Shown here piece by piece: positions 1 through 64,000 of a stretch of DNA of 64,000 nt. Source of the DNA: Luteibaculum oceani. Its GTDB lineage: Bacteria; Bacteroidota; Bacteroidia; Flavobacteriales_D; Luteibaculaceae. Made by a program: the position numbers and the translations under genes. The DNA lies in assembly GCF_007995015.1 (NCBI RefSeq), contig NZ_VORB01000004.1:186001-250000 (forward strand), written 5' to 3'. Under the pieces are notes generated by a model. That model saw only the letters and a program-made list of their open reading frames with translations, ran no database searches and was not told the origin of the DNA. The number at the start of each line of letters is the position of its first letter. Within the stretch, counting starts at the first letter, position 1.

Positions 1-190
1 TAAAGTATCGAAGTGAAAAATTGAATTAGGTCATAAATACTCCCCTGCAACCCATGAATAACTTTTAATAAGCAATTTGTGGTCATAGGGATTCCACCCC
101 TCCTTATAAAGTCATCAAACATTGGTAAGAAACTTCGGTGCCTTAGATTTGATCCTTACAATACCTCAGTATACTCCATTTGAGAGATAA
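1..190. other. Noncoding left edge, nothing recognised
   Basis: I see no supportable gene, RNA or repeat here. The only open stretch is a minus-strand run of 28 codons from an ATG at 84-86 that continues off the window edge. It is too short to call. The tandem repeat array starts immediately after this stretch. Confidence 0.5.
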
Positions 191-514
191 CTTACAACCA
201 AAGGTCTGCTAGCGCAGTCCTTATTTTCTATTTCTGGGCCTTACATTACAAAAGCAAGCTATGGATTTTTTCTGAAGCCTTTCAGGGATTGCCTGCGGCC
301 ATCCAGGGGGGGAGAACCTTACAAACAAAGGTCTGCTAGCGCAGTCCTTATTTTCTATTTCTGGGCCTTACATTACAAAAGCAAGCTCTGGATTTTTTCT
401 GAAGCCTTTCAGGGATTGCCTGCGGCCATCCCGGGGGGGGGACCTTACAAACAAAGGTCTGCTAGCGCAGTCCTTATTTTCTATTTCTGGACCTTTCCTT
501 ACAAAAGCAAGCTT
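191..514. repeat. Tandem repeat, about 2.6 units of 126-127 bp
   Basis: Units begin with ACAA(C/A)CAAAGGTCTGCT. The GGTCTGCT word recurs at 203, 330 and 456, giving spacings of 127 and 126 bp. Units 1 and 2 are nearly identical over their full length, including a G-run (seven or nine G) near the end. Unit 3 is truncated after the AAAAGCAAGCT word. Each unit holds an imperfect hairpin (GGTCTGC/GCAGTCC) followed by a T-rich tract and TCTATTTCTGG. This resembles, in inverted orientation, the minus-strand tRNA-His terminator and its flank at 524-568. No coding sequence is supported. The array may have arisen by inverted duplication and then tandem amplification of the tRNA 3' flank. Confidence 0.85.
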
Positions 515-540
515 TTGACGGTTAGGTCCAGAAATAGAAA
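478..540. repeat. 63-nt inverted repeat (long hairpin)
   Basis: A perfect 17-bp inverted repeat joins 478-494 (TTTCTATTTCTGGACCT) to 524-540. A second, inner stem CAAAAGC/GCTTTTG lies at 502-508 and 511-517. Together they can form one long cruciform or RNA hairpin beside the tRNA terminator. It forms where the last repeat unit meets the native terminator flank in opposite orientation. Confidence 0.8.
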
Positions 541-564
541 AGGCCCTGCTAAAGCAGGGCCTTT
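534..564 (-). terminator. Intrinsic terminator of tRNA-His
   Basis: A perfect 12-bp stem (539-550 with 553-564; AAAGGCCCTGCT on the minus strand) has a 2-nt loop. On the minus strand it is followed by TTTTCTATTTCT. It starts 5 nt after the tRNA 3' end, so it fits tRNA-His transcription. Confidence 0.85.
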
Positions 565-569
565 GTTTG

Positions 570-644
570 GGTGGAAGATGGGATTCGAACCCACGACCTC
601 TTGAACCACAATCAAGCGTTCTAACCAACTGAACTACAACCACC
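570..644 (-). tRNA. tRNA-His (GTG), acceptor stem with two mismatches
   Basis: On the minus strand the sequence folds as a cloverleaf. The D arm begins TAGTTCAG. The anticodon stem CTTGA/TCAAG encloses the loop TTGTGGT, giving anticodon GTG (His). The T loop is TTCGAAT in the stem GTGGG/CCCAT. A G(-1) is encoded at 644 and the discriminator is C73, both hallmarks of tRNA-His. CCA is not encoded. The acceptor arms are GTGGTTG and CTTCCAC, so positions 5:68 and 6:67 are U:U. That is unusual and could mean a decaying copy, a tolerated variant or a sequencing error. The gene lies about 50 bp downstream of the flippase stop and has its own promoter-like box and terminator. Confidence 0.9.
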
Positions 645-677
645 GTGTAGGAATCAAGCAAGGCTTAATTCGGAGCG

Positions 678-685
678 CAAATTTA
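678..685 (-). promoter_or_regulatory. Putative Bacteroidota -7 box for tRNA-His
   Basis: On the minus strand this reads TAAATTTG, an exact TAnnTTTG match, 34 nt before the tRNA 5' end. The matching -33 region is only T-rich (TTTTTC) with no clear TTTG. The box falls between the flippase stop and the tRNA. Confidence 0.5.
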
Positions 686-693
686 GAGTTTTC

Positions 694-2010
694 TTATGAA
701 TTGAAAAACATAAATTGAATAAGCAATGAAAAAATTGCCAAACAAATTATTATATAGTTGTTTTTCAGCAACTTAACAGAAGAAGTAGACACGATCTTTG
801 CACATAAATACCATCCAATGGCACCTGAAATGACCATTCCAACCATAAAAAATGCCATTACCTCGTAAACATCTTGGAAAAAATAAACACCTACTAGCAT
901 TAATCCCAGCTTTAACACCAAAGCCCAAATGGAATATTTTAAGCTTAAATCCTGCCTATTTCCCAGCTCAAATAAATTAGTTAGCGGTAGTACCAAAAAG
1001 TTTAACCATAAACCTGGTAATAGAATCAGGGTCATTTTTAACGCCATCAACCATTCGGAACCAAATACAAGCTTACCAACCGGAATTAATAGAAAACTAC
1101 CTCCTATTATTACGTAACTAGAAATCCGGAGTAATTTCTGAAGAAGCTCATATGTATGTTGCTGAGATTTACCACTCTCTTTCTTGCATTTGGCAAAATA
1201 TACTTGTCCAAATGAACTGGCTAAAACAAAAACCGGGACTGACCCCAAGCGCATAGCCAAACTATATTGTCCCACCTCGTTCTCTGAAAAAAAATGCGCC
1301 AAAAATGTGAGCGGTAAAAAGTTCGCAAGCGCAAAGAATATGGCTGAAATTAAACCGAATCGTAAAAACGAGCTATATTTTTTAGCCACACTACATACAC
1401 CATTAAAACCCTTTTGAAACTCAGGTTTAAACTGGGTTCCAAATACTATGGACTGGAAAAAGAGACCCGCTACAAAACTGTAAATCAGCCCCCCCGTTAT
1501 TGAAATCGCTTTTACCCCTGCAAAATAGCGAACTACAGACTGCCCTACCGCTTGGGTACTCTTTGATGCAGCATACCTTGTAAAAAGCCCCCCCTGAAGA
1601 ATCCAATGCTGAATAATTTGCACATACCCCCCCAATAATAACCCCAATGGAATCCAAAGAAAATAGGGGTGGAGCATGTTCTCGGGATCAAAAAGGCTTC
1701 TAAAACAGTCTGAATACAACCAAACCAGTGATATAAGTAAGGTGCTAAAAAGCAATAAAATCAGACTTAACCTACTTAATGCAGTTATTTCGTTTTTGTC
1801 GTTCGGTACCGGAATTGCCTGTTGGTAATGCCCGCTTAAGAAGGGCATAAAAATTCCAATTACGGTACTATAAATCCCAAATACCGCAAAGTCGGACACG
1901 GTATAAAGCCGAGAAAATACGGGAAGCAAGAGAGTTGGCAGCGCCAACACCAAAAAGTTTGCTCCGGATAACTGAAGAATCGATTTGTTTTTTGAAATGA
2001 ATTGTTTCAA
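694..2010 (-). CDS. Wzx/MATE-type polysaccharide flippase
   Basis: This 438-residue protein is almost entirely hydrophobic. It has about 12 predicted membrane segments, beginning near residues 10-35 (SGANFLVLALPTLLLPVFSR) and ending with two helices at the extreme C-terminus. The composition, spacing and N-terminal pattern fit the oligosaccharide flippase (Wzx-like, MOP superfamily) group, which moves lipid-linked sugar units across the inner membrane. It starts 5 nt after the bshB1 stop, so the two are probably cotranscribed. No glycosyltransferase genes are visible beside it, so the substrate cannot be inferred. A lipid II-type or other MOP exporter is an alternative. Confidence 0.8.
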   Translation of the reverse strand: MKQFISKNKSILQLSGANFLVLALPTLLLPVFSRLYTVSDFAVFGIYSTVIGIFMPFLSGHYQQAIPVPNDKNEITALSRLSLILLLFSTLLISLVWLYSDCFRSLFDPENMLHPYFLWIPLGLLLGGYVQIIQHWILQGGLFTRYAASKSTQAVGQSVVRYFAGVKAISITGGLIYSFVAGLFFQSIVFGTQFKPEFQKGFNGVCSVAKKYSSFLRFGLISAIFFALANFLPLTFLAHFFSENEVGQYSLAMRLGSVPVFVLASSFGQVYFAKCKKESGKSQQHTYELLQKLLRISSYVIIGGSFLLIPVGKLVFGSEWLMALKMTLILLPGLWLNFLVLPLTNLFELGNRQDLSLKYSIWALVLKLGLMLVGVYFFQDVYEVMAFFMVGMVISGAIGWYLCAKIVSTSSVKLLKNNYIIICLAIFSLLIQFMFFNS

Positions 2011-2015
2011 AGTCC

Positions 2016-2738
2016 CTAAATAAGGTCCAAAATTTGCTTTACACCAGGCCTACGAGAACAACAAAATCCTTCTCCAAACTCAACTCCGATTTCCCTTCCG
2101 AATTCTCTGGATCTCGCTTCTAGAAAATCTAAAAATTGTTTCCCTGAAATAGGCGTTTCTGGTTCCTCTGAGTTGGGGTCGTAAAATTGCGACTTAAAGG
2201 CTTTGATAGCCTCCATTTTAATATTCCAAGACTCGGTTACATCAACAATAAAATCTGGTTTTATATAACGGTCCTGAACAAAGCGGTAAACCACCTTGGG
2301 ACGCCATGGCTCTTGCCAAACACCCTTAATACTGGTTTCAACCTTTGCCAATCCAGCTAAAAAACAAGCGCGTTCTACCAAGTCACCACCTCTACCATGG
2401 TCAGGATGTCTATCACTTACAGAGTTGGTTAAAACTACATCGGGCATAAACTGGCGAATTACTTCAACAACCTTCATGAGGTTCTCATAGGATTCGGAAA
2501 ATAAACCATCAGCCATTTCTAAATTCTTACGAATACGAATACCTAGTAAACTTGCCGCCTTTTGGGCTTCTTCCTCCCTAGTCTCTGGAGTACCTCTGGT
2601 TCCGAGTTCTCCTCGAGTTAAGTCGATAATTCCTACTTTTTTACCTCGATTGATTTCGTTGGCTAGCGTTCCGCCACAAGATAATTCCACATCATCTGGA
2701 TGCGCAGCAATTGCCAAAATATGCAGTTTAAAATCCAT
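2016..2738 (-). CDS. bshB1: Bacillithiol biosynthesis deacetylase BshB1
   Basis: The protein has 240 residues, normal for the family. It carries the LmbE/PIG-L metal-binding motif AHPDD at 12-16 and a second zinc-ligand motif DRHPDHGRGGD near 110-120. The text GELGTRGTPETREEEA near 44-60 is typical of BshB1. The enzyme removes the acetyl group from GlcNAc-malate during bacillithiol synthesis in the cytoplasm. It is divergent from rpsP and is followed 5 nt later by the flippase. Other bsh genes are not in the window. A generic PIG-L deacetylase is the alternative, but the motif text favours BshB1. Confidence 0.9.
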   Translation of the reverse strand: MDFKLHILAIAAHPDDVELSCGGTLANEINRGKKVGIIDLTRGELGTRGTPETREEEAQKAASLLGIRIRKNLEMADGLFSESYENLMKVVEVIRQFMPDVVLTNSVSDRHPDHGRGGDLVERACFLAGLAKVETSIKGVWQEPWRPKVVYRFVQDRYIKPDFIVDVTESWNIKMEAIKAFKSQFYDPNSEEPETPISGKQFLDFLEARSREFGREIGVEFGEGFCCSRRPGVKQILDLI

Positions 2739-2896
2739 TCAATACCTTATAAGATTGCAACAAGTTTAACATTTGTAATTTTGTTGGCGACGATGAAAAT
2801 AAAAATAATCTGATTATCAGGGTGGTGTTAATTATTTTACGATATTTGCACCCTTAAAAATTAAAGCTGCCATAGCGCTTTATTAACTAAACAAAT

Positions 2897-3454
2897 ATGC
2901 CAGTAAAAATCAGACTACAACGTCACGGTAGAAAAGGTAGACCATTTTTTCACATTGTTGCTGCCGATTCAAGAGCTCCAAGAGATGGTAGATTCATCGA
3001 AAGAATTGGAGATTACAACCCAAACACAAACCCTGCGACTATTAACCTAGATGTAGATAAAGCGGTTGAGTGGTTACACAACGGTGCTCAGCCAACTGAC
3101 ACGGCAAGAGCTATTTTATCTTACAAAGGTGCTCTTTACAAGAAGCACTTACAAGGTGGTGTTAAAAAAGGTGCTTTCTCTCAAGACGAAGCGGATAAGC
3201 GTTTTGAAAAGTGGTTAGAAGAGAAACAAGCTAAGGTTCAGTCTAAAGTAGATGGACTTGCAAGCAGCAAAGCCACTGAAGATAAAAAGCGTTTGGAAGC
3301 TGAAACTAAGCGTAAAGAAGAAATGGCTGCTGCAATCGCTGCTAAAAATGCTCCAGAAGAAGTAGTGGAAGAAGCTACTGCGGAAGCTAGCGAAGAAGAA
3401 GCTCCAGCTGCAGAAGCAGAAGGAAACGCTGAAGAAGCTAAAACCGAAGAGTAA
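2897..3454 (+). CDS. rpsP: 30S ribosomal protein S16, long acidic C-terminal extension
   Basis: Residues 1-80 are canonical S16 ([20 protein letters not shown] at the start). The total of 185 residues is about twice the length of the E. coli protein. The tail from ~100 is Lys/Ala/Glu rich and becomes strongly acidic ([20 protein letters not shown]), probably coiled-coil or disordered. Extended S16 proteins occur in Bacteroidota. It is a primary 16S rRNA-binding protein of the small subunit. It is followed 11 nt later by rimM, the usual ribosome maturation partner. The divergent upstream region contains GATATTTG about 45 nt before the start, a degenerate -7 box. Confidence 0.95.
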
Positions 3455-3465
3455 AAATCAACTAG

Positions 3466-3993
3466 GTGAATCGCGAAGACTGTTTTAACCTTGGAAAGGT
3501 TACCAAAATCCAAGGATATAGCGGAAACGTAATTTGCTTCTTAGATACCGACCAACCCGGTCGTTACGAAAATCTGGAATCAGTTCTGTTGGAAATTCAA
3601 CAAGAACTGGTTCCTTTTTTTATTGAACAATTCCGACTTAAAGACGGAACACAAAAGGCAATAGTAAAATTTGCTGAGGTAGATTCGGAAGAAGAAGCTC
3701 GCTCAATTGTAAACTGCCAGCTTTACCTTCCACTAAATCAATTACCAGACCTAGGGGAAAACAAATTTTACTTTCACGAAATTATTGGTTTCCAGGTATT
3801 AATGGAGGGGCAACCTCTTGGTACCATTACGGAGGTCTTAGAATATCCCAACAACGAATTGCTTCAAATTCACAATGGAGAAAAGGAAATCTTAATTCCC
3901 CTCCGTGAAGAATTCATTCAAAAGGTTGACAAGTCCGAAAAGACTTTCCAAGTTTCACTTCCAGAAGGCTTTTTAGAAGCTTTTACGCAATAA
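3466..3993 (+). CDS. rimM: Ribosome maturation factor RimM
   Basis: The protein has 175 residues with the RimM N-terminal beta-barrel (GKVTKIQGYSGNVICFLDTD near 10-29) and a C-terminal PRC-barrel half (IIGFQVLMEGQPLGTITEVL near 106-125). RimM assists assembly of the 30S head by binding S19 in the cytoplasm. The start is a GTG 11 nt after rpsP, and no better ATG exists nearby in frame. The S16-RimM pairing is widely conserved, but trmD and rplS do not follow here; a TrmN6-like methyltransferase does. Confidence 0.93.
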   Translation: MNREDCFNLGKVTKIQGYSGNVICFLDTDQPGRYENLESVLLEIQQELVPFFIEQFRLKDGTQKAIVKFAEVDSEEEARSIVNCQLYLPLNQLPDLGENKFYFHEIIGFQVLMEGQPLGTITEVLEYPNNELLQIHNGEKEILIPLREEFIQKVDKSEKTFQVSLPEGFLEAFTQ

Positions 3994-3995
3994 AA

Positions 3996-4715
3996 ATGCT
4001 CACCAATAAGAGCTTTTTCCACTTTAAAGAATTTAAGGTTTATCAAGGAAACGCCGGACTTAAAGTTAATACCGACGGAGTTTTACTTGGTGCTTTGGCT
4101 TCGCAGCGCCATCCAGAATCTATATTGGATATTGGTACTGGAACCGGGTTAATAGGAGCAATTATTGCCAATCGTTACCATAAAGCAAAACACATTTGGT
4201 TGGATATAAATGAGGATGCAGTTTCGGCTGCTATCCAAACCAAGAAACATCATCCACAAAAGGCAAGAATTGAAATTATTCTTAAGGATTTCCGCAGCTA
4301 CCAAAGCAATCAAAAATTCGATTTAATCGTTAGTAACCCTCCTTACTTTAAAGCACACACTGCCAGCAATATGAATAGGAAAATTGCTCGACAGCAGGAA
4401 TTCCTTGATTTTGACAACCTTCTTCAAAAATCAGCTTCGCTACTTACAGATAATGGAAGCTTATGGTTGGTGTTACCTGCCAATACTTTTGAAGAAATTC
4501 AGTTTTTGGGTATGCAAAACAAGCTATACATTCAATCCAAAATATCCATTGCCGATACTCCAAATTCGGAGGCAAAACGCATTATTCTAGCTCTTATAAA
4601 GGATATAAAACCGATAAAAACGTCAAACCTTTACCTTTTTAATGAAAACGGAACCGCGCATGCCCACTTTTACAATTTATGTAAAGACCTGTATGTAAAA
4701 TTCCCGCAGAGATAG
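3996..4715 (+). CDS. tRNA1(Val) (adenine37-N6)-methyltransferase-like protein
   Basis: This 239-residue class I SAM-dependent methyltransferase has the glycine-rich SAM loop ILDIGTGTGLIG near 43-54. The catalytic NPPY motif (VSNPPYFK) near 111-118 is typical of N6-adenine methyltransferases. The N-terminal FKVYQGNAGLKVNTDGVLLG matches the TrmN6/YfiC family, which methylates A37 of tRNA1(Val). It begins 2 nt after the rimM stop, consistent with an rpsP-rimM-trmN6 operon for translation. Another RNA substrate cannot be excluded. Confidence 0.85.
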   Translation: MLTNKSFFHFKEFKVYQGNAGLKVNTDGVLLGALASQRHPESILDIGTGTGLIGAIIANRYHKAKHIWLDINEDAVSAAIQTKKHHPQKARIEIILKDFRSYQSNQKFDLIVSNPPYFKAHTASNMNRKIARQQEFLDFDNLLQKSASLLTDNGSLWLVLPANTFEEIQFLGMQNKLYIQSKISIADTPNSEAKRIILALIKDIKPIKTSNLYLFNENGTAHAHFYNLCKDLYVKFPQR

Positions 4716-4720
4716 ATTCC

Positions 4721-6064
4721 TTATAATTCCCTTTCCTCTTCCTTAAATCGAATACCGAGTTCTGCTAACTCTTTTAAAATTGGAGTATACACCTCTTTGT
4801 GGATGGGCAGTCCCACCCCAGTTAATTTAAACTCCCCCTCTAAAATTAACCTTGCGGCAATTCCAAGCGGAAGCCCAACCGTTTTGGCCATGGCCGTTTT
4901 TTGTTGATTTTCACCTATACAAACCATAGAAGACGTGGTTTCAAAAACTCGCCCCTTTAACTCGTAGGTAAATTTATGCCACATGATGATCATGTCTTTA
5001 TCGTCTGGCTCCAAACTCCATGCATCCTCCAATATCTTTTGAAGCGCCATTGCAGGTGTAGCATTAGCTATTCCTATTTTTTTCTCCTCCGAGAAAATAT
5101 CAAGAGATTCTAGTTTTTCCCAAAGATCATCATCATCCTGCCTTAAATTGAGATAATATTTAAGCTTTAACTCAACTGAATCAGTAAGATTATAAGCTAA
5201 AAAGGAATTGATAAACTCCCTGTAACTCATATTCTCGGAACCCTCTAAAACATACGAGTCGTCTGTTGCTCCCAGTTGAACAAACATGTCCCAAGCCCTA
5301 CAAAAACCTTTCTTTCTAAGGGTTCCTCGGTAAATAGTATCTATGTTTTCCAAACCATATGTTTCTCGATATTTTAAAGAATCTCGGTTCGCGTAACCCT
5401 CGTATTTTCCGTAATCAGGTATATCAATAATTTCCGTGCGTCGAAATAATTTGTGGTACGGGATGTACTTATACTTTCCTTCCTGAATAAACTTAACGGC
5501 TCCCCCCTGCCCTGCAATTACAACATTTCGAGGGTTCCAAGTAAACTTATAATTCCAAGGATTGTTATCACTTTCTGGTGCAATAAGCCCACCAGTAAAA
5601 GATTCAAACCCTTTAAATTCCGCTCCTTGACTCCTTTTTTCATCTAAAAAAGCCATAGCGCTCATATGGTCTATTCCGGGATCAACGCCCAATTCGTTAA
5701 GCACTAAAACTCCATTTTTTTCTGCTTTTTGGTGTAGGGCATCAATTTCTTTGCTCAGGTAAGAAGGAGTAATTACAGGGATCTTTAGGTCGATAGCGTG
5801 ATTTACAATATCAAAATGAAGATGGGCCGGTAGCATGGAAACCACTAAGTCCATGTTTTTCATAAGCGGTGTACGCTCATCGGGGTTAAGCGCGTTTAAC
5901 TTATGAGCAGTACCAAATGGGTGCTGTTGGATGCGTTTTTCGGCCAAACTAATATCCATATCTGCAACATGGATTTGAGCTTTACTTTGCTCCGCCCACT
6001 GCAGTAAATACTGAATTAAAAAAATACTTGACCTTCCCGCTCCAATAATCAGCACTTGTTTCAT
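4721..6064 (-). CDS. Saccharopine dehydrogenase family (Lys9-like)
   Basis: From the ATG at 6064 the protein has 447 residues. That start is preferred because an AGGAAG Shine-Dalgarno-like word precedes it and because the longer reading frame would run into the divergent gene. The Rossmann motif GAGRSSIFLIQYLL is at the N-terminus. The central ELGVDPGIDHMSAM and GGLIAPESDNNPWNYKF segments match the glutamate-forming saccharopine dehydrogenases. These oxidoreductases interconvert saccharopine with glutamate and aminoadipate semialdehyde, so the gene may act in lysine degradation. No other lysine-pathway gene is adjacent, so the actual substrate is uncertain. Confidence 0.8.
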   Translation of the reverse strand: MKQVLIIGAGRSSIFLIQYLLQWAEQSKAQIHVADMDISLAEKRIQQHPFGTAHKLNALNPDERTPLMKNMDLVVSMLPAHLHFDIVNHAIDLKIPVITPSYLSKEIDALHQKAEKNGVLVLNELGVDPGIDHMSAMAFLDEKRSQGAEFKGFESFTGGLIAPESDNNPWNYKFTWNPRNVVIAGQGGAVKFIQEGKYKYIPYHKLFRRTEIIDIPDYGKYEGYANRDSLKYRETYGLENIDTIYRGTLRKKGFCRAWDMFVQLGATDDSYVLEGSENMSYREFINSFLAYNLTDSVELKLKYYLNLRQDDDDLWEKLESLDIFSEEKKIGIANATPAMALQKILEDAWSLEPDDKDMIIMWHKFTYELKGRVFETTSSMVCIGENQQKTAMAKTVGLPLGIAARLILEGEFKLTGVGLPIHKEVYTPILKELAELGIRFKEEEREL

Positions 6065-6110
6065 TTCTTCCTGTAATTTTGTCCAAGTATAGAAAATAGG
6101 ATACGGATTA

Positions 6111-6938
6111 ATGTACCATACCACCAAAAAATACCACCTTACCGCAGCCTTTTTCCTAATTAGCTTTTTAGGATTTGGTCAATTTGCAACCCTTTGCGTC
6201 GTCAATCCCGACGGTTTAGACGTTAATGTGGAGGTTAACGAAATAAACTACGAGAGTAAATCATCTGATTTTTGCATAAATCGAATACCCTTTGAAATTT
6301 TTGCTTTAAAAATGAAAACCCCGTTGGGAGAGCAAAAGAAATTGGTGTTTGGAAGGTTGGATGACACATCCTTTGTTTCTATTAGCCCAAAAGGATTTAG
6401 AACCGCCTGGAGCTTTTCGAATAAGACGCTTTTGGCATATAATTTCGGTTTAGAGGAAGACCAACTGGCATCTGCCCAGTTTTTTACCGACAGTGCAAAG
6501 ACCGAACTAGCATTGGCAGAAGCATCTAACAATTCTCAGGCCACTGCCCCTAAACTAGATGTTAAAACCGACGACCTTAAAAACCCGACCAAAAAGCCAA
6601 GTGGTATAGTAATTTCCAAGCCAGAAACTACCAATAAGGAGGAAAATGGTTGCAATAACTTCTTAACAGAAAACGAGTTAAAGGGAATAAAAAACTTGCT
6701 TAAAAAGACCAAATCACTGGATTTACAATTGAACATCGCTCAAAGCTCTTTGAAGGACAAATGCTTCAACTGCAACCAGTTGCAAGAGATCTTTAAGCTT
6801 ATAGAGGAAGATGATTTGAAGGTTAACTTATTTAAACGCCTTTACCCTCAATTAACCGACCCTCAAAAAAGAAAGACCTTGTACAGCGAATTCCTTTTTG
6901 ATAGCAGTATAGACGAAATCAAAGCTTATGGCTTATAA
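6111..6938 (+). CDS. Secreted DUF4476 domain protein
   Basis: The protein has 275 residues. A signal peptide at about 1-22 (LTAAFFLISFLGFGQ) is followed by a ~110-residue beta-rich region and a Lys/Thr/Pro linker. The C-terminal ~95 residues are helical and end SSIDEIKAYGL, matching DUF4476, a Bacteroidota envelope family of unknown function. Two cysteines (KCFNCNQ) lie in the DUF4476 part. It is divergent from the dehydrogenase (46-bp gap) and overlaps the DUF423 gene by 11 nt, so the pair is probably translationally coupled. Confidence 0.75.
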   Translation: MYHTTKKYHLTAAFFLISFLGFGQFATLCVVNPDGLDVNVEVNEINYESKSSDFCINRIPFEIFALKMKTPLGEQKKLVFGRLDDTSFVSISPKGFRTAWSFSNKTLLAYNFGLEEDQLASAQFFTDSAKTELALAEASNNSQATAPKLDVKTDDLKNPTKKPSGIVISKPETTNKEENGCNNFLTENELKGIKNLLKKTKSLDLQLNIAQSSLKDKCFNCNQLQEIFKLIEEDDLKVNLFKRLYPQLTDPQKRKTLYSEFLFDSSIDEIKAYGL

Positions 6939-7314
6939 AAATTGGGCAGCAATTGCCTGCTTTGGCATAGCGAGTGCCACAATATTGGGTGCGTTTGGAG
7001 CCCACGCGCTTAAAGCGAAATTAGACCCCACCCAATTAGAATCTTATAAGACGGGAGTTTTATATTTAATGCTGAACTCGATTGCCATTTTGGCTTTGGG
7101 GAAACTTATCTACCGAGTACCAGGAGTTTTGATTTGGGTAGGCACCCTACTATTTTCACTCTCCATCGTTATTTTAAGTACAAGAACCATTTGGCTGGAT
7201 AACACAACAGCATTTTCTTGGCTTGGCCCTGTAACCCCATTAGGCGGTAGCTTAATTATTGCAGGATGGATATGGACTGGAATAAAGATTTCACAATCAT
7301 CTGTCGAAAATTAG
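6928..7314 (+). CDS. DUF423 family inner-membrane protein
   Basis: This 128-residue protein has four predicted transmembrane segments. The early GAFGAHALKAKL motif (near 22-33) and the late GPVTPLGGSLIIAGW segment define the DUF423/YgdD family. Its function is unknown. The ATG lies inside the last codons of the DUF4476 gene. No terminator separates it from the pckA promoter region about 30 nt downstream. Confidence 0.88.
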   Translation: MAYKNWAAIACFGIASATILGAFGAHALKAKLDPTQLESYKTGVLYLMLNSIAILALGKLIYRVPGVLIWVGTLLFSLSIVILSTRTIWLDNTTAFSWLGPVTPLGGSLIIAGWIWTGIKISQSSVEN

Positions 7315-7345
7315 CGCCGTTTTGGCTTTATTCTGATGTTAAATA

Positions 7346-7377
7346 TTGACGTAGGAAGAATTAAAGCCCTAACTTTG
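7346..7377 (+). promoter_or_regulatory. Promoter of pckA (TTG-N21-TAnnTTTG)
   Basis: TTGAC at 7346-7350 is separated by 21 nt (counted from TTG) from a perfect -7 box TAACTTTG at 7370-7377. The pckA ATG is 28 nt downstream. Both elements and the spacing fit the Bacteroidota primary sigma consensus. Confidence 0.75.
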
Positions 7378-7405
7378 CGGCCTCAACTTTTTTAACCGAA
7401 AATAA

Positions 7406-9019
7406 ATGAACAATTACGGCAAAAGAGCAAAAGATGCGAGTTTAGATTACTTGGGTTTATCTAATGTTGCCTTCGCCTATTGGAATTTGACTCCGGCAGA
7501 GCTAGTGGAAGAAACCATTACTCGCGGACAAGGTGTATTAACCAACACTGGTGCTTTAGCAATAGACACTGGTGAATTTACTGGTCGTTCTCCAAAAGAC
7601 CGTTTTATTGTTGAAGACGACGAAACCCGCGAAAACGTGTGGTGGGGAGACATCAACATTAAATTCGATCAAAACAAATTTGATGCCCTTTACAATAGAA
7701 TCACAGCCTATTTAGCAGGAAAAGAAGTATACGTAAGAGATGCTTTCGCCTGTGCTGATGATAAATTTAAAATGGGTCTTCGCGTAGTAAACGAGTACCC
7801 TTGGTCTAACCTATTTGTTAGCAACATGTTTATCCGTCCTACGGATAAAGATATTGAGAGCTTTAACCCTGAGTGGCACGTAATTAATGCTCCAGGATTT
7901 AAGGCCGACCCAGAAATCGACGGAACACGCCAGCACAACTTTGCAGTGGTTAGCTTTAGTCGTAAAACCATCATTATTGGTGGAACTGGTTATACTGGAG
8001 AAATTAAAAAAGGAATTTTCTCTGTACTTAATTACATCCTACCTCAACACAAGAACACGCTATCTATGCACTGTTCTGCGAACATTGGTAAGGATGGAGA
8101 TACCGCCATTTTCTTCGGATTATCTGGAACGGGTAAAACAACGCTTTCATCTGATCCGAATCGCCAATTAATTGGTGATGACGAGCACGGTTGGAGCGAA
8201 AACAGTGTTTTCAATTTCGAGGGTGGATGCTACGCAAAAACCATTGACCTTACTGCTGAAAAGGAGCCTCAAATCTACGACGCCATTAAATTTGGCGCTT
8301 TATTAGAGAATGTTGTTCTTAACGAGAGTGATTCTTCTGTAGATTACTGCGATAAGAGCAAAACTGAAAATACCAGAGTATCCTACCCAATCAACCACAT
8401 CGACAATGCGGTAGAACCTTCTGTGGGTAAAAACCCTAAGAACATTTTCTTCCTTACTTGTGATGCTTACGGTGTATTGCCTCCTATTTCTAAATTAACT
8501 AGAGCTCAGGCGATGTATCACTTTATGAGTGGTTACACGGCTAAAGTTGCTGGAACAGAAGCGGGAATTACTGAACCAACAACAGCTTTCTCTGCTTGTT
8601 TTGGTGCGCCATTTATGCCTTTACACCCTAGCAAATACGCTGAAATGTTAGGTAAGAAAATGGACGAGACCAAAGCAAACGTTTGGTTAGTGAACACAGG
8701 ATGGAGCGGTGGACCATACGGAGTAGGAAGCCGTATGAAATTAAGTTACACCAGAGCAATGATCACTGCAGCTTTGGAAGGTAAATTGGATAATGTGGAG
8801 TTTGTAAACCATGAAATCTTTGGAGTAAAAGTTCCACAAGAATGTCCAGAGGTGCCTAACGAAATTCTTAACCCAAAGAACACCTGGGAAAACAAAGCAT
8901 CGTACGATGAGAAAGCACTTGCTTTAGCAGAGAAGTTTGTAAATAACTTTAAGAAATTCGAAGCTGAAACATCAGAAGAAATTATTGCGGCTGCCCCTAA
9001 CGTAGAAGTAAACGCATAA
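7406..9019 (+). CDS. pckA: Phosphoenolpyruvate carboxykinase (ATP)
   Basis: The 537-residue length is normal. It has GRSPKDRF near 60-67 (oxaloacetate site), the kinase-1a P-loop GLSGTGKTTLS at 238-248 with Lys244, and the metal-binding IGDDEHGWS after it. It catalyses oxaloacetate + ATP to PEP + CO2, the first committed step of gluconeogenesis, in the cytosol. It is monocistronic, with its own strong promoter and a terminator. Codon use is regular, consistent with high expression. Confidence 0.97.
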   Translation: MNNYGKRAKDASLDYLGLSNVAFAYWNLTPAELVEETITRGQGVLTNTGALAIDTGEFTGRSPKDRFIVEDDETRENVWWGDINIKFDQNKFDALYNRITAYLAGKEVYVRDAFACADDKFKMGLRVVNEYPWSNLFVSNMFIRPTDKDIESFNPEWHVINAPGFKADPEIDGTRQHNFAVVSFSRKTIIIGGTGYTGEIKKGIFSVLNYILPQHKNTLSMHCSANIGKDGDTAIFFGLSGTGKTTLSSDPNRQLIGDDEHGWSENSVFNFEGGCYAKTIDLTAEKEPQIYDAIKFGALLENVVLNESDSSVDYCDKSKTENTRVSYPINHIDNAVEPSVGKNPKNIFFLTCDAYGVLPPISKLTRAQAMYHFMSGYTAKVAGTEAGITEPTTAFSACFGAPFMPLHPSKYAEMLGKKMDETKANVWLVNTGWSGGPYGVGSRMKLSYTRAMITAALEGKLDNVEFVNHEIFGVKVPQECPEVPNEILNPKNTWENKASYDEKALALAEKFVNNFKKFEAETSEEIIAAAPNVEVNA

Positions 9020-9041
9020 TTCTAATTAAATATTCAATTTA

Positions 9042-9068
9042 AAAGCCGCTCGATGAGCGGCTTTTTTT
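9042..9068 (+). terminator. Intrinsic terminator after pckA
   Basis: The stem AAAGCCGCTC/GAGCGGCTTT has a 3-nt loop and is followed by a T-run, 22 nt past the pckA stop. Confidence 0.9.
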
Positions 9069-9117
9069 GTTTTAAATTCTGCTTATTAAGCATTGGCCAA
9101 TTAGTTATTTTTACCCC

Positions 9118-9816
9118 ATGCATGCATTCTACCATCCAACTCTAAGCGAAGGAAATAACATCCTCTCAAAAGAAGAAAGTCACCACATGCTTAAAGTGAT
9201 GCGACTAAAGCAAGGGGCAGAATTTATTCTTTTAAATGGCGAGGGAAAATCCGCGGAGGCAACCTTAACAAAAGCTGATAAAAATATTGCGCATTGTGCG
9301 GTAGAAAAAATTACAATTCACGAAAAAAAATCGCCACTAATCAACCTGTTTATTGCCCCTCCAAAAAGTGGCGATAGGCTAGATTTAATTGTAGAAAAAG
9401 CTCCCGAACTTGGAGTAAATTCCATACACTTTTTAATGTGTCGAAATAGTGAACGCAAGCATTTAAAGGTGGATAAAATCCAACAAAAAGTTATTGCGGC
9501 TTGTAAGCAAAGTTTACAAGCTTATTTCCCAGCAGTGCACGACTTCATTGATATCCACAAGATGGAGCTCCAACCAGATCATAGCAACCTAATATTCCAT
9601 TGCCGGGAGGACATTGTTAGAACTGAAATAGAAAAAGTAAAACTCCACTCCACCATTAATCTGTTTATTGGTCCGGAAGGGGATTTTGCAAAAGAGGAGA
9701 TTAAAATGCTTTTAGACAAAGGGGGATTATCGACCTCGTTAAGCAATTCTAGACTGCGCACTGAGACCGCCGCACTCTCAGCAATAATAAAAAGTGAAAC
9801 CCTTTATTTTATCTGA
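9118..9816 (+). CDS. rsmE: 16S rRNA (uracil1498-N3)-methyltransferase
   Basis: This 232-residue SPOUT-class methyltransferase has the C-terminal knot motifs LFIGPEGDFAKEEI and SNSRLRTETAALSAI. The N-terminal PUA-like part includes EESHHMLKVMRLKQG. It methylates N3 of U1498 in assembled 30S subunits. It follows the pckA terminator and precedes the DUF4159 gene by 41 nt. I see no separate terminator between them. Confidence 0.93.
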   Translation: MHAFYHPTLSEGNNILSKEESHHMLKVMRLKQGAEFILLNGEGKSAEATLTKADKNIAHCAVEKITIHEKKSPLINLFIAPPKSGDRLDLIVEKAPELGVNSIHFLMCRNSERKHLKVDKIQQKVIAACKQSLQAYFPAVHDFIDIHKMELQPDHSNLIFHCREDIVRTEIEKVKLHSTINLFIGPEGDFAKEEIKMLLDKGGLSTSLSNSRLRTETAALSAIIKSETLYFI

Positions 9817-9857
9817 TTTTCACAAGCTTAAATCTACAACTACATTACTTTTAGCTT

Positions 9858-10529
9858 ATGAAATTTTTAACGGCCGTTTTTATATTAACCTGCTCCATAC
9901 TGTTTGGTCAGTACGACTACGAAATTGCTCAGCTAAAATACAGTGGCGGGGGCGATTACTATGCCAATCCAAGTTCACTTAAGAATCTAGTGGAGTTTGC
10001 GAATAACACGGCCGGTACAAGTATAAATCCGAATTACAATTTTGTTGAAACCGGGTCGCAAGATTTATTTCGTTATCCATATATATACGTGACTGGGCAC
10101 GGAAATGTACTGTTTAATCCCTCGGAGGTAGAAAACCTCAAGAACTACCTACTCGCAGGTGGCTTTCTACACATAGACGACAACTATGGAATGGATGCCT
10201 TTATCCGAACAGAAATAAAAAAATTATTTCCCGATAAAGACTGGGTAGAACTTCCTTTTAACCATCCGATCTATCACCAAAAATTTGACTTCGCGAATGG
10301 ACTTCCAAAAATTCATGCTCACGACGGACAACCCTCGGAAGGTCTTGCCATAATGGAGGGAGAAAGAGTATTAATTTTTTACTCCTTTCAAAGTGATTTA
10401 GGTGATGGTTGGGAAGACGCAGAAGTACATAACAACCCGGAAGAGACTCGCCTAAAAGCGCTGAGAATGGGCACAAATGTTTTGCTTTATGCACTGTTTG
10501 GCAGCAATCAAGATATTGAAACCAATTAA
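9858..10529 (+). CDS. Exported DUF4159 domain protein
   Basis: The protein has 223 residues with a short signal peptide (about 1-18, FILTCSILFGQ). The rest is one DUF4159 domain, including YPYIYVTGHGNV, the glutamine-amidotransferase-like GGFLHIDDNYGMD and a late FYSFQSDLGDGWED. DUF4159 proteins commonly accompany MoxR/vWA surface-assembly gene sets in Bacteroidota, but none are present here. The biochemical function is unknown. The stop codon overlaps the convergent DUF5777 gene by 4 nt. Confidence 0.82.
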   Translation: MKFLTAVFILTCSILFGQYDYEIAQLKYSGGGDYYANPSSLKNLVEFANNTAGTSINPNYNFVETGSQDLFRYPYIYVTGHGNVLFNPSEVENLKNYLLAGGFLHIDDNYGMDAFIRTEIKKLFPDKDWVELPFNHPIYHQKFDFANGLPKIHAHDGQPSEGLAIMEGERVLIFYSFQSDLGDGWEDAEVHNNPEETRLKALRMGTNVLLYALFGSNQDIETN

Positions 10530-11428
10530 AGTCCCAACTCCTTTTTCTCGCGGCTTTTAGCTACTGTAAAAACGCGGTTTATGTTAAAACCGAAATACAG
10601 ATCTCCATTTCCTAAATCACCATAGGTTTCGGTTACATATGCCTTATCAAACATACCACGCGAATTGGTTAAGTGAAGAGAAAAAACATGTCCTCCTGTT
10701 TCTATGTCCACCCCAAGTGCAAGTGAGTTGTAGGTGTTAGTTAAATAATTTCCAGGCAGCCTGTAGACATAATCGAAATTTATTGCTACCCGTTTTGAAA
10801 CCTTTTGCCTTGCCCCAACTCCAATCGCAAAAATGTCATTATCCACGGATCTTAACTCAGTTAGATTTTCATGAACAATGGTTGGACTGACTTGAAGTGA
10901 AAAATTTGGAGAAAACTTTCGCGCAATGATTACCTGACCCAGGTAGCTTAATCTATTGGCGGTAGTTAACTCGTTAATGGACTTTAAAGTCTTATAAAAA
11001 GTAGCGCCATAAAACGACACACTTACTGGTATATTCCGAGTTCCCTTTTGCTGACGGAGTATTCTTAACTTGGTATTGAGATCGAAGGTTTTCTCTAAGC
11101 CACTTCGTCCAATTCCAACCATTAGGTAAGGCGTTAAACCAAAGTCGAAGGACAATCTAACCTGAGAATTATCTATTCCAAAAAGATCGTAAAAGCCATT
11201 GTTAATCGTTCCAAAGCGGTGTTGAATCATAAAATTCATCACACCTGGGGCTGTCATTTCAATGGAAGGACTATTTACAACTCTCGTTTGCTTAAAAAAA
11301 GCCGTTTCGTATTTAACATCTTCCGTTTGAACCTCGTCTAACTCAGAGAATAGATCATCTTGAGCTTGCACCATACCGGTTAAAAGCACAAGGACAAATG
11401 CCAATAGGCTAGTTATTTTTTCTACCAT
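10526..11428 (-). CDS. DUF5777 family outer-membrane beta-barrel protein
   Basis: The protein has 300 residues with a signal peptide (about 1-22, ending MVQAQ). After it come alternating amphipathic strands (for example VRLSFDFGLTPYLMVGIG), as in a small outer-membrane barrel. The segment APGVMNFMIQHRFGTINNGF is typical of DUF5777. Function is unknown. Its start overlaps the preceding haem-motif lipoprotein gene by 20 nt, so the two are translationally coupled. It closes a four-gene envelope module with the OB-fold, YceI and lipoprotein genes. Confidence 0.8.
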   Translation of the reverse strand: MVEKITSLLAFVLVLLTGMVQAQDDLFSELDEVQTEDVKYETAFFKQTRVVNSPSIEMTAPGVMNFMIQHRFGTINNGFYDLFGIDNSQVRLSFDFGLTPYLMVGIGRSGLEKTFDLNTKLRILRQQKGTRNIPVSVSFYGATFYKTLKSINELTTANRLSYLGQVIIARKFSPNFSLQVSPTIVHENLTELRSVDNDIFAIGVGARQKVSKRVAINFDYVYRLPGNYLTNTYNSLALGVDIETGGHVFSLHLTNSRGMFDKAYVTETYGDLGNGDLYFGFNINRVFTVAKSREKKELGL

Positions 11429-11813
11429 TTCTTACCCAAGATTCAATTTGTTCAATTTCGCATTTTGGAAGTTTCTCCGCGCCTTTTGGCATAGGAAAGG
11501 ATCCCGTATGATTTATCGCGTCCAGTAACATTCCATCGGTCATACCACTTTGCTGGGTTTTCTCGTAACTCGATAAGTTAATCCCAAAAGCAATGGAAGC
11601 TCCTTGATCATCGTGACAACCACCGGCTATGGCGCAAGAGGCTGAAAAGATAGGTTGAATTACATCATTGTAGCTAACATCAACCGTGTCGCACGTCTTA
11701 TTGGAATTGAGAAAAAGATCTTCCTCGTTTTTGTATTCACAAGCATTAAAAAATGCCATAGAACTTACCAAAAGGAATAAAGCAACAATTGACTTATTTC
11801 TTAAACTCTGCAT
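11409..11813 (-). CDS. Lipoprotein with a cytochrome c-like CxxxxxCH motif
   Basis: The preferred ATG at 11813 gives 134 residues; an ATG at 11828 is also possible. A hydrophobic signal ends in a lipobox-like FFNAC, suggesting an outer-membrane lipoprotein. The mature part has VIQPIFSASC, then CAIAGGCHD, and near the C-terminus FPMPKGAEKLP and IESWVRNGRKN. This is the layout of small planctomycete-type cytochrome c domains with a distal Met. The haem-type motif has five residues between the cysteines instead of the standard two, or the four in some relatives. Haem attachment is therefore uncertain. It overlaps both neighbours. Confidence 0.7.
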   Translation of the reverse strand: MQSLRNKSIVALFLLVSSMAFFNACEYKNEEDLFLNSNKTCDTVDVSYNDVIQPIFSASCAIAGGCHDDQGASIAFGINLSSYEKTQQSGMTDGMLLDAINHTGSFPMPKGAEKLPKCEIEQIESWVRNGRKNN

Positions 11814-12336
11814 GGACTTCAACATCAAAAACTTTGGAGACTTTATCGGCGACTAATTCTGGAATCTTAATTCCAAAGTCGGTTATTGTAATTGGAAATT
11901 TGGCGTCTAGTATATACCCATCATCCGATTTAGCCATGGTGCCACTAACGCTTATTCCCTTTGTTTTGCCTTTAATTTCTAGCTCACCAGTGATATCTAC
12001 ATTCTGTGGTTCGGAGTTTAATGAAAGCGTAGAAAAATCAGCTATTCCACCCTTAAAGCGAGCTTTCGGAAACTTATCACTCTCCATGTAGTTCTCGTTA
12101 AAGTGCTCCTGCATGAGAGCCTTTTTAAACTCAAAGCCCTTAATCAAAACTTGAAATGCAAGGTCACCAGACTCTTCAACCAAAATGGCTGCTACCTGCT
12201 TGTTTACCGCTCTAACATCGTCATCAACTGGTGCGTTAGACTCAAACTTTATCTGTGCATTTCGGTCCATCAGCTTGTTCTGTCCAATAGCGGGCAAAAC
12301 CAAAAGCACAAGTATAATTTTCGCTATAATTTTCAT
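11794..12336 (-). CDS. YceI family periplasmic protein
   Basis: The protein has 180 residues with an N-terminal signal (about 1-18). The domain is lipocalin-like YceI: IKFESNAPVDD, then MESDKFPKARFKGGI near 83-97, and ITDFGIKIPEL late in the chain. The family binds isoprenoid or amphiphilic ligands in the periplasm. In some bacteria members lie next to cytochrome b561 genes. Here it is flanked by an OB-fold protein gene (1-nt gap) and the haem-motif lipoprotein gene (overlap). A role in envelope redox or lipid handling is only an inference. Confidence 0.87.
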   Translation of the reverse strand: MKIIAKIILVLLVLPAIGQNKLMDRNAQIKFESNAPVDDDVRAVNKQVAAILVEESGDLAFQVLIKGFEFKKALMQEHFNENYMESDKFPKARFKGGIADFSTLSLNSEPQNVDITGELEIKGKTKGISVSGTMAKSDDGYILDAKFPITITDFGIKIPELVADKVSKVFDVEVHAEFKK

Positions 12337-12337
12337 A

Positions 12338-12754
12338 TCAATCTTTTATTACACAACGATTTAAGGCAACGTCAAATAGCATACCATTGCACTGGCATTT
12401 AAGCCGCAATTCGTCTCCAACTTTAACTTTTACCTCCCTGTAGGTTGAGTCTAAACTACACTGCACGCCACCTAGGTCGGAGTCGGCACTTAATAGAACA
12501 CTTACATTACCATCTCTGTTTTCCGTAGAAACTACTTTACCTGAAACTTCAATAACCTTACCAAGGTATTTTTCGTTGGCCGCGCTTTCGGATGTTTCAA
12601 ATTCAGAATACAACTCTTCTGCCGTTAAGGTCGCTGCTGGTTTAGCATCGGCAAGGGATGGAACCTCCTTTTGATACAGATAAAAACCCACAGCCCCTGC
12701 TAGAATACCAATTGACAGGACCACAGCAATTCCAACAAAAATTTTCTTCGGCAT
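12338..12754 (-). CDS. Membrane-anchored OB-fold protein (tRNA_anti-like)
   Basis: The protein has 138 residues. One N-terminal transmembrane segment (about 5-27) is followed by a helix (TAEELYSEFETSE) and an OB-fold (YLGKVIEVSGKVVSTE to the end). Two conserved-looking cysteines (CQCNG) and a later Cys follow. It matches the tRNA_anti-like family, whose members are predicted to be extracytoplasmic and need not bind nucleic acid. It starts 29 nt after the hisIE stop with no obvious terminator, so read-through from the his operon is possible. It heads the module with YceI, the lipoprotein and DUF5777. Confidence 0.75.
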   Translation of the reverse strand: MPKKIFVGIAVVLSIGILAGAVGFYLYQKEVPSLADAKPAATLTAEELYSEFETSESAANEKYLGKVIEVSGKVVSTENRDGNVSVLLSADSDLGGVQCSLDSTYREVKVKVGDELRLKCQCNGMLFDVALNRCVIKD

Positions 12755-12783
12755 TTTAGTTTCTTTTTGATAACATACGGAAA

Positions 12784-13407
12784 CTACTTGCTCCTGGCCT
12801 GAAGTATTTTTACAACATCTGTTAACTGATACCCTTTGGCATGAATTAATACCAAATAGTGGTACATCAAATCGGCAGCTTCATTGAGGAATAAATCATC
12901 TTTGTTATCCATAGCCTCGATCACCAACTCCACCGCTTCCTCGCCAACCTTTTGAGCAATCTTATTAATTCCCTTGGCATGTAAACTTGAAGTATATGAA
13001 GCTTTTTCTGGGGAATTTTTCTTTTCCAAAAGCGTCGCATTCAACTCTTCTAAAAAACCAACGGAATGGATCTGATCTTTCTTAAAGCAAGTTTTTTCAC
13101 CCGTATGGCAGGTAGGGCCAGAAGGCCTTGCTTTAACTAATAGGGTATCCTTGTCGCAGTCAAGGTAAATATTCTCAACTATTAGAAAATTACCACTGCT
13201 TTCTCCTTTGGTCCAGAGTCTATTTTTGGATCTGGAAAAAAATGTAGCCTTTCCTGATTCAAGAGTCTGGGATAAAGCCTCCTGATTCATAAAACCCAAC
13301 ATTAGAACCTGGCCGGTTGCAGAATCCTGGATTATTGCAGGAACAAGACCATCGCTATATTTTGAAAACTCTACTTGATCTTCCAAGTCTTTACTTATTT
13401 CATTCAT
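12784..13407 (-). CDS. hisIE: Phosphoribosyl-AMP cyclohydrolase / phosphoribosyl-ATP pyrophosphatase
   Basis: This 207-residue bifunctional enzyme carries steps 2 and 3 of histidine synthesis. The N-terminal HisI half has the zinc-site text YLDCDKDTLLVKA and PSGPTCHTGEKTCF. The C-terminal HisE half has GINKIAQKVGEEAVELVIEA, LFLNEAADLMYHYLVLI and a basic tail. It abuts hisF exactly (no gap) and is the last his gene. No terminator hairpin is visible before the next gene. Confidence 0.95.
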   Translation of the reverse strand: MNEISKDLEDQVEFSKYSDGLVPAIIQDSATGQVLMLGFMNQEALSQTLESGKATFFSRSKNRLWTKGESSGNFLIVENIYLDCDKDTLLVKARPSGPTCHTGEKTCFKKDQIHSVGFLEELNATLLEKKNSPEKASYTSSLHAKGINKIAQKVGEEAVELVIEAMDNKDDLFLNEAADLMYHYLVLIHAKGYQLTDVVKILQARSK

Positions 13408-14163
13408 TTACTGTCGTATTTCAATTCCTTGATCAGCGAGATAAGCCTTTAATTGAGGGATTTCAATTTCACCAAAGTGAAAAATGCTAGCTGCTAAACC
13501 AGCATCAATGCCTTCTGCTTTAAATAATTCTGAAAAATGCTTCATTTCACCAGCACCTCCCGATGCAATTATGGGCACCTCTACCGATTGTGCAATTTTG
13601 CGGGTGATGTCGATGGCAAAACCATTTTTTGTTCCATCATGGTCCATGGAAGTAAGTAGAATTTCACCACAGCCCAAATCTACCAGCCTCTTTGCCCAGG
13701 CCTCGGCATTTATTCCTGTTGCTTTTCTTCCTCCGTGTGAGAAGACCTCCAAACCCAATTCAGTTTGTTTTACATCTATAGCACAAACAACGCATTGTGA
13801 GCCAAAGGCATGTGCTAACTCCTTTACTAAATCTGGATTTCTGATTGCGGCGGAATTGACCGCTATTTTATCCGCTCCTGCTCTCAATAGAATTTCGGCA
13901 TCCTCCACACTAGATATCCCTCCACCCACAGCAAAGGGAATATCGATTTTCCGCGCTATATCCTCTACTAGTTTGGAAAAGGTCTTACGCCCTTCAACCG
14001 TGGCAGTGATGTCTAAAAAAACCAATTCATCCGCTCCCTTATAGGCATAAGCAGCAGCTAGTTCCACCGGATCCCCAGCATCTCGGAGCGACACAAAATT
14101 CACCCCTTTAACCGTTCTTCCATCCTTTATATCCAAACAAGGAATAATTCTTTTTGTAGGCAT
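13408..14163 (-). CDS. hisF: Imidazole glycerol phosphate synthase subunit HisF
   Basis: This 251-residue TIM barrel begins with [19 protein letters not shown] (catalytic Asp in CLDI). It has the second phosphate-binding half [12 protein letters not shown]-like text ([16 protein letters not shown]), the catalytic Asp in CAIDVK and GRKATGI. It converts PRFAR plus ammonia from HisH into IGP and AICAR. It is placed between hisA and hisIE with no intergenic spacing. Confidence 0.97.
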
Positions 14164-14880
14164 TTACACTAGGGATTTTAGTTCTAATTCCGAGATTCTT
14201 CCTTCGTAAATTGCTTTACCCACTATTGCTCCCGACAAATTTGCCTTCTTTAATTTTTGTAGGTCTGAGGCATTACTTACCCCGCCACTGGCTATTAAAT
14301 GGAGCTTGGGAAACCTTTCCAATAAAGATTGATATAACTCGAAAGCCGGCCCTGCTAACATTCCATCCTTACTGATATCGGTAACAAATGTTTGCACTAT
14401 GCCTTTATCCAACCAATATTTTAGGAATGAAAAAATATTCAGGTCCGAGGATTCCTCCCAACCACTTACCGCTACTTTTTCGTTTTTTACATCAGCCGCC
14501 AAAATAATTTTATCCGCACCAAATTCCGAAATCCACTCCTCTAGTAATGAGGGGTTCTTTACAGCTACCGATCCAATGGCCATATATTTTGCACCTGCAT
14601 CAAATACGGCATTACACCATGGAGTCCCCGAAATTCCACCACTGAAATCTACTTCCAACTCGGTTTTTGAACATATGCCTTCCAAAACCTTAAGATTTTG
14701 AACTTGCCCTGCTTTGGCTCCGTCTAAATCTACCAGATGTAACCGTTTTATTCCAATGCCCTCAAAGTATTTAGCCTGTTCAAGAGGATTTTCATTGTAC
14801 ACCACTTTTTGCTGGTAATCGCCTTGAGTTAGGCGAACACATTTCCCATCTATTAAGTCTATGGCTGGTATTATTTCCAT
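14164..14880 (-). CDS. hisA: ProFAR isomerase HisA
   Basis: This 238-residue TIM barrel begins with EIIPAIDLIDGKCVRLTQGDY, where the first catalytic Asp lies in AIDL. The second catalytic Asp is in FVTDISKDGMLAGP and a glycine-rich ASGGVSNASDL follows. It performs the Amadori isomerisation of ProFAR to PRFAR. It overlaps hisH by 10 nt and abuts hisF. Confidence 0.96.
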   Translation of the reverse strand: MEIIPAIDLIDGKCVRLTQGDYQQKVVYNENPLEQAKYFEGIGIKRLHLVDLDGAKAGQVQNLKVLEGICSKTELEVDFSGGISGTPWCNAVFDAGAKYMAIGSVAVKNPSLLEEWISEFGADKIILAADVKNEKVAVSGWEESSDLNIFSFLKYWLDKGIVQTFVTDISKDGMLAGPAFELYQSLLERFPKLHLIASGGVSNASDLQKLKKANLSGAIVGKAIYEGRISELELKSLV

Positions 14881-15470
14881 GGTAGATTTATAAAGTTTTC
14901 TATGATTCTAGAACCTGCTTTTCCGCTTTTCTCGGGATGAAATTGTACTGCGTAAAAATTGTTTTTCTCAACAGCCGTTACAAATTCTGTTGTCCCATGT
15001 TTTGATTTTGCTATGGCATTTTCACTGGATGGTATAAAATAACTGTGCACGTGATAATAGAACTCCTGTGGATTTAATCCAGCAAATAAAGGGTTATCGG
15101 AAAGCTGTGTTTCCGTCCATCCCATATGCGGGATTTTAAGCCCAGGCTCCGATGGAAAGCGAATTACCTCGCCATCAAAAATCCCCATCCCATCAACATT
15201 TCCCTCCTCAGACTTTTTAAACATCAATTGCATGCCCAAACAAATCCCAAGTGTGGGTTGTTTTAGGGTTCGAATAATCAAATCCAAACCCTTTGATTTA
15301 AGGTATTCCATTGCTGGCTTTGCATGGCCAACTCCAGGGAAAATTACGCGATCCGCAGATGCGATTAATTCTGGTTTATCCGTTAAAATAGGTTGTACAC
15401 CAATTCTTTCTAGGGCATTTATAACCGATTTGGTATTGCCAGCGTTATATTTTATTACCACTACATTCAT
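14871..15470 (-). CDS. hisH: Imidazole glycerol phosphate synthase glutaminase HisH
   Basis: This 199-residue class I glutamine amidotransferase has the nucleophile elbow LGICLGMQLMF with Cys77. The oxyanion strand is PGVGHA and the catalytic His/Glu pair is in VQFHPEKSGKAG. It supplies ammonia to HisF. Its start shares one base with the hisB stop and its end overlaps hisA by 10 nt. Confidence 0.96.
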   Translation of the reverse strand: MNVVVIKYNAGNTKSVINALERIGVQPILTDKPELIASADRVIFPGVGHAKPAMEYLKSKGLDLIIRTLKQPTLGICLGMQLMFKKSEEGNVDGMGIFDGEVIRFPSEPGLKIPHMGWTETQLSDNPLFAGLNPQEFYYHVHSYFIPSSENAIAKSKHGTTEFVTAVEKNNFYAVQFHPEKSGKAGSRIIENFINLPWK

Positions 15471-16618
15471 TACAGCACCCCTTTTGTACTTGGCAGTACA
15501 TTTGGATTTCCCGATTTTGTTTTAGCCATTTTCACCGCTTTAGCAAAGGCCTTAAAAATGCCTTCGATTTTGTGATGTTCGTTTTCTCCTTCAGCCGTAA
15601 TATGCAGGTTGCACAGTGCATTATCGGCGAAGGATTTAAAAAAGTGACTAAACATCTCTGTTGGCATATCTCCAACTTTTTCTCTTTTAAAACTAGCGTC
15701 CCATTTAAAATAAGGTCGACCACCAAAATCTATCAAAACCTCGGCTTTACAGTCATCCATAGGCAAGGCGAAACCATAGCGTTCAATTCCCTTTTTATCG
15801 CCCAGAGCATTTTTAATGGCCGTACCGAGGGCCAATCCGCAATCTTCAATAGTATGATGCTCATCGATATGTAAATCGCCCTTACAGGTAAGGTAAATAT
15901 CCACCTGACCGTGTTTTGCAATTTGTTCTAACATGTGGTCAAAAAAGCCCAAGCCAGTTGAAATTTTAGCCACCCCAGTTCCATCCAAGTTTACCGAACC
16001 ATAAATCTTGGTTTCAGAGGTTTCTCGGTAGATTTCTTCAACACGCTTAGTTGGTTTAGCAAGCAGATTATATATCTCTTCCCAATTGGAAACGAATTGC
16101 ATCTCCGGGTTTTCATCCATCCATTTTTTGGATTGTTCATCAATATCAAAACCCGTTCCTGAATTGAGGAAAAAACCTTTGCATCCTAAATTTTTGGCCA
16201 ATTGCATGTCGGTAACCCGGTCTCCAATAACGTAGGAGTTGGCCAAATCGTAGTTTGGATTATTTATGTAATCCACCAACATATCAGTACCCGGCTTTCG
16301 GGTAGGTGCTGGATTATCCTCGAAACTCACATCAATATGAATCCCAGTAAACTGCACACCCACCGAAGCAAAAGTTTCTATAATGTGCTTATTTATACTC
16401 ATAAAGGGCTCTTTCGGGAATTGATCGGTACCCAACCCATCTTGATTTGAAACTAGAACAAATTCGTAATTAAGCTCCCTTGCAATACGGCCCAGGTTAA
16501 AAAGAGCTCCATCCATAAATTTCACCTTATCCCAGGAGTCCACCTGCCAGGTAACTGGAACCTCTTGGATTAAAGTTCCGTCTTGGTCTAGAAATAAAAT
16601 GGGTTTAGCCTTTTTCAT
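15470..16618 (-). CDS. hisB: Histidinol-phosphatase / imidazoleglycerol-phosphate dehydratase
   Basis: This 382-residue bifunctional protein has the HAD phosphatase motif FLDQDGTL (Asp11, Asp13) in its N-terminal ~170 residues. The IGP dehydratase occupies ~195-382, with the metal-binding sequences HIDEHHTIEDCG and NEHHKIEGIFKA and the FDHML motif. It catalyses steps 7 and 9 of the pathway. The fused form is typical of enterobacteria and many Bacteroidota. Its start overlaps hisC by 14 nt. Confidence 0.97.
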   Translation of the reverse strand: MKKAKPILFLDQDGTLIQEVPVTWQVDSWDKVKFMDGALFNLGRIARELNYEFVLVSNQDGLGTDQFPKEPFMSINKHIIETFASVGVQFTGIHIDVSFEDNPAPTRKPGTDMLVDYINNPNYDLANSYVIGDRVTDMQLAKNLGCKGFFLNSGTGFDIDEQSKKWMDENPEMQFVSNWEEIYNLLAKPTKRVEEIYRETSETKIYGSVNLDGTGVAKISTGLGFFDHMLEQIAKHGQVDIYLTCKGDLHIDEHHTIEDCGLALGTAIKNALGDKKGIERYGFALPMDDCKAEVLIDFGGRPYFKWDASFKREKVGDMPTEMFSHFFKSFADNALCNLHITAEGENEHHKIEGIFKAFAKAVKMAKTKSGNPNVLPSTKGVL

Positions 16619-17651
16619 TGTAAAATGTATTTATTGCTTTCAATAATTGAATATTTTCCTCTTGAGTTCCTACGGAAATTCTAAGGGTATTTTTTACTTG
16701 TGCCCCTCTGTCTCTAATTACAATGCCCAGCTGGGTTAAATTGCGGTACAATTCCTTAGCTCGACTAGTTTCCACCAAAATAAAATTGGCATTAGAGGGG
16801 AAAACACTTTCAAAATATCCTGACTCATTTAGAGCCTTGTAAAGCTTATTTCGCTCATTTATAAGATTTTCGATATGCCCCTTCCAACGGCCGGAACTAA
16901 TTTGCCTATGGGCTTCCAACTGGCTTAATTGGTTAATATTATACGGCGGTTTTATCGTGTTTAAAAAGTCAATAATTTCTGGACTGGCAATAGCAACTCC
17001 TACTCGCAACCCTGCCAAACCAAAAGCCTTGCTTAAGGTTCTTAACACCACAAGGTTTTGATATTTCTGCAACAGATTTATGGCACTTTGCTCCGAAAAT
17101 TCCGCATAAGCCTCATCAACCACCACAATGCATTGTTTCAATCGCAATATTTCCTCTATGTCGTTCAGGCGCATATCATTTCCGGTAGGGTTATTTGGAG
17201 AGCAGAAGAAAACCAATTTCGGTTTCTCAGCTTCAATTATGCGTTTTAACTCCTTTAAATTAGCCTGAAAGGATGGATTGAGAGGGCACGAAAGCACCGC
17301 TACATTTTGAATGGCCGCCGTCTGCTCATACATACTATAGGTAGGTGGTTGCACAACTACCTGGTCTTGCCCCGGCACACAGAAAAGCCGAAGGACCATA
17401 TCTATGGCTTCGTCTGATCCATTTCCGAGAAAAATAGATTCGCTATCCACACCGTAAATAGTGCCTAACTCTTTTTTAAGTTTGGTCTGTAATGGGTCAG
17501 GATACCTATTAATTTGGTTATCAAATTCCTTATCAAATGGATTTTCATTGGCGTCCAACCAAACCGATGCAACACCTTTAAATTCACTTCTAGCGTTACT
17601 ATAAGGTTTTAGACCTAATAAGTGCGGTGCTATAAAACTCTTTAGATTCAT
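16605..17651 (-). CDS. hisC: Histidinol-phosphate aminotransferase
   Basis: This 348-residue fold-type I PLP aminotransferase has WLDANENPFD near 31-40, FCSPNNPTGN near 149-158 and Asp179 in VVVDEAYAEF. The PLP lysine is Lys208 in RTLSKAFGLAGLRVG. It transfers the amino group from glutamate to imidazole acetol phosphate. It overlaps hisD by 4 nt (ATGA) and hisB by 14 nt. Confidence 0.95.
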   Translation of the reverse strand: MNLKSFIAPHLLGLKPYSNARSEFKGVASVWLDANENPFDKEFDNQINRYPDPLQTKLKKELGTIYGVDSESIFLGNGSDEAIDMVLRLFCVPGQDQVVVQPPTYSMYEQTAAIQNVAVLSCPLNPSFQANLKELKRIIEAEKPKLVFFCSPNNPTGNDMRLNDIEEILRLKQCIVVVDEAYAEFSEQSAINLLQKYQNLVVLRTLSKAFGLAGLRVGVAIASPEIIDFLNTIKPPYNINQLSQLEAHRQISSGRWKGHIENLINERNKLYKALNESGYFESVFPSNANFILVETSRAKELYRNLTQLGIVIRDRGAQVKNTLRISVGTQEENIQLLKAINTFYNEKG

Positions 17652-18925
17652 TGCAGTCTTATTTTAACGGCGTTAGCATGCGCTTGAAGTCCCTCATTTT
17701 CTGCCATGCAAATAACAGTGCTCGATAGGTTTCCCAATCCTTCTTTACTGAGTTTTTGAAAGGTGATTTTGCGAAAATAGGAATCGAGATTCACGCCAGA
17801 ATATGCTCTTGAAAAGCCTGATGTTGGCAGGGTGTGATTCGTTCCAGAGGCATAATCGCCTACGGACTCGGGACTATACTCCCCAATAAACACAGATCCT
17901 GCATTCCTTACTTTTTCCGATAATTCCATGGCATCCATTGTGCTTATTATCAAGTGCTCTGGAGCATAGGTGTTAACAAAATCAACTGACTTCTTACTGT
18001 CTTTAAAAATTACAGCGAAAGAATTTTTTAGCGCACCACTGGCGATTCCCTCTCTGGGTAGCGTTCTAAGTTGTATTTCCAACTCTGCTTTCACCTCAGC
18101 TACTTTCTGTTCTGAGTTAGTTACTAACACTACCTGAGAATCCATACCGTGCTCTGCTTGAGATAGTAGATCCGAGGCAATAAAAGCGGCGTTAGAATTT
18201 TCATCAGCCCAAACCAACAATTCGGATGGTCCCGCTGGCATATCTATAGCAACTCCTACTTGCTGCGCTTTCATTTTTGCCGCAGTAACGTATTGATTTC
18301 CCGGACCAAATATTTTGTCACACTTAGGAATACTTTCCGTTCCATAAGTTGCCGCTGCTACCGCCTGAGCTCCTCCAACTGTATAAATATTACTAACCCC
18401 AGCTAATTTGGCTGCATAGGCTATTGCAGGGTGTATAGACTTTTCTTTATTGGGAGGAGTAAATAAATTGATTTCCCCTACTCCCGCAATTTTTGCGGGA
18501 ATGGCCAACATAAGAACCGTTGAAAACAAGGGTGCCGTTCCCCCAGGAATATAAATTGCCACACGCTCTATAGGCACGGGCTTTTGCCAGCATTCAACAC
18601 CAGGCTCAACGGTAATTACGGCCTCTGGTGTTTTCTGCGCCCTGTGGAACTTTTCTATGTTCTTGGCTGCATGCTTAATGGCATTTTGAAGGTCTGCTCC
18701 ACACTCCTTTGCAAGCTTATCCCACGTGATAGCATCCATTAAAAACTTGCTAGGAACCGAGGCTTCGAACATCCTTGCGTAATCCAAAAGTGCCTGGTCG
18801 CCTTTTGATTTTACCGACTGAAATATTTGATTAATCAATTCCTCCAAATTTGCAGCGTCTACTGAGGGACGTTGACATAAACTCGACCACGAATCAATCT
18901 GAGGCTCTTTATAAATTGCTAACAT
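17648..18925 (-). CDS. hisD: Histidinol dehydrogenase
   Basis: This 425-residue zinc-dependent NAD enzyme performs the last two oxidations to histidine. Recognisable segments are PGGTAPLFSTVLMLAIPAKI near 130-150, GPGNQYVTAAK, DMPAGPSELLVWAD, the zinc-ligand region LLSQAEHGMDSQ and the late APEHLI and GEYSPESVGDYASGTNHTLP. It shares one base with the hisG stop. Confidence 0.97.
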   Translation of the reverse strand: MLAIYKEPQIDSWSSLCQRPSVDAANLEELINQIFQSVKSKGDQALLDYARMFEASVPSKFLMDAITWDKLAKECGADLQNAIKHAAKNIEKFHRAQKTPEAVITVEPGVECWQKPVPIERVAIYIPGGTAPLFSTVLMLAIPAKIAGVGEINLFTPPNKEKSIHPAIAYAAKLAGVSNIYTVGGAQAVAAATYGTESIPKCDKIFGPGNQYVTAAKMKAQQVGVAIDMPAGPSELLVWADENSNAAFIASDLLSQAEHGMDSQVVLVTNSEQKVAEVKAELEIQLRTLPREGIASGALKNSFAVIFKDSKKSVDFVNTYAPEHLIISTMDAMELSEKVRNAGSVFIGEYSPESVGDYASGTNHTLPTSGFSRAYSGVNLDSYFRKITFQKLSKEGLGNLSSTVICMAENEGLQAHANAVKIRLQ

Positions 18926-19782
18926 TACTTGAACATTTTTTCAATTGGAACTACGAGTACACCTTCTGCTCCCACTTTGTGCAGCTCATCAATGACCTCC
19001 CAAACCTGTTTCGCATTTACCACACTGTGTACTGAACTCCATCCCTTTTTTAGAAGGGGCATGACGGTTGGACTGGATATTCCAGGTAAAACAGCTGCAA
19101 TTTCATCAAGTTTCTCATTGGGCGCATTTAGCAGGATGTACCTATTATTTTTTCCTTCTTTAACTGCCTTGATTCGGAACAAGAGTTGCTCCAGAAACTC
19201 ATTGTGTTCGTTGGACAGGCTTTTATTCGCAACTAAAACTGCCTCGGATTTAAGGATGGTTTCTACTTCTTTTAACCCATTCATTGCAAGCGTAGATCCC
19301 GTACTAACGATGTCCATTATACCGTCGGCTAAACCAATACCAGGAGCAATTTCAACGGATCCAGAAATGTCGTGGATGGACGCCTCAATACCTTGTTGGC
19401 TTAAGTAGGTTTTTAATATTTCACCATAGCTGGTGGCGATGCGTTTACCTGAGAAATAGGAAATTCCCGTGTAATTTTCACCTCTTGGTATGGCAAGAGA
19501 CATACGACACTTTCCAAAGCCCAATTTTGCAACGGTATTGATATCTCGTTTTTCTTCGAGCAACACATTCTCACCCACAATTCCCAATTGGGCTACACCA
19601 TTTTCCACATACTTTGGAATATCATCATCTCGAAGAAATAATATTTCCACATTGGAATTAGGAACATTGGCTTTTAACTTATTGTGTCCAAGATTTAACT
19701 CAAATCCGCAGTCTTTTAAAACCTCAATGGACTTATCACTTAATCGTCCACCCTTTTGAATTGCAATTTTTAAAGTTTCCAT
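18925..19782 (-). CDS. hisG: ATP phosphoribosyltransferase (long form)
   Basis: From the ATG at 19782 the protein is METLKIAIQKGGRLSDKS..., 285 residues, the normal length of the long HisG. It has a periplasmic-binding-like catalytic domain (GLADGIMDIVSTGSTL is the PRPP loop). A C-terminal ACT-like regulatory domain from ~215 implies feedback control by histidine. It condenses ATP and PRPP, the committed step. A longer reading frame starting at 19851 would translate through the attenuator terminator and should not be used as the start. It is the first structural gene after the his leader. Confidence 0.96.
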   Translation of the reverse strand: METLKIAIQKGGRLSDKSIEVLKDCGFELNLGHNKLKANVPNSNVEILFLRDDDIPKYVENGVAQLGIVGENVLLEEKRDINTVAKLGFGKCRMSLAIPRGENYTGISYFSGKRIATSYGEILKTYLSQQGIEASIHDISGSVEIAPGIGLADGIMDIVSTGSTLAMNGLKEVETILKSEAVLVANKSLSNEHNEFLEQLLFRIKAVKEGKNNRYILLNAPNEKLDEIAAVLPGISSPTVMPLLKKGWSSVHSVVNAKQVWEVIDELHKVGAEGVLVVPIEKMFK

Positions 19783-19784
19783 AA

Positions 19785-19812
19785 ACAAAAAAGGCTCGCC
19801 GAAGCGAGCCTT
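19785..19812 (-). terminator. his attenuator: leader terminator before hisG
   Basis: On the minus strand the 9-bp stem AAGGCTCGC/GCGAGCCTT has the stable tetraloop TTCG and is followed by a T-rich tract ending in GTTTATG, whose ATG is hisG. An intrinsic terminator directly ahead of a biosynthetic gene and 40 nt after the His-rich leader stop is the expected place for an attenuator. Confidence 0.9.
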
Positions 19813-19898
19813 ATATATTGGTTTAAAATTTAATTTATCACCATAACACAACTCACCCCTTTCCGGTTCCGGATAAATGATGATGAAAATGTTGTGTT
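19804..19898 (-). promoter_or_regulatory. his attenuator alternative pairings
   Basis: On the minus-strand RNA, segment A (AACACAAC, 19891-19898, in the Thr-Gln codons of the leader) pairs perfectly over 8 bp with segment B (GUUGUGUU, 19845-19852) just after the leader stop. B overlaps GUGAGUU (19850-19856), which can pair over 7 bp (three G:U) with GGCUCGC, the 5' arm of the terminator (19804-19810). A:B and B:terminator-arm are mutually exclusive. A ribosome stalled on the His codons would mask A and free B as antiterminator. A ribosome at the UGA would mask B and let the terminator form. The pairings are read by eye and the mechanism is inferred. Confidence 0.7.
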
Positions 19899-19909
19899 GA
19901 GAAAATCAT
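19853..19909 (-). CDS. hisL: his operon leader peptide
   Basis: This short minus-strand frame encodes MIFSTQHFHHHLSGTGKG and stops with TGA. Codons 7 and 9-11 are CAT, so four of five consecutive codons (7-11) are His. It lies 70 nt before hisG and is followed by alternative hairpins and an intrinsic terminator. This is the classical architecture of a histidine-sensing leader. By analogy with the enterobacterial His leader it would act in cis through ribosome position, and the peptide itself need not have a function. The ATG follows a perfect -7 promoter box by only 4 nt, so there is no room for a Shine-Dalgarno site. Confidence 0.85.
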   Translation of the reverse strand: MIFSTQHFHHHLSGTGKG

Positions 19910-19913
19910 GGCG

Positions 19914-19921
19914 CAAATGTA
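19914..19921 (-). promoter_or_regulatory. his operon promoter -7 box
   Basis: The minus strand reads TACATTTG, an exact TAnnTTTG match. A TTTG lies 18 nt upstream, slightly closer than the usual 19-21. The leader ATG begins 4 nt after the box, so transcription should start at or within a few bases of the leader start codon. Confidence 0.65.
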
Positions 19922-19984
19922 ATCAAATCTCTAAAACTCCAAATAAAATTTTATTTTTTTTGAATTCGCATTCAAAATCCAATC

Positions 19985-20476
19985 TTAAACTGAGTAAACA
20001 TAGGCTCTACCACGTCTTTCGGCTTGAACCAACCCTTTGCGATACATAGCAGAAGCAGTAATAGTTACACTTCTCGCAATTTTATCCTTATCCTCATTGG
20101 GCTCCAAAGCCTGAACCCTTTTAATTAATTCCTGAGAAGTCTGTGGTCCATTTTCGGAAATTAGATAAGCTAATTTTCTAGTATAACTCAATTTTGGATC
20201 GTATGCTTTTGGTAGCTTCACGGGTCTAACCTTTCTACCATTCATTTCCTTTTTACCAACCAAGCTATTTTTTGGCTTTGCTGGTTTTGGCTCACTAGCT
20301 CCTGTGACCACCTCGGCATTATCCCCAGCAGCTTTAGGAGTAGAATATGGCATATTTACCGTAGGAGCTTGATCTGCTCCCTCTATAAGAGATATAGTTT
20401 GACGCAGAGCCTTAAGTTGATTTTCTAATTGCACTTCCTGAATTCTCAAAAAGTGTACAACACTTGTCTTGTCCAT
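19985..20476 (-). CDS. Winged-helix-like protein between hutH and the his operon
   Basis: This 163-residue protein is of unrecognised specific family. Residues 5-35 look like a short coiled coil (RIQEVQLENQLKALRQTISLI truncated here to its heptads). The middle is a Pro/Lys-rich linker. The C-terminal ~70 residues, from KLSYTRKLAYLIS to YVYSV, have the helix-helix-helix-strand pattern of a winged helix: NGPQTSQELIKRV, SVTITASAMYRKGLV, then ERRGRAYVYSV as the wing. It could be a DNA-binding regulator. It lies 33 nt after hutH and directly upstream of the his promoter, all on one strand. Regulation of histidine genes is a guess from position only. Confidence 0.6.
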   Translation of the reverse strand: MDKTSVVHFLRIQEVQLENQLKALRQTISLIEGADQAPTVNMPYSTPKAAGDNAEVVTGASEPKPAKPKNSLVGKKEMNGRKVRPVKLPKAYDPKLSYTRKLAYLISENGPQTSQELIKRVQALEPNEDKDKIARSVTITASAMYRKGLVQAERRGRAYVYSV

Positions 20477-20509
20477 TGGGATACGTATTAATTATTGAAA
20501 TAATCTTTA

Positions 20510-22006
20510 TCAAAGATATAAATCAAACGCATCGACAGTAAAGGATTCACTTTTTTGCATGTAATTATGTAAAATATCATCTTTTTTCATAAACAATACC
20601 TGCTCTCTAAACCTTGTATATAAAGATTTAAGAACATCACTAGTGTCTTCGGGTTGATGAAAATCAAGAGCTTGAAAAGCTGTTAACAACTCAATTGATA
20701 GAATTCTATGCAAATTTTTAACGACGGAAAACCACTTTGTAGCAGCATTTGCCCCCATACTTACATGATCTTCTTGCCCATTAGAAGAATCTATAGTATC
20801 AACCGAGCTTGGTGTACATAATTGTTTATTTCTGCTAACTATTGAAGCAGCAGCATACTGAGGTATCATAAAACCTGAGTTAATTCCTGGCTCATCTACT
20901 AAAAATGGCGGCAAATTTCTTTCTCCAGAAATAAGTTTATATACTCTTCTTTCTGAGATAGAGCCCAATTCTGCGCATGCGATTGCAGCATAATCAAAGG
21001 CGATTGCTAACGGTTGACCATGAAAATTCCCTCCACTTACTATTTTATCCTCTTTGAATAATAATGTAGGGTTATCGGTAACCGCATTTATTTCATTTTC
21101 CAGAATAGTTTTTACATGGTTCAATGCATATAAACTTGCTCCATGCACCTGTGGGACACATCTAAAACTATATGGATCTTGAACATAAGGCTTCTTTTTA
21201 ATAATGGATTTACTCCCTTTAAGCAGGCTTTGTATTACTTCTGCAATAGCAACTTGCCCCGGATGCTTACGTAATTCATGAAGCTCCGTAATAAAGGGGT
21301 TTAAATTGCCCGAAAAGGCTTCTAAAGAAATTGCCGCGTTATGATTTGCTAGGTTAAGTAGCTGAAAGGCATTGTACAGGCAAATGCAACCAAATGCACT
21401 CATAAATTGTGTTCCATTTAAAATGGATATTCCTTCCTTTGCTTTTAACTCAATCGGAGACAATCCGTGCTTTTGATAGAGCTTTTTAGTAGGCACCTTT
21501 TGCGTACCGTCCCAAGCTTCTCCCTCACCAAAAAGCACCAATCCAAGATGTGCAAGGGGTGCTAAATCTCCACTTGCTCCCAAAGATCCATATTCATATA
21601 TAACCGGAACAATTCCTGCATTGTATACAGCAATCATTTGATCTATTAATTCTGTACTTACACCAGAATTACCTTTACTAAGACCGATTATTTTTAGTAG
21701 AAAAATAAGCTTGGAGACTTCCATAGAAATAGGTTCTCCTACCCCACAAGCATGAGACCGAACTAGGTTAAACTGGAGCTCAGACAACATCGACTTGTTA
21801 ATCTCTGTATTACAAAGGCTTCCAAATCCAGTGTTAATTCCATAAATAGGATCTTCTGCTTCCTCTAACTTCTTCTCCAGAAAATCTCGCCCCTTGGCTA
21901 TATCATTTCTACTCTCGGGTGAAAGCTCCACCATATCGGCCTTTAAGCCTTGAATTATATCATCTATGGTGAGAAAATCTTGGGATATTATGAATTTACT
22001 TGCCAC
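20510..22006 (-). CDS. hutH: Histidine ammonia-lyase (orphan)
   Basis: The protein has 498 residues. The MIO cofactor tripeptide Ala144-Ser145-Gly146 lies in YGSLGASGDLAPLAHL. The substrate-selectivity pair is Ser84-His85 (LVRSHACGVGEP), as in histidine rather than tyrosine or phenylalanine lyases. Later family motifs GGNFHGQPLA and SSNGQEDHVSMG are present. It deaminates L-histidine to trans-urocanate. No hutU, hutI or hutG is nearby. Instead it overlaps the hisS stop by 11 nt and precedes the winged-helix-like gene, so it sits among histidine biosynthesis and charging genes. The role could be histidine disposal or urocanate supply. Confidence 0.9.
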   Translation of the reverse strand: MASKFIISQDFLTIDDIIQGLKADMVELSPESRNDIAKGRDFLEKKLEEAEDPIYGINTGFGSLCNTEINKSMLSELQFNLVRSHACGVGEPISMEVSKLIFLLKIIGLSKGNSGVSTELIDQMIAVYNAGIVPVIYEYGSLGASGDLAPLAHLGLVLFGEGEAWDGTQKVPTKKLYQKHGLSPIELKAKEGISILNGTQFMSAFGCICLYNAFQLLNLANHNAAISLEAFSGNLNPFITELHELRKHPGQVAIAEVIQSLLKGSKSIIKKKPYVQDPYSFRCVPQVHGASLYALNHVKTILENEINAVTDNPTLLFKEDKIVSGGNFHGQPLAIAFDYAAIACAELGSISERRVYKLISGERNLPPFLVDEPGINSGFMIPQYAAASIVSRNKQLCTPSSVDTIDSSNGQEDHVSMGANAATKWFSVVKNLHRILSIELLTAFQALDFHQPEDTSDVLKSLYTRFREQVLFMKKDDILHNYMQKSESFTVDAFDLYL

Positions 22007-23372
22007 AGTATTTTGCTATAGTTAATATTAAATCGTCTTTGGAATGCGAAGTTTGCTCTCCGGTTTCCATATTTTTTAATTGAATTAGTCCTTCGGACCA
22101 TTCTTTATCACCTGCTAACACTACAAAGGGTATATCGTTATCGTTAGCGTATTTCATTTGCTTTTTAAGCTTAGCATTTTCAGGATACATAACAGCAGAA
22201 ACTCCGCGATCCCTTAGAGTCGTGCATAGAGAAAAATTATTTGGTGCCATCTCATCCTCGAAATAGCAAATCAACACATCATTTTGCCTTGCCGTATCTT
22301 TTGGGAATAACTCCAGAGCTTCTAATACATCATAAATGCGATCTGCACCAAAGGAAATACCGACGCCGGACAACCCCTTTTGGCCAAACACTCCCGTAAG
22401 ATCATCGTATCGACCTCCACCACAGATACTTCCAATTTGTACTTCATGGGCTTTTACCTCGAAAATGGCACCCGTGTAGTAATCTAATCCACGAGCAAGG
22501 GTAAAATCCAGGGCTAAATCCGCCTTTTTTATTCCTGCTAATTTTGCCTGGGTATAAACAAATTCCAATTCCTTTAAACCCTCTAATCCAATGGCCGAAT
22601 CTTTAAGAAGATCTCTCATCTTTTCAAGGCAAGATTCCGGATCTGCTGGTAAATCAAAAATTGGATAGGCTTTTTCAAGAGATGCAGCGTCCAGACCTTT
22701 AGCCAGCATTTCTTCAATTACTTTATCTCTACCTATTTTATCCAACTTATCCAGGGCCACGGTAAAGTCTACAATTTTATCGGGCTGACCGATTAACTCT
22801 GCTAGGCCACTAAGTACTTTTCTATTATTTATTTTAATAGTAAAGCCAGGAAGTTTCAGGTCGGTTAAAACTCGATCGAAAAGAAGCATTAGCTCTACTT
22901 CGTACCAAAGGGACTCTGATCCTACCACATCGGCATCGCACTGAAAAAATTCACGGTAACGCCCTTTTTGTGGACGATCTGCACGCCAAACAGGCTGAAT
23001 TTGATATCGTTTAAAAGGAAAAGTTAATTCGTTTTGATGCTGCACTACGAAACGAGCAAAGGGAACCGTTAAATCGTAACGCAAAGCTTTTTCTGATATA
23101 CTTGAGATTAAGGACTTTGAATCTTCATTTGCAAGGGCGCTTTTGTCGGCTTTTTTTAAATAATCTCCACTATTGAGAATTTTAAATATCAATCGATCTC
23201 CTTCCTCTCCATATTTACCCGTTAGTGTACTTAAATTCTCCATCGCTGGAGTTTCAATGGGTTGGTAGCCAAAAGACTTGAAATGCTTTTTGATGGTTGA
23301 AAAAATATATTCTCTTTTTCTAGCATCAGCAGGAATAAAATCTCTTGTCCCCTTTGGAATGGATGGTTTCAT
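21996..23372 (-). CDS. hisS: Histidyl-tRNA synthetase
   Basis: This 458-residue class II synthetase has the motif 2 region PVWRADRPQKGRYREFFQCD, the histidine-specific motifs LARGLDYYTGAIFEV (HisA-type) and GSICGGGRYDDL, and motif 3 GVGISFGADRI. A C-terminal anticodon-binding domain starts at ~360. It charges tRNA-His in the cytosol. The stop overlaps the hutH start by 11 nt. A 38-aa membrane protein gene ends 8 nt upstream of its start. Confidence 0.96.
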   Translation of the reverse strand: MKPSIPKGTRDFIPADARKREYIFSTIKKHFKSFGYQPIETPAMENLSTLTGKYGEEGDRLIFKILNSGDYLKKADKSALANEDSKSLISSISEKALRYDLTVPFARFVVQHQNELTFPFKRYQIQPVWRADRPQKGRYREFFQCDADVVGSESLWYEVELMLLFDRVLTDLKLPGFTIKINNRKVLSGLAELIGQPDKIVDFTVALDKLDKIGRDKVIEEMLAKGLDAASLEKAYPIFDLPADPESCLEKMRDLLKDSAIGLEGLKELEFVYTQAKLAGIKKADLALDFTLARGLDYYTGAIFEVKAHEVQIGSICGGGRYDDLTGVFGQKGLSGVGISFGADRIYDVLEALELFPKDTARQNDVLICYFEDEMAPNNFSLCTTLRDRGVSAVMYPENAKLKKQMKYANDNDIPFVVLAGDKEWSEGLIQLKNMETGEQTSHSKDDLILTIAKYCGK

Positions 23373-23380
23373 ATAATATT

Positions 23381-23497
23381 TTAATCTCGGTCTAAATCAA
23401 ATGGCTTGGTACCCGGTTTGCGCTGGTTCCCACCTTTTTTCCTTAGAAAAATATAAAGGATGTACAGCATGATAGAACCAAACAAATAGTACCACAT
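23381..23497 (-). CDS. Small 38-aa membrane protein upstream of hisS
   Basis: The frame from the ATG at 23497 to the TAA at 23381 encodes one hydrophobic helix (WYYLFGSIMLYILYIFL) followed by a basic tail (RKKGGNQRKPGTKPFDLDRD). The positive-inside pattern suggests a single-span protein with a cytoplasmic C-terminus. A -7 box TACCTTTG lies 7 nt upstream of its start and hisS begins 8 nt after its stop. It is therefore probably the first gene of the hisS-hutH transcript. I do not recognise the family. Its size means it is easily missed by gene callers. Confidence 0.6.
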   Translation of the reverse strand: MWYYLFGSIMLYILYIFLRKKGGNQRKPGTKPFDLDRD

Positions 23498-23504
23498 AAC
23501 GGGG

Positions 23505-23512
23505 CAAAGGTA
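23505..23512 (-). promoter_or_regulatory. Putative -7 box for the 38-aa gene and hisS
   Basis: The minus strand reads TACCTTTG, an exact TAnnTTTG match, 7 nt before the small ORF. The nearest TTTG upstream is about 25 nt away, longer than usual, so the -33 element is weak. Confidence 0.5.
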
Positions 23513-23569
23513 TTTGTTAAAAGGAAATTCCCTAAATCAAATTTCATGCACCTTGCACCAAGGTGAAAT

Positions 23570-23597
23570 AAAAAACCCCACCGCTAGGGGTGGGGCT
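23570..23597 (-). terminator. Intrinsic terminator after ettA
   Basis: The stem CCCCACC/GGTGGGG (576-582 with 589-595 in the last three digits) is followed on the minus strand by a T-run. It begins 18 nt past the ettA stop. Confidence 0.85.
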
Positions 23598-23613
23598 TAA
23601 TTGAATTGGAAAA

Positions 23614-25299
23614 TTATCGTGTTAGCTTCTTGTATTTAACTCGGGTTGGTCTATCCATACCCTTTCTCTTGCGGTAATTTTCTTCGTATTCTGAATATGA
23701 ACCTTCAAAATAATATACTTCTGAGTTTCCTTCGTAGGCCAAAATATGGGTACAAATTCTATCCAGGAACCAACGGTCGTGAGAAATTACCACCGCACAT
23801 CCTGCAAAACTCTGAATACCTTCTTCCAAAGCACGGATCGTATTAACATCCAAGTCGTTAGTTGGCTCATCCAGTAGTAATAAGTTCGCCTCAGTTTTTA
23901 AGGTCATTGCCAAATGCAATCGGTTTCTTTCCCCTCCCGATAGCACTTTTATTTTCTTGTTTTGATCTGGCCCGTTAAAGTTAAATCTAGAAACATAAGC
24001 GCGGGAGTTTAGGCTTTTACCGCCTATTTCTATTATTTCGTTTCCACCCGAAACAACTTCCCAAACGGTTTTTTCAGGATCCAACTCCTCATGGGTTTGG
24101 TCTACATATCCAATTTCAACGGTCTCACCAATTTTGATATCTCCTTGATCTGGAGTTTCCTCGCCCAAAATCATTCTGAACATCGTGGTCTTACCCGCTC
24201 CGTTAGGGCCAATAACTCCAACTATACCTGCCGGGGGAAGTTTGAAGTCTAGATTCTCAAAAAGCAGTCTATCATCGTATGATTTTGATACCCCTGTAAA
24301 TTCCACTACCTCATTACCTAATCGCGGTCCATTGGGAATTGGAATTTCCAAGTGAGCAATCTGATCTTTATCCTCCTGAGCCAATAACTGCTCGTAGTTA
24401 TTTAAACGGGCCTTGCTTTTAGCTTGGCGTCCTTTTGCTCCCTGGCGCACCCAATCGAGCTCTCGTTCTAATACTTTTCTACGTTTAGACTCCGTTTTTT
24501 CCTCTTGCGCCAATCGCTTTGCTTTTTGATCTAACCACGAAGAGTAATTTCCTTTCCATGGTATTCCTTCTCCACGATCTAATTCCAATATCCACCCCGC
24601 AATATTGTCAAGGAAGTAACGGTCGTGCGTAACGGTAATTACAGTTCCTTGATACTTCTCTAGATGCTGCTCTAACCAGGAAACCGATTCGGCATCCAAG
24701 TGGTTGGTTGGCTCATCTAACAGTAAAACATCTGGTTGTTGCAATAGAAGGCGGCACAATGCAACTCGGCGGCGCTCACCTCCTGATAATACCTTTATTG
24801 GAGTATCTCCGTCTGGACAGCGAAGGGCATCCATAGCCAACTCTAATCTGTTATCTAGCTCCCATGCGTCGTAGCGATCAATAAGGTCTTGCAATTGAGC
24901 TTGACGATCGATTAACTTTTGCATTTTGTCCGGATCATTTAATACATCCTCATCAGCAAATCGATTGTTAACCTCATCGTATTCTGTTAGAACATCTACG
25001 ATATGTTGTACCCCTTCTTTTACAATTTCTACAACCGTTTTGTCCTCATCTAATTTTGGTTCTTGAGGAAGGTATCCTACCGAATAACCTTCTGACCAAA
25101 CCACATCGCCACGGTAGTCCTTATCTAAACCAGCGATAATTTTTAACACGGTTGATTTACCGGAACCGTTTAAACCGATGATACCAATCTTAGCTCCATA
25201 AAAGAAAGACAAATAGATATCCTTTAGAATTTGTTTTCCTTGAGGTGTAGATTTATTAATCTTCACCATGGAAAAAATCACCTTCTTATCGTCTGACAT
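23614..25299 (-). CDS. ettA: Energy-dependent translational throttle protein EttA (ABC-F)
   Basis: This 561-residue soluble twin-ATPase has no membrane domain. The first Walker A is GLNGSGKST (Lys48), with signature LSGGERRRVALCRLL and Walker B LLLDEPTNHLDAES. A linker with the charged arm follows. The second Walker A is GPNGAGKTT near 350-360, with signature LSGGERNRLHLAMTL and DEPTNDLD. Length and the GNYSSWLDQKAKRL region fit EttA, which binds the ribosomal E site and gates elongation by ATP/ADP ratio. It stands alone between a terminator and the ORF6N gene. Confidence 0.94.
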   Translation of the reverse strand: MSDDKKVIFSMVKINKSTPQGKQILKDIYLSFFYGAKIGIIGLNGSGKSTVLKIIAGLDKDYRGDVVWSEGYSVGYLPQEPKLDEDKTVVEIVKEGVQHIVDVLTEYDEVNNRFADEDVLNDPDKMQKLIDRQAQLQDLIDRYDAWELDNRLELAMDALRCPDGDTPIKVLSGGERRRVALCRLLLQQPDVLLLDEPTNHLDAESVSWLEQHLEKYQGTVITVTHDRYFLDNIAGWILELDRGEGIPWKGNYSSWLDQKAKRLAQEEKTESKRRKVLERELDWVRQGAKGRQAKSKARLNNYEQLLAQEDKDQIAHLEIPIPNGPRLGNEVVEFTGVSKSYDDRLLFENLDFKLPPAGIVGVIGPNGAGKTTMFRMILGEETPDQGDIKIGETVEIGYVDQTHEELDPEKTVWEVVSGGNEIIEIGGKSLNSRAYVSRFNFNGPDQNKKIKVLSGGERNRLHLAMTLKTEANLLLLDEPTNDLDVNTIRALEEGIQSFAGCAVVISHDRWFLDRICTHILAYEGNSEVYYFEGSYSEYEENYRKRKGMDRPTRVKYKKLTR

Positions 25300-25359
25300 A
25301 CTTTAATTTTAGGACGGTAAATATAGCTAGGATATGGGACAGTGAAAAAAGGGGATTTC

Positions 25360-25896
25360 TTAAATTTTAAATCCTATCCTAACCCTAGGTTTTGAATCCT
25401 TTTTTCGACTTTGATTAGACTCTATTTTTCTAATCCAATCGAAAATTACTTTGATCTGATGATCTCTATCCTCTCCATTTTTCTCCATCTGCCTAATCTT
25501 TCTCAAAAGGGTCTCATTTTGATTTAAAAAAGATCGTATTCGCACGAATATTCGCATTATTTGAATATTCACTGACATCGCTCTTTCACTAGTTAAGACA
25601 CTGGATAACATCAAAATACCATGTTCCGTAAACACATAAGGTAAGGACCTTCTCCCTCCCCATCTAGAACTTGAAGTCGCAGTTTGCGACTTCAAGTGAT
25701 TCCATTCGAATTGGTTTAACTGAAACATAAAATCGGCAGGAAATCGCTCTCGATTTCTTTTAACCTGCTCATTAAGCCTTTTTGTAGGGACTTGATAGAG
25801 CTCGGCCAAATCAGAATCTATCATTACCTTTTGTTCTCGGATCAGATAGATTTTTTCTGAAATGATTTCCTGGGGAACGATTGACGAAGTTTTCAT
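25360..25896 (-). CDS. ORF6N domain protein
   Basis: The protein has 178 residues. The N-terminal ~90 residues are an ORF6N domain: KIYLIREQKVMIDSDLAELY, VPTKRLNEQVKRNRERFP and GRRSLPYVFTEHGILMLSSV. The C-terminus is a charged coiled coil with a basic tail (SRKKDSKPRVRIGFKI). ORF6N is a predicted DNA-binding domain found in phage and plasmid proteins and as stand-alone chromosomal genes in Bacteroidota. No other mobile-element gene is present. The coding sequence contains a perfect 13-bp inverted repeat at 25669-25697. Function is unknown. Confidence 0.85.
   Translation of the reverse strand: MKTSSIVPQEIISEKIYLIREQKVMIDSDLAELYQVPTKRLNEQVKRNRERFPADFMFQLNQFEWNHLKSQTATSSSRWGGRRSLPYVFTEHGILMLSSVLTSERAMSVNIQIMRIFVRIRSFLNQNETLLRKIRQMEKNGEDRDHQIKVIFDWIRKIESNQSRKKDSKPRVRIGFKI
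25669..25697. repeat. Perfect 13-bp inverted repeat inside the ORF6N gene
   Basis: ACTTGAAGTCGCA and its exact reverse complement are separated by GTT. On the coding strand it encodes the conserved LKSQTATS turn of the ORF6N domain. It would form a strong mRNA hairpin or a 29-bp dyad. Confidence 0.85.
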
Positions 25897-25941
25897 TGTG
25901 GTAGGATTGAAGTAATAAGTTAAGCATTCCCCCTTTAAAGC

Positions 25942-25971
25942 AAAAACCCCGAGAACAAGATCTCGGGGTTT
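25942..25971 (-). terminator. Terminator after the T9SS propeller gene
   Basis: An 11-bp stem AAACCCCGAGA/TCTCGGGGTTT has a 6-nt loop and is followed on the minus strand by TTTTTG. It lies 24 nt past the stop at 25995. Confidence 0.85.
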
Positions 25972-25994
25972 AATATGTTTTTTTTGAGCACCGC

Positions 25995-28244
25995 CTAATT
26001 CAGAATAATTTTTGAGCTGTATTTTACTTCATTTTTACCCAATAGTTGCAAAATATAAACTCCCCTTTCCAGGTGGTTTAGGTCTAATCGGTGCTGGTCT
26101 GTTACCTTATTAATATTTCCTACATCCACCGTTTGACCGGATATATTTATAATTCGATAATTATCTATTGCAGACTCTGTTTTGAAACTTAGGTTTCCTT
26201 TTGAAGGATTTGGGAAGACCTCCAGACTATTTGCTAGGATTAAATCTGGTACGGAAGTACTTAAATCTTGTGTAAATAGCCCGTTACCTTTGGTACTGCA
26301 GTAAACGCGATTTCCAATTCTTTTCAGAAACTCAACTTCAGCAGCTTCTGGCAGGCCATCAAAATTCCTTTTGAACCAATTAATTAGATCATAGCTAAAC
26401 ATTTCTACACCTTCCATACGGCAAGTCCACAAGCCATCTTTATATCGTAAGTCATCTCTTAGCTCATCCCATACCAGATAATCTTCAAATCGATCCGTTT
26501 CAAAATCATACTTTTTAATGACCGTCTTTTTATCTAAGGAATTATATTCAAAATAATCCTTGTCGGAGAAGACAAGAAACACCTCCCCTTCACTAGTTTT
26601 TTCTAGGGCAATTAAATAATCCCAGTCAAAATACCAATCATTTCTGTCAGGCATATATTCAATCCATTGGCCCTCCTTATTCTGAACATTGATTGACCAC
26701 CAATTATCATCTAGATAAAATTGACCATTCGGGTTATCTTTATCGTAAGAGGAAAATACATTGACCGTGAATTTTGTTCCATTCACCCTAACAACTTTCC
26801 TTACAAAGGAACTGTCAGAATGCAACCAGGGCTCCCGAGCAGTATCTCCCGATGAAAGATTCACGGTTAAAATATCCCAAACTACTTCGCCATTGTGCAT
26901 TCCCATGAAATCAACTTTACCTTCTGAACTTCCTAAAGGTGGAACCATAAATAAATCAAATTCATATTCATTTAAAGTCCAGTCCATTGAATCAGATCTC
27001 CGATAAAGACCTAAATAATCATCCCCCCAGTCGATTTTGTGGCACCAAACATAATTCTCAGCCATTCCCAGTCCTCGGAAACCACTATTTTCTTCGGGTG
27101 GTATCGAAGTAATTTCATCTTCAGTTTCTTGATTGAACCCCTTAACTTTTCCGTTTCTCAATAAATAAATTTCATCCTGGGTGTGTGCCAATTCCTCAAC
27201 AGTTCCATTGTAAATTCCTGACTCCCTTCTTTGAGTAGTTCCTCCAAGATTTGAAGCTGAAAACCAAATGCCATTTTGGGTAAAATACAAGTAATTTGAA
27301 ACCCCAAATGAAACCATCCCCTTAAAAATTGGAGTAACTCCGTCTGCATATCCGCTCGTTTCAATCCATTGATCACTACCCAAAACCTCAACCAGTTTTA
27401 ACACTCTAGGAATTGAGGTAAATTCAGTCCCCTCATACCCTGATATGTATACATCCTCACCATTAGTAAATAAATGGTGAACATAAAATGGAATTGATAC
27501 TTTGGGGCTCGTAAGTTTCAGTTCGGTACCATCGTAGTGATATAAATTATCTCTGAGATAAAAGAGAAATAAAGGCTTATGTACCACATAAAAATCGCTA
27601 CTACTAGTTCCATAAATATTGTGAGGGATAATAAAATTCTCCTCCGAGTTCAATTTTGTAAACCCTTCACCGTCGTATAAAATAACCCCGCCAGGCTCTC
27701 CGAGAATAATTCCATCTGAAAGCGCTGTTAAGGGTTCTGCTTTCATAAAATTATCGTACCCAAAAGTTCTCAAAAATTCGGGTTCAGAATTTAAGTCCTT
27801 CACTTTATAAAAAACCCTGAAATAAGAGTCTTCAATCTCGGCACCTGATATGTACATCTCACCGTTGTAAAAAGCTAAATCGTATACCTCATAATTGGCT
27901 AACACATGCTCCCAACTTCCATTAACCTCTTTAAACAAGGCGTGATAGTTGGTGATAAGGAAAATTCCATCAGGGGTGTTATATAATTCCTGAATTCCAT
28001 TGGTAACTCTCCAGCGATCATCGTTAACTTGAGAAAGTCCAGTGTTATACAACACCCAATCTAGACCTCCGTTGTCACTTTTATAAACTCCACCCTCTGT
28101 GGCAGCATACAGGATGTCCTCCCCCGTGTTTATAATATTGTTTACCTCTACTTCCTTTAGGCTCTCGAATTGCCTAAGGTTATAATTTTGAGAAAAAGCT
28201 AATAACTGAACGAGTATTGCAATGGCAGCTAGTAGGTATTTCAT
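25995..28244 (-). CDS. T9SS-secreted beta-propeller-like protein
   Basis: The protein has 749 residues. A signal peptide (about 1-18) is followed by repeated short beta motifs with Gly/Trp/Asp (for example YAATEGGVYKSDNGGLDWV near 47-66). This resembles sortilin/two-component-regulator propeller blades. The last ~75 residues form a type A sorting domain: LEVFPNPSKGNLSFK, IINISGQTV and RGVYILQLLG. It is predicted to cross the outer membrane through T9SS and be released or attached at the surface. No catalytic motif is seen. It is monocistronic with a clear terminator. Confidence 0.8.
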   Translation of the reverse strand: MKYLLAAIAILVQLLAFSQNYNLRQFESLKEVEVNNIINTGEDILYAATEGGVYKSDNGGLDWVLYNTGLSQVNDDRWRVTNGIQELYNTPDGIFLITNYHALFKEVNGSWEHVLANYEVYDLAFYNGEMYISGAEIEDSYFRVFYKVKDLNSEPEFLRTFGYDNFMKAEPLTALSDGIILGEPGGVILYDGEGFTKLNSEENFIIPHNIYGTSSSDFYVVHKPLFLFYLRDNLYHYDGTELKLTSPKVSIPFYVHHLFTNGEDVYISGYEGTEFTSIPRVLKLVEVLGSDQWIETSGYADGVTPIFKGMVSFGVSNYLYFTQNGIWFSASNLGGTTQRRESGIYNGTVEELAHTQDEIYLLRNGKVKGFNQETEDEITSIPPEENSGFRGLGMAENYVWCHKIDWGDDYLGLYRRSDSMDWTLNEYEFDLFMVPPLGSSEGKVDFMGMHNGEVVWDILTVNLSSGDTAREPWLHSDSSFVRKVVRVNGTKFTVNVFSSYDKDNPNGQFYLDDNWWSINVQNKEGQWIEYMPDRNDWYFDWDYLIALEKTSEGEVFLVFSDKDYFEYNSLDKKTVIKKYDFETDRFEDYLVWDELRDDLRYKDGLWTCRMEGVEMFSYDLINWFKRNFDGLPEAAEVEFLKRIGNRVYCSTKGNGLFTQDLSTSVPDLILANSLEVFPNPSKGNLSFKTESAIDNYRIINISGQTVDVGNINKVTDQHRLDLNHLERGVYILQLLGKNEVKYSSKIILN

Positions 28245-28409
28245 AAAGCTAGATTTAGTGGTTTCTCGACTTAACTACCCAATTAAAGAAAATGGATAAG
28301 TGTAAACAAAAGGATCTAAATATAGAAACAAATCATTTTTACTTCAAAAATAAAACCTAAATTCTCAACTAATGATCAATTTTAAACAAACTACAAATGG
28401 GTAAAAACA
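28245..28409. other. Intergenic region, no gene seen
   Basis: This AT-rich spacer lies between the T9SS gene start and the terminator at 28410. I see no open frame of note and no perfect TAnnTTTG box. It presumably holds the promoter of the minus-strand gene starting at 28244. Confidence 0.5.
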
Positions 28410-28440
28410 AAAAGCCCCACGCCAAAGCGTGGGGCTTTTT
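28410..28440 (-). terminator. Terminator after the dienelactone hydrolase gene
   Basis: A 13-bp perfect stem (AAAAGCCCCACGC and its complement) has the loop CAAA. It has A/T runs on both sides and so could work in either direction. It lies 18 nt past the minus-strand stop at 28458. Confidence 0.9.
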
Positions 28441-28457
28441 AGGTAAATAGATTTAAT

Positions 28458-29300
28458 CTAATCCAATAAATTTTTTCTGATAAAGTAACTGCTCCTTACA
28501 AAAGCATCGGCAGCTAGCATGGGGTTATATTCATTATTAGAAGGATTTGCAAAAGCATGAACGGCATCGTACCACACAATTGTTATGTCTTTCTCTAATC
28601 CACGCATTCTATCTTCAAACTTATCAACAAGCTCCTTCGTTATCCATCCATCATGTTCGGCAAAAAGTCCCAAAACAGGTGCATTTATTTTAGCCAGCTT
28701 ACTAGGATCCGTCTCAGGCATGCCGTAATACATAACACAAGCCTTCACTTTTTCTTTTCCTCTAATTGCAGCTTGTAAAGACCATCCACCACCAAAGCAC
28801 CATCCAACAGTAGCTACTTCCGCATCCTTACCAGCATATAAAAAGGCTGCGTCCACAATGGCTCGTAAACGCTTTTCCTCTCTAGATTTCATTAATTCAC
28901 CGGCCAGGTCCGCAGTGGTAGCCGTTTCTCCGTCATAGAGGTCAACTGCTATAACATTTACCTGTCCTTTCATTTTAGCCCAATACTTTTCGGACTGTGC
29001 TTTAATGTGGTCATTTAAGCCCCACCACTCTTGAAAAACGAAAATGTATTTGTTGGTTAGCTCATTAGCAGGAATCAAGTATCCATTTGCTGGAGCTTCA
29101 CCCGGAACTTTCATTTTTATATTAGTTCCAGACTTAACAACTGGCAATTCCTCGTTAAAGGTGTGGCTTGCGACAAACTCTTGGTCTCCGCTTAATGCCG
29201 CAAACTGGTTGTTAGCTGATGCTTTGCAGCACAGCTTATTTTGCCCAAGGGCGGTTATACTAAAAACAATAATTGAAAAAAGGGAAAATAGGGTTTTCAT
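28458..29300 (-). CDS. Exported dienelactone hydrolase family protein
   Basis: The protein has 280 residues with a signal peptide (about 1-19, ITALGQ). The alpha/beta-hydrolase fold has the Cys nucleophile in GWCFGGGWS, the Asp in FAEHDGWI and the His in DAVHAFANP. This is the Cys-Asp-His triad of dienelactone hydrolases. The EWWGLNDHIKA text is typical of the family. The natural substrate is unknown; the leader implies a periplasmic hydrolase. It begins 5 nt after the upstream lipoprotein gene, which suggests cotranscription. Confidence 0.87.
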   Translation of the reverse strand: MKTLFSLFSIIVFSITALGQNKLCCKASANNQFAALSGDQEFVASHTFNEELPVVKSGTNIKMKVPGEAPANGYLIPANELTNKYIFVFQEWWGLNDHIKAQSEKYWAKMKGQVNVIAVDLYDGETATTADLAGELMKSREEKRLRAIVDAAFLYAGKDAEVATVGWCFGGGWSLQAAIRGKEKVKACVMYYGMPETDPSKLAKINAPVLGLFAEHDGWITKELVDKFEDRMRGLEKDITIVWYDAVHAFANPSNNEYNPMLAADAFVRSSYFIRKNLLD

Positions 29301-29305
29301 AACTT

Positions 29306-30088
29306 TTAAAAGGTTTTATAAATCGCGTTATACGTGGCCGTATCTAGCTCAGAATAAACCTCAATAAAAGGGATTTTATACTTTCCTCGGTCGGCGCTTA
29401 ACCACAAACCGTTGTAATTTTTATAATCCAACCACGGAGTAACAATGGCTGGGACGCTATCTGTTGCATTAGCGAAATAATCCCATTGGGTTATTCTGTA
29501 ACTATCGGCATTTACATAAGCCAAATATTTGTTTTCCGGAGTTTCTCCTACATCTTGAAAAGTTAACTGCAAAATATGCGATGCATTGTCTGCTTTATCT
29601 TGGCCCAATCCAACATATTTAAGAGTAACCCCCGAATCTTTCAGCTTATAAGGAAATAATAACCAATATGTGTCATTTATCCAAATGGCCCTGGCCACAT
29701 CTTTATATTTTTTAAGACTATCCAAATCACTTTGCAATTCACCGTTGACAAATATCTTTCCGGTATCCGATTTAAGATTGTAAATGGCTTTAAAATCTGT
29801 TCTTTTAGAGACAATTTTTACAATATCATTGATCCGATCCCAATAGATATCTCGTGCACCAAAAAAGTTGAAGTGAATAAAATTTGCTGTATCAAGAGCT
29901 CTTTTACCGCCAGCATGGATGGCTACAGAATCTGCTAAAGCAACGGCCGCCGAGTCGGAGGCATCGAAATTAAAACCAACCGAGGCAGGAATGATATCCG
30001 GATTAACAGTTACTTCTATTTTTTCTGGGCTTCCACATGCTCCAAGGAGGATTAACAAAGCCCCCATTACGTATATTACATTCTTCAT
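29306..30088 (-). CDS. Lipoprotein of unknown function (DUF6503-like)
   Basis: This 260-residue protein has a lipoprotein signal ending LLGACGS (lipobox Cys near 18). The mature chain has an ALA-rich helix and then strands including FIHFNFFGARDIYWDRIN, TYWLLFPYKLKDSG and NADSYRITQWDYF. The overall pattern of a beta-sheet with lipid-facing strands resembles LolA-like or DUF6503 proteins of Bacteroidota, but I am not certain of the family. It lies between rimK (1-bp overlap) and the hydrolase gene. Confidence 0.6.
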   Translation of the reverse strand: MKNVIYVMGALLILLGACGSPEKIEVTVNPDIIPASVGFNFDASDSAAVALADSVAIHAGGKRALDTANFIHFNFFGARDIYWDRINDIVKIVSKRTDFKAIYNLKSDTGKIFVNGELQSDLDSLKKYKDVARAIWINDTYWLLFPYKLKDSGVTLKYVGLGQDKADNASHILQLTFQDVGETPENKYLAYVNADSYRITQWDYFANATDSVPAIVTPWLDYKNYNGLWLSADRGKYKIPFIEVYSELDTATYNAIYKTF

Positions 30089-30993
30089 TATGCGCCTACT
30101 TTATCCGTCTTAGGTTTAGAATTAACCTGATTTTCAATGTATTTCACTACAGATCCTGCAATATCCTTTCCGGTTGCATTTTCTATCCCCTCTAATCCTG
30201 GAGAGCTATTTACTTCCAAAACCAACGGTCCTCGACTAGAAGGCAACATATCCACTCCAGCCACATTAAGCCCCATGGCTTTAGCTGCTTTAATTGCAAT
30301 GGTTTTTTCTTCTTTGGACAACTTTATAGGAGTAGCCGATCCACCTCGATGTAAATTAGACCTGAATTCACCTTCGGCTCCTTGTCGTTTCATCGCTCCA
30401 ACTACCTTTCCATTTACTACAAAAGCTCTAATATCCGATCCACCCGCTTCTTTTATGAATTCCTGAATCAATATATCTGCGTTTAAACCATAAAAAGCCT
30501 CCAACACAGAGGTAGCTGCCTTTTTGGTATCTGCCAATACAACCCCAATCCCCTGCGTACCAGACAATAACTTTATAACCAGGGGCGCTCCTCCTATTTG
30601 CTCTATTATGGTATCGATGTACCTGGAATGCGACGCAAACACGGTTTTAGGTATAGGTACGTTGTACTTACTGAAAATTTGAACACTTCTTAATTTATCC
30701 CTTGACCTTACGATGGAAATGGAGGGATTAACCACAATTTTCCCCATCATCTCAAACTGCCGAACCACTGCGGTACCGTAATGGGTAACGCTTGAGCCTA
30801 TTCTTGGAATGATGGCGTCGATGTCATCCAAATACTTTCCATTGTATAAAACTTGTGGATTATTAAATTCTGCTACCAGCGAGCACCTCAAATGATCTAT
30901 TACAACAGCCTCGTGGCCCGCTTCTTCAATTGCCTCTACGAATCTTCGTGTAGAGTATAGTTTAGGGTTTCTGGATAATACTCCAATCTTCAT
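30088..30993 (-). CDS. rimK: RimK-type alpha-L-glutamate ligase
   Basis: This 301-residue ATP-grasp enzyme has the N-terminal [20 protein letters not shown]. The ATP-binding lysine is in [17 protein letters not shown]. The sequences [20 protein letters not shown] and [20 protein letters not shown] supply the metal-binding residues. RimK adds glutamates to the C-terminus of ribosomal protein S6. It overlaps a rimB-like gene by 4 nt (ATGA), an arrangement also known in other bacteria. Confidence 0.92.
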
Positions 30994-31391
30994 TTTAATG
31001 GAATGGTATTTTTCTTTGATACATCTACGATAAACTTCCCTCTCAGGAATTTTTTGCCGAGTAAAATCGGGTAACTCATTTTATTTCTATTGGTAAGGGT
31101 AAACCAGGTTTTATAAACCTTAGACCCCAGTTGAACAGACAACTTTATTGCATACCTCTTCTCACTGCTACCATTAGAACTTTTTACTGATTTCCGCTGA
31201 TACTCGGTAAACAAAAATGGCCCCTTTCCCAATAACCAACACGAAAGCTGTTCTTTCTCACCACTCTTACTCACCTTTATTCTAGTGGCATGAATGGCAG
31301 ATGAATCGGCTCCCGTATCCACCTTAGCTTTTACTTGGGGAATTCCAAGCTTGGGAAAAGCTAAAACCTCGGCTCTACCTACTATTTGCAT
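30990..31391 (-). CDS. RimB-like retropepsin-fold putative protease
   Basis: From the ATG at 31391, which has an AAAGG site upstream, the protein has 133 residues. Longer starts would overlap the divergent PadR gene. It begins [19 protein letters not shown]. It contains the aspartic-protease-like motif [13 protein letters not shown] and ends in the [17 protein letters not shown] strand. This is the PF05618-type family annotated as ATP-dependent zinc protease. In Pseudomonas the homologue RimB works with RimK to control S6 modification. Coupling to rimK here supports the same role. Confidence 0.85.
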
Positions 31392-31553
31392 AACCTTTAA
31401 ATGTGGGACCAAGATAGAAGATTTAAAGGCGCGATTCCAAAAACCACTCATCCCTTCAAAATGACCATTCTTAAAATTTACAGTACTTTGTTTTGCATAG
31501 TACCTAATTAAGCCCTTATATTTGCTTAGCAATATACCTTTAAATGCAAGCAT

Positions 31554-31889
31554 ATGAATATAGAGAATGCGAAAGCACAAATGAGAAAAGGGGTATTAGA
31601 GTACTGTATCATGGCTATTCTAGGAAGAAAAGAATGTTATACTAACGAGATCATATCTGAACTTAAAGAGGCCAAACTGATTGTGGTTGAAGGAACTTTA
31701 TACCCGCTGTTAACCCGACTTAAAAACGCAAAACTTCTTACCTATCGATGGGAAGAAAGCAAGTCTGGGCCACCCAGAAAATACTACACCCTTACCGAAG
31801 AGGGACAAAGCTTCCTACTGGAACTGGATAAAACCTGGGAAGATTTACAAAACGCAGTATTAAAAACAACAAAAAGACTTGGATCATGA
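31554..31889 (+). CDS. PadR family transcriptional regulator
   Basis: This 111-residue winged-helix protein begins MNIENAKAQMRKGVLEYCIM. The recognition region is YTNEIISELKEAKLIVVEGTLYPLLTRL and the wing is SGPPRKYYTLTEEG. The short C-terminal helix is typical of PadR subfamily 2. It overlaps the PspC gene by 4 nt, an arrangement seen throughout Bacteroidota. It probably represses its own operon in response to envelope stress, but the ligand is unknown. Confidence 0.93.
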   Translation: MNIENAKAQMRKGVLEYCIMAILGRKECYTNEIISELKEAKLIVVEGTLYPLLTRLKNAKLLTYRWEESKSGPPRKYYTLTEEGQSFLLELDKTWEDLQNAVLKTTKRLGS

Positions 31890-33472
31890 ATAAGACGGTA
31901 ACCATAAACTTAGCAGGATTTTCTTTCACCATTGAAGAACAGGCTTACGAAGAACTAAAAACCTATTTAGATACTATCAGAAGCTTTTTATCGGACGAGG
32001 AAGATGTCGATGAAATAATGCTGGATATTGAACGCAGAGTAGCGGAACTCATGCAAGATCGATTAACCGAAAACCGCGAGGTTCTAGATCAAACCGATGT
32101 AGAACATGTAATGGATATTTTGGGAGATCCGTCCTATTTCAAGGGAGACAATAGCGACGCAGAAACGGAGGAATCTGGTTCAAAATCGCGTAAGGGTAGA
32201 ACCAGAAAAATATACCGTAACCCCGACAATCAGATTATTGGTGGTGTATGTGGCGGATTGGGTGCATATTTTAATGTAGACCCCATTATTTTTCGACTAA
32301 TTTTTGTGCTGTCCCTCATTATTTGGGGCGTTGGAATCTTGCCTTACATTATATTGTGGGCTGTAATTCCTGAAGCCAAAACCACAGCCGAAAAACTCGA
32401 AATGGAGGGCGAAGATGTAAACATTGAAAACATCAAAAATCGGTTTAAAAAAGAGAGTGAGAACGTAAAAAAATCATTCCAAAATTTTAAAAATGGTAAG
32501 GGAAGCAAAGCCGGTTCTCAAATTTCAGATGGATTACATCAAATTCTAGAATTTATTGCTGCCCTTTTTAAGATGATATGGAATGTGGCCAAAAAATTCC
32601 TCGGGATTGGTGCCATTATAGCAGGATCTCTCCTGAGTGTTGCGGGAATAATGATTCTTTTCGGTGCAGTATTCAATTTCCCATTTGTAACAGTAAATGA
32701 GATGGGAGCATTTACCAGCCACGAGTTTGCAACCCTATTTTTCGACACAACATCGGAATTCAATTTCATAGTATTCACCGGTTTGCTATTCCTATTCACT
32801 TTGGTAGCAGCACTTTTAATTTCTGGATTTTCTGCCTTGGGGTTCAGGCCTAAAAACAGAACATTTATAGGAATTAGCATCCCGGTGATACTCATTATCT
32901 CGCTGTGTATATTCGTCTCCTTTACCGCGTCGGCTGTTTTCCAGTTTAAAAACAAAGCAAAGTTTACCGAGAAAATCATTTTAGATCAGGTACCCAGTGA
33001 CACCCTAATAATCGGCGCCAGAGAAGACGGATATTTTTCGCCTCATTTTGTGCACCACCAAGACCATATACTAGATCTACTTACTATAGAAGATGATGTA
33101 TTTGTTTCGGGAAGAGTGTTTGTTGATGTGGCCCCTGCACGAGATAGCTTGTGGATGGTTGAGGTAAAAAAGTATGCGCACGGTAAAACCACCAAGGAAG
33201 CAAGAGAAAAAGCTGAGGGGATCCAGTACAACTGGAATCAAAATGGACAACATCTTTGGTTCGATCCCATTTTTACTTGGGATAAAAACTTAAAATATCG
33301 TGCACAAGAGGTATGGATTACAATTCATGTCCCAAAAGACAAAATCATTTTCCTGTCAGAAGGTACAGACCGAGTTATTTATGATATTGACAATGTTCAA
33401 AACATGTATGATGGACGGATGGTCAGTAAATATTGGAAAATGAGCAGTAAAGGACTTACCCTTTCAGAATAA
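31886..33472 (+). CDS. PspC domain membrane protein
   Basis: The protein has 528 residues. Residues 1-95 are a helical region with a DEIMLDIERRVAELM segment. The PspC domain spans ~108-175 (NPDNQIIGGVCGGLGAYFNV and then two membrane helices). Three or four further hydrophobic segments lie at ~225-370, and a C-terminal ~160-residue soluble beta-rich region follows. PspC proteins sense or buffer envelope stress in the phage-shock response. The operon with PadR ends at a clear terminator. Confidence 0.88.
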   Translation: MNKTVTINLAGFSFTIEEQAYEELKTYLDTIRSFLSDEEDVDEIMLDIERRVAELMQDRLTENREVLDQTDVEHVMDILGDPSYFKGDNSDAETEESGSKSRKGRTRKIYRNPDNQIIGGVCGGLGAYFNVDPIIFRLIFVLSLIIWGVGILPYIILWAVIPEAKTTAEKLEMEGEDVNIENIKNRFKKESENVKKSFQNFKNGKGSKAGSQISDGLHQILEFIAALFKMIWNVAKKFLGIGAIIAGSLLSVAGIMILFGAVFNFPFVTVNEMGAFTSHEFATLFFDTTSEFNFIVFTGLLFLFTLVAALLISGFSALGFRPKNRTFIGISIPVILIISLCIFVSFTASAVFQFKNKAKFTEKIILDQVPSDTLIIGAREDGYFSPHFVHHQDHILDLLTIEDDVFVSGRVFVDVAPARDSLWMVEVKKYAHGKTTKEAREKAEGIQYNWNQNGQHLWFDPIFTWDKNLKYRAQEVWITIHVPKDKIIFLSEGTDRVIYDIDNVQNMYDGRMVSKYWKMSSKGLTLSE

Positions 33473-33477
33473 ATTAG

Positions 33478-33502
33478 AGCCACCCCTTTGGGTGGCTTTT
33501 TT
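33478..33502 (+). terminator. Terminator after the PadR-PspC operon
   Basis: An 8-bp stem AGCCACCC/GGGTGGCT has the loop CTTT and is followed by a T-run. Confidence 0.9.
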
Positions 33503-33544
33503 GGCGATTTAGCCTTACCTTCGCGGGGCTTAAAATTATTTTAT

Positions 33545-35977
33545 ATGTCGGATAAAGTGCAGGAAAAAGAGGCTTCAGCCGCTGTAGACCACAAAGCTTT
33601 TATAGAGGAAATCCTCAACGATTATCGTTTAGCATGTGTTAGCCGCGAAGCTTCTTTATTGGGTAGAAAGGAAGTTTTAACTGGTAAGGCGAAATTCGGA
33701 ATCTTCGGAGACGGAAAAGAGCTTGCCCAAATTGCACTTGCCAAACATTTTAAACACGGTGATTTTAGATCAGGCTATTACCGCGACCAAACGTGGCTGA
33801 TGGCACTTAACTTATTATCGGTAAAACAGTTTTTTGCTGGTATTTATGCTCATGCTGATGTTGCCGCGGAACCTACTTCTGGTGGAAGGCAGATGGGAGG
33901 TCACTTTTCATCACCACTATTAAATGAAGATGGCTCCTGGAGAAATCTAACCGAACAATATAATGTCTCGGCAGATATTTCCCCAACAGCGGGTCAAATG
34001 CCAAGACTTCTAGGTTTAGCGCAAGCATCCAAAGTATACCGTAACAGTGTTGAATTAAAAGATTTAACTCAATTTTCTAAAGAAGGTAACGAGATTGCTT
34101 TTGGTTCTATTGGTGATGCCAGTACCTCAGAAGGTTTATTCTGGGAAACATTAAATGCTGCTGGTGTATTGCAGGTTCCAATGGTTATGTCTGTGTGGGA
34201 TGACGGTTATGGAATTTCCGTTTCCAAAGACAAACAAACCACCAAGTCTAGTATTTCTGAAGCATTAGCTGGATTCCAAAGAACACAGACTAAACCTGGA
34301 TTTGAAATACTCAAGACCAAAGGTTGGGATTACGCCCACTTAATTAAGACTTATCAAAGAGCAACTCAAATAGCTCGCGACGAACATATTCCTGTATTGG
34401 TGCATGTTGAAGAGGTTACCCAACCTCAGGGGCACTCTACCAGTGGATCTCACGAACGCTATAAAAACGAAGAACGCCTTCAATGGGAGAAAGACTTCGA
34501 TTGTGTAGCAAAGTTTAAGGAGTGGATTTTAAATTTCAAGGTAAACGGAAGACCCATCGCTTCTGAAGACGAGCTGAACCAAATTGGTAAAGAAGCTAAG
34601 AAGCAAGTTCGAAAAGAACAAAAAGAAGCTTGGGAAGAGTTTACCACCCCAATTCAGGGAGAGCGTCAAGAAATTATTTCCCTTCTCAACAATTTAGCAT
34701 CAAGCTCCGAAAATTCTGGAAGAATTAGCACGCTTGCTGAAAACTTGAAAAAAGCAATAGATCCATACAGAAAGGAGAATATCCAAGCTGCAAGAAAGGC
34801 ATTGCAAATAACCAGAAAAGAAAAAAGTGCTGAAAAAGATGCGGTTGCTACATGGCTAAAAGCCCAGCTTAAAGACAATGGAGAAAGATACTCTTCTCAC
34901 CTTTACTCAGAAAGTGAATGGAGCCCACTAAACGTAGAACGCGTTGAGCCCATTTTTGGAGAAGAAAAGGTAGACGGAAGAGTAGTACTTAGAAAGAATT
35001 TTGAGGCCTTGTTCAGCTGGCATCCTGAGATTCTAACTTTTGGAGAAGACACCGGGAAAATTGGTGGAGTGAACCAAAGTATGGAAGGGATGCAAGAGCA
35101 ATTTGGCGAAATTAGAGTGAGCGATACAGGTATCCGCGAAGCAACCATTCTTGGTCAGGGAATTGGTTTGGCGATGAGAGGACTAAGACCCATTGCCGAA
35201 ATTCAATACCTAGATTACCTACTCTATGCTCTGCAGATTATGTCTGATGACTTAGCGACTGTTCATTACAGAAGCAAAGGGCAACAGAAAGCTCCAGTAA
35301 TTGTTAGAACTAGAGGTCACCGTTTAGAGGGGATTTGGCACTCTGGATCGCCTATGGGAGCAATTATTAACTCCCTGCGCGGAATTCATGTTTGCGTTCC
35401 AAGAAACATGGTTATAGCGGCGGGATTATACAACACACTTATAAAAGGTGATGACCCTGCTTTGGTGATCGAGCCTCTAAATGGATACCGCACTAAGGAA
35501 CAACTTCCAACTAACCTTGGTATGTACACTACACCTCTAGGTATTCCAGAAATTGTTAGAGAAGGAAGTGATGTTACCATGGTATCCTACGGTTCTACCT
35601 GCAACCTTGCAGAGAAGGCTTGTCAAGAGCTTACGGAATTAGGCATCGATGTAGAGCTGATTGATGTTGTTACCCTATTACCTTTCGACATCGAAAACAA
35701 AATCGCTGAATCGTTGAAGAAAACTAACCGATTGGTTATTGTAGACGAAGATGTAGATGGTGGAGCGACGGCATTTATTATGAAGAAAATTCTTCAAGAT
35801 CAAGGTGGATATTTTAGCCTTGACTCCGAGCCGCTTTGCATCAACGCAAAAGATCACAGACCAGCGTACGGAACCGATGGAGATTATTTCTCTAAACCAA
35901 GCATAGACGACATCGTAGAAAAAACATACGGATTGTTCAATGAACTCAACCCGGATGAATACCCCGCAATTATTTAA
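33545..35977 (+). CDS. 2-oxoacid dehydrogenase E1, fused alpha and beta subunits
   Basis: From the ATG at 33545 the protein has 810 residues; a longer frame would begin inside the upstream terminator. The N-terminal ~330 residues are E1-alpha with the thiamine diphosphate motif region GSIGDASTSEGLFWE. A charged helical linker covers ~340-460. The C-terminal part is E1-beta: LTFGEDTGKIGGVNQS, RVSDTGIREATILGQGIGLA, AEIQYLDYLLYALQ and SYGSTCNLAEKA. It decarboxylates a 2-oxoacid and passes the acyl group to lipoyl-E2. Fused E1 is common in Bacteroidota and often annotated as 2-oxoisovalerate dehydrogenase. No E2 or E3 gene is adjacent, so pyruvate versus branched-chain preference is undecided. 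Confidence 0.9.
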   Translation: MSDKVQEKEASAAVDHKAFIEEILNDYRLACVSREASLLGRKEVLTGKAKFGIFGDGKELAQIALAKHFKHGDFRSGYYRDQTWLMALNLLSVKQFFAGIYAHADVAAEPTSGGRQMGGHFSSPLLNEDGSWRNLTEQYNVSADISPTAGQMPRLLGLAQASKVYRNSVELKDLTQFSKEGNEIAFGSIGDASTSEGLFWETLNAAGVLQVPMVMSVWDDGYGISVSKDKQTTKSSISEALAGFQRTQTKPGFEILKTKGWDYAHLIKTYQRATQIARDEHIPVLVHVEEVTQPQGHSTSGSHERYKNEERLQWEKDFDCVAKFKEWILNFKVNGRPIASEDELNQIGKEAKKQVRKEQKEAWEEFTTPIQGERQEIISLLNNLASSSENSGRISTLAENLKKAIDPYRKENIQAARKALQITRKEKSAEKDAVATWLKAQLKDNGERYSSHLYSESEWSPLNVERVEPIFGEEKVDGRVVLRKNFEALFSWHPEILTFGEDTGKIGGVNQSMEGMQEQFGEIRVSDTGIREATILGQGIGLAMRGLRPIAEIQYLDYLLYALQIMSDDLATVHYRSKGQQKAPVIVRTRGHRLEGIWHSGSPMGAIINSLRGIHVCVPRNMVIAAGLYNTLIKGDDPALVIEPLNGYRTKEQLPTNLGMYTTPLGIPEIVREGSDVTMVSYGSTCNLAEKACQELTELGIDVELIDVVTLLPFDIENKIAESLKKTNRLVIVDEDVDGGATAFIMKKILQDQGGYFSLDSEPLCINAKDHRPAYGTDGDYFSKPSIDDIVEKTYGLFNELNPDEYPAII

Positions 35978-35988
35978 ATAAAATAAGA

Positions 35989-36016
35989 AAGGCTACCAAA
36001 ATGGTGGCCTTTTTTT
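35989..36016 (+). terminator. Terminator after the E1 gene
   Basis: A 10-bp stem AAGGCTACCA/TGGTGGCCTT (one G:T) has an AAA loop and is followed by seven T. Confidence 0.88.
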
Positions 36017-36209
36017 ATAACTCTCCTTTTACACGCTTTGGCTGGCTCCTCAACGGGATTATCCACCAATTTCTTACTTCTCCTTTTTAACACACCATCA
36101 CTTTTTATAGTTTATCTACCGAGGCATTTTATATTTTGGAGCTCCATAAACCATCATTGTGTTCAGGTTTTTCCTAACTTAATGTTAGTGAACAATAAAT
36201 CCTACCACA

Positions 36210-39200
36210 ATGAAAACATTAGCCCAAATGACCACTACCCTTACCACCTTTTTATTTGCTAGCACTTTATTTTCTCAGTTCTTCATTAACGAGATTCATT
36301 ACGACAATATCGGGATAGATAAAAACGAAGGAATAGAAATTGCTGGTCCTACCAACACCAGTTTAGAAGGTTGGAAATTAGTTTGTTATAATGGCCACAA
36401 TGGAAAGGTTTACAAAAGTATAGACCTCAACGGTAATTTACCGAATGAGAAAAATGGGTTTGGCGCTAAATGGATGAGCATTTCTGGAATTCAGAATGGC
36501 AGTCCAGATGGCATCGCACTTGTTAATCCTCAGGAAGAAGTCGTTGAATTTCTAAGTTACGAGGGTGTATTCTCAGCAATTGAGGGACCTGCCATTGGTT
36601 TAACCTCTGAGGAAATTAATGTCTCGGAAAATGGTTCCACCCCATTAAATTTTTCAATTCAGAAAAAAGGAAATTTCATAACCCATTCTGACGATTTTTC
36701 ATGGCGTGAAGCCACGGAAAGTAGCCCAGGGCAAATCAATAGCGGACAATTTTTTATTGCACCAACCCCATCGATCTCCATGGATTTTAAGATCCTTGAT
36801 GCATACAATGTTCAACTAGCTTTCTCCACTCGTCTTAATTCAAGTGCCACCGTCCCAAACAATTATTTAGGACTTCCCCTCATTCAATCAATAAACACTA
36901 ATCCCTTAACAGACACGGTATATATAACCTTAGCAAACCCACTACCCGTAGGTGATAGCATTTTTTTCTCCACACAAAATCTTCAAGATTTTTCCGGATC
37001 CCCCATCCCATCCCTATCAAGTAAATCCATATTTAATAATACGGGAGATCAGCTTAAAATCACTGAAATATTTTACAACCCACCAGGAACCGATGAGTCA
37101 GAATTTATAGAACTGCAAAACACTTCTAATACGACGGTAAAATTGGGTGGAATAAGTATAGGTGGTGATATTAATTTCAGTTTGCCACCCACTACTTTGG
37201 CACCCTCAGAATTTATTATTTTAACCAAGGATAGCAACGCCTTCAAAGCCCTCGCTCCAAATGCTCAAACCCGTTTATTCCAGTTCACAGGAAATCTGAA
37301 CAATGATCAATTCGTATTAAGCCTTGCCAATACGCAAGACACCCTTCTTTCCTTTATAGGTGAAGATGGAGGCGCTTGGCCAGCTTCGGCAGACGGTTTA
37401 GGGCACTCTATCGAAACGAAAGACCCAAACTTGGCACCTACCGCCTCTAATTGGTTTGCCAGTCAAAATTTTTGGAGCAACATCTCCGGTCAGGATTATT
37501 TTATAACACCCGGATTTAGAGGTAATTTTAATTTACCCATTGAGGTGAACCGCATTGAGATTATCAATGATCAAACTTTTGCCCTGATCCTCAACCAAAA
37601 CATTGAACTTCTCCCCCCTACAGACCAAAATTTTGAGGCCAGCTTTAGCGGAAGTTTTGAGCAATGGAAAGCCTTTGGAGATTCTATTATAATTAGATGG
37701 ACGGAACAAATTCCAGAAGCTCAAACACAAAACATTACAATTAAAAACCTAAGCGGTAAGAATGGTGCTCATCAGACCTTTCCCTCTACATTTGAAATTC
37801 TGTTCAATTTCAGAAAGTCACGGCTGATTATATCCGAAATAATGTACAACCCGCCGGAGGACAATCCGGACAGCACCGAATTCATTGAAATTTATAATCC
37901 AAACACCGCTCCTGTAAGATTAGGTGGATTAACTATTACCCAAGGACTTGATTTTTCTTTTCCTGAAATAAGTTTGGCTCCTAAATCTTATTTTCTGATA
38001 GGAAAAAACGAAGCGGTTCTGGAGAATTTATATCCTGGAAATGACTTTTACCCATGGGCTGGTTCCCTGAGCAATTCGGGAGAATCCATTTTAATTTCCA
38101 ATACAAAGGGTGATACAATATGCTATGTAAGATATGATGACATAGCACCATGGCCAACAGGTGGAGATGGTACAGGGTCGAGCATAGAAAATTTGGATCT
38201 GGAACAAATTTCTACAGATGGCAGCAAATGGATGGCGGCCAAGGTTTTTGCAGCGGAAAGAGGAAGCCATAGATACTATGCAACCCCAGGTAGAGAAAGC
38301 ATGGAACCAAATGCCATTATCAATATTACCGGACCTTCCATTACCGCAGCCGAAGGATCCCTAATAAAGGTTCCACTCATGATTAAAAACAATCACAACG
38401 GGGTATTTTTTAACGCTATTATCAGTAATCCCAATGTTGCTGAAATTTTGGAAGGTAGCAGTAAATTTCTACCTGCGAACACAAATAGGGACACCCTTAC
38501 CGTACTCATTAAGGAAAATTCACTGGTGGAAGGGCTAAAATCCACAGAATTACAACTGGCTGAAATAAAAAATGCGCGCTCTACCAGAAACAGCATATTA
38601 ATTGCTGCTGTGGATAACGATCAAAAGGACTCAGAGGTATGTATAAATGAATGGATGCTTCGGAATCAAATCTATACGAACTCCAATAATGACACCCTTC
38701 CTTGGGTTGAAATTCATTACTCGGGAGATGCAACTTGGTACCCAGAAGGTTATGTCATCGAGGTGGAGATCTTATCGAAAGCCTGGCCTTTTGCACTAAG
38801 GGATATCGACCCAATGACTGGCAATTCTTTCCCTGTGGTTTGGTTAGAGAGTAATACGCCAAATCCAATATACAGTAAGAGCGACAGCTGGGGAACAATC
38901 TCTTTACTCACCCCCCTGGGAACTTTATTGGATAAAAGAAGCTTCAGCAATGTTTTTGCACCACTTTCGGAAGGACGGTTAACCGACTGTAGTAATAACA
39001 TCGGCACAATGGACCCCACACCAGGACAAAGCAACAACACCACCAGCATTACATCCACTCAAAACCCCAGTTCCATCTCTATTTGGCCCAACCCAAGCAA
39101 TAATGTTATTTACCGAGACAAAAACTTTAATGAAAACTGGAAAATAGTAAATCTTCAAGGCGAGATGATTGGCTGGTGGGAAAAGAACTATGACAAGTTA

Positions 39201-39290
39201 GACATAGAACACTTAAAATCTGGTATTTATCTCATTTACAATGAAAATGGACTATTAATCTCAAAAATTGTAAAAATAAACTCATTTTAA
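36210..39290 (+). CDS. T9SS surface protein with lamin-tail domains
   Basis: The protein has 1026 residues with a signal peptide (about 1-23). There are three lamin-tail-like (LTD) segments: FFINEIHYDNIGIDKNEGIE near 24, LKITEIFYNPPGTDESEFIE near 287, and LIISEIMYNPPEDNPDSTEF near 537. A Calx-beta-like stretch lies at ~710-800. The last ~70 residues are a T9SS sorting domain (SISIWPNPSNNV, IVNLQGEMI, KSGIYLIYNENG). LTD proteins in Bacteroidota are secreted, and some are fused to nucleases. No catalytic domain is visible here, so an adhesive or structural role is likely. Confidence 0.82.
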   Translation: MKTLAQMTTTLTTFLFASTLFSQFFINEIHYDNIGIDKNEGIEIAGPTNTSLEGWKLVCYNGHNGKVYKSIDLNGNLPNEKNGFGAKWMSISGIQNGSPDGIALVNPQEEVVEFLSYEGVFSAIEGPAIGLTSEEINVSENGSTPLNFSIQKKGNFITHSDDFSWREATESSPGQINSGQFFIAPTPSISMDFKILDAYNVQLAFSTRLNSSATVPNNYLGLPLIQSINTNPLTDTVYITLANPLPVGDSIFFSTQNLQDFSGSPIPSLSSKSIFNNTGDQLKITEIFYNPPGTDESEFIELQNTSNTTVKLGGISIGGDINFSLPPTTLAPSEFIILTKDSNAFKALAPNAQTRLFQFTGNLNNDQFVLSLANTQDTLLSFIGEDGGAWPASADGLGHSIETKDPNLAPTASNWFASQNFWSNISGQDYFITPGFRGNFNLPIEVNRIEIINDQTFALILNQNIELLPPTDQNFEASFSGSFEQWKAFGDSIIIRWTEQIPEAQTQNITIKNLSGKNGAHQTFPSTFEILFNFRKSRLIISEIMYNPPEDNPDSTEFIEIYNPNTAPVRLGGLTITQGLDFSFPEISLAPKSYFLIGKNEAVLENLYPGNDFYPWAGSLSNSGESILISNTKGDTICYVRYDDIAPWPTGGDGTGSSIENLDLEQISTDGSKWMAAKVFAAERGSHRYYATPGRESMEPNAIINITGPSITAAEGSLIKVPLMIKNNHNGVFFNAIISNPNVAEILEGSSKFLPANTNRDTLTVLIKENSLVEGLKSTELQLAEIKNARSTRNSILIAAVDNDQKDSEVCINEWMLRNQIYTNSNNDTLPWVEIHYSGDATWYPEGYVIEVEILSKAWPFALRDIDPMTGNSFPVVWLESNTPNPIYSKSDSWGTISLLTPLGTLLDKRSFSNVFAPLSEGRLTDCSNNIGTMDPTPGQSNNTTSITSTQNPSSISIWPNPSNNVIYRDKNFNENWKIVNLQGEMIGWWEKNYDKLDIEHLKSGIYLIYNENGLLISKIVKINSF

Positions 39291-39291
39291 T

Positions 39292-39496
39292 TTAGTCGCT
39301 CTTTTTCAGCAACTTAGCCATAATAACAGAGAACTCTTCGGAAATAGATTTGGGTAAACTATAGGATTTATCATTTTTGAATTGATATATTACCAATCCT
39401 AAAAAGATTTTGACCAGTTATCGAAATATTATGTTGATTCATGGAATGATATACTTCCAAAGCCAACAATTGTTCGATTTTCTGCGTCTTAGCCAC
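39292..39496 (-). pseudogene. Possible frameshifted small gene
   Basis: Two overlapping minus-strand frames look like halves of one ~66-residue protein. Frame 1 starts at GTG 39494-39496 and reads VAKTQKIEQLLALEVYHSMN..., ending SIQK-stop at 39371. Frame 2 is open from 39417 to a stop at 39292 and reads ...LGLVIYQFKNDKSYSLPKS and ends MAKLLKKSD. Removing one T from the TTTTT run near 39401-39406 joins them as ...ITGQNLLGLVIYQF.... No family is recognised. It may be a decayed gene, a sequencing indel or chance. Confidence 0.35.
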
Positions 39497-39528
39497 ACAA
39501 CAAATTATTAACCCTAAATATCCCTCTT

Positions 39529-42500
39529 GTGAAAAGAGTTTTGAAATTAACGTTAAGCATCGTATTCGCCCTAGTTGCGGTGGCCAGTTATGGTCAGTGC
39601 GACTTACAGGTTGAAATCAAGGCCAACCCCGGAACTGACTTATGTTTGGGTGAATCGGTCCAAATCACTGCGGTTACTAATCAGGAAGTTGAAATTCCTG
39701 AAAATTGTGGTCCAGCCGCAACAGTAGGTTGTGTGGATGGATCTATTCCTTTTACCGCAACTCTGGGAGGAGGAACGAACATTAATGCTCAAGGGAATTC
39801 TCTTCCAGATGTTTTTGGTGATGTAAACGAGGGACAAATCCGATCTCAAATTATTTACCGTGCAGAAGAGATTATTGCTCAGGGTTTTGAGGGTGGAAAG
39901 ATTAATGGAATGGAAATGGAGCTTGCCACCATTTTGAGTAATGGCCAAATTCCCAACCTAGAAATCAAAATGGCCTGCGTTTCCGACCAGGAGTTTAATG
40001 GAGGATTTTATACCGGGGCCTTAACTACCGTTTTCAATAATAAGTCGTACACCTTAGGCACTGGGTACAACACTTTCAATTTTGATCAAGCTTACGATTG
40101 GAATGGACAAGACAATATTTTAATAGAAGTATGTGTTTATGTGCAATCGGGACAAGCTGGTAACATTAAGGCCTACACCAAAGATCAAACATTAGCATAT
40201 CCTGCGGTGCGTGTAGCAAGAAAAATTCTTTCTGATGGAACCTGTGCATTTACCGATAATGCCAGAAACTCCAATCAACGTCCAAACACGAAATTCTTAG
40301 CATGTAAACCTCAACTTAAGGACTTTACATACAGCTGGACTCCAACCAATGACTTATCCGATCCGTCGGCTAGAGATCCATTTGCAAATCCTACAGCTGA
40401 CCAAACCTATACGGTATCTGTTTTTGAAACAGCAAATCCAGGTTGTGTTGCAACCGATAACATTACTATTAAGGTAATTGACCCAGGCAATTTCACCCCC
40501 TCAGCAAACACCCCACTTTGTGAGGGTGACGCTTTAGTACTTAGTTCGAACACCGCAGCAGATGGCTACTTATGGTTGGGCCCTGATGGATTTACCAGCA
40601 CAAGTGCAAATCCAATCATCAACAATGTTGGACAGAACAATGAGGGTACCTATCAGGTCTTTGTAGATGTTGGATTTTGTAAAGCCAGCAAGACCATAGA
40701 CGTTGATGTGGAATCGCTTTTGAGTTCTGGTCAAGTGTTGCCAGACCCCGTTTTGTGTAACAACAACGACCAGTTTAACTTATTTAGTCTGCTTAGTGCA
40801 TACGACCAAAATGCCACGTCACAATGGACGGACAATAATGGTTCGGGAGTTTTAAACGGTTCGATTATAAGACCCTCCGACATTCCTGACAATCAATTAC
40901 CGCAAACCTTTACATATACCTATTCGCTTAGCAACACTTGTGGTACGCAAAGCTCAACAGTTTCGGTAACTATCAACCCTGCACCCAAAGCTGGTGATGA
41001 TGGAAATACAATTGTATGTAACAAGGACAGTACCTTTATCGATTTAAACAACCTATTACAAGGTAACCCAGATGGAGGTGGAACTTGGAGAGACGCAAGC
41101 AACACAGGCTTATTGTCCCCACAAGGGACGGTCAATTTTTTCGAATACAATCCAGGCACGTACACCTTTTACTACAAAGTGGTTGGACCAGGAGCATGTA
41201 AAGCTGACTCAGCAAAAGTCGATGTAACTGTAAAAGACTTTAAGGTTGCTGGAAATGGCGGATCGACAAGGATTTGTAAAGGAACAGCTATTGGTTTAGA
41301 AGATTACCTTTCGGACCATGATCCCAATGGGGTATGGTTAGACACCGATAACTCTGGAGGTTTGGTAAGCGCAACAACGGGAGTTTTTAATAGCGCCAAT
41401 GTAGCCCCAGGCTCATACACCTTTACCTACTTCGTGGATAACGAAGATCCTTGTCCAGACCAATCCACTACCGTGGAAGTTGAAATTACCAAAAAACCAG
41501 AAATTGTTAATGCCAATACATTCTGTAATGCTTCGGAAACTTTTTATCAGGTAACCTTTGAGGTTAGGGATGGTGATCCAAATACGTTAGATGCCTCAGT
41601 AATTGCAGATGGAATAACTTATGGGTTTAACCTAACGCAACAAGGAGGTTTATGGATATTCACCTCTGATCCCATCCCAGAAGGTGAAGAAGTTGAGATT
41701 ACTATTTGGGATGCGGACAATTGTGGAACATCAAGCTATTCAATTCGCAAGAGGTGTGGATGCGCTACTGACGCAGGTGTGATCAATGTATCACAGATCG
41801 AAGACATCTGTGAAGGGTCTTTCTACACCATTAACTATATCGGTGGATTTATAGATGATGGTGATGACATCTTTGAGTTCATCCTTCACGATGGACCTGG
41901 AACTACCATAGGTACAATCTATGACAGGAATAGAACGGGTACTTTTGGTTTTGTACCGGGGCTAGTCGAGGGACAAACCTACTATGTGTCTGTAATCGCG
42001 GGAGATAAAATCCCCAACAAAAATGAAGTGGACTTGAATGATGATTGTTTGGATGTAAGAGCCGGACAACCCATCCGCTTTATCAGACTACCTCAACCCG
42101 ATTTAACAATAACCCCCGACACGGCTTGTATTGGAGCCAATGTAAATGTAAAGGCATCTAACATAGCTGGTCCTGGAGTTTCTTTTGAATGGACCGGCCC
42201 TGGAGTTAGTTCTCCCAACTTGGAGTTTGACATACTTGGATTGGCTCCCGAAAATGTGGGAACTTATAATTTCATAGTCAACAAATCTATCTGTAGAGAC
42301 ACTTTCCAGGTTGATTTAGCAGCATTTCCTGTACCGCAGGTTAATGTTCCTACCAACTTTACAGCATGTGCCAATGTATTGGACTCTATTCCCCTAAACC
42401 TTGGGAATGTGCAAGAGGGTAGCGCTAGATTTCAAACTGGAACATTTCAAATAATAGACTTGCCTATTGTTGCGGGAGAAAACTACTTAAGGAGAACCTT

Positions 42501-44802
42501 TAATGATAGCGAAACACTGATTTTAAAGGAAATTAGTTATCCAGAGGGTTGTACAATGGTAATGAATAAGCAGATTAATGTCACCCTTGAGGAAGCTCCA
42601 GGCCTTAGTTTTGAGCTTATTTCACCAGATATAATTTGTTCGGATAACCAAGCAACTGCAGATATCAGGTTTAACTTAAATCCTGCTAATGCCAGCGGTA
42701 AAATTATTTTCGAGGTTAACGGGTTCCAATTCCCAGAGGAACCTCAAATCTCAAATGATTCGGTAATTACCGTAAATGCGATTTCAGGCGGACAAAACAC
42801 CTTCAAAATCAGAAAGTATATTTCGCTGCCAAAAACCTGTTCCTACGCGATAGACTTTGGTACAGCAGATTTTTACAACTTCCAAGAACCTCAGGTTTCT
42901 TTTGATGTAAACAACAACAAAATATGTCGTGGAGATACGGCGTACATCCCCGTTTTTGTAAACAGTTCAGATAGCCTTGTGGTAGAGTACAGCATAAATG
43001 GAGCTAAAAAGAGTTTTGTAACCGATAGAGATACTCTATTACCCGTAAAAGAAGATTTAGATTTCTTGTTTAGTATCGATTCGGCCTACTACGCTGGTGG
43101 TTCTGGTTGTGGTAAATTAATTGGATTAAGTCAAACCATAGAGGTTAAAGACCCTATTAATTTTAACATCTCACCAGTTAAAAACGACTGTAAAGGTGAA
43201 TCTAATGGTTCTATAATTTTAAGTGCCGACGGGGAAAACACCACCTTTAGTTTGGACGGAAGTACGTTTTTCACCAGAACTTCATTTAATAACCTACCAT
43301 CCGGCACCTACACCGTTTTCGCTAAAGCAGAAAGTGGTTGCGTTTCGGTACGTAGTGCTACCATAGAAAACAAATCTAATTTAGAAATTGGGGTGGATAT
43401 TGATCCAACCACCTGCGGAAACATAAATGGAACATTAAAAGTAACCGCTGATCTGGGTAATGAGCCTTATCATGTTATTGTGAACGGTAACGAAGTTCAA
43501 AATGGCCAGTTATTGGAAAATCTAAATCCAGGGGTTTACCAAATTTATGCCTACGATAACCTTACCTGCGAGGTAAGAGATACAGTTATTATAGACGATT
43601 CGGAAGGTGTTGATTTTGCATTCAGTGAAAATGGCCCATTGCGTTGTGATTTTCCTGATGCTGGAAAAATTGTTGTTACTCCAAATGGAGGCTCTGGAAA
43701 CTATGTCTACCAATTAAACAACTTACAACCTCAAACCGATTCAATTTTTGCGGGGTTATATGCGCAATTCTACAACGTTAAGGTAATTGACACGCTTGAT
43801 GGTTGTACCAAGGAAAAGAGAATAAGAATTAAACCTGAAGTACCTTTCTTTTTCAACGCTAAAATACTTAGAGGATTAAATTGTAGCTACTCTAAAGATG
43901 GTCGTGTACAGGCTTTGGCCGAAAATAATGGAACCACATACCTATTCTCATTAGACGGAATAAATTATTCATCCCAAGATGTGTTCACTAAGGTTGGAGC
44001 AGGTCAGTTTACCCTTTTTGCCAAAGAGTTAGATGGATGTAGAAGAGAACAAGACTTTGGATTTAAGATGGAAGCACCAGCACCTATTGTAAGCGAAGTA
44101 ATTTACACAGAGGATGTGGAATGCTGGAATGGAAAAGAAGGCGTAGTAGCCCTATCTGCTTCGGGTGGAAATGGAGACCCTTTCTCCTTTAAAACTGCCA
44201 CCACTTCCGGATTTAAATCCTCACCGGTGTTTAGCAATTTAGGTCAAGGAACGCATGAATTTGTTGTTCAGGATTTAAAGAAATGTACCGACACCATTCG
44301 AGTTAAAATTAACGGCCCGGATACCACGGTAATTTCTGTTACTAAATTAGATTCGGCTAATGGAAAATTAACCATTAGAATTAACGCTACCAACACCTTC
44401 CTGCAAACCTTCTACAGCATAGATGGCGGAAACAATTTTAATACGAACAACATATTCTCCGGGTTAGAACCAGGCACCTATAATATTGTTGTTAAGGATC
44501 AAAAAGGTTGTGAAACAGTTTATACTCTAAACCTAACGCTAGTAGGGATTAATGAAACTGTTGCACTGGAACAAGAATATAAGGTTTATCCAAATCCATT
44601 CGAGAACGAGCTATATATTGAGTGGACAAACCCAGGATTCGACAAAGACCAAGTTTACCTTTATGACATGGGCGGACGCGTAATTCATTTTGACACAGAA
44701 AAATCAAATCAAAGATTGAGTATACGAAGTAACAACCCATTAAAACCAGGTGTTTACATCCTTAAAATTGGAAATCAAACGCACCGAGTTATAAAGCAGT
44801 AA
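39529..44802 (+). CDS. Giant T9SS surface protein with SprB-like and Ig-like repeats
   Basis: The protein has 1757 residues and starts at a GTG. A signal peptide (about 1-22) precedes a Cys-rich N-terminal region. Many PKD/Ig-like modules follow, with recurring text such as CxGxxxxL, SFEWTGPGVSSPN and GTYxF. From ~1200 onwards at least five SprB-like repeats occur (for example FPDAGKIVVTPNGGSGNYVY with a following DTLDGC). The C-terminal ~80 residues are a type A sorting domain (YKVYPNPFENELYIEW, LYDMGGRVI, GVYILKIGNQ). SprB-like proteins act as surface adhesins, in some species for gliding motility. It follows the lamin-tail gene on the same strand after a 238-nt gap. Confidence 0.85.
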   Translation: MKRVLKLTLSIVFALVAVASYGQCDLQVEIKANPGTDLCLGESVQITAVTNQEVEIPENCGPAATVGCVDGSIPFTATLGGGTNINAQGNSLPDVFGDVNEGQIRSQIIYRAEEIIAQGFEGGKINGMEMELATILSNGQIPNLEIKMACVSDQEFNGGFYTGALTTVFNNKSYTLGTGYNTFNFDQAYDWNGQDNILIEVCVYVQSGQAGNIKAYTKDQTLAYPAVRVARKILSDGTCAFTDNARNSNQRPNTKFLACKPQLKDFTYSWTPTNDLSDPSARDPFANPTADQTYTVSVFETANPGCVATDNITIKVIDPGNFTPSANTPLCEGDALVLSSNTAADGYLWLGPDGFTSTSANPIINNVGQNNEGTYQVFVDVGFCKASKTIDVDVESLLSSGQVLPDPVLCNNNDQFNLFSLLSAYDQNATSQWTDNNGSGVLNGSIIRPSDIPDNQLPQTFTYTYSLSNTCGTQSSTVSVTINPAPKAGDDGNTIVCNKDSTFIDLNNLLQGNPDGGGTWRDASNTGLLSPQGTVNFFEYNPGTYTFYYKVVGPGACKADSAKVDVTVKDFKVAGNGGSTRICKGTAIGLEDYLSDHDPNGVWLDTDNSGGLVSATTGVFNSANVAPGSYTFTYFVDNEDPCPDQSTTVEVEITKKPEIVNANTFCNASETFYQVTFEVRDGDPNTLDASVIADGITYGFNLTQQGGLWIFTSDPIPEGEEVEITIWDADNCGTSSYSIRKRCGCATDAGVINVSQIEDICEGSFYTINYIGGFIDDGDDIFEFILHDGPGTTIGTIYDRNRTGTFGFVPGLVEGQTYYVSVIAGDKIPNKNEVDLNDDCLDVRAGQPIRFIRLPQPDLTITPDTACIGANVNVKASNIAGPGVSFEWTGPGVSSPNLEFDILGLAPENVGTYNFIVNKSICRDTFQVDLAAFPVPQVNVPTNFTACANVLDSIPLNLGNVQEGSARFQTGTFQIIDLPIVAGENYLRRTFNDSETLILKEISYPEGCTMVMNKQINVTLEEAPGLSFELISPDIICSDNQATADIRFNLNPANASGKIIFEVNGFQFPEEPQISNDSVITVNAISGGQNTFKIRKYISLPKTCSYAIDFGTADFYNFQEPQVSFDVNNNKICRGDTAYIPVFVNSSDSLVVEYSINGAKKSFVTDRDTLLPVKEDLDFLFSIDSAYYAGGSGCGKLIGLSQTIEVKDPINFNISPVKNDCKGESNGSIILSADGENTTFSLDGSTFFTRTSFNNLPSGTYTVFAKAESGCVSVRSATIENKSNLEIGVDIDPTTCGNINGTLKVTADLGNEPYHVIVNGNEVQNGQLLENLNPGVYQIYAYDNLTCEVRDTVIIDDSEGVDFAFSENGPLRCDFPDAGKIVVTPNGGSGNYVYQLNNLQPQTDSIFAGLYAQFYNVKVIDTLDGCTKEKRIRIKPEVPFFFNAKILRGLNCSYSKDGRVQALAENNGTTYLFSLDGINYSSQDVFTKVGAGQFTLFAKELDGCRREQDFGFKMEAPAPIVSEVIYTEDVECWNGKEGVVALSASGGNGDPFSFKTATTSGFKSSPVFSNLGQGTHEFVVQDLKKCTDTIRVKINGPDTTVISVTKLDSANGKLTIRINATNTFLQTFYSIDGGNNFNTNNIFSGLEPGTYNIVVKDQKGCETVYTLNLTLVGINETVALEQEYKVYPNPFENELYIEWTNPGFDKDQVYLYDMGGRVIHFDTEKSNQRLSIRSNNPLKPGVYILKIGNQTHRVIKQ

Positions 44803-44824
44803 ACAAAATTACTTTACCTAAAAT

Positions 44825-44860
44825 AAGCTGTCTGCATTTTCTGTAGGCAGCTTTTTTTTA
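44825..44860 (+). terminator. Terminator after the giant adhesin gene
   Basis: The imperfect stem AAGCTGTCTGCA/TGTAGGCAGCTT has a TTTTC loop and is followed by a run of eight T. The 3' end touches the convergent YkgJ gene stop. Confidence 0.8.
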
Positions 44861-45343
44861 CCCTAATTTCATTAGTTTCTCAAGAACCCGAACAACAATT
44901 GGGCATATTTTGGTGTTCTCCAAATTCATCTCCTGATACTTTCTAAAATTGGAATCATCCGTATGGGGATATTCTCTACAGGCGTTAGGCCTATCCTCAT
45001 AAATACAACATTTATTATCTGGACCTAAAAACCTACATGGCGATTGGTTGAAAACAAAGTCTCCATCCTCATCTAACTCCAAAAAGCCCTGAACAAACTT
45101 TGATCGGGTAACGCCAATTGCTTTTGCCAGTCTGTCGAATTCCTCATTTTCAACCAGAGCTGGGGTAGTTTTACAGCAATTAGCACATTCTAAACAATTT
45201 ATCTCCTTCTCTACCTCAGCATGCACCTCAAGGATTTGCCTCGGCGAAGGACTATTGGATTTAGCCAACACCCCAAGAAAGGCCTTAAATTCCTTCTTCT
45301 TCTTTGCTCCTCTTTCTAATATTTCCCTATAATCTTTATGCAT
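44858..45343 (-). CDS. YkgJ family cysteine-cluster protein
   Basis: This 161-residue protein has clustered cysteines in the pattern CLECANCCKTTP near 55-66, then CRFLGPDNKCCIYEDRPNAC near 103-122 and a last Cys near 147. This matches the zinc- or iron-chelating YkgJ/FliB-like family (PF03692). The N-terminal ~45 residues are helical and charged. The family binds metal through these cysteines but has no settled physiological role. It is convergent with the adhesin gene and stands alone. Confidence 0.9.
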   Translation of the reverse strand: MHKDYREILERGAKKKKEFKAFLGVLAKSNSPSPRQILEVHAEVEKEINCLECANCCKTTPALVENEEFDRLAKAIGVTRSKFVQGFLELDEDGDFVFNQSPCRFLGPDNKCCIYEDRPNACREYPHTDDSNFRKYQEMNLENTKICPIVVRVLEKLMKLG

Positions 45344-45455
45344 AAGCCATAAAACTGAAGGAAAGATCCCTTCATCCGATTAGCCAGCGCAATTAACAGA
45401 AAAACAGAACAATAGCGAGTTTTATCGATAGTTTAATAGCTACAATAGATAAACC

Positions 45456-46976
45456 GTGCTGACGCCCTCGAAACATGTTGATTATACTATCAAAATCGGG
45501 TTTCAGAACTTCGAAGTGGATGCTATTGCCCTGAATTTACTTCCTGATTTTTCCAAACCAGTTCAAAATTTAGTCAAGCGGTCCTTTGAAAAAGATGAAG
45601 GCCAATTTTTAATTCTTATCGATGAGAAAAAAATTCTCCTTAACAATGCCTTGGCCGAAGACCTACTACCCAACCAAAAACAACAGAGTACAGAGGATGT
45701 AATAAATTACCTCAACACCCATCTCCCCTTTGGCCTAACCAACTTCATACTAGAATCACTAAAAACTGGAAAAAGTATTCGGAGCGATTTAAAAGGAAAC
45801 AGCAATCACATCCACTTTGAGTTATCTATTCAACAAGTAATCCCGCAAAAGGTAATCCTGGGTAGATTAATTGGAAAGTCGCTAGAAATTGAACCTAATT
45901 TCTTCAATCTCCATTTTAATATATCGCTTATTAGTGAGGTAATTTTAGACCGGAAGGGAAGATTAATACACTTGAATGAGAAAGCCGACTCTTTATTGAT
46001 TAGCCCAAATATTGAAAGAGATAATATTAAATGCATAGAGTTAATACACCCAGAGGACAGGCCCAAGTTTTGCGAGAATTTTTCAGCTTTGGTTCAAAAT
46101 AAAGTTCGGGCGGCCCAATTTGTTGCAAAAATCATTTCGGAAACCAGAGATGCCATACAACCCAGCTTGTTCATCTTGGAACCTTTATCCCCTTTTGATC
46201 AGCTCTATTCCTGCCACATTGTAGACATATCTTACTTAAAGAAAACCGAGGATTTACTTTTAAATGAAAATCAGAAACATTACGATACTATTGCCGCTTT
46301 AGAACTTAAAAACAGGCAACTCGTAGACTTTAATAACATTATAAGCCATAATTTAAGAACTCCAGCGGGTAACATTCAGATGTTGTGTAACCTACTCCGC
46401 ATTGCAGAAAATAAGGAGGAACAAGAACAGTGGCTCTCAGGAATTGAAAGAGCAAGTAACAATTTGCTAGAAACGTTAGACAACCTCCTTGATTTCATCA
46501 AATTAGCTGCCGTTGGAAAAGGAGGATTCAAACGCATTGACGTGACTAATATTTTCAATGCCTGCCTTGAAAAAGTCTCAGCACAAATAGATGAGATAAA
46601 ACCCATTATTACTGCTGATTTTGAGGCCGCATCCACCATTTGTTATCCCCACGTTTACTTAGAAAGCATCTTCGACAACTTCCTGTCCAACTCATTCAAA
46701 TACAGACAATTAGACAAACCGCTTTGCATCTCAGTAAAATTAGAACTTACTCATGGAGCCCCGGTCTTGGTCTACGCCGATAACGGCTCGGGTATAGACC
46801 TTGAGAAAAATGGAGATAAACTATTCAAGTTAAACGCTACGTTTACCAATCACCCGGAAGCTAAAGGCTTCGGTCTCTTTATGATCAAACGGCAAGTTGA
46901 GTCAGTAGGTGGTACTATTGCTTGTGAGAGTGCTCGAAACAAAGGATGTAAATTTGTTGTAAAACTGCACCCTTAG
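45456..46976 (+). CDS. Soluble PAS-type sensor histidine kinase
   Basis: The protein has 506 residues, starts at a GTG and has no membrane segment, so it is probably cytosolic. Residues ~155-265 look like a PAS domain (SEVILDRKGRLIHLNEKADS, IELIHPEDRPKF). The phosphoacceptor is His298 in IISHNLRTPAGN, an HNLRTP-type H-box. The catalytic domain has the N box FDNFLSNSFKY, the G1 box YADNGSGIDLEKNG, and G2 AKGFGLFMIKRQVESVGG. The residue after His is Asn rather than Glu/Asp, common in Bacteroidota kinases. No response regulator is adjacent. The nearest one is at 55336. Confidence 0.88.
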   Translation: MLTPSKHVDYTIKIGFQNFEVDAIALNLLPDFSKPVQNLVKRSFEKDEGQFLILIDEKKILLNNALAEDLLPNQKQQSTEDVINYLNTHLPFGLTNFILESLKTGKSIRSDLKGNSNHIHFELSIQQVIPQKVILGRLIGKSLEIEPNFFNLHFNISLISEVILDRKGRLIHLNEKADSLLISPNIERDNIKCIELIHPEDRPKFCENFSALVQNKVRAAQFVAKIISETRDAIQPSLFILEPLSPFDQLYSCHIVDISYLKKTEDLLLNENQKHYDTIAALELKNRQLVDFNNIISHNLRTPAGNIQMLCNLLRIAENKEEQEQWLSGIERASNNLLETLDNLLDFIKLAAVGKGGFKRIDVTNIFNACLEKVSAQIDEIKPIITADFEAASTICYPHVYLESIFDNFLSNSFKYRQLDKPLCISVKLELTHGAPVLVYADNGSGIDLEKNGDKLFKLNATFTNHPEAKGFGLFMIKRQVESVGGTIACESARNKGCKFVVKLHP

Positions 46977-47014
46977 TCCTTGAAATCTATGCCGCCGTGC
47001 GTTAAATTGGCGGA

Positions 47015-50000
47015 ATGGATAAGAATCTTATCGTTTACAACGCCTCGGCAGGATCTGGAAAAACTTACACCCTCGTTTTGGAATACCTTAAACTTTGTTT
47101 AGAATATCCCGCCAATGGATTTAAACGAAGCCTAGCCATAACCTTTACCAATAAGGCAGCAGAGGAACTTGCTACACGGGTTATTTCCTCCTTAACCGAA
47201 CTGTCGAAACCAAATTCAACACACGATTATTTAGATAGTCTCACCAAACACTTTGAAATATCAGAACTTGAATTGCAAGAACGCGCTAAAGAGGCACTGC
47301 AAAATATTCTGCATGATTACAGCAATTTGGCAATTTCAACGATAGATAGTTTTACCACCAAGTTACTTAGACCATTTGCCTTAGATTTAGGACTGCCCCC
47401 AGAATACGAAATATCCCTTAGAGAAAAAGAAATTCAAAAGGAAATAGCCAAAAGGGTACTTAGAAAATCCATACAGGAAAAAGAAATAAATGATGTAATT
47501 GTTAGATGGATTGAGCAAACGGCAAGCAACGAAAAAAAGACCCTAAAAATAGGCTCCAGTTTAGAACGGTTCATAGGATTATACTTTAGTGAAAATTCCA
47601 GATTTTCTGTTTTAGAGCTAAAAAACAGCGGGGTACTTTCCAAAGGATTTAACGGAAAGGCCTTGTTTGAGAAAGAAAAAGCAATTCGGGAACAGTACAA
47701 AGAATTAGGAAAGCAAATTCTAGAGTTCATGAAGCTGAACGCTCTAGATATCGACCATTTTAAAGGTAAAAGTAGAAGCGGTATAATAGGTTTATTGGGA
47801 AACTTACAGGGAGGAAGCGCACCTGTCTTTACAAGCAATACCGAAAAAATGTTTAGCAATGGTGAATATTTTCAAAAAGGACTTGAATCGCTAAACCCTG
47901 AATTTCATAACATCCTAAGTCGTGTCGATGATTTAAACAATACATTCGGCAAAGACCTAATACTATTTGAGGAGTTAAACAAAAACTTGATTTTCATAGA
48001 TCTAGCTCGAATTATTGACAAGGAGTTAGAGCAGTATAACCGCGAAACTAACACGGTTCTACTTAAACAAATTTCGGGTAGAATTAGTGAAATAATTGAG
48101 AACAACCCTACGCCCTTTATTTTTGAACGTATCGGCGCTCGATACAGCAACATTTTAATTGATGAATTTCAAGATACCTCGGTAATCCAATGGCAAAACC
48201 TCCTTCCACTTATTGCTAATTGCCTATCCACCAACGGAAAGGTAATCTTAGTGGGAGATCCCAAACAGGCAATTTATAGGTTTAGGGGTGGGGAATTAAT
48301 GCAAATGGTGAGCCTACCCGATATTAATCCCGACCCATATCCCGAAAAAAACAAACTTCTTAAACCCCTTCTGGCCCAATCCATAAAAAAGGAAGGACTA
48401 AAAAGTAATTTTAGAAGCGGAAAAAACATTGTTGAATTTAATAACTCCTTACTTCAGGAATTAGCCCCATTCTTAGGTGAACCATTGAGCGCATACTATA
48501 AAGAAGGAATTCAGCAGGCGGCACAGGACTTCCCTGGAATGGTTAGGGTATTTTTCCCCGACGACGGCGAAAGCAAAGCCAATTTTACCAGCTCGGAAAT
48601 TGGTGAAACCCACTATGAAAACTTTCTAAAGAGTAGTGTACTCGATGCCCACGCCGCCGGGGTGCCACTTTCAGATATCTGCGTACTCTGTTTCAGTAAA
48701 AAGGAAATCATTCGATTTAGAAACTTCCTGGAGAAAGAGGGAATACCAAGTACAACGGCCGATGACGACCTTCTTTTACTTAGTCCTGATATTTTATTTT
48801 TTAGAAAGGTATTAGAGTTTAAAACCCATCCCCTTAACCGGGAAAAGGCTTTTGATGCACTGAATCAATTGAAAATTATTTCGCCTCAAATCGACCTCCA
48901 AAAAATTTGGTTGGATGTGCATGAACAACAGACTCCAATAACCAAAAACTACAAATCAGAAATTTTAATTGATTTTTTCGGGTTGGATTATTCCAGAGAA
49001 CCCGCGCATGAAATCATTCAATTATCGGAGCGATTTTTAATTGAAACGCAGACATCCACCTTCTCAACTTTCCTGGAATTAATAAATAACTACACCGAAA
49101 AAAATGGATCCTGGAGCCCAGGATTAATTGATTTTTTATCCAACGAGGAAGATGAATTGAGAAAAAATGAATCACGTGACAATGCGGTGCAATTTCTTAC
49201 CATGCATAAGAGTAAAGGACTAGATTTTCAAACGGTTATCTTACCCTTGCTAGATCCTTCAAAGAACAAGAGCAACCCGGAAATAGCTTGGATGAAGACT
49301 CCAAGAGAAAGCTTAATTGTGGACTACTTGCCGTCTATTCCAGTTTCGATAAAAAAAATGGATGGATTATTAACACACGAATCCCATGCCAATTTTGTTG
49401 CTGACCAAAAGCACAAATCGCTTATCGATGACACCAACCTTTTGTATGTTTCTTTGACCCGAGCCGTAAGAAACCTCTGCATTTGTGCTCCCAAAAATAA
49501 ATCCAATGAAATTTTCGGTTTCTTTCGTGGTATTCTAGAAAGGAAATTAAACCCAGATGAACAGGTAAATTTCACATATCAAATTGGAGAATGGAGTTTT
49601 ATGGAAGGCAGAAAAATCGAAGAATCGGAATATTCCGTAACCGTAAACAACAAAAAGCCAACACCAAATTCCTTTCCACTTATTCCGCACATGCACTCCA
49701 GTGCAAGTAAACGCGGTGAGTTATTACACGAACTCTTTGGGTATTATATTCCGGGTTCTTCATTTGATGGTTACCACAAAAAGCTTCCAACAACACTTGC
49801 AACACAAATAACCACAGATGAGTTAAAGGAATTTCATCAAAATTTAGCGCAACTCCTCGATGCAGAACTAACGGAACCTGTAGAACAAACTTTAGTGGAA
49901 AGGGAGTTTATTCACGAGAATGAAATTCTACGTCCAGACCGAATAGATATTTCCCAGAATAAAGTGTTAGTATCGGATTTAAAAACTGGGCAAAGTGATG

Positions 50001-50122
50001 CTAGCCACATAAATCAAATCAAAGCGTATCTTCGCTGTGCGTCTTTAGTCTTTAAGAAAGAAACCCTCGGTGTTTTAATTTACACCGATTCAAAAGAAAA
50101 AGTCTTGATCCATGAATATTAA
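47015..50122 (+). CDS. AddA/RexA-like UvrD helicase-nuclease
   Basis: This 1035-residue SF1A helicase has Walker A ASAGSGKTYTL near 10-20, motif II LIDEFQDTS (Asp382-Glu383), motif III/IV VGDPKQAIYRFRGG and motif VI YVSLTRAVRNL. A C-terminal RecB-type nuclease has RPDRID and then SDLKTGQ with Asp988 and Lys990. It is the helicase-nuclease subunit of a double-strand-break resection complex that loads RecA. The probable partner, an AddB-like nuclease, lies 2.4 kb downstream on the same strand, separated by GNAT, reductase, a small reverse gene and TPR. It overlaps the GNAT gene by 11 nt. Confidence 0.88.
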   Translation: MDKNLIVYNASAGSGKTYTLVLEYLKLCLEYPANGFKRSLAITFTNKAAEELATRVISSLTELSKPNSTHDYLDSLTKHFEISELELQERAKEALQNILHDYSNLAISTIDSFTTKLLRPFALDLGLPPEYEISLREKEIQKEIAKRVLRKSIQEKEINDVIVRWIEQTASNEKKTLKIGSSLERFIGLYFSENSRFSVLELKNSGVLSKGFNGKALFEKEKAIREQYKELGKQILEFMKLNALDIDHFKGKSRSGIIGLLGNLQGGSAPVFTSNTEKMFSNGEYFQKGLESLNPEFHNILSRVDDLNNTFGKDLILFEELNKNLIFIDLARIIDKELEQYNRETNTVLLKQISGRISEIIENNPTPFIFERIGARYSNILIDEFQDTSVIQWQNLLPLIANCLSTNGKVILVGDPKQAIYRFRGGELMQMVSLPDINPDPYPEKNKLLKPLLAQSIKKEGLKSNFRSGKNIVEFNNSLLQELAPFLGEPLSAYYKEGIQQAAQDFPGMVRVFFPDDGESKANFTSSEIGETHYENFLKSSVLDAHAAGVPLSDICVLCFSKKEIIRFRNFLEKEGIPSTTADDDLLLLSPDILFFRKVLEFKTHPLNREKAFDALNQLKIISPQIDLQKIWLDVHEQQTPITKNYKSEILIDFFGLDYSREPAHEIIQLSERFLIETQTSTFSTFLELINNYTEKNGSWSPGLIDFLSNEEDELRKNESRDNAVQFLTMHKSKGLDFQTVILPLLDPSKNKSNPEIAWMKTPRESLIVDYLPSIPVSIKKMDGLLTHESHANFVADQKHKSLIDDTNLLYVSLTRAVRNLCICAPKNKSNEIFGFFRGILERKLNPDEQVNFTYQIGEWSFMEGRKIEESEYSVTVNNKKPTPNSFPLIPHMHSSASKRGELLHELFGYYIPGSSFDGYHKKLPTTLATQITTDELKEFHQNLAQLLDAELTEPVEQTLVEREFIHENEILRPDRIDISQNKVLVSDLKTGQSDASHINQIKAYLRCASLVFKKETLGVLIYTDSKEKVLIHEY

Positions 50123-50558
50123 AATTGTTCCCTTTCAAAATCTTGCTTTAGAAGAACTGTACAACATCTTAAAATTGAGATCAGAAATTTTTGTGGTTGA
50201 ACAAGACTGCATTTACAACGATCCTGATGGTGCCGATCTAGACGCTCATCACCTAATAGCATCGGAGAAGGGTAAAATAATTGGAACAGCAAGGATTTTT
50301 GCCCCTGGGATAAAACACGAAGAGTCTAGCTTCGGTAGGCTGGGTATTCTTGAAGACTACCGAGAAAGAGGGTACGCCCATGATTTAGTAAAGGAAATCC
50401 ACTCCTTTATTAAACAACAACATGGAAATGTACCGGTTAGAATTGAAGCGCAAGTTCACTTACGTGCATTTTATTCAAGACACGGTTATGTTGCCGAAGG
50501 AGCGTCCTATAACCTAGACGACATTGAGCATATCCAAATGCTACGCCCAGGATTCTAA
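50112..50558 (+). CDS. ElaA-type GNAT acetyltransferase
   Basis: This 148-residue GNAT protein has LYNILKLRSEIFVVEQDCIYN near 17-37 and DLDAHHL, both ElaA signatures. The acetyl-CoA site is GRLGILEDYRERGYAHDLV, equivalent to the Q/RxxGxG/A loop. The late AFYSRHGYVAEG motif closes the fold. The substrate is unknown. The start lies within the last codons of the AddA-like gene, so the two are translationally coupled. A functional link to repair is not established. Confidence 0.88.
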   Translation: MNIKIVPFQNLALEELYNILKLRSEIFVVEQDCIYNDPDGADLDAHHLIASEKGKIIGTARIFAPGIKHEESSFGRLGILEDYRERGYAHDLVKEIHSFIKQQHGNVPVRIEAQVHLRAFYSRHGYVAEGASYNLDDIEHIQMLRPGF

Positions 50559-50589
50559 GTATTAAATAATTAAAACCTTTACATAAAAC

Positions 50590-51639
50590 ATGTCACAAGC
50601 CTTTCACGAGCTTACGATAAAGAAAATAACCAGAGAAACGCCAAGTGCCGTTTCTATTTCATTTGACATCCCAGAAAGCCTAAAATCCACCTTCAGTTAT
50701 AAAAGTGGACAGTACATTACAGTTAAAAAGGAGGTGAACGGTGAAGAGGTGCGCAGATCGTACTCCATTTGCAGTTCACCCTATTTTAACGAAGCCCTAA
50801 CCATAGCCGTTAAAGAGGTTGAAAACGGGAAAATGTCACCTATCTTAAATAAGGAAATCAAAGAAGGAGAGGTTTTAACCGTATCTGAACCAGAAGGGAA
50901 TTTCGTTTTAAAACCAAAGACAAAATACTTGTCTCTGTTTGCCGGAGGCAGTGGCATCACTCCAATCATCGGTTTGCTAAAACAGGCACTTCACGAAGGA
51001 GTGAAGCATATCCACATGGTATATGCCAACACGAAAGAGGATGAAATTATTTTTAACTCAGAATTAGAACAATTACAGTCGCAATTCTCGGATAAAATTA
51101 CCATACACCATTTCTTGGAGGAGAATAATGGAGGGATTGCTGCAGAAACAGGAAGAATCTCAACGGAGTTTCTGGCAAAAGCCAAAAAGGTTAGAGCATT
51201 TCGCAAGGCCGAGCACTTTATTTGTGGACCGGGTCCAATGATGAAGTTTGTGGAAGAACAGCTTTTGCAACTTGGAATTAAATCAGACGCAATTAATTTA
51301 GAATACTTCGAAGCTCCTGAGGAGGAATTGGAGGACACCACTAGTGGAGAATTTTCTGGAGACGCCAAAGTGAAAGTAATTCTGGATGGCGTAACCACGG
51401 AATTAACCGTAAACGAAAAGGAAAATATATTGGGAGCAATGCTGAGTGCGGGGTTAGACGCACCATACTCTTGTCAGGGTGGTGTTTGTGCTACCTGTAG
51501 AGCCCTTGTAAGCAAAGGAGATGTTTACTTATCTCAAAACCTAGGGATTACTGACGGGGAAATTGATCAAGGTTATACCCTTACCTGCAGTTCTTACCCT
51601 CGCTCAAAAGAAATTGAAATCAATTTTGACGAGGCTTAA
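50590..51639 (+). CDS. PaaE/Hmp-like ferredoxin reductase with C-terminal 2Fe-2S domain
   Basis: The protein has 349 residues. The FAD-binding barrel includes RRSYSICSSPYFNE near 57-70. The NAD(P) domain has LFAGGSGITPIIGLL near 116-130 and ICGPGPMM. The C-terminal plant-type ferredoxin has SCQGGVCATCRALV with a later Cys in TLTCSSYP, completing four 2Fe-2S ligands. It passes electrons from NAD(P)H to an oxygenase or ferredoxin partner. Phenylacetyl-CoA oxygenase genes are not present, so PaaE itself cannot be claimed. Its last 20 nt overlap the reverse gene. Confidence 0.88.
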   Translation: MSQAFHELTIKKITRETPSAVSISFDIPESLKSTFSYKSGQYITVKKEVNGEEVRRSYSICSSPYFNEALTIAVKEVENGKMSPILNKEIKEGEVLTVSEPEGNFVLKPKTKYLSLFAGGSGITPIIGLLKQALHEGVKHIHMVYANTKEDEIIFNSELEQLQSQFSDKITIHHFLEENNGGIAAETGRISTEFLAKAKKVRAFRKAEHFICGPGPMMKFVEEQLLQLGIKSDAINLEYFEAPEEELEDTTSGEFSGDAKVKVILDGVTTELTVNEKENILGAMLSAGLDAPYSCQGGVCATCRALVSKGDVYLSQNLGITDGEIDQGYTLTCSSYPRSKEIEINFDEA

Positions 51640-51883
51640 TTTCCGTCTTACTACTTTTTATATCCTGAAGTAGCTCATTGAACTGTGTTTCAGTGAGCTC
51701 TTCAATTCCTTCGAAGTTTTGTTGAATTAGATCTTGGATAAACAGCCGTTCTGGATAGGTTTCTGCAACCACCAAAAACTGTTGATACTTAGCTCCAATA
51801 ATTTGAATTTCGAGAAATCGATCTTGCTCCAGAACCTTAAACAAGCGTAAATTGTTTGAATACTTGCGAAAAACTGGTTCCAT
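51620..51883 (-). CDS. Small hypothetical protein (87 aa)
   Basis: This 87-residue protein has no recognised family. The N-terminal half is beta-rich (LFKVLEQDRFLEIQIIGAKY, QQFLVVAETYPE) and the C-terminal half is helical and ends basic (KTEIKPRQN). It overlaps the convergent reductase gene by 20 nt and is divergent from the TPR gene (72-bp gap). Codon use looks normal for the window, and the frame fills the gap between two plus-strand genes, so it is probably real. Confidence 0.6.
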   Translation of the reverse strand: MEPVFRKYSNNLRLFKVLEQDRFLEIQIIGAKYQQFLVVAETYPERLFIQDLIQQNFEGIEELTETQFNELLQDIKSSKTEIKPRQN

Positions 51884-51955
51884 CCTACCTTAAATTTGCA
51901 TTGCAAAGTTCGGGATTATCTCGCAATTAAAACACAATCAGTCTTTTAACCCAAC

Positions 51956-52558
51956 ATGAAATACATCAATAAGGATCACGAAGCCGCTGCCAATCTTCAC
52001 AGTAAAGGAGAATTTGACAAAGCTATTTTGGCCTACGAAAAAGTGTTAGAAGCCTTTCCAAATCATCCAGATGTACTTTCTGACCGAGGCACCACCTACT
52101 TATTGATGGAGAAATACAACTTGGCCATTATTGATTTTAATGAGGCGGTTAACCTGGAGCCTAATCGGGCTTTTAGATATTCCGCAAGGGCTTTTGCAAA
52201 GGATAGGATGGGTGATTTAGACGGTGCTATTGCAGATTACCAAAAGGCTATTGAACTAGATCCCGAAGATGCTATAGCCTACAACAATTTGGGAGTTTTA
52301 ATGGAAAATAGGGGAATGAGAAAACAAGCCAATACCCTCTATCAGTTTGCAGATAAAATCAACAATGAGCACAACCAAGCTTTTACGCCTCCCATTAAAA
52401 CAGAGGAAAAAATAGAAAAAGGACCAACTGAAGCATTCCAAACTTTCGAAAATGAAAATCCAAGTAAACAAGACATTTATAAATCACTTTTAACCCGTTC
52501 TGGATTAAAGGACTTCTTTAGATTTGTCTTTAATGGATTTAAACTCCCAAAAAAATAG
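51956..52558 (+). CDS. TPR protein
   Basis: This 200-residue protein has about three tandem tetratricopeptide repeats at ~10-115: AKLHSKGEFDKAILAYEKVL-like helices, then YLLMEKYNLAIIDFNEAVNL and GDLDGAIADYQKAIELDPED with AYNNLGVLMENRGM. The C-terminal ~60 residues are a charged linker and an aromatic tail. There is no signal peptide. TPRs mediate protein contacts and the partner is unknown. Its end overlaps the AddB-like gene by 26 nt. Confidence 0.85.
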   Translation: MKYINKDHEAAANLHSKGEFDKAILAYEKVLEAFPNHPDVLSDRGTTYLLMEKYNLAIIDFNEAVNLEPNRAFRYSARAFAKDRMGDLDGAIADYQKAIELDPEDAIAYNNLGVLMENRGMRKQANTLYQFADKINNEHNQAFTPPIKTEEKIEKGPTEAFQTFENENPSKQDIYKSLLTRSGLKDFFRFVFNGFKLPKK

Positions 52559-55244
52559 TTTTCTCCACCAAGTTTGGAAAGAGGCTAAACGCATAATATC
52601 TACAGGGACCGAGCTTACCCTGATTCTTCCATCGGCAAGATCTATTGCTTATATAAAGCAAATAGCAGCCCGGGATAACGATACTTTTCTACTCCCCGAA
52701 ATCACCACCCTTTCTGCTTTTGCCAATAAGTTCCACCCTATAGAACAGGGAGACGAAATGGCACTGCTTATCTGTTTGTACGAGGAATATAGCAAGCTTA
52801 ACCTCCCAGAATCTAAATCCTTCGAATCCTTTATTCCCATAGGAAAAACTCTACTAAACGACTTTAATGAAATTGATTTAGCAGCCGTTGATGCCTCTAA
52901 AATCTTTGTTAACCTCGAAGGAATTAAAGAATTGGAAGCGTGGAATTTGGATCCCGATGAGCTCAATATTTCCCAAAAGAATTACAGTGCCTTTTGGCAA
53001 AAACTAGGTGCACTTTATTTAAATTTCTCAAATGCCCTCGACAAAAAAGGATTAAGCTATACGGGGAAAAAATACCTCGAACTTTCAAAAAGCTCGCATC
53101 AATATGATGGATTTTGTCTTTTCGCTGGATTCAATATTCTTTCGAAAGCTGAGCAAGGATTTATAAGGCAGTTTCTATCTAACGGGAAATTAATTTTGGA
53201 GGAGGATAGCTCATTTACTCATATTCCCAACCACGAATCCAAATTGCGTCTTCCCGATATTTTTCAGCCTCAGCGAGATATCTTAATACAAACTCAATTT
53301 ACCAAGGTTCCAAAAACCATAAATATCAATGAGCATAACGAAAGTAACACTGCAGTCGATTATTGCCTAGAGCAACTAGAACAACTTTCCACCCAACAAA
53401 TTAGCTCTACTGCCATTGTTTTACCCAACACAGATCTAGTTAAACGATTCTTGGAACGTTGGCCCAATAGCATACCTGCACCCAATATAAGTGCGGGACT
53501 TAAACTAAAAAATCTACCCATTTATGCCTTTTTACAGGGGATTCTTAATGCCTTAAGCGATAAACAAGGTAACTTCTACTCCTGGCAATCCATAGCACCC
53601 TTGCTAGGAGGGCTAGTGGGGAAAAGTAAATTGGAATATCAAGATTTCGAGGCTATTAAATCGGAATTTATAGACTGGGAAAGAATTAAAGAGCTTACCC
53701 AGCCCGGACATGCAATTGAAATACTACCCATAATTGAAAACAACGCTGTTGCCGACTGGCCATCTCTTCTTTACAAATTCCTAGAAAAACAACATTTAAT
53801 TGGTGAGGAGGAAAACTTCTTTTTTCATCACTGGGCTGAAATTATCGACACCAATATCAAATTGTTAACAGACTCCAATTTACTTGCTGGGGTTAGCCCT
53901 CAATTTTTGCTAAAAACTACCCTGAGGGAAGTAGGTGAAGTTGGTATTCCCATCAAAGGAGACCGATTTAGTGGACCACAAATTTTAGGTCCCCTAGAAA
54001 TGAGGAACCTCGACTTTGAAAACATCTTTCTATTCGAAGTAAATGAAGGGAATTTCCCAGCTCGGGTAAGAGATAAAACGTACTTACCCAACGATTTACG
54101 AGCTCATTTTAAATTACCTCTTTTTAGGCAAAAAGAACATATCTACGGATATTATTTTTACCGGTTATTCTATCGAGTAAATCGAATGGAGGTATTTTAT
54201 TCTAATCAGGAGGGGTTAGATCCTACCCTGCCATCTCGGTACATCAAGCAACTGGAAAATGAAGTACCCATAAATTCAGAGTGCCAAATAATTCATAGAA
54301 AACTTCTTTCCAAAACGGTTTTCAAACCCGTAGTTGAACCTACGAAATTCGAAATGACAGAAGAAATACGAAATGAAATTTTAACTCATTTCAAAACAAG
54401 AGGTATAAGCGTATCTTCCTTTAATAAATTTATTTCGTGCCCTCTAGATTTTTATTTTAGGTACATTCTCAAGGCTCCTGAAAAAGCAAAACCTGGCGAA
54501 TTCCCAGATAAAAATTTCGGCTCTCTTTTTCACGACACCCTCGAATTAGCATACAAGCAATTCAAAAAAGACGATAGCCCTTTACACTTAACAATGGACT
54601 TAATAAGGACTATTGAAAAAAGTGCATTTGAAATTTTAGAGGATAAAACAAAAGAAGCTTTTGGGGAGGCACAAAATTTAGATCCCAAGTTCTTAATTCA
54701 CGGGCATTCCTGTAAAGTACTAATAGAAAACTGGTTTAAAGAAGAAAAAAAGCTAATTGCAAATCACAAGAAAGTATTACTTCACGGAATTGAATTAAAT
54801 CTAGAACGCACTTACCCAATTCAAACTGCGTTCGGAGAGTTTCCACTAAAAATTAGAGGGTTTGTGGATAGAGTTCACGAAGCGGATGGGATGCATTACG
54901 TTTTGGATTTTAAAACCAAGGAATTAAAGGAAACCAAGATAAATTTCACTGAGAAGAATAACGAATATGGCCTTAAATATTTGCGCAATGACCTTCGATT
55001 ACAACTGATGGTTTATGCAATGCTTTATTATGACACCTTTAATAAAATTAGCCAACCCGTACTTTATTCCCCCATTAAGGTGAGTCTTGGATTCAAGCCA
55101 TTGTTGGTTCCAAAAGGCGAAAATTACATTCCAGAATTAAAACAAATCCTTTTGGGAGGGATTTCAGATGCCCTTAATGAAATTCTGGGAGAAGAGGTTT
55201 TACAGCACAACAGTGAAAGCCAATACTGCGAATATTGCAAATAA
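52533..55244 (+). CDS. AddB/RexB-like PD-(D/E)XK nuclease
   Basis: From the ATG at 52533 the protein has 903 residues; an upstream TTG adds three. It has an inactivated helicase-like body (no Walker A) and a C-terminal RecB-family nuclease. The nuclease shows FGSLFHDTLELA, VDRVHEADGMHYVLDFKTKE with Asp792 and Lys794, and LRLQLMVYAMLYY. Cys636 (SCPLDFYF) and the terminal CEYC (Cys899, Cys902) fit three of the four cysteines that hold the 4Fe-4S cluster in AddB. The fourth is missing because the protein ends one residue later. It is the likely partner of the AddA-like gene at 47015. Confidence 0.82.
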   Translation: MDLNSQKNSFLHQVWKEAKRIISTGTELTLILPSARSIAYIKQIAARDNDTFLLPEITTLSAFANKFHPIEQGDEMALLICLYEEYSKLNLPESKSFESFIPIGKTLLNDFNEIDLAAVDASKIFVNLEGIKELEAWNLDPDELNISQKNYSAFWQKLGALYLNFSNALDKKGLSYTGKKYLELSKSSHQYDGFCLFAGFNILSKAEQGFIRQFLSNGKLILEEDSSFTHIPNHESKLRLPDIFQPQRDILIQTQFTKVPKTININEHNESNTAVDYCLEQLEQLSTQQISSTAIVLPNTDLVKRFLERWPNSIPAPNISAGLKLKNLPIYAFLQGILNALSDKQGNFYSWQSIAPLLGGLVGKSKLEYQDFEAIKSEFIDWERIKELTQPGHAIEILPIIENNAVADWPSLLYKFLEKQHLIGEEENFFFHHWAEIIDTNIKLLTDSNLLAGVSPQFLLKTTLREVGEVGIPIKGDRFSGPQILGPLEMRNLDFENIFLFEVNEGNFPARVRDKTYLPNDLRAHFKLPLFRQKEHIYGYYFYRLFYRVNRMEVFYSNQEGLDPTLPSRYIKQLENEVPINSECQIIHRKLLSKTVFKPVVEPTKFEMTEEIRNEILTHFKTRGISVSSFNKFISCPLDFYFRYILKAPEKAKPGEFPDKNFGSLFHDTLELAYKQFKKDDSPLHLTMDLIRTIEKSAFEILEDKTKEAFGEAQNLDPKFLIHGHSCKVLIENWFKEEKKLIANHKKVLLHGIELNLERTYPIQTAFGEFPLKIRGFVDRVHEADGMHYVLDFKTKELKETKINFTEKNNEYGLKYLRNDLRLQLMVYAMLYYDTFNKISQPVLYSPIKVSLGFKPLLVPKGENYIPELKQILLGGISDALNEILGEEVLQHNSESQYCEYCK

Positions 55245-55266
55245 AAAAGGCTCTGTTACCAGAGCC
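55243..55266 (-). terminator. Terminator of the OmpR-type regulator gene
   Basis: On the minus strand the stem GGCTCTG/CAGAGCC has a 4-nt loop and is followed by six T. It lies 70 nt past the regulator stop and just beyond the convergent nuclease stop. Confidence 0.8.
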
Positions 55267-55335
55267 CCAAAAACAAAAAAGCAGAAACCAGGAAGACGCT
55301 TTATTATACAGACGTAATCTCTAAGGTTCAGTTGC

Positions 55336-56037
55336 CTAATCCAGCACTAACCTATACCCTACTCCGTGCACCGATTTAAAATACTGTGGATTCTTGGGGT
55401 CGGGTTCAAAATCCTTTCTGAATTGGACTAAAAAATTATCTATGGTTCTCGTTCCTGGAGGATTTTCATTGCCCCAAACCACATCTAGAATCTCGTTTCG
55501 ATTAATGGCTTCCCCTTTACGAGAAATAAGCATTTTCAACACCATTGCCTCTTTGGGTGTAAGATGTCGCTCTTCACCATTTTTAGTACGCACCACAAAG
55601 GCCTCAAAATCGGCAACGGCTTCTCCAATTTCTATTCTCGACAATTGGCCCTCCGAAACATTCTTTTCTGTACGAAATAACAGTCGCTTTACCCTTAAAA
55701 GTAGCTCCTCTAGATCAAAAGGCTTTGGGAGATAATCATCTGCCCCAAGCTTAAGTCCTCTTTTTCTTTCTTCGGGAGATGATCGAGCGCTTAAGAACAT
55801 TACTGGAGTGTAAGAGTCCTTTAGTCGAATATGTTCACAGACCGCGTAGCCATCTATTTCGGGTAGCATTACGTCTAAGATAACGAGATCGAACTTGGAG
55901 TTAGAATACAGCTTAATAGCTTCTTCCCCAGTTTGAGCACAAACAACCTGGTATCCCTCTAACTCGAGGTTTAAACTAATTACCGACTGCAAGTGCTCTT
56001 CGTCTTCAACGAATAATATTTTTTTAGTTGAGGCCAT
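55336..56037 (-). CDS. OmpR/PhoB-type response regulator
   Basis: The protein has 233 residues. The receiver domain has the acidic pair near 11-12 (FVEDEEH), the phosphoacceptor Asp55 in LVILDVMLPEIDG, and a conserved Lys in YLPKPFDLEELL. The C-terminal winged helix is ERHLTPKEAMVLKMLISRKGE, NRNEILDVVWG, TIDNFLVQFRKDFE and SVHGVGYRLVLD. The sensor is not adjacent. It is divergent from the metalloprotease gene. Confidence 0.92.
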   Translation of the reverse strand: MASTKKILFVEDEEHLQSVISLNLELEGYQVVCAQTGEEAIKLYSNSKFDLVILDVMLPEIDGYAVCEHIRLKDSYTPVMFLSARSSPEERKRGLKLGADDYLPKPFDLEELLLRVKRLLFRTEKNVSEGQLSRIEIGEAVADFEAFVVRTKNGEERHLTPKEAMVLKMLISRKGEAINRNEILDVVWGNENPPGTRTIDNFLVQFRKDFEPDPKNPQYFKSVHGVGYRLVLD

Positions 56038-56101
56038 TTTGGGAATGCAATTTTTTGGTATTCAACAATTATTTTCGATAAGTGTTACGTATTAATAATT
56101 A

Positions 56102-56109
56102 TACTTTTG
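56102..56109 (+). promoter_or_regulatory. -7 box of the metalloprotease gene
   Basis: TACTTTTG is an exact TAnnTTTG match, 46 nt before the preferred ATG at 56155. The -33 region contains GTGTTACG, only a weak match. Confidence 0.55.
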
Positions 56110-56154
56110 TTAGCCCTCGACAAAGGGCCTGATTTTAAACGTTTTACAAACCAT

Positions 56155-59100
56155 ATGAAACGGAACTTAAACCATTTCAAAGTATTCTTAACCATCCTAC
56201 TTGCCATGGTGGCAACAGGAATATTTGCACAGACAGAACCCTGTAGTTTTGATAAGGTTCACCAGCAACAATTGCAGGTCGACCCTATCTACAAAGCAGC
56301 CGTTGATGCACAAAATAAAGCATTTCAACGCTACATCAAGGAAAAAGCTACTCGTGCGGATAAAGAAAACGAAAAAGCCCCAGTTATTACCATTCCAATG
56401 GTATTCCATATTATTCACCTAGGTGAGAATGTTGGAGAAGGGTCTAACCTTACAGACGAACAAATTATTTCTTCTGTAGAGGGATTAAATATCCAATACA
56501 GAAACCAAAATCCTGATGGATCTATTTACGACCCAGATGGAACAGATCTTGAATTCGAATTCTGTTTGGCTAAGAGAGATCCTAACGGACAGCCCACGAC
56601 TGGAATCAATCGCGTTGACGGAAGATCTGTTGCCAACTACGAATCTCAAGGGATTATTAGCTCTAACGAGGTTCAAATAAAAGATTTATCACGTTGGGAT
56701 AATACCAAGTATTACAACGTTTGGGTTGTAGCGATGATCGATGGACAGAACCCTTGGGGTGGAGGAACCAAAGGTTACGCCTACTTCCCAGGAGCTGCTG
56801 CATCTAGAGATGGAACGGTAATTCTTTTCAATGAAACGGGATACGATCCAGACGGTTCAAGAGGGTTAAAAGGAAATGGCCAATTAGCTGGTCAAAGCCC
56901 TGACAACGGTACTATGGTACACGAAGTTGGACACTCTTTTGCACTTTATCACACATTTGAAGGTGCAAACTCAAGTGGTGGAAACTGCCCCCCTGCTGAG
57001 GGAGCTGGAGAATGCTCCACCAAGGGTGATCGCGTTTGTGACACGGATCCACATGACAGCCATTTAGGTACATGTAAGCAAGGAACCGACAATAACCCTT
57101 GCACAGGTAATCCATACGGGATAAACGTTACTCGCAACTACATGAACTACACTAATTGCGGTAACTTAATATACACTCCTGGCCAACGCGATAGAATTAG
57201 ATTCACTCTAGAAAACTCTCGTTCTTACTTTAATCAAACCGGAACACCAGCTGCTTGTGTACCCGTTTTCGAACACGATATCGCCATTCTCGACATTTTT
57301 AGTCCAGTTGGTTTTTATTGCGACGAAAATGTAATTGGTGAAATAAAAGTCAAGAACAACGGACAGAATACCATCACCGACTTCCAAATCGAATATGGAG
57401 TAAACGGCAATATTCTAAACACCTACACTTGGACGGGAAGCTTAGCTAGTCAAGCGGAAGAAATGGTAGTTCTTCCAAGTATTAATGTCTCTGTTGGAGC
57501 CCACAATTTCTTTGCCCAAGTAAAGGCGAATTCAATAAATGGTGGAAATGCGGATGAATTCAACAGCAACGATTACCAAGATCAAACTTTCGAAGTAATT
57601 GAAGGGTCTACTGTAACCGTTAAGGTTTGGGATTATGAAGCCTCTGATATCATTCAATTCGTTACCACATCCGGAAACGTAGTTATAGATTTCCCATTGA
57701 AAAATGCTTCTGGAGATCCATTTGAACAAGATTTTTGCTTACCCAATGACGATTGCTACAAATTTGTTTATAAGGATGCAGTTTTCGTTCACCCACAAGT
57801 AGGTGGTACTCCGCCATCATACGAGATTATAGAACCATCCAAAGGATTCGTAATTGAGTCTGGTTACGACAATAATCCACCAATGACAGGTAATCCTTAT
57901 GATGATGAGACAGAAGATTTCTGTATGCCTTTCGATCCAGGTTTTATTACCGCAGATTTTTACGCATCTAGAACAATAGTACCAGTAAACGAAACGGTAA
58001 CCTTTTTTGATCTTTCAAAAAATAGCCAAGGTGAATCCCCTACTTCATGGGAATGGGATTTTGGTGATGGAAGTACAAAAGGAACACTACAGGTGCAAAA
58101 CCATATTTACACTACACCAGGTGTATACACGGTTAGCCTAGTAGCAGACAACAATGTTCTACCAGATACCGCAGTTAAAAAGCACTATATCCGGGTAGTG
58201 AGCACTATTACTGGCTGTGATAAATACAATAACCTACTAGCAGGAGAAATTTCTACAACTTATAACAATGTAGGAGGCCAACCTGGTAGTTTGCCTGGGC
58301 AAAATGCATACAACTTAAGAGAATATGCCGAGCGCTTTTTTGCTGATAGCGCCAGTAAACTTCAAAAATTGGAGTTAAGAGTTAAGTCAATGAATATTGT
58401 TGACCCAACTCGAAACTTTGTCATCACCATTTATGACGGAGGTTTTACAGGAGACGCGCCAGGAAAAGTTCTAGCGGAAGAAAGGGTACCGCTTAGTGAC
58501 CTAACCAGCGGAGTGAACACCATTCTTCTGGAAGATTTGCCACAGGTAGACCAATTCTTCTTTGTTGGATTTAAAACCGAAGACCCTGCCGATGAAGTAC
58601 TTATTGGTTTAGCCCCTTACCGTGGTGATGACGATTTCAGTAACACGGCATTTGCAGATTCGTCTGGATCTTGGGATGAACTGAAAAACTTTATTCCAGA
58701 AGCTTCAGCCACTTCTTTCGATATTAAAGCAACATTGAGTTTCATTCCTTACGCTGAAGGATTTACTTCCGTTCCAAAAGTATGTGCGGGAATTCCATTT
58801 GAAATCAATGCTTCTTTCTCTGAAAATGCTAGTACTTATAAGTGGAACCTGCCTACGAATGCTTCAAAAACAAGCTCAAATAAGGAGGTTGACCAGATTG
58901 CATTTATCGAAGGTGGAAATTACAGTCTAGAATTAGTAGTATCTGGAGGATGTAGTCTTAAAGACACAACCTATGTTGATATTCAAGTTGATTCAGTACC
59001 TAAAGTAACGATAGAGGTTACTGATGATATTTGTAACCAACAAAACGGTACAGCAACTGCAGTTAAACGTGGTGGGTCTGGAGCAAATGACTTCACATGG

Positions 59101-60231
59101 TCACCTGATCCAACCAATAAAGGAAATAAGTTGTACAACTTAACTCCTGGAAATTACACTTACACTTGGTCCGATGAAGCATGTGGCAAAACCAACGTAA
59201 CGCAACCATTTACGATTAAAGCTGTAAGCAAAGTACCCGATTTTAACATTGATGTGAAGCACACACAATGTGGTTTTTACAATGGTACTTTAACAGCCGT
59301 TACAGACGGTTTAACCAACTACACTTATGAATGGACTAAATCTAGTGACCCAAGCTTCATAAAAAACACCGCAGCTATAGGTAACTTATCACCGGGCACA
59401 TACACCGCAAAAGTTTCATTTGCAGGATGTTCTCCTACAACCAAAATCGCAGAGGTATTTGCTTCCGATTCAACTTTAGGAACAGTTTCCGAAATTCCAG
59501 CGGTTTGTGCTGGAGAAGTGGTAACCCTTACTGCCCAGGGTGGTGATTCGCTAAAATGGTTCTTTATGAACGGTGAGTTATTCCTTAATAACCAAACTAC
59601 TGTTGTTGTAGATACACCAAACACAGCTCGTTACAGGGTAATTTTCTACGGTGATCCAGGATGTACTTTAGAGAAAATTACAGGGGTTACCATTAAACCA
59701 GCTGCGATGGCCTTTGCAAAAGTTGCTACGGAGGATAGCCTAGAATATAGAGATACTGCGGTGGTTAACATAGCCCTTGGAGAGCTTGCTTTATTCTCCT
59801 CTTCTGGAAGTGTTACGCAGGGTGTTGAGTGGGATTTTGGAGATGGATCTCCGGTTAAATCAACAAGAAACCCTTCGCACAGGTACCAGCAAGAAGGAAT
59901 GTACTTGGTAACACTATTTGCAAATAACAATGGTTGTACCGATCAGGATTCTGTATGGGTTCTTGCTGAAAACAAACCCATTACGGGTATGGATCAACTT
60001 GAACAAATAGGAGTAAGTATTTACCCCAACCCGTTTAAGTCCATTATTAATATTAAAGCAAATACCACAGGTACTTTTGAAATTGTTGACCTCACTGGTA
60101 AAACACTTTTATCTGGAAACCTTGATAGAAGATTAACCTTGGATATGGAACCGTATTCCTCTGGTATTTACTTTGTGAAATTCAATACAGATCGGGGTCG
60201 AGCTACCACAAAAATCACTCGAATCGATTAA
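56155..60231 (+). CDS. Secreted M43 (pappalysin-like) metalloprotease, T9SS
   Basis: From the ATG at 56155 the protein has 1358 residues and begins with a signal peptide (KVFLTILLAMVATGIFAQ). A longer frame starting at 56107 would place extra residues before it and lies right at the promoter. The catalytic motif HEVGHSFALYH at 256-266 supplies three zinc ligands. A Met-turn NYMNYTNC follows. Two PKD domains show WEWDFGDGS and VEWDFGDGS. SprB/Ig-like repeats follow, and the last ~75 residues are a type A sorting domain (ISIYPNPFK-type, IVDLTGKTL, SGIYFVKFN). It is predicted to be an extracellular zinc endopeptidase exported by T9SS. Confidence 0.9.
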   Translation: MKRNLNHFKVFLTILLAMVATGIFAQTEPCSFDKVHQQQLQVDPIYKAAVDAQNKAFQRYIKEKATRADKENEKAPVITIPMVFHIIHLGENVGEGSNLTDEQIISSVEGLNIQYRNQNPDGSIYDPDGTDLEFEFCLAKRDPNGQPTTGINRVDGRSVANYESQGIISSNEVQIKDLSRWDNTKYYNVWVVAMIDGQNPWGGGTKGYAYFPGAAASRDGTVILFNETGYDPDGSRGLKGNGQLAGQSPDNGTMVHEVGHSFALYHTFEGANSSGGNCPPAEGAGECSTKGDRVCDTDPHDSHLGTCKQGTDNNPCTGNPYGINVTRNYMNYTNCGNLIYTPGQRDRIRFTLENSRSYFNQTGTPAACVPVFEHDIAILDIFSPVGFYCDENVIGEIKVKNNGQNTITDFQIEYGVNGNILNTYTWTGSLASQAEEMVVLPSINVSVGAHNFFAQVKANSINGGNADEFNSNDYQDQTFEVIEGSTVTVKVWDYEASDIIQFVTTSGNVVIDFPLKNASGDPFEQDFCLPNDDCYKFVYKDAVFVHPQVGGTPPSYEIIEPSKGFVIESGYDNNPPMTGNPYDDETEDFCMPFDPGFITADFYASRTIVPVNETVTFFDLSKNSQGESPTSWEWDFGDGSTKGTLQVQNHIYTTPGVYTVSLVADNNVLPDTAVKKHYIRVVSTITGCDKYNNLLAGEISTTYNNVGGQPGSLPGQNAYNLREYAERFFADSASKLQKLELRVKSMNIVDPTRNFVITIYDGGFTGDAPGKVLAEERVPLSDLTSGVNTILLEDLPQVDQFFFVGFKTEDPADEVLIGLAPYRGDDDFSNTAFADSSGSWDELKNFIPEASATSFDIKATLSFIPYAEGFTSVPKVCAGIPFEINASFSENASTYKWNLPTNASKTSSNKEVDQIAFIEGGNYSLELVVSGGCSLKDTTYVDIQVDSVPKVTIEVTDDICNQQNGTATAVKRGGSGANDFTWSPDPTNKGNKLYNLTPGNYTYTWSDEACGKTNVTQPFTIKAVSKVPDFNIDVKHTQCGFYNGTLTAVTDGLTNYTYEWTKSSDPSFIKNTAAIGNLSPGTYTAKVSFAGCSPTTKIAEVFASDSTLGTVSEIPAVCAGEVVTLTAQGGDSLKWFFMNGELFLNNQTTVVVDTPNTARYRVIFYGDPGCTLEKITGVTIKPAAMAFAKVATEDSLEYRDTAVVNIALGELALFSSSGSVTQGVEWDFGDGSPVKSTRNPSHRYQQEGMYLVTLFANNNGCTDQDSVWVLAENKPITGMDQLEQIGVSIYPNPFKSIINIKANTTGTFEIVDLTGKTLLSGNLDRRLTLDMEPYSSGIYFVKFNTDRGRATTKITRID

Positions 60232-60249
60232 TCAAATCGAACTGATAGA

Positions 60250-60278
60250 AAAAGCCACCTCCTTAAGGTGGCTTTTTT
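60250..60278 (+). terminator. Terminator after the metalloprotease gene
   Basis: A 10-bp stem AAAGCCACCT/AGGTGGCTTT has the loop CCTTA and is followed by T-rich sequence. Confidence 0.9.
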
Positions 60279-60312
60279 ACTTTTATACACTATGTTTTAG
60301 TAAAATTGCGGC

Positions 60313-60726
60313 ATGGAATTACCGTCTTTAGAGCAAATAAATTCTCTTTCGAAAAATACTTTGATGGAACATTGGGACATCAAATTCACCTATGTTTCTG
60401 AAAGTGAGTTATGGGCGACGATGCCTGTAAACAATAAGGTTAAACAACCTTACGGCTTGCTTCATGGCGGGGCCTCGGCAGCATTGGCTGAAACCGTAGG
60501 ATCTACTGGATCTGCATTATATGTTGATCCAAATAAATACATGGTGGTGGGAATAAATTTAACTGCGCACCACCTAAGAAGTGCAACCGAAGGATTAGTT
60601 ACGGCAAAGGGAAAAATTGTTCATCAAGGTAGAACAACCCATCTATGGGATATAGACATTTACAATGATGCAGGAAAATTGGTTAGTTCCTGCCGACTTA
60701 CCAATTTTATTAAAGAAAGGAAATAG
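60313..60726 (+). CDS. Hotdog thioesterase, likely DHNA-CoA thioesterase (MenI-like)
   Basis: This 137-residue hotdog-fold protein has KQPYGLLHGGASAALAETVGS near 47-67, with the helix that carries the catalytic acid, and the late GKIVHQGRTTHLWDIDIYND. This is the PaaI/YbgC-type thioesterase pattern shared by MenI, which hydrolyses 1,4-dihydroxy-2-naphthoyl-CoA in menaquinone synthesis. It begins the menF-menD-menA cluster, with only 2 nt to menF, so MenI is the most economical assignment. A generic acyl-CoA thioesterase is possible. Confidence 0.82.
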   Translation: MELPSLEQINSLSKNTLMEHWDIKFTYVSESELWATMPVNNKVKQPYGLLHGGASAALAETVGSTGSALYVDPNKYMVVGINLTAHHLRSATEGLVTAKGKIVHQGRTTHLWDIDIYNDAGKLVSSCRLTNFIKERK

Positions 60727-60728
60727 CC

Positions 60729-61682
60729 TTGGGTATTGGAATTAAGATATCCCATCCGAGCTTTTCTCCTCAATTTTCAGGTTTAGCTCAATCTTGTCCG
60801 GATTATCAAGCGGAAATTAGCATTGCACCCTTTTCAGGAGATCCGAGGCACTACAGATTTTCGGATAAATCATTTAAAGGGGTGCCATATTCAAGCCTGA
60901 AAACTTGGAATACACCCTCCACCTCTAAAGAAGATTATTTGAAATCTTTAGAGCAGGCTATAAGCCAAATTAAATCTGGCAACTTTGAAAAGGTTGTTCT
61001 TTCTAGAAGGAAGTTTTTCCCCTTGGGAAAGGAGAGCGTGAGCGCAATTCTATCCACCACCCCAAAACGGCTGGAAAATAAATTTTGCTATCACCTCCAT
61101 TTGTTGGAGGAGAACAAGGTTTGGATTGGAGCCACTCCAGAAATATTACTCAGTAAAAAGCAACAAGATTTCCTAACCTTTTCACTCGCCGGAACGGCAC
61201 TTAGTGAAAATGATTTTGGGCCAAAAGAATTTGAGGAACAAGAGTTTGTGACCAAGTATATTATAGATCAAGTTCCTTCTAATTCAATTAAGGTTTCTCA
61301 AGCACTTCCTACGAAATTCAAAAATCTCTTTCACCTAAAAAGTGAAATTACCTGGCACGACGAAAATAACAACGCGACCTACTATTTAAATAAGCTCCAT
61401 CCTACGCCTGCAGTATGTGGTATTCCCAGATCTTCAACCCAGGCTTTCATAATTGAGGAAGAACAAGTCCCAAGGGAATTGTACACAGGATATATTTATA
61501 TAAAATCCCTCGAAAAGGAATTAGCCTTTGTAAACTTGAGGTGCGGACAACTGTTCAATAATGGAGTCTTAATTTATGCTGGAGGTGGAATAACGGCCGA
61601 CAGTAATCCAGAAGCGGAGTGGCAGGAGACCGAAAATAAAATAAACGCCACCTTGATAGACATAATTAATGGCCATGAATAG
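60729..61682 (+). CDS. menF: Isochorismate synthase
   Basis: This 317-residue chorismate-utilising enzyme has FEKVVLSRR, IGATPEILLS, FSLAGTA, the late LHPTPAVCGIP and YAGGGITADSNPEAEWQET with the metal-binding Glu residues. The start is a TTG 2 nt after the thioesterase stop; I see no in-frame ATG that would keep the domain whole. It is shorter at the N-terminus than E. coli MenF. It converts chorismate to isochorismate, the entry to menaquinone. The end overlaps menD by 14 nt. Confidence 0.92.
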   Translation: MGIGIKISHPSFSPQFSGLAQSCPDYQAEISIAPFSGDPRHYRFSDKSFKGVPYSSLKTWNTPSTSKEDYLKSLEQAISQIKSGNFEKVVLSRRKFFPLGKESVSAILSTTPKRLENKFCYHLHLLEENKVWIGATPEILLSKKQQDFLTFSLAGTALSENDFGPKEFEEQEFVTKYIIDQVPSNSIKVSQALPTKFKNLFHLKSEITWHDENNNATYYLNKLHPTPAVCGIPRSSTQAFIIEEEQVPRELYTGYIYIKSLEKELAFVNLRCGQLFNNGVLIYAGGGITADSNPEAEWQETENKINATLIDIINGHE

Positions 61683-63366
61683 CAGCTTAGAACTTGCAAA
61701 TATTTTAATCTCGGGATTGGCATATTACGGGATTTCCGATGTGGTGGTTTCCCCTGGTTCGCGGAATGCTCCTTTAGTTAATGCACTGCAGTCTAACCCC
61801 AATTTCAACTGCCATTCAGTAATCGATGAGCGAAGTGCCGCCTTTATTGCAATGGGAATTGCCCTTGCGACCGAAAAGCCGACTGCAATTATTTGCACCA
61901 GTGGTACGGCACTTTTAAATTACGCCCCTGCCGTTTGCGAAGCGTATTATCAGGGTGTTCCTCTGGTTGTAATTTCCGCAGACCGTCCGCAACAATGGAT
62001 AGACCAGGGAGATGGACAAACCATAAGACAATTAAACGCTTTAGGATCTTATGTTTGCGATTCCATACAATTGAATCCTCCCAAAACAGATGAGGATTTT
62101 TGGCTTATAAAACGCAAAATAGGAGAGGCTTTTTGTCTTCCCCAGTTTGTATCCGAAAAAAGACCGATACACATTAATTGCAGCTTTGAGGAGCCTTTTT
62201 ATGATGCTTCCTACAAATTTGAAATTGAAAACAGAAACTTTAGGGAACCCTTCCCCCTATCAAGTCAGGTATCTATAAACCATCTGCAACCCTTAATAAA
62301 TAAACTAAACGAGGCTAAAAAGGTACTGTGGGTGGTTGGCCAACTTGAGGTAAGTACTGGCAAAGCGGCATCCAGCTTGTTGAGCCAAATTCGAAACTTG
62401 CCCCAACATGCGATTCTTGCTGAAACAACCAGTAACTTAGGTAGCGAATGTTACCATACCGCCTGCATAGATAGAAATATAGTTTCCAAGGAAAGTGATT
62501 TTGAGGTTTTCCAGCCGGATGTACTCATTCATCTTGGGGGAGCTATCGTTTCGAAAAAGATAAAAAAACTACTTCGTTCCAATCAAGCGAAATACTCTGT
62601 GCGGATTCACAATACGGCATTTAACGAGGACACATTTCAGGGTTTAAATTTGGCCATAGGAGTTGAAGCAGTGGTATTTTTGAAGGAGATTACATCTATG
62701 CTTGAGCCTAATTCTCTATCCAACTATAACGAGCTTTGGAAAAAACACATAAGCAAGATCGACAAAAAACATAGCGGTTTTGAGTACCAATGTCCTTGGT
62801 CGGATTTCTATATTTTCCTTTGTATTTCTAAGCTACTCCCAGACTTCTGGAACATTTACTGGGGAAATAGCAGTGTAATTCGATATGCTCAACTTTTTAA
62901 CTACCCTCAAAAAGGAATAACCCATTTGGCCAATCGTGGAACCAGTGGAATTGAGGGTGTGAGCAGCAGTGCAAATGGTTACGCTAGAAAATCTTCCAAC
63001 CCCACCCTTCTGGTTACGGGAGACATCAGTTTTTTCTATGATATCAATGGGTTGGAGGCTGCTTCGAATAATTTAAAAATCATTTTAATTAATAATTCGG
63101 GTGGGAATATTTTCCGAATTATAGACGGTCCGGACAAAATGAAAAATTTTGATCGTTTCTTGGAAACAACCCATAACAAGAACGCAAAGCATCTTGCGCA
63201 CCACTATGGTTTTCATTATCAAACTGCCACTGGACAACAAGATTTTCAGGAGGAATTGAAGAAGTTCTTAACTTCAGATAAGAAGACCATTTTAGAGGTA
63301 TTTACCCCCAGAATAGAGAGTCCTGCTATTTTAAAGGATTACTTTAAAACCTTAAATCAGGAATGA
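61669..63366 (+). CDS. menD: SEPHCHC synthase MenD
   Basis: This 565-residue thiamine-diphosphate enzyme has VVSPGSRNAPLVNAL near 26-40 and the catalytic Glu in VIDERSAAF. FICTSGTALLNYAPAV-like text follows. The C-terminal domain has NRGTSGIEGVSSSANGYA and VTGDISFFYDINGL with the Mg/ThDP site. It adds 2-oxoglutarate-derived succinyl semialdehyde to isochorismate. It overlaps menF upstream and overlaps menA by 4 nt (ATGA). Confidence 0.96.
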   Translation: MAMNSSLELANILISGLAYYGISDVVVSPGSRNAPLVNALQSNPNFNCHSVIDERSAAFIAMGIALATEKPTAIICTSGTALLNYAPAVCEAYYQGVPLVVISADRPQQWIDQGDGQTIRQLNALGSYVCDSIQLNPPKTDEDFWLIKRKIGEAFCLPQFVSEKRPIHINCSFEEPFYDASYKFEIENRNFREPFPLSSQVSINHLQPLINKLNEAKKVLWVVGQLEVSTGKAASSLLSQIRNLPQHAILAETTSNLGSECYHTACIDRNIVSKESDFEVFQPDVLIHLGGAIVSKKIKKLLRSNQAKYSVRIHNTAFNEDTFQGLNLAIGVEAVVFLKEITSMLEPNSLSNYNELWKKHISKIDKKHSGFEYQCPWSDFYIFLCISKLLPDFWNIYWGNSSVIRYAQLFNYPQKGITHLANRGTSGIEGVSSSANGYARKSSNPTLLVTGDISFFYDINGLEAASNNLKIILINNSGGNIFRIIDGPDKMKNFDRFLETTHNKNAKHLAHHYGFHYQTATGQQDFQEELKKFLTSDKKTILEVFTPRIESPAILKDYFKTLNQE

Positions 63367-64000
63367 AAAACTGGATAAGCGCGTTTAGATTAAGAACCTT
63401 ACCCCTTGCAACAAGTGGAATTATATTAGGGGGCGCCTTGGCTGATTTCAGATTTCCGAGCATCATTTTATTGCTAATACTTACCACCACCCTTCTTCAA
63501 ATTTGTTCTAACCTAGCTAATGATCTAGGTGACTTTGAAAAAGGAGCAGATAAGAACAGAAAGGGAGAAAAGCGAATGGTTAGCGAGGGCTTAATCAGCC
63601 CAAAAGCTATGAAAATGGCGGTTGGCATTTCAGCGGTCTTAGGATTAATTGCAGGTTCTTGTGCAGTGTGGTTTTCACCGGCAGATCCTTTGGTAAAGGC
63701 GGGCATATTTGTTTTAGGCATTTGCTCCATCATTGCTGCCATTACCTACACCATGGGTAAAATATCATATGGATACAGAGGATTAGGGGATGTTTTCGTG
63801 GTTATTTTCTTTGGACTTGTTCCTGTTGTGACCACCAAACTGCTTTTGGGAGCTACTTTTAGTTACTATGACTTACTTCCGGCGTTGGCTCTCGGATCTT
63901 TGGCTAGCTCGGTGTTAAGCGTAAATAATATCAGAGATCTTAAGCAAGACAAATCCACTGGAAAAAAAACCATTGCCGTGAGATTAGGCCCCGAAAAGGC
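63363..64000 (+). CDS. menA: 1,4-dihydroxy-2-naphthoate polyprenyltransferase, partial
   Basis: The frame starts at the ATG overlapping the menD stop and is open to the window end (212 complete codons). It is a UbiA-type membrane prenyltransferase. The first Asp-rich motif is NDLGDFEKGADKNRKGEK and the second, NNIRDLKQDKSTGKKT, is near the cut. Hydrophobic helices lie between them. It attaches the polyprenyl chain to DHNA at the inner membrane. The remaining ~90 residues should lie beyond this window. Confidence 0.93.
   Translation, partial: MKNWISAFRLRTLPLATSGIILGGALADFRFPSIILLLILTTTLLQICSNLANDLGDFEKGADKNRKGEKRMVSEGLISPKAMKMAVGISAVLGLIAGSCAVWFSPADPLVKAGIFVLGICSIIAAITYTMGKISYGYRGLGDVFVVIFFGLVPVVTTKLLLGATFSYYDLLPALALGSLASSVLSVNNIRDLKQDKSTGKKTIAVRLGPEK

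Follow-up and report, generated by a model that had tools for sequence, protein, structure and literature searches.

The histidine operon of Luteibaculum oceani is very probably governed by a ribosome-mediated transcription attenuator of the classical type, which was identified within a 64,000-nucleotide stretch of its DNA (the window). On the minus strand, a short leader open reading frame (ORF) rich in His codons, conserved in relatives, precedes the complete operon hisGDCBHAFIE, and an intrinsic terminator separates this leader ORF from the first gene, hisG. In a thermodynamic model, an antiterminator and the terminator are mutually exclusive, with the outcome set by the position of the ribosome. 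Histidine attenuation as such is already known; the new parts are its phylum-wide scale in the Bacteroidota and a layout in which the start codon of the leader would come first in the transcript.

The leader codons on the minus strand read ATG ATT TTC TCA ACA CAA CAT TTT CAT CAT CAT TTA TCC GGA ACC GGA AAG GGG TGA. An initial annotation, made from the DNA letters, had pointed to a His-rich minus-strand frame here, and the ORF at 19909–19853 indeed carries CAT at four of five consecutive codons. A spacer of 40 nt lies between the leader UGA and the terminator hairpin, AAGGCTCGC-TTCG-GCGAGCCTT at 19812–19791, which is followed by TTTTGTTT and the hisG ATG. The stem is G+C-rich, comprises 9 bp and has TTTTTTGTTT immediately after it; the T-tract extends to 19783 and the ATG begins at 19782, as expected from the earlier claim of a terminator whose poly-U runs up to hisG. 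The two alternative pairings proposed in the initial annotation were also recovered. The 8-bp pairing of AACACAAC (19898–19891) with GUUGUGUU (19852–19845) is perfect (p = 0.01 against shuffles), and the competing 7-bp pairing joins GUGAGUU (19856–19850) to GGCUCGC (19810–19804), three of its pairs being G-U. As folded, the antiterminator comprises 9 bp (19859–19851 with 19809–19801) plus UGUGU/AUAUA (19850–19846 with 19816–19812). The fold of the whole-leader RNA with 20 nt of upstream sequence has a z-score of −4.2, which none of 200 shuffles equalled. Among 116 loci, the helix between the segment preceding the His codons and that following the stop was significant at the 0.05 level in only 34; it is real in the window and in some groups, and is not a universal part of the attenuator.

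Table 1. Features of the his attenuator and operon in the window (coordinates count from the first base of the window).
Feature	Position	Strand	Description and basis
−33 promoter element TTTG	19940..19943	−	TTTG-N18-TACATTTG; the primary sigma factor of Bacteroidota has the consensus TTTG/TANNTTTG (PMC6847099)
−7 promoter element TACATTTG	19914..19921	−	Exact match to TANNTTTG
Predicted transcription start	19909	−	A of the leader AUG; from the −7-box spacing of 4–5 nt (PMC6847099), with G at −5
Leader ORF	19853..19909	−	18 codons, predicted peptide MIFSTQHFHHHLSGTGKG, then UGA; ATG 19909–19907, UGA 19855–19853
Putative regulatory His codons 7, 9, 10 and 11	19877..19891	−	All CAT; sequence and simulated stall
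Strand 1, AACACAAC	19891..19898	−	Predicted to pair with strand 2 in ribosome-free RNA; folding, shuffle p = 0.01
Strand 2, GGGGUGAGUUGUGUU	19845..19859	−	Spans the leader stop codon; predicted partner is strand 1 or strand 3
Strand 3, AAGGCUCGCUUC	19801..19812	−	Terminator 5′ arm and loop; taken by strand 2 in the predicted antiterminator
Intrinsic terminator and U-tract	19783..19812	−	Stem 19812–19804/19799–19791, loop UUCG; −14.9 kcal/mol; terminator scan
hisG	18925..19782	−	First gene of the operon; NCBIfam TIGR00070 and TIGR03455 above cut-off
hisD, hisC, hisB (bifunctional), hisH, hisA, hisF, hisIE	12784..18925	−	NCBIfam for all but hisIE
hisIE	13407–12784	−	Position and sequence only

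The neighbourhood of the operon contains further histidine-related genes. Directly upstream, on the same strand, lie hisS and hutH (histidine ammonia-lyase, degradation) at 20513–23372, and a 163-aa ORF is situated between them and the his operon. As hisS lies upstream of the his operon, a His-rich ORF was also looked for before hisS, and none was found. A strong hairpin at 23598–23573, considered as part of a hisS leader, belongs to the preceding ABC-F gene as its terminator. A 38-aa ORF (MWYYLFGSIMLYILYIFLRKKGG..., 23381–23497, minus strand) starts 7 nt past TACCTTTG and stops 8 nt short of hisS; it could encode a small membrane protein expressed from another very short 5′ untranslated region (UTR).

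The influence of the ribosome was simulated on RNA in which the terminator 5′ arm and loop had been made and the 3′ arm had not, with ribosome-covered RNA held unpaired; the energy model is thermodynamic, without kinetics, pausing or pseudoknots. In the window, capture of the 5′ arm is worth −2.7 kcal/mol for a ribosome on the start codon, is strongest with the A site at codons 7–13 (−10.6 to −13.2 kcal/mol), and drops to −0.4 kcal/mol with the ribosome at the stop codon. A ribosome at the stop masks a longer stretch, so that any sequence shows some difference between stall and stop, and the fair test is therefore a comparison with dinucleotide shuffles of the RNA between the ribosome and the terminator. 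When the last His codon is the stall site, the value of −10.6 kcal/mol compares with −3.0 ± 2.0 kcal/mol in shuffles (p about 0.01). In this model the switch works best at the His codons, its optimum coinciding with codons 7–13. The simulation was applied to every leader with a terminator, giving 123 distinct leaders with a mean capture of −10.4 kcal/mol when stalled, −1.7 kcal/mol at the stop and −4.0 kcal/mol when shuffled. A stall at the last His codon beats the stop by more than 3 kcal/mol in all 123, and capture reaches p ≤ 0.05 against shuffles in 107; the 16 leaders without significance at 0.05 include three from the window's own order (L002, L005 and L007).

We infer the course of transcription start, leader translation, stalling and termination in the cell as follows. 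RNA polymerase would begin on the leader AUG or directly beside it, with a ribosome loading onto the 5′ end as it emerges. When charged His-tRNA is scarce, the ribosome would stall at codons 7–11 and mask strand 1, leaving strand 2 to capture the terminator 5′ arm, and transcription would continue into hisGDCBHAFIE. When His-tRNA is ample, the ribosome would reach the UGA and mask strand 2, and the terminator would form 8 nt before hisG. The initial annotation had suggested attenuation of this enterobacterial type, and computational support for it comes from the conservation of the His codons, the covariation of the pairing and the ribosome-mask simulation. The stall and read-through logic of the proposed strand switch thus stands; the guarding of the terminator by the 8-bp stem stands only partly, because about 73% of the ribosome-free early RNA of the window is in the antiterminator form. 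Such RNA would leak if initiation were slow, and the modelled no-ribosome state of the window is not tightly off. In full-length RNA, the terminator is favoured at equilibrium whatever the ribosome state, so that, as with every attenuator, the model relies on kinetics.

Conservation was assessed at loci collected via hisG from named and whole genomes, with further upstream regions added by coordinates. A leader was defined by an ATG start, a length of 6–45 codons, three or more His within six codons and a position no more than 320 nt upstream of hisG. A His-rich ATG ORF of this kind precedes hisG at 95 of the 101 loci of the first set, and the same rule was satisfied by 7 of 1,054 other same-strand segments (approximately 0.7%), 6 of 1,054 opposite-strand segments and none of 101 antisense leaders. 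The six exceptions include one ORF running into Ns, two with a GTG start and one with a weaker His stretch. In a second set, drawn evenly over the phylum, 74 of 89 further hisG loci have a His-rich ORF, GTG starts counted, and those without one are mostly from genomes with very divergent hisG; these counts are not of independent loci, since some species occur twice, and chance may account for a few of the calls in G+C-rich genomes. A terminator lies between the His leader and hisG in most relatives. The alignment upstream of hisG, which the initial annotation had proposed as a check, reveals His codons conserved phylum-wide and compensatory changes in Flavobacteriaceae.

This conservation is the decisive support for the attenuator being more than chance. 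The same-strand 163-aa ORF ends 75 nt before the leader ATG, as it might if the hairpin were merely the ordinary terminator of that upstream gene, next to a chance His-rich ORF and without regulation. However, the His-rich ORF recurs at the equivalent site amid differing neighbour sequence across the phylum, set against a control rate of approximately 0.7%, and the leader is separated from the upstream gene by a promoter; the chance reading is refuted by the conservation and retains a negligible probability. Control of hisG by a T-box or other riboswitch, with the ORF being incidental, is suggested by his genes under T-box control in other phyla (PMC9413887), and is extremely improbable here: a T-box would not fit into so short a transcript, the conserved part of which is the His codons, and riboswitch searches returned nothing for the window when gathering thresholds were applied, nor for the 241-base leader at E-values of up to 10, the specifier and antiterminator structure of the T-box (RF00230) being likewise not found in these searches. 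The best Rfam matches, istR and STnc40, fall below the gathering score and are driven by the terminator.

In the alignment, the terminator and the competing upstream pairing of the attenuator keep their form while their sequence differs, with three unrelated-looking solutions. Strands 2 and 3 are GGGGUGAG/CUCGCUUC in the window, CA(G/A)GCG/CGU(C/U)UG in the Flavobacteriaceae-type group and GGUAGGC/GCUUACC in Chitinophagaceae and relatives. The variable pair of strands 2 and 3 in the Flavobacteriaceae group is G-C in 15 cases, A-U in 11, G-U in 4 and A-C in none (Fisher p = 5e-5, uncorrected for kinship). The relatives compared are at order level or more distant from the window, so that support for the pairings specific to the window comes from thermodynamics and from how these more distant relatives behave.

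Two groups of His leaders are followed by no terminator. In Algoriphagus, Belliella, Cecembia and relatives (L029, L031, L033, L034, L037, L039, L041, L042, L044, L061, L066, L102, L103 and L105), leaders of about 27 aa end in HHxHHSS with GAGGAA or GGAGGA right after, and no intrinsic terminator was found before hisG; judging from this arrangement, the mechanism must differ, through either translation or Rho. In a second group, mostly of genome family f34 (L174–L178, L182, L184, L193 and L194), leaders with many His codons precede a U/C-rich spacer of 3–7% G, no hairpin was found after the leader, and the low-G spacer looks like a Rho loading stretch. Several leaders of this second type have a GTG start exactly 4 nt past TAnnTTTG.

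Given that some His leaders have no terminator, at least part of the phylum must rely on control through translation or Rho. For the window, translation control would mean that the hairpin blocks initiation at hisG and that the stalled ribosome opens it, and this agrees with a hairpin ending 8 nt from the hisG AUG, with the lack of a Shine-Dalgarno sequence, and with Cyclobacteriaceae-like and f34 leaders that are entirely without a terminator. We nevertheless consider it very unlikely, as the 9-bp G+C-rich stem with TTTTTTGTTT is a standard intrinsic terminator, and the U-tract is retained in relatives whose hairpin sits 20–60 nt from hisG, too far to mask the start codon.

Two further variants were observed among the relatives. 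In Flavobacteriaceae- and Bacteroidales-type loci (L003, L008, L011–L018, L020, L022–L024, L026, L027, L064, L075, L090, L092, L111, L113 and others), a strand 15–25 nt upstream of hisG (for example GTTTACTCAGACA) complements the terminator 5′ arm and loop (CGTCTGAGTAAA). This third helix, which is absent from the window, beats shuffles at 0.05 in 24 of 34 loci, and its loop and partner change together (AAGGGAAA/TTTCCTTT, GAGTACA/TGTACTC). Its strand lies downstream of the terminator, and in read-through transcripts the helix, mutually exclusive with the others, sits immediately ahead of hisG. Locus L030 is near-identical to L090 from just past the leader stop to hisG and is missing the His leader, either through leader loss or through an assembly joint.

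The promoter of the window's attenuator, a feature absent from the initial annotation along with its spacing to the ATG, has the minus-strand layout TTTG-N18-TACATTTG-CGCC-ATG, with 4 nt between the box and the leader AUG. Promoters of Flavobacterium johnsoniae are characterized by T−12 A−11 T−8 T−7 T−6 G−5 and a distance of 4–5 nt from box to start (PMC6847099), with which the box-to-start position in F. psychrophilum agrees (PMC9723704). The 4-nt gap, taken with this published spacing, places the predicted start at the A of the AUG, and the leader ORF is probably leaderless. Searching the genome for TTTG-N17-19-TANNTTTG-N4-ATG returned four matches, with a His-rich leader only at hisG; the ORFs at the other three are not leader-like. 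A sigma-70 promoter scan, the wrong promoter type for this phylum, gave 27 matches versus 29.6 expected and was disregarded.

The short distance between promoter and leader recurs in the phylum. TAnnTTTG occurs within 45 nt upstream of 133 of 171 leaders, against a shuffled-sequence rate of 4%. The predicted 5′ UTR is shorter than 10 nt in 79 of these 133 Bacteroidota His leaders, 0 nt in ten and 1 nt in none; the ten zero-length cases, four of them with a GTG start, are spread over several families. The window's own promoter-to-start distances come from seven genes only, too few for a control, and published figures were therefore used: in F. johnsoniae, 87% of 5′ leaders exceed 10 nt and about 13% are 10 nt or less (PMC6847099), and in Bacteroides thetaiotaomicron 3.7% are shorter than 10 nt. 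Relative to 13%, the excess of short predicted 5′ UTRs has a binomial p of about 1e-36, a value inflated by kinship and based on predicted starts. On balance, the case is evenly poised for a lineage-wide, start-codon-first design unlike the enterobacterial one, with side branches lacking a terminator, in which the leader ORF of Bacteroidota his attenuators begins on the first transcribed base or no more than about 8 nt from it and is leaderless or nearly so, the ribosome loading on the first nucleotides without a Shine-Dalgarno sequence and keeping pace with the polymerase. This layout raises a testable question, namely how a ribosome loads in time on a leader without a 5′ UTR.

Histidine attenuation is textbook knowledge in enterobacteria, and a 2004 comparative study reportedly mentions attenuators in some Bacteroidetes/Chlorobi. 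The present analysis extends this worked-out form of regulation phylum-wide, to bacteria without Shine-Dalgarno sequences in which attenuation had been mentioned but little analysed, and the His-leader pattern provides an annotation rule for short genes missed by genome pipelines. The window attenuator resembles hisL of Escherichia coli and Salmonella (RF00514) in its short ORF with a run of His codons, its terminator before hisG and its exclusive antiterminator, and it would share the response to charged His-tRNA. However, hisL has seven His codons in a row rather than four, and a Shine-Dalgarno leader in place of a start codon at the predicted transcription start behind a Bacteroidota promoter; the RF00514 model does not match the window when gathering thresholds are applied, nor the leader at E-values of up to 10. 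The E. coli his leader is 18 aa long (PMC3896937).

In F. psychrophilum and other Flavobacteriaceae, a study of 2021 described a conserved structured element in the 5′ region of hisG that has no Rfam match, and reported strong indications that leader peptides attenuate amino-acid operons in this family (PMC9723704). The element concerns the same gene and is of the same class as the window attenuator. The main text of that study treats hisG in one family, without leader peptide, pairing or ribosome analysis, whereas another family and the phylum are covered here. The his leader attenuators proposed in Firmicutes (PMC9413887, PMC2965389) similarly combine a His-codon leader with a terminator and antiterminator before his genes and likewise do not match RF00514, but they belong to another phylum, are unrelated in sequence and are probably of independent origin. 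Bacteroid-trp RNA (RF01692), a cis-regulatory RNA motif in Bacteroidetes (PMC2864571), is tied to trp genes judging by its name, and has no match in the window. The trpL attenuator of Sinorhizobium meliloti would share its leaderless leader ORF with the window attenuator, the trpL transcript starting at the AUG of that ORF (PMC7298713); trpL differs in responding to tryptophan, in belonging to the Alphaproteobacteria and in having a mapped start, where that of the window is predicted.
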